DNA of 37,328 nucleotides from Ignavibacteriales bacterium (GTDB lineage Bacteria; Bacteroidota; Ignavibacteria; T3Sed10-11), in the NCBI GenBank assembly GCA_003568415.1, contig PWXV01000122.1, positions 1-37,328 on the forward strand. Reading direction: 5' to 3'. The notes beneath the pieces are model-generated. The model searched no databases, was not told the origin of the DNA, and worked only from the letters and a program-made list of their open reading frames with translations. A program made the translations under genes and the position numbers. Below are positions 1 through 37,328 of this stretch, piece after piece (position 1 is the stretch's first letter; each line of letters begins with the position of its first letter).

Positions 1-890
1 GCAAGCAGTTCGACGGATGTTCTCACGGAAAAATCAAAATGGTTTTGCAAATAATTCGGTGCTTCCCATCTGAATGCACGGTCCCCGTGTCCGCATTCTG
101 CGAGAATTAATTCCTTTGAATTCAGTTTTTTCACTTCATCAAGCATTCTTTGTGCAATAATCCCGGCTTCTTGTAAATTTCCGGAGAAGAAGGCATAATT
201 CGTCACATCATACATGTGCGTCGAGAGCGTCCAGCTCTCTTTTGCAACATAAAATATTTTTGCCATTGCGGAAATCGAGAGGGGAAAAAACTTCGGTTCG
301 CGGGGATTTAAAGTATATAATATTTTCCTGTCTTTTTCATTCAACGGAATTGAAGCATCGGGATCATTTACTTCATCACGCAATTCTTCCTCAAGCCATT
401 CCAGCGTATCCACGAAATCATCGGTAGTGATACTCATATTGTTTCCGCTTGTCAGTGCTGCATCCACGGTCGACTGAAGTGTCGCCGGAGTCAACCCCAT
501 TTCCGCGAGCATCGCCCTGCCGATACTTACCAGATATGCGATATCGACACCGACCGAACAATGTATATTGCACCGGCCGCACAATGTGCACGCCCCGTAG
601 AACAAGTCTATAAATTCTGCGGTTGTTGTATCATTCAGTTCCTTTGCATGTACGAACTTGGGAAAGGTTCGTCCTATATAGGTATAGTACCGTTTATAAA
701 TCGACGATAGCAATGCAACTTTTTTGGCGGGAATGAAAGCATTGTCTTGCATGGCTGCGTAATACATGCAACTTTCGGCACATAATCCGCAACGCACACA
801 GCTATTAATGCCCGTCAGAAATCTGCCGTCATCGAATCTCCTGAATATGTCCAAACCTTTTTCTATAGTATGTATTGAGAGCGGTTCCAT
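1..890 (-). CDS. DsrK/HdrD-like (Fe-S) oxidoreductase subunit, partial
   Basis: I translated this by eye from the ATG at 890. It runs off the window edge, so about 296 residues are visible and the C-terminus is missing. Two ferredoxin-type clusters are present: C31xxC34xxC37xxxC41 and C101xxC104xxC107xxxC111, each able to bind [4Fe-4S]. Near the edge an AECGHG motif at about residue 264 starts what looks like the cysteine-rich CCG domain of HdrD/DsrK proteins, which holds the catalytic non-cubane cluster. In DsrMK and HdrDE this subunit is cytoplasmic and reduces or oxidises a disulfide using electrons from a membrane cytochrome b. The gene starts 4 nt after the cytochrome-b-like gene and two genes after dsrC, so a DsrC trisulfide or disulfide is the natural substrate. 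Whether it is DsrK, TmcB or another HdrD paralogue cannot be decided from this fragment. Confidence 0.82.
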   Translation of the reverse strand, partial: MEPLSIHTIEKGLDIFRRFDDGRFLTGINSCVRCGLCAESCMYYAAMQDNAFIPAKKVALLSSIYKRYYTYIGRTFPKFVHAKELNDTTTAEFIDLFYGACTLCGRCNIHCSVGVDIAYLVSIGRAMLAEMGLTPATLQSTVDAALTSGNNMSITTDDFVDTLEWLEEELRDEVNDPDASIPLNEKDRKILYTLNPREPKFFPLSISAMAKIFYVAKESWTLSTHMYDVTNYAFFSGNLQEAGIIAQRMLDEVKKLNSKELILAECGHGDRAFRWEAPNYLQNHFDFSVRTSVELL

Positions 891-894
891 AAAA

Positions 895-1509
895 TTAATT
901 TTTAACCGGAGGCCACGTTCCTCTCCATCCGTAAAAGAGACCTAAGTGATAGCGCGCAGCGAAAAAGTATACTGCATGCCTGAGCTTCCCGACGGGTATA
1001 TACAATAACAGTGCACTTACAACTATATAGTATACCGGCAGTGAATAGTGCATATAGACGAGTGTGAACAGTTGAAATGCCGTAACTAAAACATTCGAAA
1101 TATAATCGTCAGGTTGTGTTAATGTTTTGAGTAATTTTGAAAAAATTCTTTTCAGTAAAATTCCAATCCCGCATAAAACGGATACTGCGAGAAAAACGGA
1201 AAACAATAATTCTATAGATCGATGTAATTCAATTGAAAAGAGAAAAATAAAAAATAATATTACCGAAAGGAATGTTCCCAGATGATATAGCACACCCGCA
1301 CTATAAGTCGGCAAATGTAAATAGGCGGATTCCTTGTGCGCGGGATTCATCGCTTTTGTAAACGAATATGTTATCGCACATCCAATATCACCTGCAGATT
1401 TCGAAAAATCCTCAGGATTGCCGAGTTTAATAATTCGTATTGCGTGATATACACAACCTGCAATACAAACTACTAATGAGAGATAGGTAACTACCAGGTA
1501 CCATTTCAT
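895..1509 (-). CDS. DsrM/HdrE/NarI-like membrane cytochrome b subunit
   Basis: A 204-residue membrane protein with about five hydrophobic segments (roughly 3-27, 72-95, 100-118, 137-153 and 157-178). Histidines within or next to them (H22, H76, H154, H178, H188) could serve as haem b ligands. The segment around residues 175-189 (KLRHAVYFFAARYH) resembles the end of the NarI-type gamma subunit fold. The family passes electrons between the quinone pool and a cytoplasmic Fe-S subunit. The length is close to five-helix HdrE/NarI proteins and shorter than long DsrM forms. It lies between dsrC (12-nt gap) and the HdrD/DsrK-like gene (4-nt gap), which is the best support for the call. Haem binding is inferred from the family; the exact ligands are not established here. 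Confidence 0.75.
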   Translation of the reverse strand: MKWYLVVTYLSLVVCIAGCVYHAIRIIKLGNPEDFSKSAGDIGCAITYSFTKAMNPAHKESAYLHLPTYSAGVLYHLGTFLSVILFFIFLFSIELHRSIELLFSVFLAVSVLCGIGILLKRIFSKLLKTLTQPDDYISNVLVTAFQLFTLVYMHYSLPVYYIVVSALLLYIPVGKLRHAVYFFAARYHLGLFYGWRGTWPPVKN

Positions 1510-1521
1510 AATTTAAGAATA

Positions 1522-1839
1522 TTAGACACATCCATCGGGTTTCGGCAGACCTGCAACCCTGCATGCACCGCGGGCCGGCCCCAGGGGAAACAACTCATAA
1601 ATTTCACGTAATTTTATACCGGTTTCCCGGCATATACTCCGTATCATCGGTGCGTTCCCCTTTTCTTCATAATGTTGTCTGATAAAATTTACGATAGCCC
1701 AGTGCTTTTCATTCATTTCATCAATGCCGTCGTATTTAGCAAAAAGCATTGCCACTTCATCATCCCATAATTCGGGGGTGCTGAGAAAACCATCGCCGTC
1801 GACTTCGAATGTTCTTCCGTCTATTTCAATTGTTGCCAT
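1522..1839 (-). CDS. dsrC: DsrC/TusE-family sulfur carrier with both redox cysteines
   Basis: A 105-residue protein starting MATIEIDGR. The open frame extends 45 codons further upstream, but that part is unlike the family and the compact DsrC fold starts here. The C-terminal arm reads GACRVAGLPKPDGCV. C104 is penultimate and C93 lies 11 residues before it, which is the two-cysteine pattern of true DsrC. TusE-type proteins, which serve tRNA thiolation, keep only the last cysteine. In sulfite-reducing or sulfur-oxidising organisms these two cysteines carry a trisulfide between DsrAB and the DsrMK membrane complex. The two genes downstream are a cytochrome b and an Fe-S disulfide-reductase-like subunit, in the order dsrC-M-K. 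No strong Shine-Dalgarno is seen. No dsrAB is in the window, so direction and pathway are open. Confidence 0.92.
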   Translation of the reverse strand: MATIEIDGRTFEVDGDGFLSTPELWDDEVAMLFAKYDGIDEMNEKHWAIVNFIRQHYEEKGNAPMIRSICRETGIKLREIYELFPLGPARGACRVAGLPKPDGCV

Positions 1840-2119
1840 TATTACGTCTGTCTGTTTGTGTGTGGATATTATTTCGGGATAATTATACATACTTGCAGGA
1901 ATAATGTGTGTTAAGGCCTGCCAAAGAATTACGAGGGAGTGAACTGAGTTCCGGCAGCCGACATTATGCTGCAAAGATTTTGGATCTCAGTCATCGGGGT
2001 AATTCAGATATAAATTATAAACGGATGTTACGTAAAAAATTTAAATGCTTTATTAAGGTATTGAATAATATCTAAATCCTAACGCGGCAGAGCTGCAACC
2101 AATCCGATTTCTATTGGGG

Positions 2120-2226
2120 TGAAACCACGAAGAACTCGAAGGTATACACAAAGCACACTAATTTTTTCATATTGTTCAAAATTCTTCGAGCCTTCCGTGT
2201 GAGATCTTAGTGACTTTCGTGGTTCA
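2120..2226. repeat. Imperfect inverted repeat with ACCACGAAG-type arms
   Basis: The left arm (2120-2160) begins GAAACCACGAAGAACTCGAAG. The reverse complement of the right arm (2182-2226) begins TGAACCACGAAAGTCAC and contains GGAAGGCTCGAAGAAT. The arms share the ACCACGAA core and a CGAAG block, but are diverged and interrupted. A third copy of the same motif sits at 2401-2428. This looks like a degraded dispersed repeat and not a functional terminator, because there is no long continuous stem. Confidence 0.5.
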
Positions 2227-2400
2227 AATTTTTAGCTTTTCGTGCAAGGATTTCACTGCTATGCGCCTAAAAAATTTATAAAGCTAAAATGTATCTATAC
2301 GTAACATTAGTTTTAAAAGTATCTCTAAGTAATTATACTGCTTTTTTGATTTTTTGTCAATTAATCGTGTGCTGAATGAGTTACCTTTAAAAGTTGTTTC

Positions 2401-2428
2401 TTTGTGTTCTTCGTGATCTTGGTGGTTC
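2401..2428. repeat. Third copy of the ACCACGAAG-type repeat arm
   Basis: Read on the minus strand this segment starts GAACCACCAAGATCACGAAG and continues AACACAAA. It is a clean two-step version of the ACCACGAAG motif also seen at 2120-2160 and 2182-2226. It begins 3 bp after the stop codon of the patatin gene on the minus strand. The function is unknown. Confidence 0.5.
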
Positions 2429-2431
2429 CCA

Positions 2432-3409
2432 TCACTTCCCACCTCTTCCACTTCTCCGTTTCTTCTTCATCACCTCCTTCGCGATTTCGATGCCATGATC
2501 ATACCGCATCTGCTGGGTCCGTTCCGAGAAATCGAGCGTATCGCCCATTTCAATTGCGGGTTCGAACAGGAACGAACGATAATGCTTGTATGGTTTTCCC
2601 TTTTCATTATGCAGGATTACCCCCGCGTTCCCCGCTTCCTTCACATTCTTGTTAATGCGCTTAAACTCACGTATATCACTGATAACAATCCGGTTCAATA
2701 ACAGCTCCAGACTGCGTGATCCAACCTGGAGGATGTTTTTCTTCCCCGGTGAGATGGTTTGCGGGTGCTGGGATTCACAATTAAATACATATACTTCGGT
2801 GGGCTCCTCGTCAATCAAATTGCCGAGTGGCGATATCATATGCACGCCGCCGTCGACAAGCAGGTTCTCTCCCATTTCAACCGGCGGGAAGGTCACGGGT
2901 ATCGCAGTGCTGGCGAGTACCGCAAGACGATATGCATTGACGAAATCATCGACGGATGCCACCCGTAACACTTCGCTGCCGTCAACAATTACCTCTACTT
3001 CCCGTTTCTCGTGCCGGTAATCATAGCTGAGAAACTTCCCGCTAATAAGGTCAACAACACCGATCTTTACATCTATCGCAAACTCGCGCGGATCTATTTC
3101 TTGTTGTATAAGCTCCCACAGAGGACTATTATTATAGATATGATTACGTCCGAACGCTATCCTCATCAGGTTGACAGGGCTGGTCATCGATCCGGTAAAA
3201 ATATCATGCTCGCGTAACGAAAAGAAAAGGTCTTTGTACCGGTTGAATTTGTTCTGTGCCACCATTGCTGCGGCAAGCGCTCCAACACTAATGCCACCCA
3301 CTATGTCGAATTGTACATTATGTTCCTGAAGTACAACCTCGAGGTTTCCGACCTGCACCATCCCTTTCGCTCCGCCCCCCGAAAAGGCTGCTGCTCGTTT
3401 CACAGGCAT
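2432..3409 (-). CDS. Patatin-like phospholipase
   Basis: A 325-residue patatin-domain protein. The oxyanion loop GGGAKG is at residues 11-16, the nucleophile motif GISVG at 39-43 (Ser41), and the catalytic Asp in DGG at 186-188, so the Ser-Asp dyad is complete. Proteins of this family are lipid acyl hydrolases (phospholipase A-type). No signal peptide is visible, so it is probably cytoplasmic or peripheral. The ATG at 3409 has a strong GGAGG 7 nt upstream. The C-terminus is short and basic (KKKRRSGRGGK). It is the last gene of a coupled run (RidA-like lipoprotein, ParA, acyltransferase, patatin) and starts 15 nt after the acyltransferase stop, suggesting a lipid or envelope acyl-chain role. 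The substrate is unknown. Confidence 0.9.
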   Translation of the reverse strand: MPVKRAAAFSGGGAKGMVQVGNLEVVLQEHNVQFDIVGGISVGALAAAMVAQNKFNRYKDLFFSLREHDIFTGSMTSPVNLMRIAFGRNHIYNNSPLWELIQQEIDPREFAIDVKIGVVDLISGKFLSYDYRHEKREVEVIVDGSEVLRVASVDDFVNAYRLAVLASTAIPVTFPPVEMGENLLVDGGVHMISPLGNLIDEEPTEVYVFNCESQHPQTISPGKKNILQVGSRSLELLLNRIVISDIREFKRINKNVKEAGNAGVILHNEKGKPYKHYRSFLFEPAIEMGDTLDFSERTQQMRYDHGIEIAKEVMKKKRRSGRGGK

Positions 3410-3424
3410 ACATACCTCCGTATA

Positions 3425-4564
3425 TTATTTATGGGGTAAAAAGAGCTCGCGTAATGCGGGCGCTCTCGTTAAAATTGCTTCACTCAGGATCCATACAACA
3501 AGCCAACTCACTATGATTATTGCGGGTATTAGTATATAGTTTGTAATATTTGTTTGCATTCCATATAAAGCAAGCGGATATAATACCAGTGGATGTAAGT
3601 AAAACATAGCATACGCGTTTTTTGCCTGACTATCCCAGAATAATGAGCGTTTGTTTAGATATTTTCGAAAGACCGCTATTAAAGCGATAACAGATGAATA
3701 ACAAAACATATTAAAGGTAACCGCCGTAACACCCGCCACCGCAAACTGCGGTCCCATAGTATAATACATCGCCAGTCGTGCGGTCAGATATGCAATAGCC
3801 GAAATACATGCAAGCGGAAGCCATAGTTGTAACTCGGGAATATATCCCGATTTTCGAAACCAACCATTTTTAAATGCATACAAACCGAAGAAAAAATAGC
3901 CGATATACGGTGGTACCCGTACCGGCTGTACCATAACAAGATAGCCGAAATGTACCCACTCATCCTTTGGTACTGACTGATTAATGACAAAAAACCCGAT
4001 ACTCATAACTGTTATAAACACAGCGATGAATCCCCACGTCGGTTCACGAAATGTAACATGGAGTGAACGGAATGAAATACTTGCAGAATACAAAATGCTG
4101 ACACACCCGAAGCATAGTAACAACACCCCGAGTATCCAGTAAACCGATTGCTGATAATATTCAGCCCAAAAATGACTCTCAAGAAACAATGAATACGGGA
4201 GTTGTGGATTTTCAGATACCGCTAACAGATAGGCGACCGGCGGGGTAAATAATAATACGCCGACGATCCATGGCAATCCTTTTCGTTTAATTTTATTGAG
4301 GAGAAATGTACTGTTATTCTGTTGCAGAATAGTTGGATAGACAAAATAACCTGCTACGAATAAAATGATGAAATATACGGGAACATCTATAAGCGAGACA
4401 ACCGATGCAATCATCCAGTTCACGTCAAATTCGATTATATACTGCCACACAGCCGGCTGCGGCGAATAGGTCATCAATCCGTGCATAATAATGATACCTA
4501 TAACTGCAACGGCACGAAGATTATAAAAGAATTCGAACCGCTCATCGTTACCGCTTTGATTCAT
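3425..4564 (-). CDS. Acyltransferase-3 family integral membrane protein
   Basis: A 379-residue polytopic protein with about ten hydrophobic segments. The N-terminus (residues 10-28, containing NLRAVAVIGIIIMHG) carries the early Arg (R17) and His (H28) typical of acyltransferase-3 (OafA/OpgC-like) enzymes. These move acyl groups, such as acetyl or succinyl, across the cytoplasmic membrane onto glycans, lipids or peptides outside. The layout resembles the OpgC/MdoC branch more than long OafA proteins with SGNH domains, since no extra C-terminal domain is present. Its ATG overlaps the stop of the ParA gene by 4 nt (ATGA), so translation is probably coupled. The substrate cannot be read from the sequence. 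Confidence 0.82.
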   Translation of the reverse strand: MNQSGNDERFEFFYNLRAVAVIGIIIMHGLMTYSPQPAVWQYIIEFDVNWMIASVVSLIDVPVYFIILFVAGYFVYPTILQQNNSTFLLNKIKRKGLPWIVGVLLFTPPVAYLLAVSENPQLPYSLFLESHFWAEYYQQSVYWILGVLLLCFGCVSILYSASISFRSLHVTFREPTWGFIAVFITVMSIGFFVINQSVPKDEWVHFGYLVMVQPVRVPPYIGYFFFGLYAFKNGWFRKSGYIPELQLWLPLACISAIAYLTARLAMYYTMGPQFAVAGVTAVTFNMFCYSSVIALIAVFRKYLNKRSLFWDSQAKNAYAMFYLHPLVLYPLALYGMQTNITNYILIPAIIIVSWLVVWILSEAILTRAPALRELFLPHK

Positions 4565-5343
4565 GGTGTTCCGTTTTTGTTCATAATCTCTTGAGCTAAC
4601 GATAAGTAAGCACTGGCACCTTTCGAACTCGCATTATATAAGATTACCGGTTTACCATGATACGACGATTCAGAAATCGTACTGTTTTTGGGTATGACAG
4701 TATTGAATACATGCCCGGAATATTTATCGTTGAGATCATTATCGATCATTGCACCTACCTTAGTACGCGGTTCGTGCATTGTCAGGAGGATTCCCTCGGT
4801 ACATAATGCACGATTGGTAAAGCGGCGTATCCAGTCAATATGTGCGAATAATTTATCAATGGCTTCTAATGATAGATGACCGGACTTTGCCGGAATGAGT
4901 ACCGAATCTGAAGCAACCAGTGCAACGGTCATTAAACCGCTGGCGTACGGTGGACAATCGAGAAAAATGTAATCGTACCGTTCTTTCATCGAGTTTAACA
5001 GATGATACAATAACATTTTATTGTTGGACATTCTGCCAAGCCGTTCTTCATCTATGGGTGAAAGTGAGTTCATCGGTACAAAATCGAGGTGTGAAAGTTC
5101 GGTTTGACGTATACATTGTTCAATAGAGCGTGTATAACTGAGTATATTAAACACACCCGGTGTCCGGTCTTGATCCTGAAAGCCGAGCGCGATTCCCGCA
5201 GCACCCGATGAATCGAGATCCATAATCAAAACTCTTTTTTCTGCAACTGCTAAACTGGCAGCAAGATTCACTGCGGTGGTTGTTTTCCCGACACCACCTT
5301 TCGGTAAAGCAACTGATATGATTTTTCCCATAATGTATGTCAT
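4561..5343 (-). CDS. ParA/Soj-family ATPase, solitary
   Basis: A ParA/MinD-superfamily protein of about 260 residues with a deviant Walker A, KGGVGKTT, at residues 15-22, and a Walker B region YIFLDCPPY further on. I chose the ATG at 5343 because it overlaps the upstream stop by 4 nt (ATGA). The ATG at 5331 (MGKIISVALPKGG) is an alternative that starts closer to the family's usual end, and the 5367 start would run into the upstream gene. These ATPases dimerise on ATP and position DNA, chemoreceptors or protein assemblies. No parB or parS-like gene is adjacent, and the neighbours are a lipoprotein, an acyltransferase and a lipase. A role in placing an envelope machine is therefore as likely as chromosome partition. 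This is inference from context only. Confidence 0.85.
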   Translation of the reverse strand: MTYIMGKIISVALPKGGVGKTTTAVNLAASLAVAEKRVLIMDLDSSGAAGIALGFQDQDRTPGVFNILSYTRSIEQCIRQTELSHLDFVPMNSLSPIDEERLGRMSNNKMLLYHLLNSMKERYDYIFLDCPPYASGLMTVALVASDSVLIPAKSGHLSLEAIDKLFAHIDWIRRFTNRALCTEGILLTMHEPRTKVGAMIDNDLNDKYSGHVFNTVIPKNSTISESSYHGKPVILYNASSKGASAYLSLAQEIMNKNGTP

Positions 5344-5798
5344 TTTGATGCTGTGGCTAAGATACAAATCATCCCTCCACGCGGAAGTCGATTTACTTCC
5401 ACAAAGTTTACAGCCGGCGGACGTGAGGTAAAGTAGTTATCAAAGACCATCTGAACGGTCTGATAATCGTTTATGTTTGTGAGAAATACCTCGACACGGA
5501 CAACATCTCTCGAGGTATAATCTGACCGCCGTAGAAGTGCATCGATATTACGAAGAGCTTGCTGGGTTTCGGCTAGTATTCCTCCGGGAACAAGCTGCTC
5601 GGTTCCGGGTTCAAGACCGAGTTGGCCGGCAAGATAAAGTGCATTTCCTGTTTTAATTGCTTGTGAGGACCCGCCGATCGGTCTGGCTGCATCTTCGGAA
5701 ATAACCACCTGTGGATCTGGTATAACGTGTGCGCATGAAATAAATAGGATTGTAATAACCGGGATCAAAACGAGTATCAATTTTTTAAGGATTGACAT
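5340..5798 (-). CDS. Exported RidA/YjgF-like lipoprotein
   Basis: A 152-residue protein. The N-terminus MSILKKLILVLIPVITILF is a lipoprotein signal ending in FISC, with the lipidated Cys at about residue 22. The rest is a RidA/YjgF/Rid domain: the family Arg is kept in TSRPPAV and the LPRGG turn is present, but the usual acidic VEIE after it reads ICIL. Cytosolic RidA hydrolyses reactive enamines and imines made by PLP enzymes; an envelope-anchored version is uncommon. The ATG at 5798 has an excellent AGGAGGG. The stop overlaps the next gene by 4 nt, so it leads a coupled operon with ParA, the acyltransferase and patatin. The loss of the acidic residue means imine deaminase activity should not be assumed. 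Confidence 0.85.
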   Translation of the reverse strand: MSILKKLILVLIPVITILFISCAHVIPDPQVVISEDAARPIGGSSQAIKTGNALYLAGQLGLEPGTEQLVPGGILAETQQALRNIDALLRRSDYTSRDVVRVEVFLTNINDYQTVQMVFDNYFTSRPPAVNFVEVNRLPRGGMICILATASK

Positions 5799-5850
5799 GA
5801 TTCCCTCCTGAGCCTGGAAGCCAGCAAGAGTGAACGCTGGAGGCCATAAC
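5799..5850 (-). promoter_or_regulatory. Leader of RidA-lipoprotein gene with possible SD-pairing segment
   Basis: On the minus strand the leader contains GCCTCCAGC, then GCTGG, then AGGC, then the Shine-Dalgarno AGGAGGG (complement of 5803-5809) 4 nt before the ATG. CCAGC can pair with GCTGG. Alternatively CCTCC (complement of 5839-5843) can pair with the GGAGG of the ribosome binding site. The two pairings exclude each other. This could tune translation, but it is only a by-eye structure. Confidence 0.3.
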
Positions 5851-5899
5851 TCGCAATTATTTTTGGATAAAAATATTCAAAAAAAATAATACAAAAGTA

Positions 5900-5936
5900 T
5901 TGCTTATATCGAAATTACTCTTATATTATAATCTAC
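5900..5936 (+). promoter_or_regulatory. Possible promoter for the small membrane protein gene
   Basis: TTGCTT at 5900-5905 is followed after 18 bp by TATTAT at 5924-5929, within a very AT-rich stretch. A TATAAT hexamer also lies at 5927-5932 with a longer spacer. This is the only sensible upstream signal for the plus-strand gene at 5989. The match is modest. Confidence 0.3.
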
Positions 5937-5988
5937 TTTCTGTAGATAAGCAAATAATTACGATAAATATTTATCCTGTGTGGCGCAT

Positions 5989-6261
5989 ATGAGCATAATC
6001 GACGTATTTACATTTTTAGTAATTGTCGTTGTTTGTTCCTCCATTGCACAGGCAATCTTCGACTTCCGCGGCGGAGGTCTTGTATTCTCCATCATTCTCG
6101 GTGTAATCGGAGCAGCTGTCGGTATAATGATCGCACGCACGCTGGCGCTTCCCGATATGTTTACCGTACAGGTTGGAGAAACGCACATCCCGATATTATG
6201 GTCGATAATGGGATCGGGAATTTTTGCAATCATTTTAAGTTTCGTTCTTAAACGTGCTTAA
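5989..6261 (+). CDS. Small GlsB/YeaQ/YmgE-like membrane protein
   Basis: A 90-residue protein from the ATG at 5989; a GTG at 5980 would add MAH. It is almost entirely hydrophobic with three predicted membrane segments. The pattern DFRGGGLVFSIILGVIGAAVGIMIA resembles the transglycosylase-associated (GlsB/YeaQ/YmgE) family, whose members are small inner-membrane, often stress-induced proteins with no proven enzyme activity. It is the only plus-strand gene in this part of the window. Its TAA overlaps the stop of the convergent M14 peptidase gene (TTAA palindrome). No clear Shine-Dalgarno is seen. The family assignment is by sequence flavour and is moderate. Confidence 0.65.
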   Translation: MSIIDVFTFLVIVVVCSSIAQAIFDFRGGGLVFSIILGVIGAAVGIMIARTLALPDMFTVQVGETHIPILWSIMGSGIFAIILSFVLKRA

Positions 6262-8834
6262 ATTATTGCTCCGAAAAAGATTGCGTTAAGAAATAATCTG
6301 TTTGTTCCGAACCAAAAGGCTCGGAAATTTGGATTATCTGCAAAAGCAACAATGCGCCCGCTGCCACTCCGCTGTGCCGTGATCGCTACCGTACCAGGTA
6401 ACTCTTCCAACCGCTTATCTGAAATATATCCGCTGAGAAGAGGATTCTCGGTATATGTTGCAACAGTCTCACCCGCGCCTCCCGAAGACCTGTAAAAATT
6501 CTGATGGTTCCGGAACAATGGAGCATATTCGTTGTATCCGAATGCTACCGGATGGGTAACATCAAAATGTGCTTCAAATATTGTTCCGCCTATCCGTTCT
6601 GCTCCAAGGGTAGTTCTGACATCACCGTACGGTATAACCTTCACCGAATTTTCTTCCTCTTCCTCAATGAGCTCCAGATTAATGTACCCGTTTTCTGCAG
6701 CGAGCCGTGTTGCGTTTTTTGTCGTTATTAATACGCCGCCGTTTTGTACCCACTCGTGTATCTTTTCTCGATCTGAGCCGGTTAATGTATTGTAGTTTCC
6801 GTGCACCATTACGATGGTAGTATACCGCTGCAGGTTCGCACGCCCGATCATATCGATATTCAATAACGTTACCGGCATATGCATTCGTTCGTTGAGTAAA
6901 TGCCATGCCTCCCCCACTTCGTACGATGAAGTACCTCGCCCTGCAATAATTGCAACCTCGGGTTTATTCAGAACCCGCATTGCAGGACTGCCGAGATCGG
7001 GACCGTCTATAGTACGGCCGCTGGTTAAGGAATTAATAACGACGTGGTCTTTTTCACTAATACGGTGTACCAAATCGAATAATGCATCATCGCTAATACC
7101 ATTTTGTTTTGCAGGTATAACGATCGAACCTCTTTCAAATTCATGCTCATCACCGTTTACAATAGCTTGGAACGGTCTCATTGCCACCATAGTGCTCACA
7201 TCGTTCTGTTGCAGACGATGGAGCGCTCTCGGTGCGTAATACCGGTTCCATTCAAAAACATACGCATAAGAGGATCTGCCTCCATTGATAGTACCGCCGT
7301 CAAATGTCGCTTCGTATATACGGTCACCAAGTAGATTTGAAGGATTTTGCCGGTACGCTGCATAGGGCAGGTTAAATGCCAGCGGCAATGTCCACGAAGA
7401 TACATCGTAGAATAAAGAATCCGTAAATTCAGTGCGCCGTTCAAGCGCTGCAAATAGTAATCGCGATTCCGGTTGTTCAGTCGGGATTACGATTGAGTTG
7501 CCCGGTTGAAAGGTTATTCCATCAACGGTAAGTTCTCGTACCAATTCATATATTTTAATTCTATGCGATTTCAGGATTCGAATTAATTCCTGGGTAATGG
7601 TACGGTCAGACGATTTATCGATAATAAACGCACGTATACCTTTTTGTCGTGCATACTCCGCTGCACCGGTATAAAACTGACGATGGTTTTGCAGCAATTC
7701 CTTACGCAGATTGTTGCAGGCAGCGAGGGTTGATAGCGAAGTTGTAAATTGATTCAGTATAGTAAAATCAAAGGTCAATGGACCACGTTGTGTCTCGCGC
7801 TTCAATGCCCGCGAAGAAGCTTGTTCAAACAATATGCCGATTGCACCGCTAACCATCGGGTAGGTCGATCCCTTGCCGATATAAAAATCGTCGAATGTTT
7901 CGCGTGTGTAATATAATACACCCCGCTCATCGAGAGCGGTTGCATGAAATTCTCCTACATCTTTTAATAAATTGATACTATTTTCCGGAATATGCGGATT
8001 ATATCTGCTCGGTACACCCGGCTGAAAGAAATATGTTGCATGGCTGCCAAACTCGTGAAAGTCGGTTACCAGTTGGGGACGCCATTCGTTATAAAGTTGT
8101 ATTCTGCCGATGGATTCAGGATGCTGCAGGGGAAACCAATCGCGGTTAAGGTCGAACCAGTAATAATTCGTTCTGCCGCCGGGCCATGGTTCATTGTGTT
8201 CACGGTGCTGAGGATCGGAAGTCGGCACAGCTCCTCGGTTTGTGTTTACCCAGTTCACATGACGGGCGTGACCGTCGGGATTAAGACTGGGAATTAACAG
8301 GATCACCAAATTATTCAGCATATCTTCAATTTGCTCTCCCTCACCTGCCGCCAGGTGATACAACAACAACATTGCTGCCTCAAAACCACTTGCTTCATTA
8401 CCGTGCACACCGTACCCCATCCACACAATGGCGGGCATACCGGCAAGTTCGTTTTCGCTTACCGAACCGGGATCTGTCGATAATGCCTTGTTCATCTGTT
8501 TGATCTCATCGATACGATTATGATTTTGAGGCGATGTAATGATACTATGTATAAGTTTTCTTCCGTCGTAGGTCTCGCCATGCTCATTATATACCACCCG
8601 TTCGCTGACATCGGCAATACGTTGGAAATACTCAACAATCAAATGATGACGTGTATGTTTCTCGCCGATCCTGTAACCGAGCACCTCATCGGGCTTTGGT
8701 ATCGCCTCACTGTATACGGTAACACCTGTGGCTGCCGGATCATCAACCATCGGTATTGTTTGAGCATTACTGGTATCAACGATACTAAATTGAAATAACA
8801 AGGAGACAGCAAATATCCAGAGCAAATACTTCAT
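6258..8834 (-). CDS. Secreted M14-family zinc carboxypeptidase-like protein
   Basis: An 858-residue protein with a signal peptide (about 1-25, ending SNAQ). The M14 zinc site is complete: H144xxE147 in VHGNEASG, and the third ligand H260 in TDFHEFG. The likely catalytic Glu is E337 in LFEQASSR. The substrate-binding arginine region NTNRG...FDLNRDWF is around 198-235. The C-terminal part (about 380-858) is a glutamine-amidotransferase-like fold without an obvious active site, as in long FCB-group members of this family. These enzymes trim peptides outside the cytoplasm and probably serve nutrient scavenging. It is last in an operon with an M50-like membrane protease (31-nt gap) and an APH-fold protein. 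Peptide specificity cannot be predicted. Confidence 0.9.
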   Translation of the reverse strand: MKYLLWIFAVSLLFQFSIVDTSNAQTIPMVDDPAATGVTVYSEAIPKPDEVLGYRIGEKHTRHHLIVEYFQRIADVSERVVYNEHGETYDGRKLIHSIITSPQNHNRIDEIKQMNKALSTDPGSVSENELAGMPAIVWMGYGVHGNEASGFEAAMLLLYHLAAGEGEQIEDMLNNLVILLIPSLNPDGHARHVNWVNTNRGAVPTSDPQHREHNEPWPGGRTNYYWFDLNRDWFPLQHPESIGRIQLYNEWRPQLVTDFHEFGSHATYFFQPGVPSRYNPHIPENSINLLKDVGEFHATALDERGVLYYTRETFDDFYIGKGSTYPMVSGAIGILFEQASSRALKRETQRGPLTFDFTILNQFTTSLSTLAACNNLRKELLQNHRQFYTGAAEYARQKGIRAFIIDKSSDRTITQELIRILKSHRIKIYELVRELTVDGITFQPGNSIVIPTEQPESRLLFAALERRTEFTDSLFYDVSSWTLPLAFNLPYAAYRQNPSNLLGDRIYEATFDGGTINGGRSSYAYVFEWNRYYAPRALHRLQQNDVSTMVAMRPFQAIVNGDEHEFERGSIVIPAKQNGISDDALFDLVHRISEKDHVVINSLTSGRTIDGPDLGSPAMRVLNKPEVAIIAGRGTSSYEVGEAWHLLNERMHMPVTLLNIDMIGRANLQRYTTIVMVHGNYNTLTGSDREKIHEWVQNGGVLITTKNATRLAAENGYINLELIEEEEENSVKVIPYGDVRTTLGAERIGGTIFEAHFDVTHPVAFGYNEYAPLFRNHQNFYRSSGGAGETVATYTENPLLSGYISDKRLEELPGTVAITAQRSGSGRIVAFADNPNFRAFWFGTNRLFLNAIFFGAII

Positions 8835-8865
8835 CTATAATCCCTTATACTTTAGATTCGAATGA

Positions 8866-9372
8866 TTAATTTCTCATTATCAGCGGCATGAACAGAGCCG
8901 CAATAAAAGTAAGTCCCGCCATACCGACAAACACGTATCCCACAATAGCGTCATATTGCAGTAAGCCCAATTTTCCGAGCATATAATGCCAATCGTGAAT
9001 CACTGCAGTCCCACCCAATAATGGTAACGCCCGCTCCTGCGCATCGGCAGCGTATACGCTGATATTAATAAAATTCTGACCAAGCCACACTAAAAAGAGC
9101 TGAACACCAAAGCGATAGCCGTTCCGGAAAAAATACCAGACGATTAACATCGGAAGAATAATTTGCATTAACGTTCCACCGGCAATATAGAGAAATTGTC
9201 CAAAGAACATAAATATGCCATGACCGCCTTCATGCACCAATAAATTAAAATGGTCAATCAACAGATATTTCCCGCGGGTCACAAGGATATAGATACAAAC
9301 AGGGAGTAGTGCAATCGAAGGTACCCATGGTGTAACTTCCTCCCACCATGTGGCAGTCGATCGAGTATACAT
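8866..9372 (-). CDS. M50-like membrane metalloprotease (HEGGH)
   Basis: A 168-residue membrane protein with a zinc-binding HExxH motif, H47-E48-GG-H51, inside the segment NLLVHEGGHGIFMFF. A candidate third ligand is D110 in NISVYAADA. There are about four to five hydrophobic segments. This resembles the short M50/M50B site-2-protease-like proteins, which cleave within or near membranes. The PDZ domain of RseP-type proteases is absent. It sits between the APH-fold gene (27-nt gap) and the secreted M14 peptidase (31-nt gap). The substrate is unknown. The name rests on the HEGGH motif and on topology, so protease activity itself is inferred. Confidence 0.7.
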   Translation of the reverse strand: MYTRSTATWWEEVTPWVPSIALLPVCIYILVTRGKYLLIDHFNLLVHEGGHGIFMFFGQFLYIAGGTLMQIILPMLIVWYFFRNGYRFGVQLFLVWLGQNFINISVYAADAQERALPLLGGTAVIHDWHYMLGKLGLLQYDAIVGYVFVGMAGLTFIAALFMPLIMRN

Positions 9373-9399
9373 AATTATAGTTTCCGCAGATTTCCGATA

Positions 9400-10497
9400 T
9401 TATCTTTTAAGCAGTGGTAACGAGACCGTAACGCCGGTCGTGTTTTTAAAATATTCGATCGCAAAATTTGTCGATTGATATAGATCAACCTTTGCTTCTT
9501 CAAATTCATTTTTAAAAGCATGGTGTTTCTTATCCATACTTTCAGCGGCCGAGGTTGCAAGATCAATACACCATAACATCTCAAAATATTTAATTTTATC
9601 TTCGCTCACCGGACGCTGCTTCCGGTAATTCTGAACGAATTGTCTGGAAAACCGATGACCGACATTTTGACTCAATTTGCGTAACGTTTGTGATACGTCC
9701 GGCACAAAGCATTTGAATGCAGCACTCGTTCTGCCTACATCATAGGCCGGGTCGCCCAGCAAAATTGAGTCCATCGACCAGTTGATCACACCGGTGAAGG
9801 TATTCTCCTGTTTCCGTACATTATTTGGATATAATTGACCATGACATAGCGACGGTTTTATCGTTTCCGGTGGGCCGTGTGAAATAAGCCAAATAACACC
9901 GGGCTCAAGTTCGGTGAGTTTGGCGCTCTGTACACGTTTATAAAGCTGGTATAATCGGCCGTTTAACGAAAGAAGTTCGACCGGAAACTTTAATTGTTTT
10001 AATTTTTCGTGAAGTTTATCAACCTTAAGCATGTGAAGACGTTTCATAACTGCAGCCATATCACGTGCAATTGAACCTACACCGGAAACGAGAAACCTGG
10101 CCGCCTGCATATATGGCTTTTGAGTGAGAGAATTGATATCAAAAAGTGCATCCCCCAAACATTCATCCATAATTATAAATGGTGCGTTCAGATAGGAATG
10201 AGAGCTTTCAACAAGACGGACATTCGGAACGGGAAATTTCTGTTCATAAATTGAATTGAGTAAAATAGACTCGAATTGTGGTCTCACCGGTAACTCATCC
10301 TCGGTGTATAAACGCATAACCAATGGTCGCGCATATTCTTTTGGTGCGTTCTTGAGGCGAAACCGATATGTTCTGAGCCTTCTCCCCTCCCGGTATAAAA
10401 CCGGAGGTTGACTGTACTCGATTTCCTGACCAGATAACGATTTGCGAATGTATGTCAGAAGTCTTTCTTCAATTTCCGCTTGTGTAAGTTGCTGCAT
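9400..10497 (-). CDS. Aminoglycoside-phosphotransferase-fold protein, probable pseudokinase
   Basis: A 365-residue APH/choline-kinase-fold protein. The Brenner motif reads CHGQLYPNNV. H219 and N226 are kept, but the catalytic Asp (HGD in active enzymes) is Gln221. The metal-binding Asp of the following DxD-like motif is also changed: GVINWSMD has Asn239 where active proteins have Asp (I/V-D-W). D249 and D253 of GDPAYDVG remain. I checked both changes in the DNA (CAA and AAC), and the reading frame is intact across the gene. Loss of both key acids makes normal phosphotransfer unlikely. It may bind nucleotide or a small molecule, or act as a scaffold. It is first in an operon with an M50-like protease and an M14 peptidase, and is divergent from egtD. 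Confidence 0.85.
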   Translation of the reverse strand: MQQLTQAEIEERLLTYIRKSLSGQEIEYSQPPVLYREGRRLRTYRFRLKNAPKEYARPLVMRLYTEDELPVRPQFESILLNSIYEQKFPVPNVRLVESSHSYLNAPFIIMDECLGDALFDINSLTQKPYMQAARFLVSGVGSIARDMAAVMKRLHMLKVDKLHEKLKQLKFPVELLSLNGRLYQLYKRVQSAKLTELEPGVIWLISHGPPETIKPSLCHGQLYPNNVRKQENTFTGVINWSMDSILLGDPAYDVGRTSAAFKCFVPDVSQTLRKLSQNVGHRFSRQFVQNYRKQRPVSEDKIKYFEMLWCIDLATSAAESMDKKHHAFKNEFEEAKVDLYQSTNFAIEYFKNTTGVTVSLPLLKR

Positions 10498-10700
10498 AGA
10501 ACCCTATCAGATAAAAAAGTTCAATAACCGTATATTGTACATAATCTACAGGTCAATAGCAATATATTGAAAATTTTATAAAATTTCATTTGTAAATTGA
10601 ACTTTCCTTGAATAATTACCGTTTGTTTGATTAATATTAGAGTTACTATACCGTCTCAGATAAAACTAACTATTTTCAGAAATACGATTATTAAATCACT

Positions 10701-11687
10701 ATGGAAAAACAAACAGCACAACCCCTAAATTTTTACAACAATGAACCCGAGCGTGAAGAATTCATGACTGCCGTCATTGCCGGACTCCGGCAATCCGGGA
10801 AAGAACTACCCTGCAAATATTTATACGACGAGCGCGGTTCACTACTGTTTGATAAAATATGTGAACTTGATGAATACTATCCGACCCGAACCGAACTGAA
10901 TATTATGCAACAATATGTTTATGAAATCGCCGGAAGAATCGGACGTGGAGTTCAACTTATCGAATACGGAAGCGGGAGCAGTTTGAAAACCCGTGTGCTC
11001 CTGGATAATCTGTCAGATCTTGCAGGGTACATTCCAATTGATATTTCAAAGGAACATCTGCTCAATGCTGCCAGAAAGCTCGAAAAAATCTATCCGGACC
11101 TGAAAGTACAGCCGGTCTGTGCGGATTACACAAAAGACTTCACACTGCCGGATGATATTCATCCGACCGCACCGCGTGCAGTATATTTCCCCGGTTCCAC
11201 CATCGGTAATTTTAACCCTGAAGATGCACTTGATTTTTTAAAATCCATCAACAGGGTTATCGATAATAATGGTGTATTGTTCCTTGGTGTGGATTTGAAA
11301 AAGGATCCTGTTATTCTTCACAGAGCATATAATGATCGTGATGGTATAACGGCAGCATTTAATTGTAACATTCTTACCCGAATGAATCGTGAACTCGGGG
11401 CAAATTTCAATACCGATCAATTTCAGCACTATGCTTTTTTCAATCCATTACAGGGCAGAATTGAGATGCATATCATTAGTCTTGAAAATCAATCCGTTCG
11501 TCTAAACGGTACAACAATACATTTTGCCAAGGGTGAAAGCATCCATACTGAAAATTCTTACAAATACACGCTAAAGGAGTTTGCCGGTCTCGCCGAAAAG
11601 GCCGGCTTCACAGTAGACCGGGTCTGGACAGATGATGATACGCTTTTCAGTGTACAGTTATTGCGGCCTGATGGTTATAGATCATAA
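10701..11687 (+). CDS. egtD: L-histidine N-alpha-methyltransferase EgtD
   Basis: A 328-residue protein matching EgtD along its length (the family is about 320 residues). Visible features are the N-terminal CKYLYDERGSLLFDKICEL...YYPTRTE, the SAM-binding EYGSGSSLKTR at about 98-108, the IDIS loop, PGSTIGNF, and the C-terminal ENSYKYT. EgtD trimethylates histidine with three SAM to make hercynine, the first step to ergothioneine; the related DUF2260 proteins are named for it. No egtB (sulfoxide synthase) or egtE is present nearby, so either those genes lie elsewhere or hercynine is the end product. The gene is alone on the plus strand with a 203-bp divergent region upstream. No Shine-Dalgarno is obvious before the ATG. 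Confidence 0.93.
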   Translation: MEKQTAQPLNFYNNEPEREEFMTAVIAGLRQSGKELPCKYLYDERGSLLFDKICELDEYYPTRTELNIMQQYVYEIAGRIGRGVQLIEYGSGSSLKTRVLLDNLSDLAGYIPIDISKEHLLNAARKLEKIYPDLKVQPVCADYTKDFTLPDDIHPTAPRAVYFPGSTIGNFNPEDALDFLKSINRVIDNNGVLFLGVDLKKDPVILHRAYNDRDGITAAFNCNILTRMNRELGANFNTDQFQHYAFFNPLQGRIEMHIISLENQSVRLNGTTIHFAKGESIHTENSYKYTLKEFAGLAEKAGFTVDRVWTDDDTLFSVQLLRPDGYRS

Positions 11688-11781
11688 ATAATTGTTCTCA
11701 CTGAAAAATTAGTATTCAGCATACCCCGACTCGTCTGGGGAAGTCTGACTTATTTAATGACAACTATATTGGGTGGTGATA

Positions 11782-12084
11782 TTAAATCTCGTAATCCACA
11801 ACGACACGCTTTTCGATGACTGTTTTTATAAATTCAACAACTTTAACGTGCTCCGCATCCTGCGAATATGCTTCAAGATCTTTCCTGGTATTAAACGATG
11901 AATAAAGCGCTATATCGAATGCGGCCGGCCCTTCCTTAAAGTTTTGCCCCGCCTCCAGATCAACGATCTGTGGTATTTTGTTTTTAAGATCGTACAGCTT
12001 TTGTAACATTTCTGCTGCGTTCTGTTCTTTATCGTTTCCGTTTGCTGTTTGCTTCAACTTCCACAGCACAATGTGTTTAACCAT
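11782..12084 (-). CDS. Dabb-family (stress-responsive alpha/beta barrel) protein
   Basis: A 100-residue single-domain protein beginning MVKHIVLWKLK. It continues with the family pattern of two helices and the strand FDIALYSSF...DLEAYSQDAEHVKV. Dabb proteins form dimeric ferredoxin-like barrels; most have no known reaction, although some act on polyketides or quinones. A good AAAGGAGA lies before the ATG. It overlaps the 3' end of the NTPase gene by 8 nt (12077-12084), so the two are probably expressed together. No catalytic residue can be named from the sequence. Confidence 0.85.
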   Translation of the reverse strand: MVKHIVLWKLKQTANGNDKEQNAAEMLQKLYDLKNKIPQIVDLEAGQNFKEGPAAFDIALYSSFNTRKDLEAYSQDAEHVKVVEFIKTVIEKRVVVDYEI

Positions 12085-12598
12085 ACCGGTTCTCCTTTAG
12101 ATAATTCGCTAATTTAGAATAAACCGTATTGCGGTTCCCATGGTCTATTGTGAATATCTGCACATCCTTGCGTTGTTTTACCTCATCTATAAACGTATCG
12201 GTCGCTTTAAGTGCAATGGTGGCAATGAACAGGTTATCTGCTTCAAGATACAATCTTACAAGTTTTCTGAAACCATCTGAGAACAATTCCATCTTCCCGA
12301 TCTCATCGATATAGAGGACATCCTGATTCGAGAAGGTAAAAAACCGGTCAATTACGACCTCAAATCCCCGTACATCAACTTTATATTTTGAAACACGATA
12401 GGGTGAATCAATATCGATACCGGCAAGCAATTTCCGCTCACCGTCAGAGGTTATAATTTCGAAGCCGGTTCGTCGTCCCGATTTTCGTATTTCCCGTGTG
12501 ACAAACCCCTTTTTATCGGGTATCGGGTTCACTAATTTCTCAATGAGTGTTGTTTTCCCCGAACCCGGAGAACCGGTTACAAGAATATTGTTTGACAT
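12077..12598 (-). CDS. THEP1-type nucleoside-triphosphatase
   Basis: A 173-residue P-loop NTPase. Walker A GSPGSGKTT is at residues 9-17 and the Walker B / family signature DEIGKME at 98-104, the hallmark of the THEP1/NTPase_1 family (DEIGxME). Members hydrolyse NTPs in vitro and occur in archaea, bacteria and eukaryotes; the cellular role is unclear. The length is normal for the family. The 3' end overlaps the Dabb gene by 8 nt. Upstream is a 168-bp gap containing a palindromic repeat that separates it from sppA. The ribosome binding site is weak. Confidence 0.9.
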   Translation of the reverse strand: MSNNILVTGSPGSGKTTLIEKLVNPIPDKKGFVTREIRKSGRRTGFEIITSDGERKLLAGIDIDSPYRVSKYKVDVRGFEVVIDRFFTFSNQDVLYIDEIGKMELFSDGFRKLVRLYLEADNLFIATIALKATDTFIDEVKQRKDVQIFTIDHGNRNTVYSKLANYLKENRYG

Positions 12599-12643
12599 CG
12601 CAGGTTACCTGAAAAATCGTGATCGCAACTGACACGTAAAAAT

Positions 12644-12735
12644 TCCAACGCGGCAAAGTACCGCCAAAAACCACAGGAAAACGCACCTCATCAAACACTA
12701 CAACTCCGATGGTTATCGGTGCCGCCGCGTTTGGA
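12644..12735. repeat. Palindromic repeat with CCAACGCGGC ends
   Basis: The left end TCCAACGCGGCA (12644-12655) and the reverse complement of the right end (12720-12735, TCCAAACGCGGCGGCA) match over 11 of 12 bases with one extra A. The ends are about 64 bp apart and the interior is unlike the flanks. The same AACGCGGCA block followed by AGAGCTGCAACC occurs at 2081-2102. It lies in the gap between sppA and the THEP1 gene. No T-run follows either arm, so a simple terminator is not favoured. It is a candidate dispersed repeat. Confidence 0.45.
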
Positions 12736-12766
12736 TACTCATGCTAATTTACTTTTTGGGTAAATT

Positions 12767-14554
12767 TTAATACTTCAAGTCTATCTCGGGCATACGTATA
12801 GTATTGTTTTCCGGATATAATCCGGATTGTTTTGCAATTGAAAAAATTGGTTGTAATTTTTCCATTGTTCGTACATATGCTGCTACAGCGGCCGGCTGGC
12901 TGCTTTCCGGCTCACCATTCATAAGCATTTCGAATAACGACCTTCGCGGTGGATATAACCGTATACGGACATCTTTATCCGGATCGATATCAGCCGCTTC
13001 TTTTGCTAATTCGATAGCAGTATTGAATCCACCAAGTGCATCGATCAGACCAAGCTCAAGTGCATCTTCCCCTGTCCATATTCTTCCCTTTGCAATTTCG
13101 TGGATCTGTTCCTGAGTCATGCCTCTTCCGTCAGCGGCTTTTTGAGTAAAGTCATCATACACACGATCAAGCCAGGTATTGATTCGTTCCCATTGATCTG
13201 GTGTAAACTCATGATTCGGTGAATACATTGTGGCACTTTCACCGGTTTTGACCACATCCCAGCTAATACCTAAGCGTTCGTACAGATCCTTCATGACAAA
13301 CTTGCCGCCCAGCACACCGATGGATCCTGTAATCGTGGCCGGCTGTGCCACAATTTTCTCTGCAGGCATAGCTACAAAATATCCACCCGATCCGGCAACA
13401 CTACTCATTGTTGCAATCACGGGTATTCCCTTATCCTGCGCCCGTACAACCTCGCGCCAGATAGCATCGGATGCTACGTACGAACCACCGGGACTATCGA
13501 TACGAAAAATGATCGCCTTTGTATTCTCGTTATCGACAGCATCCCGAAAAGCTCGTGTCACCGTTTCTGCACCCATTGAGGTACTAAAGAATACCGGATC
13601 GAAACCGCTATTGCCGCGAACCACCGCACCTGCGCCATAAATCAATGCAATTGTATCACCGCGCCGGTGAGGACGACCGGCACGTTCAAGATATTTTTCC
13701 AGATACAAAAATTGCGGATCGCCGCCAACCTGTTCACGAAGCCGGTCATATACTTCATCACGATATGCCAGACCGTCGACTAATTCATTCTCCAACGCTT
13801 CACTTGCGATGTACGGTCCGTGATCGATCAAGTTTCTTACCTGTTCCTCGCTCATACCCCGGAACTCTGCAATCCCCCGCACAATCTGCCCGTAAATCGA
13901 GTTCACTATTTGTTCCATCGCTTCCCGGTGAGCATCGGTAAAGTCCTCCTCGGTAAACAGATTAAGAGCATTTTTATATTCATACCGGTGATCCATTTGT
14001 GGTTGAATATTTATCTTCTCCAGCATATTTTTAATAAAGGGATTTTCGGACGCCATACCGATTAAACCGAGATCACCGGAGGGTTGCAGGTAAACACTGT
14101 CAAAAGCCGTTGATAGATAATAGTGACCGATCCCGGGTCCGACTTCACCAAATGTTTCGGAAAAGGCAATCGCAGGTTTACCCGACTCGCGGAAGGAGAT
14201 AACCGCATCACGTATTTCCTGAATATGGCCAAGAGCTATTCCCCCGGTGCCGAGCCGGGCAACAACCCCCAATATCTTATCATCGTTTTTAGCTTTCTCG
14301 AGAGCATCTACTATATCCCGAACAACCGGTACATCCCCCATTACTGCAGATGCAACCGGATCCGGAGGTACATATTCTACCATACCCCGTTCAAGATTGA
14401 TCTCAAGTATTGTTTCAGACGGTACTCTGTCTTTGGTAACAAATGAATACAACAAAATTAAACACGCAACAATCGTGACCACAATCGCGAGCGATCCGAT
14501 AATTGCAAGCAGGGTTACAACAAGTCTTTTAAATCCACCTTTTTGTGAAGTCAT
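12767..14554 (-). CDS. sppA: Signal peptide peptidase SppA (67-kDa type)
   Basis: A 595-residue S49-family protease of the long tandem-domain type. A single N-terminal membrane anchor spans about residues 10-38. The general base Lys is K194 (HRYEYKNALNLF) in the N-terminal half, and the nucleophile is Ser389 (SSVAGSGGYF) in the C-terminal half, matching the split Lys/Ser dyad of E. coli SppA. The enzyme degrades remnant signal peptides in the membrane and faces the periplasm. The ATG has a clear GGAGG 6 nt upstream. It follows the EamA transporter gene by 12 nt, so the two are likely one operon. The family is certain; the detailed substrates are not. Confidence 0.95.
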   Translation of the reverse strand: MTSQKGGFKRLVVTLLAIIGSLAIVVTIVACLILLYSFVTKDRVPSETILEINLERGMVEYVPPDPVASAVMGDVPVVRDIVDALEKAKNDDKILGVVARLGTGGIALGHIQEIRDAVISFRESGKPAIAFSETFGEVGPGIGHYYLSTAFDSVYLQPSGDLGLIGMASENPFIKNMLEKINIQPQMDHRYEYKNALNLFTEEDFTDAHREAMEQIVNSIYGQIVRGIAEFRGMSEEQVRNLIDHGPYIASEALENELVDGLAYRDEVYDRLREQVGGDPQFLYLEKYLERAGRPHRRGDTIALIYGAGAVVRGNSGFDPVFFSTSMGAETVTRAFRDAVDNENTKAIIFRIDSPGGSYVASDAIWREVVRAQDKGIPVIATMSSVAGSGGYFVAMPAEKIVAQPATITGSIGVLGGKFVMKDLYERLGISWDVVKTGESATMYSPNHEFTPDQWERINTWLDRVYDDFTQKAADGRGMTQEQIHEIAKGRIWTGEDALELGLIDALGGFNTAIELAKEAADIDPDKDVRIRLYPPRRSLFEMLMNGEPESSQPAAVAAYVRTMEKLQPIFSIAKQSGLYPENNTIRMPEIDLKY

Positions 14555-14566
14555 ACCATACCTCCA

Positions 14567-15430
14567 TTACGATAATGAAATTAATATAACGCCGGCTATC
14601 ATTATGAACACTCCGGCCAGTCGTTCTTTTATTTTTTCTTCTTTGAATAGTACGTGTCCCCAAACTACACTTAAAGCAGTGCTTAACCGTTTAATAGAAA
14701 TTACGTACGCCACCAGTGTCATACTGATGGCGGTCATTTGAGCAAGTAACGTAAGTGCACCGAATAAACCAATCGGAAATAATACTTGCAGATTATTCGG
14801 TATTTCCTTGATATGTTCTCTTGATTTTACAATCATCAAAACTGTCATACAGAGGCCAAGTGATAATACAATTGAAATCGACCAAAATGCCGGCGAAGAG
14901 TTCATAACCCCGACCTTATCGACATTCGCAGTGATACTCCATAAGAATGCGGTAACCGCCATATACCGCGGACCTCTTTGAGAAAATAACGAAAGAACGG
15001 GGCCAAAATATCCCTGTCTGGTTGTTTTTATATTTAAAACATAAGCACCGATTACAATAAGCAAAATACCCGGATAGCCCAATGGCGACGGATACTCACC
15101 TAATATTACCGGCGATGTGATGAGAAGGAACAAGGGGGTAAAATTCACAATCGGAACGGTAATTGAAAGATCTGATACCTTAATTGCTTTTATATAAAAA
15201 GTAATCGCTATGAAATTTAAGACTGTGCTGGCAGCAAGAGCGATCCAGAATTTATCACCGGTATACGGAATTTCAATTACAAAAAGCAGAGGAAGAAGAA
15301 ATGGTAATTGAAATAGTATCAACGAAGCTGCAACCACATACTCATCGAACCGTTGCAACCCGCGTTTGCTTGCCACATCTTTTAAAGATTCAAAAAGCGC
15401 TGTACAAAAAGCAAAAAATAACCAGATCAT
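14567..15430 (-). CDS. EamA/DMT-family transporter
   Basis: A 287-residue protein with about ten hydrophobic segments arranged as two EamA repeats. The second half contains the VVWGHVLFKEEKIKERLAGVFIMIAGVIL pattern typical of the drug/metabolite transporter superfamily. Such carriers export amino acids, nucleosides or other metabolites across the inner membrane; the substrate cannot be read from sequence. The gene is divergent from the M28 peptidase gene (143-bp gap) and 12 nt upstream of sppA, so it probably leads that two-gene operon. No Shine-Dalgarno is obvious. Confidence 0.88.
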   Translation of the reverse strand: MIWLFFAFCTALFESLKDVASKRGLQRFDEYVVAASLILFQLPFLLPLLFVIEIPYTGDKFWIALAASTVLNFIAITFYIKAIKVSDLSITVPIVNFTPLFLLITSPVILGEYPSPLGYPGILLIVIGAYVLNIKTTRQGYFGPVLSLFSQRGPRYMAVTAFLWSITANVDKVGVMNSSPAFWSISIVLSLGLCMTVLMIVKSREHIKEIPNNLQVLFPIGLFGALTLLAQMTAISMTLVAYVISIKRLSTALSVVWGHVLFKEEKIKERLAGVFIMIAGVILISLS

Positions 15431-15573
15431 AGAAGTACTTACGACGCAGTATTGAACCTTCTCATTATAGGATATTCCCCAAATAGAAGCAAATATTTGA
15501 GATTTACGCCGAATATTACTATCATTTTTAATCTAAATCAATAATGTAGTATACGGTACGAAAGGTCAAAAAG

Positions 15574-16983
15574 ATGCAATACTGGTTTGTTTCATTACTG
15601 GCGTGTTTGGTTATATTTTCAGCGGCACAGAGTCAGCAAAACGAGGAGTACTTAGAAATCGGTGAAAAAATCCTTCATAAGGGATTGGTAGAAGAAGGAG
15701 CATACACATTTTTGGAAAAATTACTCGAGGTCGGACCGCGGTTTGCGGGTACTCCGGAAAAAGCGGCCGCTGTCGAGATCACCTATCAGATGCTTAAGGA
15801 TATAGGTCTCGACAAGGTCTGGCTTGAACCGGTTACCGTTCCCCGCTGGGTACGGGGTGATGTTGAGGAAGCCAAAATAGTCGGTTCACAACGTATCGGC
15901 GACGAAATTCTCAGTATTGCTGCTCTCGGCGGAAGCATTGCTACTCCTCAGGAGGGCATAACCGCTCCGGTGGTCGAGGTACATTCCTTTGAAGAATTAG
16001 AAGAACTCGGCGATTCAGTCGAGGGCAAAATTGTATTTTTTAACCGGCCAATGGATCGCCGTCACCTGAACACCTTTGCCGCATACAGCGGGGCTGTTAA
16101 TCAACGATCCAGGGGTGCGATTGAAGCGGCTAAATACGGTGCTATAGGTGTCCTTGTACGGTCTTTAACCTTGCGTATTGACGATTACCCACACACAGGC
16201 GGGATGAGATATGAGGATGGTATTCCACAGATTCCCGCTGCATCGATAAGCACGAAAGGTGCTGAACTCCTGAGCGAATCTCTCGAGTTTGAAAACGATC
16301 TGCATGTATATATGCGTTTCACTCCCGAAATGCGCGACTCAGTTGAAACATATAATGTCATCGGCGAGATAACAGGCACGGAATATCCCGATGAAATTAT
16401 TCTCATAGGTGCCCACCTTGATAGCTGGGATATAACACCCGGTGCACATGATGACGGTGCAGGTGTTGCTCAGGTTATACAGGGATTAAAACTACTTCAC
16501 GAACTGGATCTCCGGCCGAAACGAACGGTTCGCGGTGTATTATTCGCCAACGAGGAGTTCGGTATATCCGGCGGCTTCGCCTATGCTGAATCTGCAGAGC
16601 GGGATAATGAGGAACATCTTATAGCAATAGAATCAGACCGAGGCGGATTTCTCCCCCTCGGTTTTACCGTCGACAATGAAGACCAAGTTGTAGAATATTT
16701 TCAAAGATATACATATTTATTCGAACCTTACGGAATGCATCAGATCATTCAGGGGTTCGGCGGTGTGGATATTATACCCTTGCGCGAACAGGGTACAATA
16801 GCAATAGGATTATTACCGGATTCACAACGGTATTTCGACGTACATCATTCGGCAAAAGATACATTGGAAACGGTCAACCCGAGGGAACTTGAACTTGGTG
16901 CGGTCGCAATGGCACTATTTGCATACGTATTAGCAGAGGACGGTCTTCCGCGCTTTATTCATGAAGAATATCTCAGCAATTAA
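15574..16983 (+). CDS. Secreted M28-family aminopeptidase/carboxypeptidase-Q-like peptidase
   Basis: A 469-residue protein with a signal peptide (about 1-20). A protease-associated domain occupies roughly 120-240. The M28 di-zinc site is complete: H281 and D283 in GAHLDSWD, D293 in GAHDDGAG, E327/E328 in FANEEFG, D355 in IESDRGG, and H424/H425 in VHHSAKD. The arrangement matches the plasma glutamate carboxypeptidase / carboxypeptidase Q branch, which removes terminal residues from short peptides. An AAAGG lies upstream of the ATG. It is a single plus-strand gene, and its stop is 2 nt from the convergent macro-domain gene. Together with the M14 and M50-like proteins it points to peptide scavenging outside the cytoplasm. 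Confidence 0.93.
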   Translation: MQYWFVSLLACLVIFSAAQSQQNEEYLEIGEKILHKGLVEEGAYTFLEKLLEVGPRFAGTPEKAAAVEITYQMLKDIGLDKVWLEPVTVPRWVRGDVEEAKIVGSQRIGDEILSIAALGGSIATPQEGITAPVVEVHSFEELEELGDSVEGKIVFFNRPMDRRHLNTFAAYSGAVNQRSRGAIEAAKYGAIGVLVRSLTLRIDDYPHTGGMRYEDGIPQIPAASISTKGAELLSESLEFENDLHVYMRFTPEMRDSVETYNVIGEITGTEYPDEIILIGAHLDSWDITPGAHDDGAGVAQVIQGLKLLHELDLRPKRTVRGVLFANEEFGISGGFAYAESAERDNEEHLIAIESDRGGFLPLGFTVDNEDQVVEYFQRYTYLFEPYGMHQIIQGFGGVDIIPLREQGTIAIGLLPDSQRYFDVHHSAKDTLETVNPRELELGAVAMALFAYVLAEDGLPRFIHEEYLSN

Positions 16984-16985
16984 AT

Positions 16986-17525
16986 TTACTGTGCCTTTTC
17001 CAGTAAATACTCGAGCGTCGATTTATATGTTTCATAATCTTTATGTGAAAGCAGCACAAACCGAACGAGCTTTATTTCCGGATGGCGGGTCAGATAAGTG
17101 ATAACGGTTCGCAATGCAATCTCACTCGCTTCATCAACCGGATAACCATAAATACCGGTACTGATAGACGGGAACGAAATGGATTCGATTTTATATTGAC
17201 TCGCAAGCCGGAGGCATTGTTCATACGATGAAGTCAGCAGCATACTGTCATTGGTAGTGTTACCATAAACCGGTCCGACGGTATGAATAACATATTTTGC
17301 GTTTAATTTATGACCTGCGGTAATTTTTGCCTCGCCGGTCGTACAACCGTTTAATCGTTGACACTCTTCCCATAAACCGGTTCCCGCGGCCCGGTGTATT
17401 GCTCCCGAAACACCGCTGTCAGGACCAAGATCACCACGTGCAGAATTGACTATTGCATCGGTATCCTGTTCAGCTATATTTCCCCGTACCAACTCAAGTT
17501 TCGATTTATTAATTGTACACTCCAC
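16986..17525 (-). CDS. Macro-domain protein with variant catalytic loop
   Basis: A 179-residue macro domain. The fold signatures are clear: DAIVNSA at about 23-29, GAIHRAAG at 41-48, HTVGPVYG at 81-88, and FPSISTGIYGYP further on. In MacroD/YmdB-type deacetylases the first loop reads VNAAN...GGGGVDGAIH. Here it is VNSARGDLGPDSGVSGAIH, so the Asn is Arg30 and the Asp before GAIH is Ser40. ADP-ribose binding is likely retained, but classical hydrolysis of O-acetyl-ADP-ribose or mono-ADP-ribose may be lost or altered. It starts with GTG, supported by a perfect AAGGAGG 9 nt upstream, and is last in an operon directly after nadD. Confidence 0.88.
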   Translation of the reverse strand: MECTINKSKLELVRGNIAEQDTDAIVNSARGDLGPDSGVSGAIHRAAGTGLWEECQRLNGCTTGEAKITAGHKLNAKYVIHTVGPVYGNTTNDSMLLTSSYEQCLRLASQYKIESISFPSISTGIYGYPVDEASEIALRTVITYLTRHPEIKLVRFVLLSHKDYETYKSTLEYLLEKAQ

Positions 17526-17539
17526 GTTTCTTATCCTCC

Positions 17540-18130
17540 TTAACGATCAATAGTTTTATATAATCCTTCCGACTCAATTGCACGATACACTGACTCGGGA
17601 ATCAAATAACGGATAGACTTCCCTTCTTGAATCCTTTGCCGGATGCCGGTAGATGATATATCAAGCAATGGCAGATCAACTATTTTCGTTTTTGCAAGCA
17701 CATCTTTCTGCACTTTTTCTGTGTCGAATCCCGGACGGTTTACTGCAACCAGTATACATCGTTCAAGTATTGCTTTATAATCTTTCCATTGGTGAAATAT
17801 GACCAGATTATCGGCACCTACTACAAGGTATAACGTAGCATTTTTATGCACTTTGTCAAGGGCATTAACCGTGTCTATGGTATATGATGTTCCTCCCCGC
17901 TGAATCTCAATATCGGATACTTCAAACCGTTCATTATCCGCAATCGCCAGTTGCGTCAGTCGCAACCGTTTCTGCGCATCAAGTAGATTTGTATCCTGTT
18001 TATGAGGAGGTGTTGCCGAGGGAATGAAGATGAGTTTGTCAAGCCGTAGTTCCTCATACAGCATTTCACCGAATATAAGGTGGGCTATATGAGGGGGGTT
18101 AAATGATCCGCCATAAATACCGATATTCAT
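17540..18130 (-). CDS. nadD: Nicotinate-nucleotide adenylyltransferase
   Basis: A 196-residue nucleotidyltransferase. The N-terminal GIYGGSFNPPHIAHL (residues 4-18) holds the HxGH-like signature (HIAH), and the C-terminal ISSTGIRQRI is the second family motif. NadD joins ATP and nicotinate mononucleotide to give deamido-NAD, an essential step in NAD synthesis. The length fits the bacterial family (about 190-220). It lies 10 nt after the CorC/HlyC-like gene and 14 nt before the macro-domain gene, so NAD synthesis and ADP-ribose chemistry are encoded side by side. There is only a weak GGA before the ATG. Confidence 0.95.
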   Translation of the reverse strand: MNIGIYGGSFNPPHIAHLIFGEMLYEELRLDKLIFIPSATPPHKQDTNLLDAQKRLRLTQLAIADNERFEVSDIEIQRGGTSYTIDTVNALDKVHKNATLYLVVGADNLVIFHQWKDYKAILERCILVAVNRPGFDTEKVQKDVLAKTKIVDLPLLDISSTGIRQRIQEGKSIRYLIPESVYRAIESEGLYKTIDR

Positions 18131-18140
18131 CGTATGTCCG

Positions 18141-19433
18141 TTATTCTATACTACTTTGTTGAAAACGTTTCACTTTTATTTTTTCGATTCGCCGTTCGCT
18201 CTTTCGCATAATGGTAAAATTCAAATTACCGAACTGGATTTCTTCCTTGTTATCGGGTATCCTGCCGGTTAATTTGTGTAAAAAACCGTTCACCGTTTCG
18301 TAATCAACATCTTCCGGCACCTGGGCGGAAAATGTTTTATTAAAATCAGATATGTTCATGCCCCCGTCAACAATCCACGAGCCGTCGGTATCTTTTATAT
18401 AACTTTGTTTTATCTCGTCATATTCATCATGAATTTCACCGATAATTTCCTCGATAATATCTTCAAGAGTTATGATACCTTCGGTACCGCCAAACTCATC
18501 GATTACAATTGCCAAATGTATCTTTTGCTGCTGGAATTCACGCAACAACTGACTGATCTTTTTGGTTTCGGGAACAAAGCTCGCAGGCCTGATGGTATTT
18601 TCAAGAACAATTGTACTTTCACTATCAATTGTGCGGATCAGGTCTTTGGCAAAGACGATTCCCACTATATTGTCGATTGTATCTTTATACACCGGTATTC
18701 TTGAAAATCCCTCTTCGGTCACAATTGTAATAATTTCATCGTGCGGTGTATCAATTTCAAGAGCAACCACATCCGGGCGCGGGATCATAATTTCCTTCGC
18801 TGTCGTCTCCGTGAACTCAAGGACCCGATTGATTATTTCATATTCAGCCGTATCGATTATTCCCGATCTACGGCCTTCTTCAATGAAGTACAATAACTCA
18901 GACTTAGAAATACGTGACGGATGACCATTAACCGGTGAACGTGAAAATATGCGCCCGATGCCGCCGGTAAAAGAAATAAGCGGATATAAAAGTGCAACCA
19001 TCGAACGCTGCACAGGAGCAGAAAGCAGTGCAATTTTTTCGGCAAATAATTGCCCGAATAATCTTGGTATCTGATAGACAAATACTTGCACGATAACGAT
19101 AAGTACAATGCCCGCAATGAATAACGACACCGGATAGCTCATCGATTGTATCCACGAACTCGAAAACGTTTGAATATACGGTTCAAAAAACCGTGCAATA
19201 AACAAACCCGATATTGCAGCGGCAAGCAACAGGAAGAATAACGTGACAACCTTTGAGGTATAGACAAAATCCTCAATTGAGCGGTACAGGGTCTGGAGCG
19301 ATTGCGCGCCACGTCGTTTTTCTTCGACCAGTTGATGTACCCGCATCCGGCCAAGACTGATAATAGCTGTTTCAATACAAACAATAATACCAGCAATAAG
19401 AATAAGCAATGCTGTAATTAACAACTCATTCAT
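18141..19433 (-). CDS. CNNM/CBS/CorC_HlyC-domain membrane protein
   Basis: A 430-residue protein. An N-terminal CNNM (DUF21) domain with about four membrane segments covers residues 1-190, a CBS pair with IMIPRPDVVALE...GFSRIPVY...VGIVFAKDL covers roughly 205-330, and a C-terminal CorC_HlyC domain starts near 345. The DEFGGTEGIITLEDIIEEIIGEI segment bridging the two is diagnostic. Relatives are magnesium/cobalt efflux proteins (CorC, MpfA) and, in Bacteroidota, GldE. The haemolysin name sometimes used is historical. Its ATG overlaps the truA stop by 8 nt. Ion transport is the most likely role, but the ion is not proven. Confidence 0.9.
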   Translation of the reverse strand: MNELLITALLILIAGIIVCIETAIISLGRMRVHQLVEEKRRGAQSLQTLYRSIEDFVYTSKVVTLFFLLLAAAISGLFIARFFEPYIQTFSSSWIQSMSYPVSLFIAGIVLIVIVQVFVYQIPRLFGQLFAEKIALLSAPVQRSMVALLYPLISFTGGIGRIFSRSPVNGHPSRISKSELLYFIEEGRRSGIIDTAEYEIINRVLEFTETTAKEIMIPRPDVVALEIDTPHDEIITIVTEEGFSRIPVYKDTIDNIVGIVFAKDLIRTIDSESTIVLENTIRPASFVPETKKISQLLREFQQQKIHLAIVIDEFGGTEGIITLEDIIEEIIGEIHDEYDEIKQSYIKDTDGSWIVDGGMNISDFNKTFSAQVPEDVDYETVNGFLHKLTGRIPDNKEEIQFGNLNFTIMRKSERRIEKIKVKRFQQSSIE

Positions 19434-20181
19434 AAATGACTTCCTCTAAAACGAGACCGGCAGCAGGTGCCGTTGGCCCTGCATCTTTTTTCTTACCGGA
19501 TTGGATTGCAGCTTTAAATTGATCAACCGTTGAATAACCTCGACCAACATCCACCATACTTCCCACCAATGCTCTGACCATATTGTGTAAAAACCTGTTC
19601 GCGTGTATAGTAAATATCAATCTGGCATCTGATTCCCTCCATCCTGCGTGGTTCACCGTACAACGATAATGATCGACTTCTGCTTCGCTTTTTGTAAATG
19701 CACGGAAATCATTATCACCGAGAATATATGAGCAGCATGCGTTCATTTTTTCAATTGAGAGAGAATACCACACATACCAGACTATTCTCCGGTCGATTGC
19801 ACACGGCGAAGTACTGATAGTATATGAATAGCGTCGCTCACGTGCGCTATATCGTGCATGAAAGGTATCATCAACTTCTGTAACATTCAATACCGCGATG
19901 TCGTTTGGAAGAATACCGTTCAATGCTTCATAAATTTTTTCGGTTGAAAGATCGGATTTTATAATAGCGTGAGCAACCTGTCCCCGGGCGTGAACCCCCG
20001 AGTCGGTACGTCCGGAACCAACTACGGTTGCATCAGTTCCGGTAAATTGTGTAAATGCTTTTTGGAGCATTGCCTGTACAGAGCGCCCGTTCGGTTGGAT
20101 TTGCCAACCGACAAAATCTGTCCCGTCATATTCGAGAAGCAGTTTTAAACGTCGTGAAGAATCGTGTGCCGGATCTTCCAT
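19426..20181 (-). CDS. truA: tRNA pseudouridine(38-40) synthase
   Basis: A 251-residue TruA. The N-terminal LEYDGTDFVGWQIQPNGRSVQ and the catalytic motif GRTDSGVHARGQVAH with Asp60 are both present. The C-terminal part contains HNMVRALVGSMVDVGRG, also typical. The enzyme isomerises uridines 38-40 in the anticodon stem of many tRNAs. The length is normal. It follows the DUF5683 gene by 9 nt and overlaps the CorC/HlyC-like gene by 8 nt, inside an operon that begins with another tRNA-modifying enzyme (MtaB). Confidence 0.96.
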   Translation of the reverse strand: MEDPAHDSSRRLKLLLEYDGTDFVGWQIQPNGRSVQAMLQKAFTQFTGTDATVVGSGRTDSGVHARGQVAHAIIKSDLSTEKIYEALNGILPNDIAVLNVTEVDDTFHARYSARERRYSYTISTSPCAIDRRIVWYVWYSLSIEKMNACCSYILGDNDFRAFTKSEAEVDHYRCTVNHAGWRESDARLIFTIHANRFLHNMVRALVGSMVDVGRGYSTVDQFKAAIQSGKKKDAGPTAPAAGLVLEEVIYE

Positions 20182-20190
20182 GTGTGTGGA

Positions 20191-20934
20191 TTAAAAGGTA
20201 TGTTGAATTCCTGCCACAAATCCGTGTTGAAGTGGAGCAAAACCAAACGACCACCCTGATGCAGACTCTGTGGTTCCGATTCTATCATTATATCGTGCTG
20301 CAGAATTTCCAGCAAGGATTGCACTGACTATATGATTCGCAACGATAGCAGCACCGACAAATTTCACAGCGTTCAGCATCTGGTCGCTGCGCACCCGCAT
20401 ATCACGAAATTCCCGCCGTTTTTCGTCGGATTCCCATTCCCAGGCGTACGTTTCATCTCTATAGAGTGCTCCGATATCACGGTCTCTCATCTTCTTTTCA
20501 TTGTATTCCTCTCGAGAATTAAAGTTGCCGACATTTACGAAAAACTGATCGTCTTTTCCGCTCCAATCTGCACCTGCATAAACGGCTGCAAATGCCTGCG
20601 CATCATTTCTGATCCAGTTTCCATAGGAATTAAATCCCAGAACCGTCAGCCATAAAGTAACTTCACTTCCGAGCAAATATCTCCCTACTCTAAAATTATC
20701 AGCATATAACTCGCCCATTCCGGGAACAATCAATGAGTATAAAACGGCACGGCCGACACTTTTCCGTTGATTGGTGTTTCCCGTATTTTTTTCAAACTTA
20801 GCAAGACGTTCATCTAAGAACGTGCGTTCTGCATTAAATGGGATCCCATCCTGTGCGTTGAGCGGGTTTCCTGCAAGTAACAGTATGAGTAGAATCAGTA
20901 CGCCTGAAATGAATTTCGAGTATGAATCTTCCAT
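20191..20934 (-). CDS. DUF5683-domain envelope protein
   Basis: A 247-residue protein with an N-terminal signal or anchor (about 9-28, ending PLNAQD). The region RAVLYSLIVPGMGELYADNFRVGRYLLGSEVTLWLTVLGF is the DUF5683 signature, with one or two hydrophobic segments. A second hydrophobic patch (about 193-210) precedes a C-terminus ending in HTF, suggesting an outer-membrane or envelope location. The domain is frequent in FCB-group bacteria and has no proven function. It lies 5 nt after mtaB and 9 nt before truA. That placement next to RNA-modification genes is not explained by anything I can see. Confidence 0.8.
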   Translation of the reverse strand: MEDSYSKFISGVLILLILLLAGNPLNAQDGIPFNAERTFLDERLAKFEKNTGNTNQRKSVGRAVLYSLIVPGMGELYADNFRVGRYLLGSEVTLWLTVLGFNSYGNWIRNDAQAFAAVYAGADWSGKDDQFFVNVGNFNSREEYNEKKMRDRDIGALYRDETYAWEWESDEKRREFRDMRVRSDQMLNAVKFVGAAIVANHIVSAILAGNSAARYNDRIGTTESASGWSFGFAPLQHGFVAGIQHTF

Positions 20935-20939
20935 AGGTA

Positions 20940-22304
20940 TTATTGAATTACCGGTAATCGAAATGATTGCCCGGCACCATTTCCTTTACTCAAATTTGTA
21001 TCCCATTGAATAATGTCACCGTATGCAACTTCACCGTTCACCGAAGTTATCCGGACCGTTGCTTCAGTATTTTCGATACCCTCATGATACGGGACAGCAA
21101 CACGAAGATATTCTTTTGTTAGTCCATTAATGTAATCATTTTTAAATGATTCTTCAAACAACACCGATACCTCTTTCCCAATAAACCGCTGCATAAATGC
21201 CCGGCGTTTTTTCTCACTCAGAATACGAAGCATTTTTGTTCTCCGCGAACGGTCTGCCGGATCGACTTTTCCTTCGTACTCCATTGCCGGTGTATTATCA
21301 CGCTCTGAGTAAGTAAAAACATGCAGATAGCTTATCGGTAAGTCAACTATAAAACGGTAGGTATCTTCAAAATGTTCTTCTGTCTCACCGGGAAAACCGA
21401 CAATAACATCAACCCCGATACCGGCATCCGGTTCACGCCTGCAAATTTTATGGACAAGGTTTCCGTAATAGTCGCTCATATATCTCCGTCGCATTCGCCG
21501 TAATATGTCATCACTCCCGCTTTGTAACGGAATATGAAAATGCGGGACAAGTACTTCGGATGAGATCCAGAATTCAAGAAGCTCATCGGTAAGAAGGTTC
21601 GGTTCTATTGAACTGATCCGTAAACGACGCAGCCCGGGTACTTGTTCAAGAGTACGTAGAAGATCGAGCAGTGATGTGCCGTCTTTACTGCCGTAATCTC
21701 CGACATTAACACCGGTCAGCACTATCTCTTTGAATCCTTCACCGACAAGCATTTCTGCCTGACGCACCGATTCGTCGATAGACTGACTGCGGCTTTCGCC
21801 CCGTGCGAGCGGTATGGTACAGAATGAACAGGAATAATCGCATCCATCCTGTACTTTTAAAAATGCACGTGTTCTTCTTCCTTCATCGAATGAGTATCCC
21901 GTTCCGAAACCGGAAGCTTCATCAATCGGCGAGACGTAGATCCGGGGTGTTTTTTCTTTGCGGAATTCCTTGTCTGCATAATCGAAAATAGCAAATTTTT
22001 CCGATGAACCGAGTACCAGATCGACACCTTCGATTGAGGCAATTACCTCCGGATCAAGTTGTGCATAACACCCGACAACTATAACATATGCATCCGGAGA
22101 ATGTCGCCGCGCGCGGCGAACAATCTGACGGCATTCACGGTCTGCTTTTTCCGTTACGGTACATGTATTCACAACACATACCTGAGCAGGTTGTGCTATC
22201 GTATCGGATACAGTAAACCCCCGTTCCCGAAACTGCCGCATAAACGACGATGTTTCGGCGTAATTCAATTTGCAGCCGAGTGTATGAAATACCGCTTTTT
22301 TCAT
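20940..22304 (-). CDS. mtaB: tRNA t6A37 methylthiotransferase MtaB
   Basis: A 454-residue radical-SAM methylthiotransferase. From the ATG at 22304 the UPF0004 cysteines are C11 (TLGCKLN), C48 (NTCTVT) and C79 (VGCYAQ). The radical SAM cluster is C155xxxC159xxC162 (CDYSCSFC). A TRAM domain forms the C-terminus. The GCKLN spacing and overall pattern fit MtaB, which makes ms2t6A at position 37 of ANN-decoding tRNAs, better than MiaB. A longer frame starts at 22331, but that start lies inside the rpsA terminator hairpin, so 22304 is preferred. It leads a six-gene operon down to the macro-domain gene. Confidence 0.93.
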   Translation of the reverse strand: MKKAVFHTLGCKLNYAETSSFMRQFRERGFTVSDTIAQPAQVCVVNTCTVTEKADRECRQIVRRARRHSPDAYVIVVGCYAQLDPEVIASIEGVDLVLGSSEKFAIFDYADKEFRKEKTPRIYVSPIDEASGFGTGYSFDEGRRTRAFLKVQDGCDYSCSFCTIPLARGESRSQSIDESVRQAEMLVGEGFKEIVLTGVNVGDYGSKDGTSLLDLLRTLEQVPGLRRLRISSIEPNLLTDELLEFWISSEVLVPHFHIPLQSGSDDILRRMRRRYMSDYYGNLVHKICRREPDAGIGVDVIVGFPGETEEHFEDTYRFIVDLPISYLHVFTYSERDNTPAMEYEGKVDPADRSRRTKMLRILSEKKRRAFMQRFIGKEVSVLFEESFKNDYINGLTKEYLRVAVPYHEGIENTEATVRITSVNGEVAYGDIIQWDTNLSKGNGAGQSFRLPVIQ

Positions 22305-22359
22305 AAATAATAAAAAGAGTTGCCTCCGCATAACAGTATGTTATGAGCAGACAACTCTT
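22305..22359 (-). terminator. Intrinsic terminator of rpsA
   Basis: On the minus strand AAGAGTTG (complement of 22352-22359) and CAACTCTT (22315-22322) form the outer stem, with an inner perfect stem CATAACA/TGTTATG. It is followed by TTTTTATTATTT. It begins 25 nt after the rpsA stop codon and ends immediately before the mtaB ATG at 22304. Stem plus T-run make this the clearest terminator in the window. Confidence 0.8.
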
Positions 22360-22384
22360 CATTGTTCAAATACAGCTTCTATTT

Positions 22385-24400
22385 TTAGTTCGATTGTTTA
22401 TTTTCTTCGTTAACCGCTTCTTCTTTTTTCGTCTGCTCGTCGTCCTGCTCACCACTATCCGACTCCTCCTTCTTCTCCTCCTGAACATCCTGCGATTCTG
22501 ATGAAGTCTCTTCGCTATTCTGCGATTCTTTATCTTCTGATGTCTCCTCGCTGCTGGATTGTTCCGGCTGTTCCTCCGTTTTTGTTTCTTCGGAAGTAGT
22601 TTCGTCTTTCGTTTCCGGTTTCTCTTCCTGAGCAGGTTCTTCAGCTAACCTTGCCTCAAGTTCTGCCTGCGTATCATCGGCAGTTTGCTCGGGCTTCGAT
22701 TCTTCAGAAAGTTCACCAATGGTAATCGAGTCGATATTAAGGTCTTTTGTATATTTCTCGACCTCCTCCTTCTCTTTGTCTTTGAGATATTCAAGAAGCG
22801 AAAGAACTATTTTTTTACTCTCTTTATCGAATTCAACAACCTTAAGCGGAAGTTTCTTGCCCGGTTCAAATGCAGCCTGCAAGTTTTTAATGGGTTCTTG
22901 CGATAGCTGCGATGCCGGAACAAATGCATCCACCCCGAGCGGTAATTCAACGATCAATCCTTTATCGATTATCCGGGCAACGATTCCTTCGGTCTCTGTC
23001 CCGACTTTGTACTCTTCTTCAAACCGATCCCACGGATTATCTTCTATCTGTTTGTGACCGAGTGAGATGCGGCGTTGTTCGACATCAATATTGAGTATGA
23101 CGACTTCGATTTGATCGCCTTTTTTCACTACCTCGCCCGGATGCCGTATTTTCTTCGTCCAGGAAAGGTCGGATATATGAATTAATCCGTCGACACCTTC
23201 TTCGAGTTCAACAAAGATACCGAAATTGGTGAGGTTTCGTACTGTTCCTGTATGCCGTGAACTGACCGGATATTTATGCAGCAGGTCTTGCCATGGGTCC
23301 GGTTCAAGCTGTTTGATACCGAGTGAGATTTTCTTCTCCTCCACATCGAGATTGAGGATAACCGCTTCGACCATCTGTCCCATTGAAACAACCTGTGAAG
23401 GATGTTTAATATGCTGTGTCCAGCTCATTTCGGAAATGTGAATAAGCCCTTCGATACCTTTTTCTATCTCAATAAATGCACCGTAATCGGTTAGTGAAAC
23501 GACCTTGCCGGTAACTTTGGTTCCGACAGGATATCGCTCTTCGATATTCTCCCATGGATGTGCCTGCAATTGTTTATAACCGAGTGAGATGCGTTTTTTC
23601 TCGTCATCGAAATCGAGAACTACGACGTTAATTGTTTGGTCGAGTTTAACGATCTCTGATGGATGATTAATGCGTCCCCAGGACAGATCGGTGATGTGAA
23701 TAAGACCGTCAACTCCGCCAAGGTCGACAAATACGCCAAAGTCGGTAATTGCTTTGACGTGCCCTTCAAGGATCTGGCCTTTTTCAAGTCCTTCGAGTAT
23801 TGCTTTTCGTTGTCCGGATATTTCTTCCTCGATAAGAACTTTGTGTGAAACGACTACATTTTCAAACGGATGGTTTACTTTCACCAGCTTGAAATCCATT
23901 GTCTGGCCGATATACTGGTCAAAATCGCGAACGGGACGAATATCGATCTGTGAACCGGGCAGAAATGCATCGATTCCATATAAATCGACAACAATACCGC
24001 CTTTAATACGGCGAACACATTTGCCCTGTAAAACTTCACCTTTATCGTATGCTTCGAGTACTCGCTCCCAGGCACGGATATAATCGGCCCGTTTGCGTGA
24101 GAGGACGAGCTGGCCATCCGGGTCTTCAACCGTTTCAAGTACAACTTCGACCTCATCGCCGACGCTTATTTCTTCGGGACTGCTAAATTCTGTTTTGGGT
24201 ATAAGGCCTTCAGACTTAAATCCAATATCTACGGCAATGGAATCTTCCCGAATTTGTATGACTTTACCTTTGATAATCTCACCTTCGGAGATTCGGTTTA
24301 AGGTACTTTCATACATCTTTTCGAGTTCTTTAAACTCCTCCTGTGTATATTCGGTATCGTGTAAATTGTTTAGTGAATTTGTTTTTGATTCTTCTGTCAT
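22385..24400 (-). CDS. rpsA: 30S ribosomal protein S1 with acidic C-terminal tail
   Basis: A 671-residue protein with six S1 (OB-fold) repeats at about 36-104, 118-188, 206-276, 292-364, 379-450 and 466-536. Repeats 3-5 carry the strong pattern DGLIHI(T/S)(D/E)(L/M)SW. S1 binds mRNA upstream of the start codon and helps load it on the 30S subunit. The last 130 residues or so (about 540-671) are very rich in Glu, with Lys, Ser, Gln and Thr, and are not part of the folded family core. The ATG has a good AGGAGG. It is the third gene after cmk and ispH, an order also known in other bacteria, and is followed by a strong terminator. Confidence 0.95.
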   Translation of the reverse strand: MTEESKTNSLNNLHDTEYTQEEFKELEKMYESTLNRISEGEIIKGKVIQIREDSIAVDIGFKSEGLIPKTEFSSPEEISVGDEVEVVLETVEDPDGQLVLSRKRADYIRAWERVLEAYDKGEVLQGKCVRRIKGGIVVDLYGIDAFLPGSQIDIRPVRDFDQYIGQTMDFKLVKVNHPFENVVVSHKVLIEEEISGQRKAILEGLEKGQILEGHVKAITDFGVFVDLGGVDGLIHITDLSWGRINHPSEIVKLDQTINVVVLDFDDEKKRISLGYKQLQAHPWENIEERYPVGTKVTGKVVSLTDYGAFIEIEKGIEGLIHISEMSWTQHIKHPSQVVSMGQMVEAVILNLDVEEKKISLGIKQLEPDPWQDLLHKYPVSSRHTGTVRNLTNFGIFVELEEGVDGLIHISDLSWTKKIRHPGEVVKKGDQIEVVILNIDVEQRRISLGHKQIEDNPWDRFEEEYKVGTETEGIVARIIDKGLIVELPLGVDAFVPASQLSQEPIKNLQAAFEPGKKLPLKVVEFDKESKKIVLSLLEYLKDKEKEEVEKYTKDLNIDSITIGELSEESKPEQTADDTQAELEARLAEEPAQEEKPETKDETTSEETKTEEQPEQSSSEETSEDKESQNSEETSSESQDVQEEKKEESDSGEQDDEQTKKEEAVNEENKQSN

Positions 24401-24418
24401 TAAGAATCCTCCTGCTGC

Positions 24419-24442
24419 AATATCCCGAAACTACAGGATATT
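24419..24442 (-). promoter_or_regulatory. Hairpin in the rpsA leader
   Basis: AATATCC and GGATATT form a perfect 7-bp stem with a 10-nt loop, about 18 nt upstream of the rpsA start codon. On the minus strand it is preceded by an A-rich run and followed by the AGGAGG site. In several bacteria S1 represses its own mRNA through leader structures, so an autoregulatory role is plausible. It is not demonstrated here. Confidence 0.4.
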
Positions 24443-24483
24443 TTTCTTTTTTTATTTAGTGGTTATTGGTTTAGTGGATTATG

Positions 24484-25371
24484 TTACACTTCTATAGTTT
24501 TGTTTTCAATATGAAATTTTACCCTCTCCATCAGCCATTGCGGTGTCGAAGTAGCACCGGTAATGCCGACCGTTTCTGCTCCCTCGAACCAATCAAAATT
24601 AATTTCAGATTCGTTTTCGACAAAATGGGTCCGCGGATTTGTATCCTTACAAATGTTGAATAAAACTTTCCCGTTCGAGCTTTTCCTGCCCGCAACAAAC
24701 ACGATCACATCATTATCCGAAGCAAACTGTTTCAATTTTTTATCTCGTCCCGAAACTTGCCCGCAAATTGTATCTTTAGCATGGAAATCGACCGCTTCAT
24801 CTTCCATGCTTGCAACGATCAATTCATCGATCTTTTCCTGTAGAACAACTTTCAGCCGGTGGAATTCGGGTTTATCCATTGTCGTCTGCGAGAACAGTAC
24901 CGTCTTCCGGTTCAAATCTATTGTATCGATCTCTCCCATCGTCCTGATAACGATCGCTTCGCCGTTTGTTTGTCCGACAAGACCGATCACTTCTGCGTGT
25001 TCTTTTTTGCCGAAGATAACAATCTGGTATCCGGCATCATAAAATTTTCTGATTCGTTCCTGTACTTTAGTTACAACCGGACAGGTGGCATCAATGATCT
25101 CGATATTATTTTCCCGGGCAATCTGATAGGTCGATGAAGGTTCACCGTGCGCCCGTATAAGTACACGTGCATTCTTCATATTTTTTAAGTCTTCGACAGA
25201 TATAGATTGCAATCCTTGCACACCAAGCCGTTCTATTTCATTCGGGTTATGTATAATGTCGCCAAGCGAATATAAATTTCCGTTATTTTCCAATTCCTGC
25301 TCTGCAATATCTATCGTTCGAATTACCCCCCAGCAAAATCCGGAACTGGTATCTACGGTTACCTTATACAT
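24484..25371 (-). CDS. ispH: 4-hydroxy-3-methylbut-2-enyl diphosphate reductase
   Basis: A 295-residue IspH/LytB. The three [4Fe-4S] cysteines are C13 (SGFCWGV), C97 (DATCPVV) and C203 (DTICGQVSGR). The substrate His/Glu residues IIHN, RAHGEP and KEHAEVIG are in place. It catalyses the last step of the non-mevalonate pathway, making IPP and DMAPP. I chose the ATG at 25371 (MYKVTVDTSSGFCWGV), which matches the family end. A GTG at 25377, directly after the cmk stop, is the alternative. It lies between cmk (TGA immediately upstream) and rpsA (83-bp gap). Confidence 0.96.
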   Translation of the reverse strand: MYKVTVDTSSGFCWGVIRTIDIAEQELENNGNLYSLGDIIHNPNEIERLGVQGLQSISVEDLKNMKNARVLIRAHGEPSSTYQIARENNIEIIDATCPVVTKVQERIRKFYDAGYQIVIFGKKEHAEVIGLVGQTNGEAIVIRTMGEIDTIDLNRKTVLFSQTTMDKPEFHRLKVVLQEKIDELIVASMEDEAVDFHAKDTICGQVSGRDKKLKQFASDNDVIVFVAGRKSSNGKVLFNICKDTNPRTHFVENESEINFDWFEGAETVGITGATSTPQWLMERVKFHIENKTIEV

Positions 25372-25377
25372 AATCAC

Positions 25378-26067
25378 TCACTCTTTCACTATTGTTTTAC
25401 CGTCTCGTTTTTCCGAAACTATCGACAGAACTTTTTCAACCTGCTCCTCGATTGTTAAATTTGAGGTATCGATTGTTATTGCATCATCTGCCTTTTTTAA
25501 GGGACTCACCTTTCGTGTCGAATCAAGCCGGTCACGCGACTTAATGTCGGTTAACATCGTATCGAAATCTACTTTTTCACCTTGTTCAATCAACTCATGG
25601 CATCGCCGCCGCACTCTTTCTTCAAGATCCGCGATAAAAAAAAGTTTGACATCTGCATCCGGGAAAACAACGGTGCCGATATCCCGGCCCTCCAGGACAA
25701 CCCCACCGTTTTTACCCATCTCCCGCTGCTCCTCGACCATCTTCATTCGCACAGCCTCGTAGGAACTTACTTTACTCACAACTGCAGTGACATCCGGTGC
25801 CCGGATCAATTGAGTAACCGGTTGATCATTGAGCAATACCTGCAATTCATCATTTTGCTTCAGACGGATTTTTAAGTTTTCGACCAATTTTTCAACCGCC
25901 TCTTTATCGTCCGGATCGACATTTTTCTGAAGAACTGCATACGCAGCGGCACGGTACATTGCCCCGGTATCGATATGTAAATAGTGTAACTTCCGGGCAA
26001 CTAATCGTGCCGTTGTACTTTTACCGGATCCTGCTATTCCGTCTATCGCTATAATCAAATTTTTCAA
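25378..26067 (-). CDS. cmk: Cytidylate kinase
   Basis: A P-loop CMP/dCMP kinase with IAIDGIAGSGKSTTAR near the N-terminus and the family pattern HIDTGAMYRAAAY and LEGRDIGTVVFPDADVKLFFIA further on. It phosphorylates CMP and dCMP to the diphosphates. No ATG is available in frame near the start. Two TTG codons at 26088 and 26067 head near-identical TTGAAAAAT stretches. The second gives MKNLIIAIDG, the usual start of Cmk, so I use 26067 (229 residues); 26088 would add seven residues. Neither has a good Shine-Dalgarno. The stop abuts the ispH start. It is divergent from the TrmH-family gene. Confidence 0.92.
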   Translation of the reverse strand: MKNLIIAIDGIAGSGKSTTARLVARKLHYLHIDTGAMYRAAAYAVLQKNVDPDDKEAVEKLVENLKIRLKQNDELQVLLNDQPVTQLIRAPDVTAVVSKVSSYEAVRMKMVEEQREMGKNGGVVLEGRDIGTVVFPDADVKLFFIADLEERVRRRCHELIEQGEKVDFDTMLTDIKSRDRLDSTRKVSPLKKADDAITIDTSNLTIEEQVEKVLSIVSEKRDGKTIVKE

Positions 26068-26127
26068 TATCCAATCGCGATTTTTCAAAGATTTATAATA
26101 TACGGTTTTTTTATTATATTTACAATA
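26068..26127. promoter_or_regulatory. Short AT-rich divergent region between cmk and TrmH-family genes
   Basis: About 60 bp separate the two divergent starts (40 bp if cmk starts at 26088). The strands carry several TATAAT-like hexamers: TATAATAT around 26094-26101 on plus and TATATTAT on minus. With so little room both transcripts should have short or no leaders, consistent with the lack of Shine-Dalgarno sites for cmk and the methyltransferase. No operator-like palindrome stands out. Confidence 0.35.
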
Positions 26128-26673
26128 ATGAACCGAATACGCAAACTCTCACATTCAGAGATTTCCAAAAACCGCCTGAAGCCCGACTCGCTCACCCGAA
26201 GCGGGCGAATGCCGCTTTATACAATGCTCGATAATATCCGCAGCATGTATAATGTCGGCTCGATTTTCCGGTCATCCGACGGTGCATTTCTGGAAAAGAT
26301 CTATATCACCGGCTTTACTCCAACACCGGATAAAAACGAAGTCCGGAAAACCGCTCTCGGGGCCATCGAGTCGATTCCATGGGAATATGCCAAAGATCCT
26401 ACTCTCATATTACAACAACTCAAAAAATCAAATGTTTCCATTTTAGCATTAGAGCACACGACAAAAAGTATCCCGTACTATGGACTCACCCCCGACATAT
26501 TTCCCGCCTGTCTCGTCGTCGGCAATGAAATAACGGGGATCTCGGAACCAATCCTTGAATATGTCGATCAGGCAATTGAGATTCCGATGTACGGCACCAA
26601 ACAATCACTTAACGTCGCAGTTGCATATGGAATTGTCTTATTCGATCTGGTACGGCTCTACTACAACAAATAA
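26128..26673 (+). CDS. TrmH/SpoU-family RNA 2'-O-methyltransferase
   Basis: A 181-residue SPOUT methyltransferase. The family motifs are N-VGSIFRSSD (about 41-50), LVVGNEITGIS (about 130-140) and IPMYGTKQSLNVAVAYGI (about 151-168), the last forming the trefoil knot SAM pocket. It transfers a methyl group to a ribose 2'-O of tRNA or rRNA. There is no extra N-terminal RNA-binding domain, so it is a short TrmL/TrmH-like form, and the target nucleotide cannot be named. It is plus-strand, divergent from cmk with a very short AT-rich gap, and ends 5 nt before the convergent AlbA_2 gene. Confidence 0.9.
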   Translation: MNRIRKLSHSEISKNRLKPDSLTRSGRMPLYTMLDNIRSMYNVGSIFRSSDGAFLEKIYITGFTPTPDKNEVRKTALGAIESIPWEYAKDPTLILQQLKKSNVSILALEHTTKSIPYYGLTPDIFPACLVVGNEITGISEPILEYVDQAIEIPMYGTKQSLNVAVAYGIVLFDLVRLYYNK

Positions 26674-26678
26674 ACCGG

Positions 26679-27359
26679 TTATCCGGCCATAGTATAATAC
26701 TCTTCATGTTCATCGGTGTGAATTTGTAATATACCGGCACGCACAAGATTCACAAATATTCGGGATGCCCTTCTCTCTGAGATATTGACAAGCTGCATAA
26801 ATGCGGTTAAGGTAATCCGGTCATTAAGTTCCAGATAGTCAAACAACCTGCGTTCGATTGTACCGATTGTAATTGTCATCGGTGCGGATTCGGGGTTTTG
26901 TTCGTGCATAATGCTGACCATTTCATTGCTTGCAATGATCGATTTATCCTTTACCCGAATATAAACGCGGTCGGCTTGATGATTTTCGCCATTCTCGTTA
27001 TCCGTGTAGTAATGCGGTTTATCTTTACTTTCCTCGATAATAGCCGCGATTACATCTTTACCACGGTACGGTACAATTTCGATGATCGGGACAACAGGCG
27101 GATCGGCAAATATCATTCCCGCAGTACGTATTAACTCAACTTCGGTTTTTTCACTTTCGACCCCGACGATCGTACCGTCGTCATCAACACCGAAAAGAAT
27201 AATTCCCCCGCCGCTGTTTGCAAACGATATCATAGTACGTGCAATTTTTCTGGGAGATGAAATCTTTCTTTTAAACTCGGTACGTGCTCCTTCACCTTGA
27301 TCAATAAGGTGATCAATGTCCCGGTAATTCACTGTAACACCCTCCCGTGTTATTATCAT
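26679..27359 (-). CDS. AlbA_2/Schlafen-AAA-type putative DNA-binding protein
   Basis: A 226-residue protein. The N-terminal part has the AlbA_2 (Schlafen AAA_4) pattern EGARTEFKR...IARTMISFANSGGGIILFGVDDDGTIVGV at about 23-68. The C-terminal part (about 160-226) looks like a winged helix (TLTAFMQLVNISERRASRIFVNLVRAGIL). This resembles transcriptional regulators that pair an AlbA_2 domain with a DNA-binding tail. Ligand and targets are unknown. Its ATG overlaps the ruvX stop by 4 nt (ATGA), so it is the last gene of the relA-HU-ruvX run. Confidence 0.82.
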   Translation of the reverse strand: MIITREGVTVNYRDIDHLIDQGEGARTEFKRKISSPRKIARTMISFANSGGGIILFGVDDDGTIVGVESEKTEVELIRTAGMIFADPPVVPIIEIVPYRGKDVIAAIIEESKDKPHYYTDNENGENHQADRVYIRVKDKSIIASNEMVSIMHEQNPESAPMTITIGTIERRLFDYLELNDRITLTAFMQLVNISERRASRIFVNLVRAGILQIHTDEHEEYYTMAG

Positions 27360-27796
27360 TCAGTCTTATGTCGTTGTGTATCAAGATATGATTGCAAAAT
27401 CAGAGCGGCAGCCATTACATCAATCCTCCCCTTATCACGCCGCTGTTTTCGAGTTGTGTTCATTGCAACCATTGTTTCCATTGCATCTCTGGAAGTAAAA
27501 CTTTCATCCTGAAAGGCAATAGGTACGTTCACTACCTTTTCCAGCGCGGCAGCGAATCGTTTCACTTCTTGTGCCTTCTTTGAATCACCTCCTTCAATTG
27601 AAACCGGTAATCCGAACACAATGAGGTTTATATTTTTATCTTCTACAATACTGCCAATTGTATCATAGACAGTATCATTATTTGTAATTGTCTTCCACCC
27701 TGTTGCCAGCGTTCGGCTTTGATCGCTGATCGCTAACCCGATACGCCGGCTCCCATAATCTACTCCCAATACCCGTTTTGTTTCGGTGTCAATCAC
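27356..27796 (-). CDS. ruvX: Putative Holliday junction resolvase / pre-16S rRNA nuclease RuvX (YqgF)
   Basis: A 146-residue RNase-H-fold protein. The first catalytic Asp is in LGVDYGSRRIGLAIS (D13). Acidic residues follow in FQDESFTS, and the last lies in GRIDVMAAALILQSYLD. YqgF is best known for maturation of the 16S rRNA 5' end, and also has Holliday junction resolvase activity in some species. It starts with GTG, overlapping the HU gene stop by 4 nt (GTGA), and ends overlapping the AlbA_2 gene by 4 nt. The length is typical. Confidence 0.93.
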   Translation of the reverse strand: MIDTETKRVLGVDYGSRRIGLAISDQSRTLATGWKTITNNDTVYDTIGSIVEDKNINLIVFGLPVSIEGGDSKKAQEVKRFAAALEKVVNVPIAFQDESFTSRDAMETMVAMNTTRKQRRDKGRIDVMAAALILQSYLDTQRHKTE

Positions 27797-28212
27797 AATA
27801 CTTTATCATCTCTTGCAGATTCGTTTCCATCGAGTTTTTCTTGATCGCCGGAGACCGACTCTTCTTCCCCTCCATCCTCGGAATATTTCTCATGATCGAT
27901 AGGTTGCTGTAAGAAATTCTTCAACAACTTACTCGGTTTAAAATGTGTTTTCCTGCGGGGTGGTACAAATATTGTTTCTCCTGTTCTCGGATTACGCGCT
28001 TTGGGTTTCGATTTCGTCATTTTCACTTCAAACACCCCGAAATCACGGATTTCTATACGCAATTCGGGATCAGCCTGCATCATAGTTTCCCGCAAAGCCG
28101 CAAAGATTGCATCTGTCCATTGTTCTGCAATATATACTTTTTCACCACGCAGCTCCGCTACGCGTTTCGCAACGTCTTTTTTTGTATACGTTTTTGTTTT
28201 CAGATTCTGCAT
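27793..28212 (-). CDS. HU/IHF-family DNA-binding protein with acidic tail
   Basis: A 139-residue protein. Residues 9-100 are an HU/IHF domain: KKDVAKRVAEL, IRDFGVFEV and the DNA-arm motif RNPRTGETIFVPPRRKTHFKPSK at 73-95. Residues 101-139 are rich in Asp, Glu, Ser and Gly and lie outside the family core. HU proteins bend DNA and organise the nucleoid. The ATG has a good AGGAG. It lies 29 bp downstream of relA/spoT and overlaps ruvX. The acidic tail could weaken DNA binding or serve protein contacts; that is inference. Confidence 0.93.
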   Translation of the reverse strand: MQNLKTKTYTKKDVAKRVAELRGEKVYIAEQWTDAIFAALRETMMQADPELRIEIRDFGVFEVKMTKSKPKARNPRTGETIFVPPRRKTHFKPSKLLKNFLQQPIDHEKYSEDGGEEESVSGDQEKLDGNESARDDKVL

Positions 28213-28241
28213 CAGTCAGGCTCCTGATCTATGAGTGCTAT

Positions 28242-30482
28242 CTATTCTTCAAACCGTTGAACGGATTTGACATTACGCACCTTCCGTACCTTCTCGATCA
28301 ATGCATTTAGGTGATCAAGATCCTCAACTTCCAGGATTACAACACCTTCGAAAATTTTATCTTTCGAATCGATATTAACACTTCGAATATTCGTTTGTTT
28401 TAAGTTGAAAATCGATTGTGATATATCGGTAATTAATCCGGGACGATCGTCTCCTTTGATCTTTACACCGACAACGAATTTCTGATTGTTCGTCGTTGGC
28501 CATTCCGCATCAACGATTCGATCCTCATTGCGTAAATATAGTTGTGATACGTTTTTACAATTCTTTCGATGTATTTTTATTCCGCTTCCGGTTGTTACAT
28601 ATCCGATAATCTCATCCCCCGGAATTGGATTACAACATTTTGCATATGTGTGAAGGAAATTATCTTCTTTGCCGTAGATTGAGATACCGCCAAGTTTATC
28701 GCGAGCGGATTTCACAAACCGGGAAAATAGATTTTCGGGAAGCTCCTCGGACTCCTGTGGTTCCACACCCTTTGGATGCTTCATCCTGTCTACTATCCAC
28801 TCTGCATGCTCATCAACGAGTTCCGGATTCTTTGCCAGATCGTGATAAAACTGTTGCAGGTTATTATATTTTAATGCCTGCACTTGTTTCAGTAGTTCAT
28901 CATCATTGATGTGAAGTTTTAATTTCTTAATCTTTTTCTGCCAGAGGTCTTTGCCGTAGGCAATTTCCTTTCTCTCCTCTTCATTTCGCCAGCGCCGTAT
29001 ATGCGATTTTGCTTTATGCGTTACGACAAATTGTTCCCAATCAAGGTTCGGAGTTTGATTTTTTGACGTGATAATTTCTATCTGATCTCCACTCTGCAGC
29101 ACCGTGCTGAGCGGCACAATTCTCCCGTTCACTTTTGCACCGATACAGTGCAAACCGACTTTCGTATGAATATCAAACGCAAAGTCTACCGGTGTTGAAC
29201 CCTTCGGCAAAATGCGAAGCTCACCCTTAGGGGTAAACACATAAATCTCATTTTGATAAAGATTTAACTTAAAACTTTCAAGAAGTTGTTGAGCAGGAGC
29301 TTCGGACTCGGATGAATTTTCAAATATCTCGCGCACCCAGCTTACCCACTGTTCCATCTCCGAATCAATAACCGTCACCTGGTCTTTATACTTCCAGTGT
29401 GCAGCAACACCTTTCTCGGCTATTTCATGCATATTCCGTGTTCGTATCTGAACCTCAACCATTCGCCCCTCAGGGCCGACCACGGTTGTATGAATGGATT
29501 GGTATCCGTTTTTCTTCGGGACAGAAATATAATTCTTAAACCGCTCGGGTATTGGAATATAAATTTCAGAGACTATACCGTACACCTGAAAACAATCATT
29601 GTTATTATCGGTATCAACTACAATTCGTACTGCAAAGAGATCGTATAATTCATCAAGCGATTTGTTTCGCCTTCGCATCTTGTTAAAGATGCTCCACAGA
29701 TGTTTCGGTCTTCCGATAATTTCAAATGTAAATCCATCATCGCGTAACCGCTTTTCGATCGGTTGTGTAAATTTATTTATGTAGTACTCGCGCTCACGCC
29801 GTTTCTCTTTTAACTGTGTTGCAAGTACGTCATATTCATCTGGATATAAATATTTAAACGAAAGGTCTTCGAGCTCCCACTTAATTTTCGCCAGCCCGAA
29901 TCTGTGTGCAAATGGTGCATAGATATCCAGCGTTTCTTTTGCTATGCGTTTTTGCTTTTCAGGGGAAAGGTGGTGGAGTGTCCGCATATTATGCAAGCGG
30001 TCTGCAAATTTCAGAAGGATAACCCGTATATCGTTGACCATTGAAAGCAACAGCTTGCGATAGTTTTCTGCCTGGGTTATCTCGTGACTCTTGAAGATAT
30101 CACTTATCTTGGTTGCACCATCAACTATATCGGCAACGGTATCACCAAACTCTTCACGTATATGTTTAAGGTCGTATTCGGTATCCTCAACAACATCGTG
30201 TAACAGCGCACTTGCAACACTGATATCATCGAGTGGAATCTCGCGGGCCAGAATCATTGCTACCTCAATCGCATGATAAAAATATGGTTCTCCTGACTCG
30301 CGCAGATCTTTGATATGCGCGTCGAGGCCGAATAAAAAAGCCCGTTTAATTAACTCCTCATCACACGACGGAAGGTTTTTCCGGCACATTTCAAGGAGGT
30401 TTTTAAAACGGTTCTCAAACCCGTCTGGTTTATTCACCACACCGGCCCATTGTAATGCATTATTTATTGTTTTGCTGACCAT
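28242..30482 (-). CDS. relA: Bifunctional (p)ppGpp synthetase/hydrolase (RelA/SpoT)
   Basis: A 746-residue long RSH protein. The HD hydrolase site is intact: H70, H95-D96 and E99-D100 (ALLHDVVEDTEY), with KFADRLHNM further on. The synthetase domain has GRPKHLWSIFNKM (about 258-270) and YQSIHTTVVGPEGRMVEVQIRT. A TGS domain (about 410-470), a zinc-finger-like CCNPIPGDEI region (about 625-640) and a C-terminal ACT domain (about 670-746) follow. It makes and degrades (p)ppGpp in the stringent response on ribosomes. The ribosome binding site is weak. A sigma70-like promoter lies upstream. HU, ruvX and an AlbA_2 gene follow in one operon. Confidence 0.95.
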   Translation of the reverse strand: MVSKTINNALQWAGVVNKPDGFENRFKNLLEMCRKNLPSCDEELIKRAFLFGLDAHIKDLRESGEPYFYHAIEVAMILAREIPLDDISVASALLHDVVEDTEYDLKHIREEFGDTVADIVDGATKISDIFKSHEITQAENYRKLLLSMVNDIRVILLKFADRLHNMRTLHHLSPEKQKRIAKETLDIYAPFAHRFGLAKIKWELEDLSFKYLYPDEYDVLATQLKEKRREREYYINKFTQPIEKRLRDDGFTFEIIGRPKHLWSIFNKMRRRNKSLDELYDLFAVRIVVDTDNNNDCFQVYGIVSEIYIPIPERFKNYISVPKKNGYQSIHTTVVGPEGRMVEVQIRTRNMHEIAEKGVAAHWKYKDQVTVIDSEMEQWVSWVREIFENSSESEAPAQQLLESFKLNLYQNEIYVFTPKGELRILPKGSTPVDFAFDIHTKVGLHCIGAKVNGRIVPLSTVLQSGDQIEIITSKNQTPNLDWEQFVVTHKAKSHIRRWRNEEERKEIAYGKDLWQKKIKKLKLHINDDELLKQVQALKYNNLQQFYHDLAKNPELVDEHAEWIVDRMKHPKGVEPQESEELPENLFSRFVKSARDKLGGISIYGKEDNFLHTYAKCCNPIPGDEIIGYVTTGSGIKIHRKNCKNVSQLYLRNEDRIVDAEWPTTNNQKFVVGVKIKGDDRPGLITDISQSIFNLKQTNIRSVNIDSKDKIFEGVVILEVEDLDHLNALIEKVRKVRNVKSVQRFEE

Positions 30483-30561
30483 ACCTGCTCATTACTTCAA
30501 ACAGACGACCTGTTGTAAAAGTTCTAATTTTCGAGCCGTAAATCATTAATAATCTAGCACC

Positions 30562-30597
30562 TGTGATGTAATATACAGGTTATTGAACAAATGTCAA
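30562..30597 (-). promoter_or_regulatory. Sigma70-like promoter of the relA/spoT operon
   Basis: On the minus strand TTGACA (complement of 30592-30597) is followed after 16 bp by TATATT (complement of 30570-30575). Both hexamers are close to consensus, and TG precedes the -10 box. The leader would be about 80 nt. The ACCTGT...ACAGGT inverted pair (30559-30580) straddles the -10 box and could be an operator. Confidence 0.5.
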
Positions 30598-30605
30598 GCA
30601 TTACA

Positions 30606-31250
30606 CTAATCTGTACCAAAAACCCGATCTCCGGCATCACCAAGTCCCGGTAAGATATACCCATTTTCATTTAACTGCCGGTCAAGCACTGCAGAAAAAA
30701 TCGGAACGTTGTCGTGCTCCTCCGACACTTTCCGCACACCTTCGGGAGCAGCAAAAAGGTTTATCAGACGGATGCGCCTGCCACCTTTATTCTTGATAAA
30801 TGTAATTGCCGCCGATGCACTTCCACCTGTTGCAAGCATCGGATCGAGAAGGAAGATCAGACTGCTGTCCATAGTGCTCGGAAACTTTGAGTAATAATCC
30901 ACAGGCTCGAGGGTTTCTTCATTCCGGTACAGACCGACGTGGCCAACCTTTGCATCGGGCAGAAAATCCAGGAAACCATCAACCATACCAATCCCTGCCC
31001 GTAGTATCGGGACGAGAATTATCTCCTCCGTCAGAACATACCCTTTGGTTTTTTCAAGCGGCGTCTCAATTTCAGTTTCTGTTAACTCCAGATTTGAGCT
31101 GACCTCGTATGCCATCATACGGGTTGCACGGTGTAGAATCGTTCTGAATACTACATTCGAGGTTTTTTTATTCCGTAATATCGAAAGGTCCCGCTTTAAC
31201 AACGGATGATCTACCAGATGCAGGTTCGGATATTGGGGTAATGTGATCAT
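30606..31250 (-). CDS. upp: Uracil phosphoribosyltransferase
   Basis: A 214-residue UPRTase. The PRPP-binding loop LLDPMLATGGSASAAI and the flanking LVPILRAGIGMVDGF are diagnostic. It salvages uracil to UMP using PRPP. The length is normal. AAGGAA lies 4-5 nt before the ATG. It lies 7 nt after the CoA-disulfide-reductase-like gene and is the last gene of the der cluster; a separate promoter follows for relA/spoT. Confidence 0.95.
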   Translation of the reverse strand: MITLPQYPNLHLVDHPLLKRDLSILRNKKTSNVVFRTILHRATRMMAYEVSSNLELTETEIETPLEKTKGYVLTEEIILVPILRAGIGMVDGFLDFLPDAKVGHVGLYRNEETLEPVDYYSKFPSTMDSSLIFLLDPMLATGGSASAAITFIKNKGGRRIRLINLFAAPEGVRKVSEEHDNVPIFSAVLDRQLNENGYILPGLGDAGDRVFGTD

Positions 31251-31257
31251 AGATTCC

Positions 31258-32619
31258 TTACAGTTTTTTCAGTGTTTGATTCGCTGCTATCAAAATCGGA
31301 TCCCATAACGGACTAAATGGCGGAGCATACATCAGATCAAGCGAGGCAACATCGTTGACGGTGCTTTCGTTTTGGATCATTGCGGCAAGAACATTCCCCC
31401 TCTGTGCTGCGCCATCTTTTCCAATGAGCGTTGCACCGATCAATTTACCCGTATCCTTATCTGCCATATAGGTTACCGTCAGACGGGCGTTGTGCGGCAT
31501 TCCCGGAATTCTGGAGGGCGCCTGAATTGTTTCGGAAATTATTTTATACCCCGCATCTTCGGCTTCCTGCCGTGTTAGACCCACCCGCGTCATTTCATGC
31601 TCAAAAACCCTGACTGCTATATTTCTGATTGCTCCTTTGAATACAGCATGGCCGCCTGCTGCGTTCTCTCCTGCCGTCCACGCTGTTTTGCTTGCTACGG
31701 TAGCAAGCGGAATATACGTCGGCCTCCGGGTAATAATATTTCTAACCTCACAACAATCACCGGCAGCATACACAGCGTCTACATTTGTTAACTGGCGTTC
31801 ATCTGTTTTGATCGCCCCGGTAGTCCCGATCTCAACACCGGTATCTTTTGCAAGGGTACTATTCGGGGAGACACCGATAGCTACTACGACAAGGTCAGCT
31901 TCATATGTGCCGTCATCGGTTACAACTGTCTTTACCATCCCTTCGGAGTTCGATCCAAAACTTTTTGCAGTACTGTTGGGTACATAATGTACACCGTTAT
32001 CATGCAATGCGTTTATAAGAATTTCACCGCTTTGTTTATCAATATTTGAAAATGGGTACGTATGACTATGTAACACCGTAACGTCAATATTTAACTTCCG
32101 AAACGACTCTGCCATTTCAAGTCCGATAAACCCGCCGCCGATAATAACTACTCTTTTTGGTTTTTTCTCATTCAGAAAAGTATGTAACTCGTAAGCCCGG
32201 CCAAGTTCTTTTATTGTAAAAACATTTTTCATATCCGGCTTCATAAACGGAAGCTCTTTCGGTGTCGAACCGGTTGTTATGATGAGCTTATCGTATTCTT
32301 CCTTCCTTCTGATCCCCTGTTTCAGATCTTTTAGCTGCACGGTTCTATTCTTGCGGTCGATGCTTTCGACCTCCGTTTGCGTCCATACCGTCACCTCTTT
32401 CTTTTGTTGCAAACGGTCGGGCGAATAAACGACCAGGTCTCTATCATCCTGATACTCCCCTGAAAGGTAATACGGTATTTCACATATGCCGTAAGAAATG
32501 TAGGGTGTTCGTTCAATGAGGATGACTTCGGCATCGGAATTAATTCGCTTCGCTTTACTTGCGGCACTCGGACCTGCGGCAAGACCGCCGATGACGAGTA
32601 TGCGTGGTTGTCGTTTCAT
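31258..32619 (-). CDS. CoA-disulfide reductase / NADH oxidase-like flavoprotein
   Basis: A 453-residue FAD-dependent pyridine nucleotide-disulfide oxidoreductase. The FAD site begins IGGLAAGPSAA (about 10-20), the active cysteine is C46 in SYGICEIPYYLSG, and the NAD(P) site is VVIIGGGFIGLEMAE at about 157-171. The C-terminal DLMYAPPFSPLWDP has the Tyr that CoA-disulfide reductases use with the single cysteine. Such enzymes reduce CoA disulfide, or NADH-dependent O2, peroxide or polysulfide. Which of these applies cannot be told. It is 7 nt after der and 7 nt before upp. Given the DsrC module in the window, a persulfide role is an attractive but untested idea. Confidence 0.88.
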   Translation of the reverse strand: MKRQPRILVIGGLAAGPSAASKAKRINSDAEVILIERTPYISYGICEIPYYLSGEYQDDRDLVVYSPDRLQQKKEVTVWTQTEVESIDRKNRTVQLKDLKQGIRRKEEYDKLIITTGSTPKELPFMKPDMKNVFTIKELGRAYELHTFLNEKKPKRVVIIGGGFIGLEMAESFRKLNIDVTVLHSHTYPFSNIDKQSGEILINALHDNGVHYVPNSTAKSFGSNSEGMVKTVVTDDGTYEADLVVVAIGVSPNSTLAKDTGVEIGTTGAIKTDERQLTNVDAVYAAGDCCEVRNIITRRPTYIPLATVASKTAWTAGENAAGGHAVFKGAIRNIAVRVFEHEMTRVGLTRQEAEDAGYKIISETIQAPSRIPGMPHNARLTVTYMADKDTGKLIGATLIGKDGAAQRGNVLAAMIQNESTVNDVASLDLMYAPPFSPLWDPILIAANQTLKKL

Positions 32620-32626
32620 AATTTTT

Positions 32627-33934
32627 TTATTTTTTCTTAAAAACCAGCGTTAACGGAACACCTTCGAAACCGAAGGCGGCTCTTAATTTCTTTTCCAGAT
32701 AGCGGTGATATGTATCGGGTATAAGTTTGGGGTAATTAGAAAAAAGGGCGAACACAGGCGGATTGCTTCTTACCTGTGTGGCATATTTTATCGATATTTC
32801 TCTTCCACGGGTAGCGGGGGGAGAATTTTCTTTCACGGCATGTGCGATCACTTCATTTAACGCCGATGTTTTTATTTTTTTACCCCGTTCTTTGAATATT
32901 ATTTTTGCTAACTCGATTACTTTTATAATTCGTTGCTTCTCAAGTGCGGATATAAATAAAATCGGTACAAATGAATTTGTGCCGAGTTCCTTCAGTATCG
33001 CTAATTCATATTGACGGGCGGTATGAGTATTCTTCTCAATAAGATCCCATTTATTGACAGCTATCATAATTCCTTTTTTTCGTTTAACCGCTTCGCCGAT
33101 AATTGAAAGATCCTGATGCGATATACCCTGTTCTGCATCGAGCAACAGGACGGCAACATGGCACCGATCGATGCTGCCGAAAGTACGAACGGTGCTAAAA
33201 AATTCAACCGATTCTTTTACCTTGCTGCGTTTCCGTAATCCCGCCGTATCGATCAGGACAATTTCTTCACCGTGATATTTGAGGGTGCTGTCGATAGAAT
33301 CCCTTGTCGTACCCGGAATATCGGTAACAATCGTCCTTTCTGCACCAAGCAATGCGTTGACGAGTGATGATTTTCCGACATTCGGCCGGCCGATAATCGC
33401 AATGTGTAATCTTTCTGTTTCATCTTCCAACTTCCCGTTTTCGGGGATATGTTCAACTACCCTGTCAAGTAAGTCCCCGATATTCCTTCCCATCAACGCA
33501 GATAGAGAGATCGGCTCACCTAATCCTAATGAGTAAAATTGTGAAACTTCGGATTCGTGGACATCTTCATCGACCTTGTTCACGAGTAACAATATTTCTT
33601 TATTTGACTTCCGTAGTATATTTGCAAGTTCTATATCGAGCGGTGTGATCCCTGACTTTGCATCTACCATAAACAGAATTACCGATGCCTGATGAATCGC
33701 AACCTGGGCCTGATCACGAATTGCTTTTTCAAATACATCTCCGGATGCCGGCACAAATCCCCCGGTATCGACAATCACAAATGATTTTCCGGCCCACTCT
33801 GCGTTTTCGTAAATACGATCACGCGTCACACCGGGTTGGTCATCGACAACAACCTTCCTGCTTTGTACAATGCGATTAAAGAGTGTAGATTTGCCGACAT
33901 TGGGTCTGCCGACTATGGCAACTAATCCGTTCAT
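32627..33934 (-). CDS. der: Ribosome assembly GTPase Der (EngA)
   Basis: A 435-residue tandem GTPase. G1 motifs GRPNVGKST/GRPNVGKSS occur twice (about 8-16 and 183-191), each with its own DTAG (IVDTGG and LIDTAG) and NKxD (NKVD and NKWD). The C-terminal KH-like domain follows. Der binds the 50S subunit during assembly and is normally essential. No Shine-Dalgarno is visible before the ATG. The upstream gap holds a strong inverted repeat. It leads der-CoADR-upp. Confidence 0.96.
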   Translation of the reverse strand: MNGLVAIVGRPNVGKSTLFNRIVQSRKVVVDDQPGVTRDRIYENAEWAGKSFVIVDTGGFVPASGDVFEKAIRDQAQVAIHQASVILFMVDAKSGITPLDIELANILRKSNKEILLLVNKVDEDVHESEVSQFYSLGLGEPISLSALMGRNIGDLLDRVVEHIPENGKLEDETERLHIAIIGRPNVGKSSLVNALLGAERTIVTDIPGTTRDSIDSTLKYHGEEIVLIDTAGLRKRSKVKESVEFFSTVRTFGSIDRCHVAVLLLDAEQGISHQDLSIIGEAVKRKKGIMIAVNKWDLIEKNTHTARQYELAILKELGTNSFVPILFISALEKQRIIKVIELAKIIFKERGKKIKTSALNEVIAHAVKENSPPATRGREISIKYATQVRSNPPVFALFSNYPKLIPDTYHRYLEKKLRAAFGFEGVPLTLVFKKK

Positions 33935-34045
33935 TTTGTGTATGATTAAATTTTACAAGTACTTAAATATATAATTTTTCGGGGTGAGTTTCCACTTTTT
34001 CAGAATCAAGTGAAAAGTTTTGGAGGGATAATTACTATACGTTGG

Positions 34046-34087
34046 GTCATCCGTATGGACAATTAGAAACGTGTCCATACGGATGAC
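34046..34087. repeat. Perfect 16-bp inverted repeat with 10-nt loop
   Basis: The left arm is GTCATCCGTATGGACA (34046-34061), the loop AATTAGAAAC is 34062-34071-ish in length, and the right arm is TGTCCATACGGATGAC (34072-34087). All 16 positions pair. It lies in the 161-bp gap between the methyltransferase stop and der. No T-run follows on either strand, so it is not a normal intrinsic terminator. Possible roles are an RNA-stability hairpin, a protein site or a small mobile remnant. Confidence 0.85.
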
Positions 34088-34095
34088 GTGAAAAT

Positions 34096-35340
34096 TTACT
34101 CTTTATGAATTTTCAGAACTCCCAGCAAACCATGTGAGTGCCCTTTTCCTTCCTGAAATGCAAGTTCAAGGGAACGCAATGCATACCCGAGTTGAGGTTC
34201 TATTATGTTAGCACGCGGATCACCAAATTCAATCCATTGAACATTCTCCACGATTCGATCCAGGGTTTTTAAAATATAAAACACTTTTTCATCGACCGAT
34301 GAATACCGCTGTAAAAGATTCTCGTCGGCATTCGGAGAAAGGCGTTCCATTAAAAAATGTACGATATTATTCCAGGCAACCTGTAACTTTTCATAGTATC
34401 TATTTTGTTCGTCAAACCCTTCGACCGGCACATAATTTATGAGAAGGTGTTCAAGATTTGTACGCAAATTATCCTCGTGCAACATATTGGTAAACGCACG
34501 TATCGGCTGTGCATGCTGGTTATATTGCTGTGTATCCATATGGCGTCCCACAAAAACCGACCGATCAAGAAAACGTAACGGTTCTATTTTTACATTTGCA
34601 CGTTTTGAGGCTCGCTCAAAAAGATTGAGCAGTTCATCACGCGACCAATATCGTATCGGAAAGCTTTCCACTTCTTCATGCAAGGCACCATCTTTTATCC
34701 ACGACATTGTATAACTCTGATATGAATCTTCGGGTTTAAGTCCCCAATGACACGGCCATTCATATGAATATTTACCGAGCCAATCTCCGACAACAAGGCT
34801 GCCATCCCGTGCATGTTGTGCTATTTCAATAAGCAGGTTTTCAAGTTTTTCATCATCGAGATGAGATAATGATCCATAGGCACTGTAGTAAAGATCAAAT
34901 GATGGATGTTCATTTGCGCTACCCAGACCATGGTTCAAATCTGCCTGTGCAAACCGAACTTTTTCATTGGCTGAATACATCTCCTGTGCCTGTTTTACCA
35001 TATCGTGTGAGATATCGAGACCGAGATAGCTCCCGAACATATCGGGACCGAGCATATCGTGGTCGTGTGCATCAATTCCGACTTCATCTTTTTTTATTGT
35101 TGTCAACAATTCATAGCCCTGGCCGCTTCCGCATCCGAGATCGACCACACGAAGACGTTCAAGTCTCATCAAACAGTTATGGATTGTATCAAGAAGAAAA
35201 GGACGAATCGCAAACCGCGTAATTTCATCTTCCCAGTATTTTCGTATGTTATCATACTTGCCCCGCAATCCACCTAAATTCTTTTGATAATATCCACTGC
35301 TTACGAATTTACCATATACCGATTGTACATTATCTGGCAT
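34096..35340 (-). CDS. Class I SAM-dependent methyltransferase, unassigned
   Basis: A 414-residue protein. Residues about 60-260 are a Rossmann methyltransferase: motif I VVDLGCGSGQG (65-75), YLGLDIS (105-111), and FAQADLN followed by FDLYYSAYGSLSHLD. The N-terminal 50 residues and the C-terminal 130 or so (about 285-414) are extra to the usual domain and not recognised. A clear AAGGAG lies before the ATG. It starts 23 bp after the osmoprotectant receptor gene in the same direction, suggesting methylation of an osmolyte or of something carried by that transporter. Substrate, including whether it is a small molecule, is unknown. Confidence 0.78.
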   Translation of the reverse strand: MPDNVQSVYGKFVSSGYYQKNLGGLRGKYDNIRKYWEDEITRFAIRPFLLDTIHNCLMRLERLRVVDLGCGSGQGYELLTTIKKDEVGIDAHDHDMLGPDMFGSYLGLDISHDMVKQAQEMYSANEKVRFAQADLNHGLGSANEHPSFDLYYSAYGSLSHLDDEKLENLLIEIAQHARDGSLVVGDWLGKYSYEWPCHWGLKPEDSYQSYTMSWIKDGALHEEVESFPIRYWSRDELLNLFERASKRANVKIEPLRFLDRSVFVGRHMDTQQYNQHAQPIRAFTNMLHEDNLRTNLEHLLINYVPVEGFDEQNRYYEKLQVAWNNIVHFLMERLSPNADENLLQRYSSVDEKVFYILKTLDRIVENVQWIEFGDPRANIIEPQLGYALRSLELAFQEGKGHSHGLLGVLKIHKE

Positions 35341-35363
35341 AAAAACTCCTTAATTATACTATT

Positions 35364-36242
35364 CTAAATCAAACCTTGTTCGGTTAAAAACTCACGCGCG
35401 ACCGATGCCGGTCGGCGGCCATTTCCGTCTACTTCATAATTTAAATATTGCATCATTTCGTCATTAATCAATCCACGTAATGTATTTAAGATTTCTATTA
35501 CCTCGGGTCTGTTTTCCATAACAGAATTATGTACCACTGGCGCCGCATAGTACGGCGGGAAAAAGTCCTGATCATCCTCAAGTATTACAAGATCGAGTGC
35601 AGGGATTCTGCCGTCAGTAGCAAAGCCGCAAATTACATCTACCCTTCCTTCAGCTGCCGCCTGGTACATGAGACCGGGATCCATCTGACGCGGCCGGTCT
35701 TTAAATTCCAATTCGTAGTGATCACGTAATCCAGGATAGCCGTCACTTCGATTGAGAAACTCCGCATCGAACCCTGCGGTCAACTCGTGCGCCTTTTCGA
35801 CCAGATCACTGACTGTTTTGATACCGAGTTCTTCTGCCTGGCTTTCACGCATTGTAAGCGTGTAGGCATTATTAAAGCCAAACGGCCCAAGCCAGTGTAA
35901 GTCCCAGCGTTTACGATACTCCGATGCAACAAATTCATATACTTCGTCCGGATCGGATCGCAGATCCTCATCGAGAATTACAGCCAGTGCCGTGCCGGTA
36001 TACTCGGCATAAATATCTATCGCTCCGGTTCGAAGCGAATTGAAACATACCATTGTACCTGCAAGGTTAAACCGGCGGTCAATCCGAACATCGGTATTCT
36101 CCTCGATCAAAATAGCCATGATCTCACCGATAATAACCTGCTCGGTAAAATTTTTCGAACCGATACGAATCGTATCATCGCCCATATCACCGCACCCGGT
36201 AAACAGTATTCCGGACAGTAGTATTATAATAAGTAATTTCAT
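35364..36242 (-). CDS. Glycine betaine/osmoprotectant ABC transporter, binding lipoprotein
   Basis: A 292-residue OpuAC/OpuBC-type receptor. The lipobox is LFTGC with Cys17. The opening IRIGSKNFTEQVIIGEIMAILIE and the segment GAIDIYAEYTGTALAVIL are typical of the OsmF/ProX-like branch (OpuBC, OpuCC, YehZ). These capture betaine, choline or related compounds. Its ATG overlaps the permease stop by 4 nt. A methyltransferase gene follows after 23 bp. Substrate choice among quaternary amines is not readable from sequence. Confidence 0.92.
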   Translation of the reverse strand: MKLLIIILLSGILFTGCGDMGDDTIRIGSKNFTEQVIIGEIMAILIEENTDVRIDRRFNLAGTMVCFNSLRTGAIDIYAEYTGTALAVILDEDLRSDPDEVYEFVASEYRKRWDLHWLGPFGFNNAYTLTMRESQAEELGIKTVSDLVEKAHELTAGFDAEFLNRSDGYPGLRDHYELEFKDRPRQMDPGLMYQAAAEGRVDVICGFATDGRIPALDLVILEDDQDFFPPYYAAPVVHNSVMENRPEVIEILNTLRGLINDEMMQYLNYEVDGNGRRPASVAREFLTEQGLI

Positions 36243-36874
36243 TGCTGCATACCCTTTCTGCCGGGAGTTAATTTGATCTCGGCTTTGCCGAGTATAAAAT
36301 CGAGCAATAATGCCAGCAGAGCTGCGGGAATCGCTCCTGCAAGGATCAAGTCTGAACGAACCATCGCGATACCTTGAAATATGGGAATACCCAATCCGCC
36401 GGCACCTATCAGACCAACCAGCGTTGCAATCCCTACACAGATCACGGTAGATGTTCGCACACCCGCCATAATGACCGGTACGGCCAACGGGAGCTGTACT
36501 TTCACCAGCAATTGTTTATCGGTCATCCCCATACCTCGCCCCGCTTCTATAATTGCTTTATCAACACCGTTTATCCCGGTAAATGTATTTCGTAGTATTG
36601 GTAACAATGCATACAAAAATAATGCAACGAGCGCCGCACCCACCCCTATTCCGAATATCGGTATCATTAATCCGAGTAATGCAAGACTCGGGATGGTTTG
36701 TATAACACTGGCAACGCCCATGACAGGCCCGGATAATTTTTCACTTCGCGTTAACAAAATACCCGTTGGTATAGCGATGAATGCCGCTGCACCTACGGCG
36801 ATAGCAACCAGGTATACATGCTCGACCGTACGCTCGAGTATTTCCGGATACATTTGAATAACAAATTCTACCAT
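36239..36874 (-). CDS. Glycine betaine/osmoprotectant ABC transporter, permease
   Basis: A 211-residue permease with about six hydrophobic segments. The coupling EAA-type loop EAGRGMGMTDKQLLVKVQLP (about 129-148) is followed by LAVPVIMAGVRT, as in OpuBB/OsmW/YehW. The family forms the membrane pore of osmolyte uptake systems. It overlaps the receptor gene by 4 nt (ATGA at 36239-36242) and starts 12 nt after the ATPase gene. Only one permease is seen in this stretch; a second could lie upstream of the window. Confidence 0.93.
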   Translation of the reverse strand: MVEFVIQMYPEILERTVEHVYLVAIAVGAAAFIAIPTGILLTRSEKLSGPVMGVASVIQTIPSLALLGLMIPIFGIGVGAALVALFLYALLPILRNTFTGINGVDKAIIEAGRGMGMTDKQLLVKVQLPLAVPVIMAGVRTSTVICVGIATLVGLIGAGGLGIPIFQGIAMVRSDLILAGAIPAALLALLLDFILGKAEIKLTPGRKGMQQ

Positions 36875-36886
36875 CGTTTTATTGCA

Positions 36887-37328
36887 TTACTGTTCAATGA
36901 GCTTTGAAATTTCTCTGGTTACCGATGCACGGGTTACTATACCCTGAAGATTATTTTTTGTATCAAACACCGGCACGTTCTGATCATCTGATCTCTTCAA
37001 CGCATCCATAGCATCGATCAGACTGTCATGCGGATGCAACTTTGGTGTTTTTTTGTTTTCCGGGATTTTTTCATCGGTTTTTTCTATTATTGAATCTATT
37101 CGAGTCGTTAATAATTCAAGTTGGAAACGGTGTTGTGAAAAAAAAGATGTAACCCTATCATGTGCCGGATTTTTTATTACTTCTGCCGGTTTACCTACCT
37201 GTAAAATCTTGCCTGCATCCATAACAGCAATCCGGTCACCTACTTTAACCGCTTCAAAAATATCGTGCGTGACAAAAACCACAGTCTTATCGAGTTCATT
37301 CCACAATGGTGATAACTCATCCTGCAAA
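36887..37328 (-). CDS. Osmoprotectant ABC transporter ATP-binding protein, partial
   Basis: The C-terminal 146 residues or so of an OpuCA/OsmV-like ATPase; the N-terminus with Walker A and B is beyond the window edge. The visible part has the H-loop VVFVTHDIFEAVKVGDRIAVMDAGKILQVGKPAEVIKNPAH, typical of this branch, then a single CBS-like half (about 90-140: DSLIDAMDALKRSDDQNVPVFDTKNNLQGIVTRASV). Tandem CBS domains in OpuA sense ionic strength; only one CBS repeat is visible here. It precedes the permease by 12 nt. Confidence 0.88.
   Translation of the reverse strand, partial: LQDELSPLWNELDKTVVFVTHDIFEAVKVGDRIAVMDAGKILQVGKPAEVIKNPAHDRVTSFFSQHRFQLELLTTRIDSIIEKTDEKIPENKKTPKLHPHDSLIDAMDALKRSDDQNVPVFDTKNNLQGIVTRASVTREISKLIEQ

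Follow-up and report, generated by a model that had tools for sequence, protein, structure and literature searches.

One question raised by this locus is what function is served by a DsrC protein that keeps both catalytic cysteines and is encoded beside a membrane cytochrome b and an HdrD/DsrK-like iron-sulfur protein. The sequence-only reading had offered sulfite or organosulfonate respiration, sulfur oxidation, or a DsrAB-independent thiol-redox role. The DNA analysed (hereafter the window, 37,328 nucleotides) is a whole contig of an Ignavibacteriales assembly of 342 contigs (94.9% complete genome), and the genome-wide negative results given for this organism refer to family searches of that 94.9% complete assembly. 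Three genes lie on the minus strand in the order, from position 1839 to position 1, dsrC (1522–1839 including the stop codon, 1525–1839 without it; 105 amino acids, ATG start), the gene of a cytochrome b-type membrane subunit (895–1509, or 898–1509 without the stop codon; 204 amino acids, five helices, NarI-like fold) and the gene of an HdrD/TmcB/HmcF/DsrK-like iron-sulfur protein (1–890, readable frame 3–890). This third gene is open at the contig end and provides the first 296 of ~431 residues. The intergenic gaps are 12 bases between dsrC and the cytochrome b gene and 4 bases between the latter and the iron-sulfur gene. This arrangement confirms the gene content first proposed for positions 1–1839. 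The grouping is not due to chance, because dsrC and the cytochrome b gene precede the same iron-sulfur gene in 77 of the 78 related loci with enough upstream sequence (counted after redundant loci had been removed and genomes of the class added).

A perfect TTGACA-N17-TATAAT pattern match (2332–2360, minus strand) precedes dsrC by ~490 bases, although promoters of this phylum may differ; the stretch in between shows no evident gene, and the dsrC leader had no Rfam match. Further upstream, a patatin-like phospholipase and an acyltransferase (2432–4564, minus strand) separate dsrC from a ParA gene. Both are absent from the congeneric locus L022, where the ParA gene adjoins dsrC.

GTDB genomes were scanned using the iron-sulfur protein as query, and 219 loci were confirmed. 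The best 80 of these 219 loci were examined; by their record titles they belong to Bacteroidota, with the exception of one MAG labelled Alphaproteobacteria. The neighbourhood of that locus (L194, SACF01000007.1) is the same as that of the Bacteroidales locus L192, and the record is probably mislabelled. In two congeners, G005 (L022) and G003 (L023), and in G009 from another family, a further gene directly follows the iron-sulfur gene. G005 carries the whole operon, and the G003 contig carries the end of the cytochrome b gene, the HdrD-like gene and this fourth gene (csd). The product of the fourth gene in the relatives matches TIGR01977, "cysteine desulfurase family protein", with 415 and 439 bits (cut-off 377); GHK, the motif of the PLP lysine, and the RTGLxC loop are both conserved in it. 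It is encoded directly downstream in 71 of the 78 loci with enough flank, counted in the same way as above. Loci that lack this adjacency usually belong to genomes with a copy elsewhere (L163, L167, L217, L221 and L228 were positive; no close copy was found in the L173 genome). A close copy of the desulfurase was present in 12 of 13 module genomes tested versus 1 of 40 non-module genomes of the class (Fisher p 6e-10). The module is a conserved operon, dsrC, NarI-like cytochrome b, HdrD-like CCG protein and cysteine desulfurase, which also occurs in other families of the class and in numerous uncultured relatives; its genes have come apart in a few relatives.

Because the contig ends before this position, we can only infer the fourth gene of the organism itself, from two congeners. 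No orthologue of the desulfurase was found in the 94.9% complete assembly, where the best matches showed 30–33% identity. The window had been described as a minimal unit without the JOP subunits. No JOP subunits recur in the flanks of the complete relatives, so that this part of the description stands, but the fourth gene, which lies beyond the contig end, had been missed. Contig C265 was considered as the completion of the iron-sulfur gene and was rejected; it carries a LutA fragment followed by LutB/LutC-like genes (named from sequence).

The DsrC protein of the window scored 117.7 bits with the Pfam model DsrC (PF04358, cut-off 24.9) and 101.3 bits with TIGR03342 (cut-off 53.5), and its score with the TusE model (64.9 bits) was below the cut-off of 191. 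It is the only DsrC-family protein of its genome and is 90% identical to the L022 copy. At its C-terminus, CRVAGLPKPDGCV, numbered GPARGAC(93) and RVAGLPKPDGC(104)V, two cysteines are separated by ten residues. By translation, Cys93 (codon 1561–1563, minus strand) occupies a position absent from TusE-type proteins, and Cys104 (codon 1528–1530, minus strand) is at the penultimate, sulfur-binding position. Both are kept in all 78 module DsrC proteins. The presence of both cysteines and the TusE score below its cut-off identify this protein as the two-cysteine form and not TusE, as had been proposed. Its nearest solved relatives are the DsrC proteins from sulfate reducers (2xsj, 2v4j and 3or1) and from Pyrobaculum (1ji8). 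Three groups were resolved in the DsrC tree: the module proteins (support 98/97), the DsrAB-linked proteins (97/77) and the single-cysteine proteins (100/99). The module DsrC forms a separate clade that groups with the DsrAB-linked proteins beside it, apart from the single-cysteine forms that are common in the class. Most loci of the latter, including L139:1459-4733, consist of an operon encoding a MerR regulator, a type III SQR (selenoprotein-type model), a coiled-coil protein of no assigned family, DsrC and DsrE2.

According to PMC3397948, the second cysteine of DsrC is confined to organisms bearing DsrAB, a few named exceptions apart. This rule of co-occurrence does not hold for the module. 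The family NIR_SIR (PF01077), which covers DsrAB as well as assimilatory and Asr-type enzymes, had no match in any of the 62 module genomes (the own genome and 61 others). The same search was positive in 11 of 14 control genomes, and in all ten relatives of families f7, f19 and f22, which carry canonical DsrK or other DsrK-like genes. Since a siroheme sulfite reductase is absent from the 62 genomes, neither sulfite or organosulfonate respiration nor Dsr-type sulfur oxidation, two of the roles first suggested, is supported; the search of the own genome for dsrAB was negative, and sulfite reduction by the module was discarded. The third suggestion, a DsrAB-independent thiol-redox role, proved to be the right line; such a role in thiol or persulfide chemistry fits these data.

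The iron-sulfur subunit contains a first [4Fe-4S] motif, CVRCGLCAESC (768–800), a second one, CTLCGRCNIHC (558–590), and an ECGH motif (87–98), all on the minus strand; the complete CCG motif (C...CC...CxxC) would lie beyond the contig end. Complete relatives (L022, L023 and L024) are 67–86% identical to it, and the two [4Fe-4S] motifs, ECGH and one CCG motif were found in 79 of 79 complete relatives. With the DsrK model NF045796 (cut-off 400), the incomplete protein of the window scored 143.9 bits and the complete L022 protein 233.2 bits. The latter reached 284 bits with both TmcB (cut-off 735) and HmcF (cut-off 750) in NCBIfam. Both the incomplete and the complete form are therefore nearer to HmcF/TmcB than to DsrK and fall below every cut-off, whereas DsrK proteins encoded near dsrAB in the same class scored 732–740 bits. 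A tree unites the module proteins in a single group (support 99), which is remote from the dsrAB-linked DsrK, although long branches leave the exact sister group unsure. The best fold match was mycobacterial EtfD, followed by LutA and HdrB, and EtfD alone was retrieved by the PDB sequence search. This protein belongs to the HdrB/HdrD-type CCG superfamily and is not DsrK, because the complete versions score far below the cut-offs and form a clade of their own. The name DsrMK is loose: a membrane cytochrome b is indeed paired with a CCG iron-sulfur protein, but the latter falls in a separate HdrD/TmcB/HmcF/DsrK-like clade and is not DsrK itself. In family f19 (L107-L112), a cytochrome b gene is accompanied by the gene of a fusion between an HmcF-like protein and a response-regulator-like domain, and then by that of a conserved ~470-amino acid protein.

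No Pfam family matched the cytochrome b subunit, which showed weak similarity to HmcE/TmcC. Its AlphaFold model (pLDDT 88.9) shows five long helices. In Foldseek, each of the eight top-ranking PDB matches was E. coli NarI (probability 0.99–1.00, E 0.07–0.19), with TM values of ~0.44–0.49 that denote moderate similarity. Histidines 22, 65, 76, 178 and 188 are conserved in 70, 72, 77, 77 and 61 of 77 sequences, respectively, His76 and His178 being invariant. Because of the NarI-like fold of the model and these conserved histidines, the subunit is likely to bind haem b and to contact quinone.

The neighbours of the module point to persulfide and thiol chemistry. In 8–9 of the best 80 loci, all from Bacteroidales, DsrE2, TusA, FlpD and HdrA-like genes are found right after the desulfurase gene, and SQR-like and DsrE2-like genes precede the module in a few Bacteroidales. 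The extended loci (L162:8628-13293, L195:8587-13266 and about six others) continue from the module with DsrE2, TusA, FlpD, an HdrA-like flavoprotein and HdrA; a second class-V aminotransferase is encoded upstream and an FNR-type regulator on the opposite strand. Such a second class-V aminotransferase was found near the module in 18 loci. Directly upstream of dsrC, 39 of the 80 loci (e.g. L226:4767-5012) encode a protein of ~82 residues with five conserved cysteines (CPN..xC, YC, CKR, FCPDFVLPDT), which has no Pfam or NCBIfam match and is absent from the window. No description of the module was found in the literature searched, which lay mostly outside subscription journals and wholly outside preprints. 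The module is a well-conserved combination, new to that literature, of known parts.

The explanation of the operon as a whole that we put forward, to which we give an even chance of being right, is that the desulfurase loads sulfur from cysteine onto DsrC and that the menaquinol-linked membrane pair reduces the resulting persulfide or disulfide, with release of sulfide. The sulfur of cysteine, or of a similar organosulfur amino acid, would be removed by the PLP-dependent desulfurase, with alanine as the other product, and passed as a persulfide to Cys104 of DsrC. Cys93 would then attack the Cys104 persulfide, so that sulfide is set free and DsrC is left as a disulfide or with a bound sulfur/trisulfide. 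The HdrD-like subunit would carry two [4Fe-4S] clusters and the site of a catalytic CCG cluster; anchored at the membrane by the cytochrome b, it would reduce the DsrC disulfide with electrons from menaquinol. The net reaction would be a menaquinol-dependent conversion of cysteine into alanine and sulfide without DsrAB. The transfer from desulfurase to DsrC has a direct precedent, since IscS and cysteine persulfurate the DsrC of A. vinosum at the penultimate cysteine in vitro, without other carriers (PMC3397948). In the model of the Dsr system, the sulfur leaves DsrC through the action of the second cysteine, and the disulfide formed in this step is reduced by the Dsr membrane complex (PMC10504309, PMC3397948). 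The proposed cycle follows from joining this precedent to that model.

The genes present, their order and co-occurrence, the motifs of their products and the lack of siroheme sulfite reductase are observed here; which compound donates the sulfur, how it is handed over, which way the electrons flow and whether energy is gained, we infer from them. DsrC-type reactions run in both directions in nature, and hence the genes by themselves do not fix the direction of the electrons. The conversion of cysteine into alanine and H2S has a potential of ~-0.1 V (a rough estimate from formation energies), near that of menaquinone. This value allows the reaction, but, being so close to menaquinone, it gives no confident claim of energy conservation, and any gain would be small or conditional. 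A more specific proposal, which is tentative and rather doubtful, is that anaerobic Bacteroidota possess a DsrAB-free, DsrC-dependent respiration or electron sink, in which cysteine (or another organosulfur amino acid akin to it) would be reductively desulfurated at the expense of menaquinol, by way of the desulfurase, the two-cysteine DsrC and a distinct HdrD-like/cytochrome b complex of the membrane.

The same genes might work in the oxidative direction, DsrC bringing sulfane sulfur or thiol electrons to the membrane pair so that menaquinone is reduced while sulfide or polysulfide is oxidised, the desulfurase playing a secondary part. The DsrE2, TusA, FlpD and HdrA-like neighbours of some Bacteroidales, the SQR-like and DsrE2-like genes that precede the module in a few, and the type III SQR and DsrE2 encoded beside the related single-cysteine DsrC of the class are consistent with this possibility. 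We consider it unlikely, given that this context is confined to the few extended loci whereas the desulfurase is nearly universal, that no reverse-type DsrAB exists in the 62 module genomes, and that TusA is missing from many of them: 26 of 41 module genomes gave no match (a 284-amino acid frame of the own genome shows one weak domain match), and a TusA relay therefore cannot be essential. This last result, together with the lack of a Cys93 equivalent in TusE, the low score with the TusE model and the absence of a membrane quinone-linked subunit from the Tus system, also makes it quite improbable that the module supplies biosynthetic sulfur in a TusE-like manner, either for thiolation of tRNA or for assembly of cofactors, the membrane pair freeing usable sulfide. 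A cysteine desulfurase and a DsrC-family protein do take part together in the Tus relay of E. coli (PMC3397948), and a single DsrC-family protein in the own genome would agree with such a role.

A general thiol-redox line, in which DsrC would serve as a thioredoxin-like carrier, kept in its reduced state by the membrane pair, and would recharge the desulfurase or other thiols of the cytoplasm, with no respiratory flux of sulfur, would account for a compact operon without a dedicated oxidant enzyme and for its presence in many genomes. However, it leaves unexplained why DsrC is used instead of thioredoxin and why two cysteines are strictly retained beside one particular desulfurase, and its probability is comparably low to that of the oxidative direction. 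A role in selenium metabolism, the TIGR01977 enzyme being a selenocysteine lyase and DsrC handling selenium, appears very improbable. The family has been proposed as a selenocysteine lyase (PMC2276186), and the next-best model for the desulfurase is SclA (315 bits, cut-off 525). This role is weakened because selD was not found above the family cut-off in 20 of 51 module genomes, including the own genome and two module-bearing congeners.

A two-cysteine DsrC has been taken as a sign that sulfur metabolism is based on DsrAB, few exceptions being named (PMC3397948), and the module, in which this form is strictly kept, occurs in at least 62 genomes without siroheme sulfite reductase. Matches to dsrC or to "dsrMK-like" genes in Bacteroidota would thus mislead surveys that deduce sulfite or sulfate respiration from them. 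These results suggest that the module handles sulfur in a way new to the literature searched. If the proposed mechanism is true, sulfide in sediments, lakes, digesters and animal guts would have a further source, derived from cysteine and linked to quinone, and the reductase step of DsrC could be examined in a small system free of DsrAB.

Comparison with known systems places the module beside several of them. It resembles DsrC with DsrMK or DsrMKJOP of sulfite and sulfate reducers in that a two-cysteine DsrC stands beside a quinone-facing cytochrome b and a CCG subunit; it differs from them in the absence of DsrAB or any siroheme reductase, in an HdrD-like subunit below the DsrK cut-off and in the added cysteine desulfurase. 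DsrMK without JOP is known, as are a few DsrMK-bearing assemblies without DsrAB (PMC10504309). The TmcABCD and HmcABCDEF complexes of Desulfovibrio give the best, though weak, matches of the cytochrome b (HmcE/TmcC) and the iron-sulfur subunit (TmcB/HmcF), but the scores of the latter are far below the cut-offs of 735–750, no conserved multihaem cytochrome c gene adjoins the module, and dsrC lies within the operon. EtfD is membrane-bound and quinone-linked. The mycobacterial enzyme, also a CCG protein, is the best PDB match of the HdrD-like subunit by both sequence and fold; it is, however, a single larger protein with a different partner, and its identity in the structural alignment is 17%. 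Family f16 (L025-L027, L113 and L114) has a cluster of MerR, DsrE2, TusA, cytochrome b and HdrD-like genes with no DsrC nearby. Its cytochrome b/HdrD-like pair is related to that of the module (HdrD-like proteins 35–41% identical), with TusA and DsrE2 in place of DsrC and the desulfurase. Finally, the E. coli Tus relay (IscS-TusA-TusBCD-TusE) shares with the module a cysteine desulfurase and an acceptor of the DsrC family, whereas in the module TusA is mostly absent, DsrC carries the second cysteine and a membrane reductase is present.
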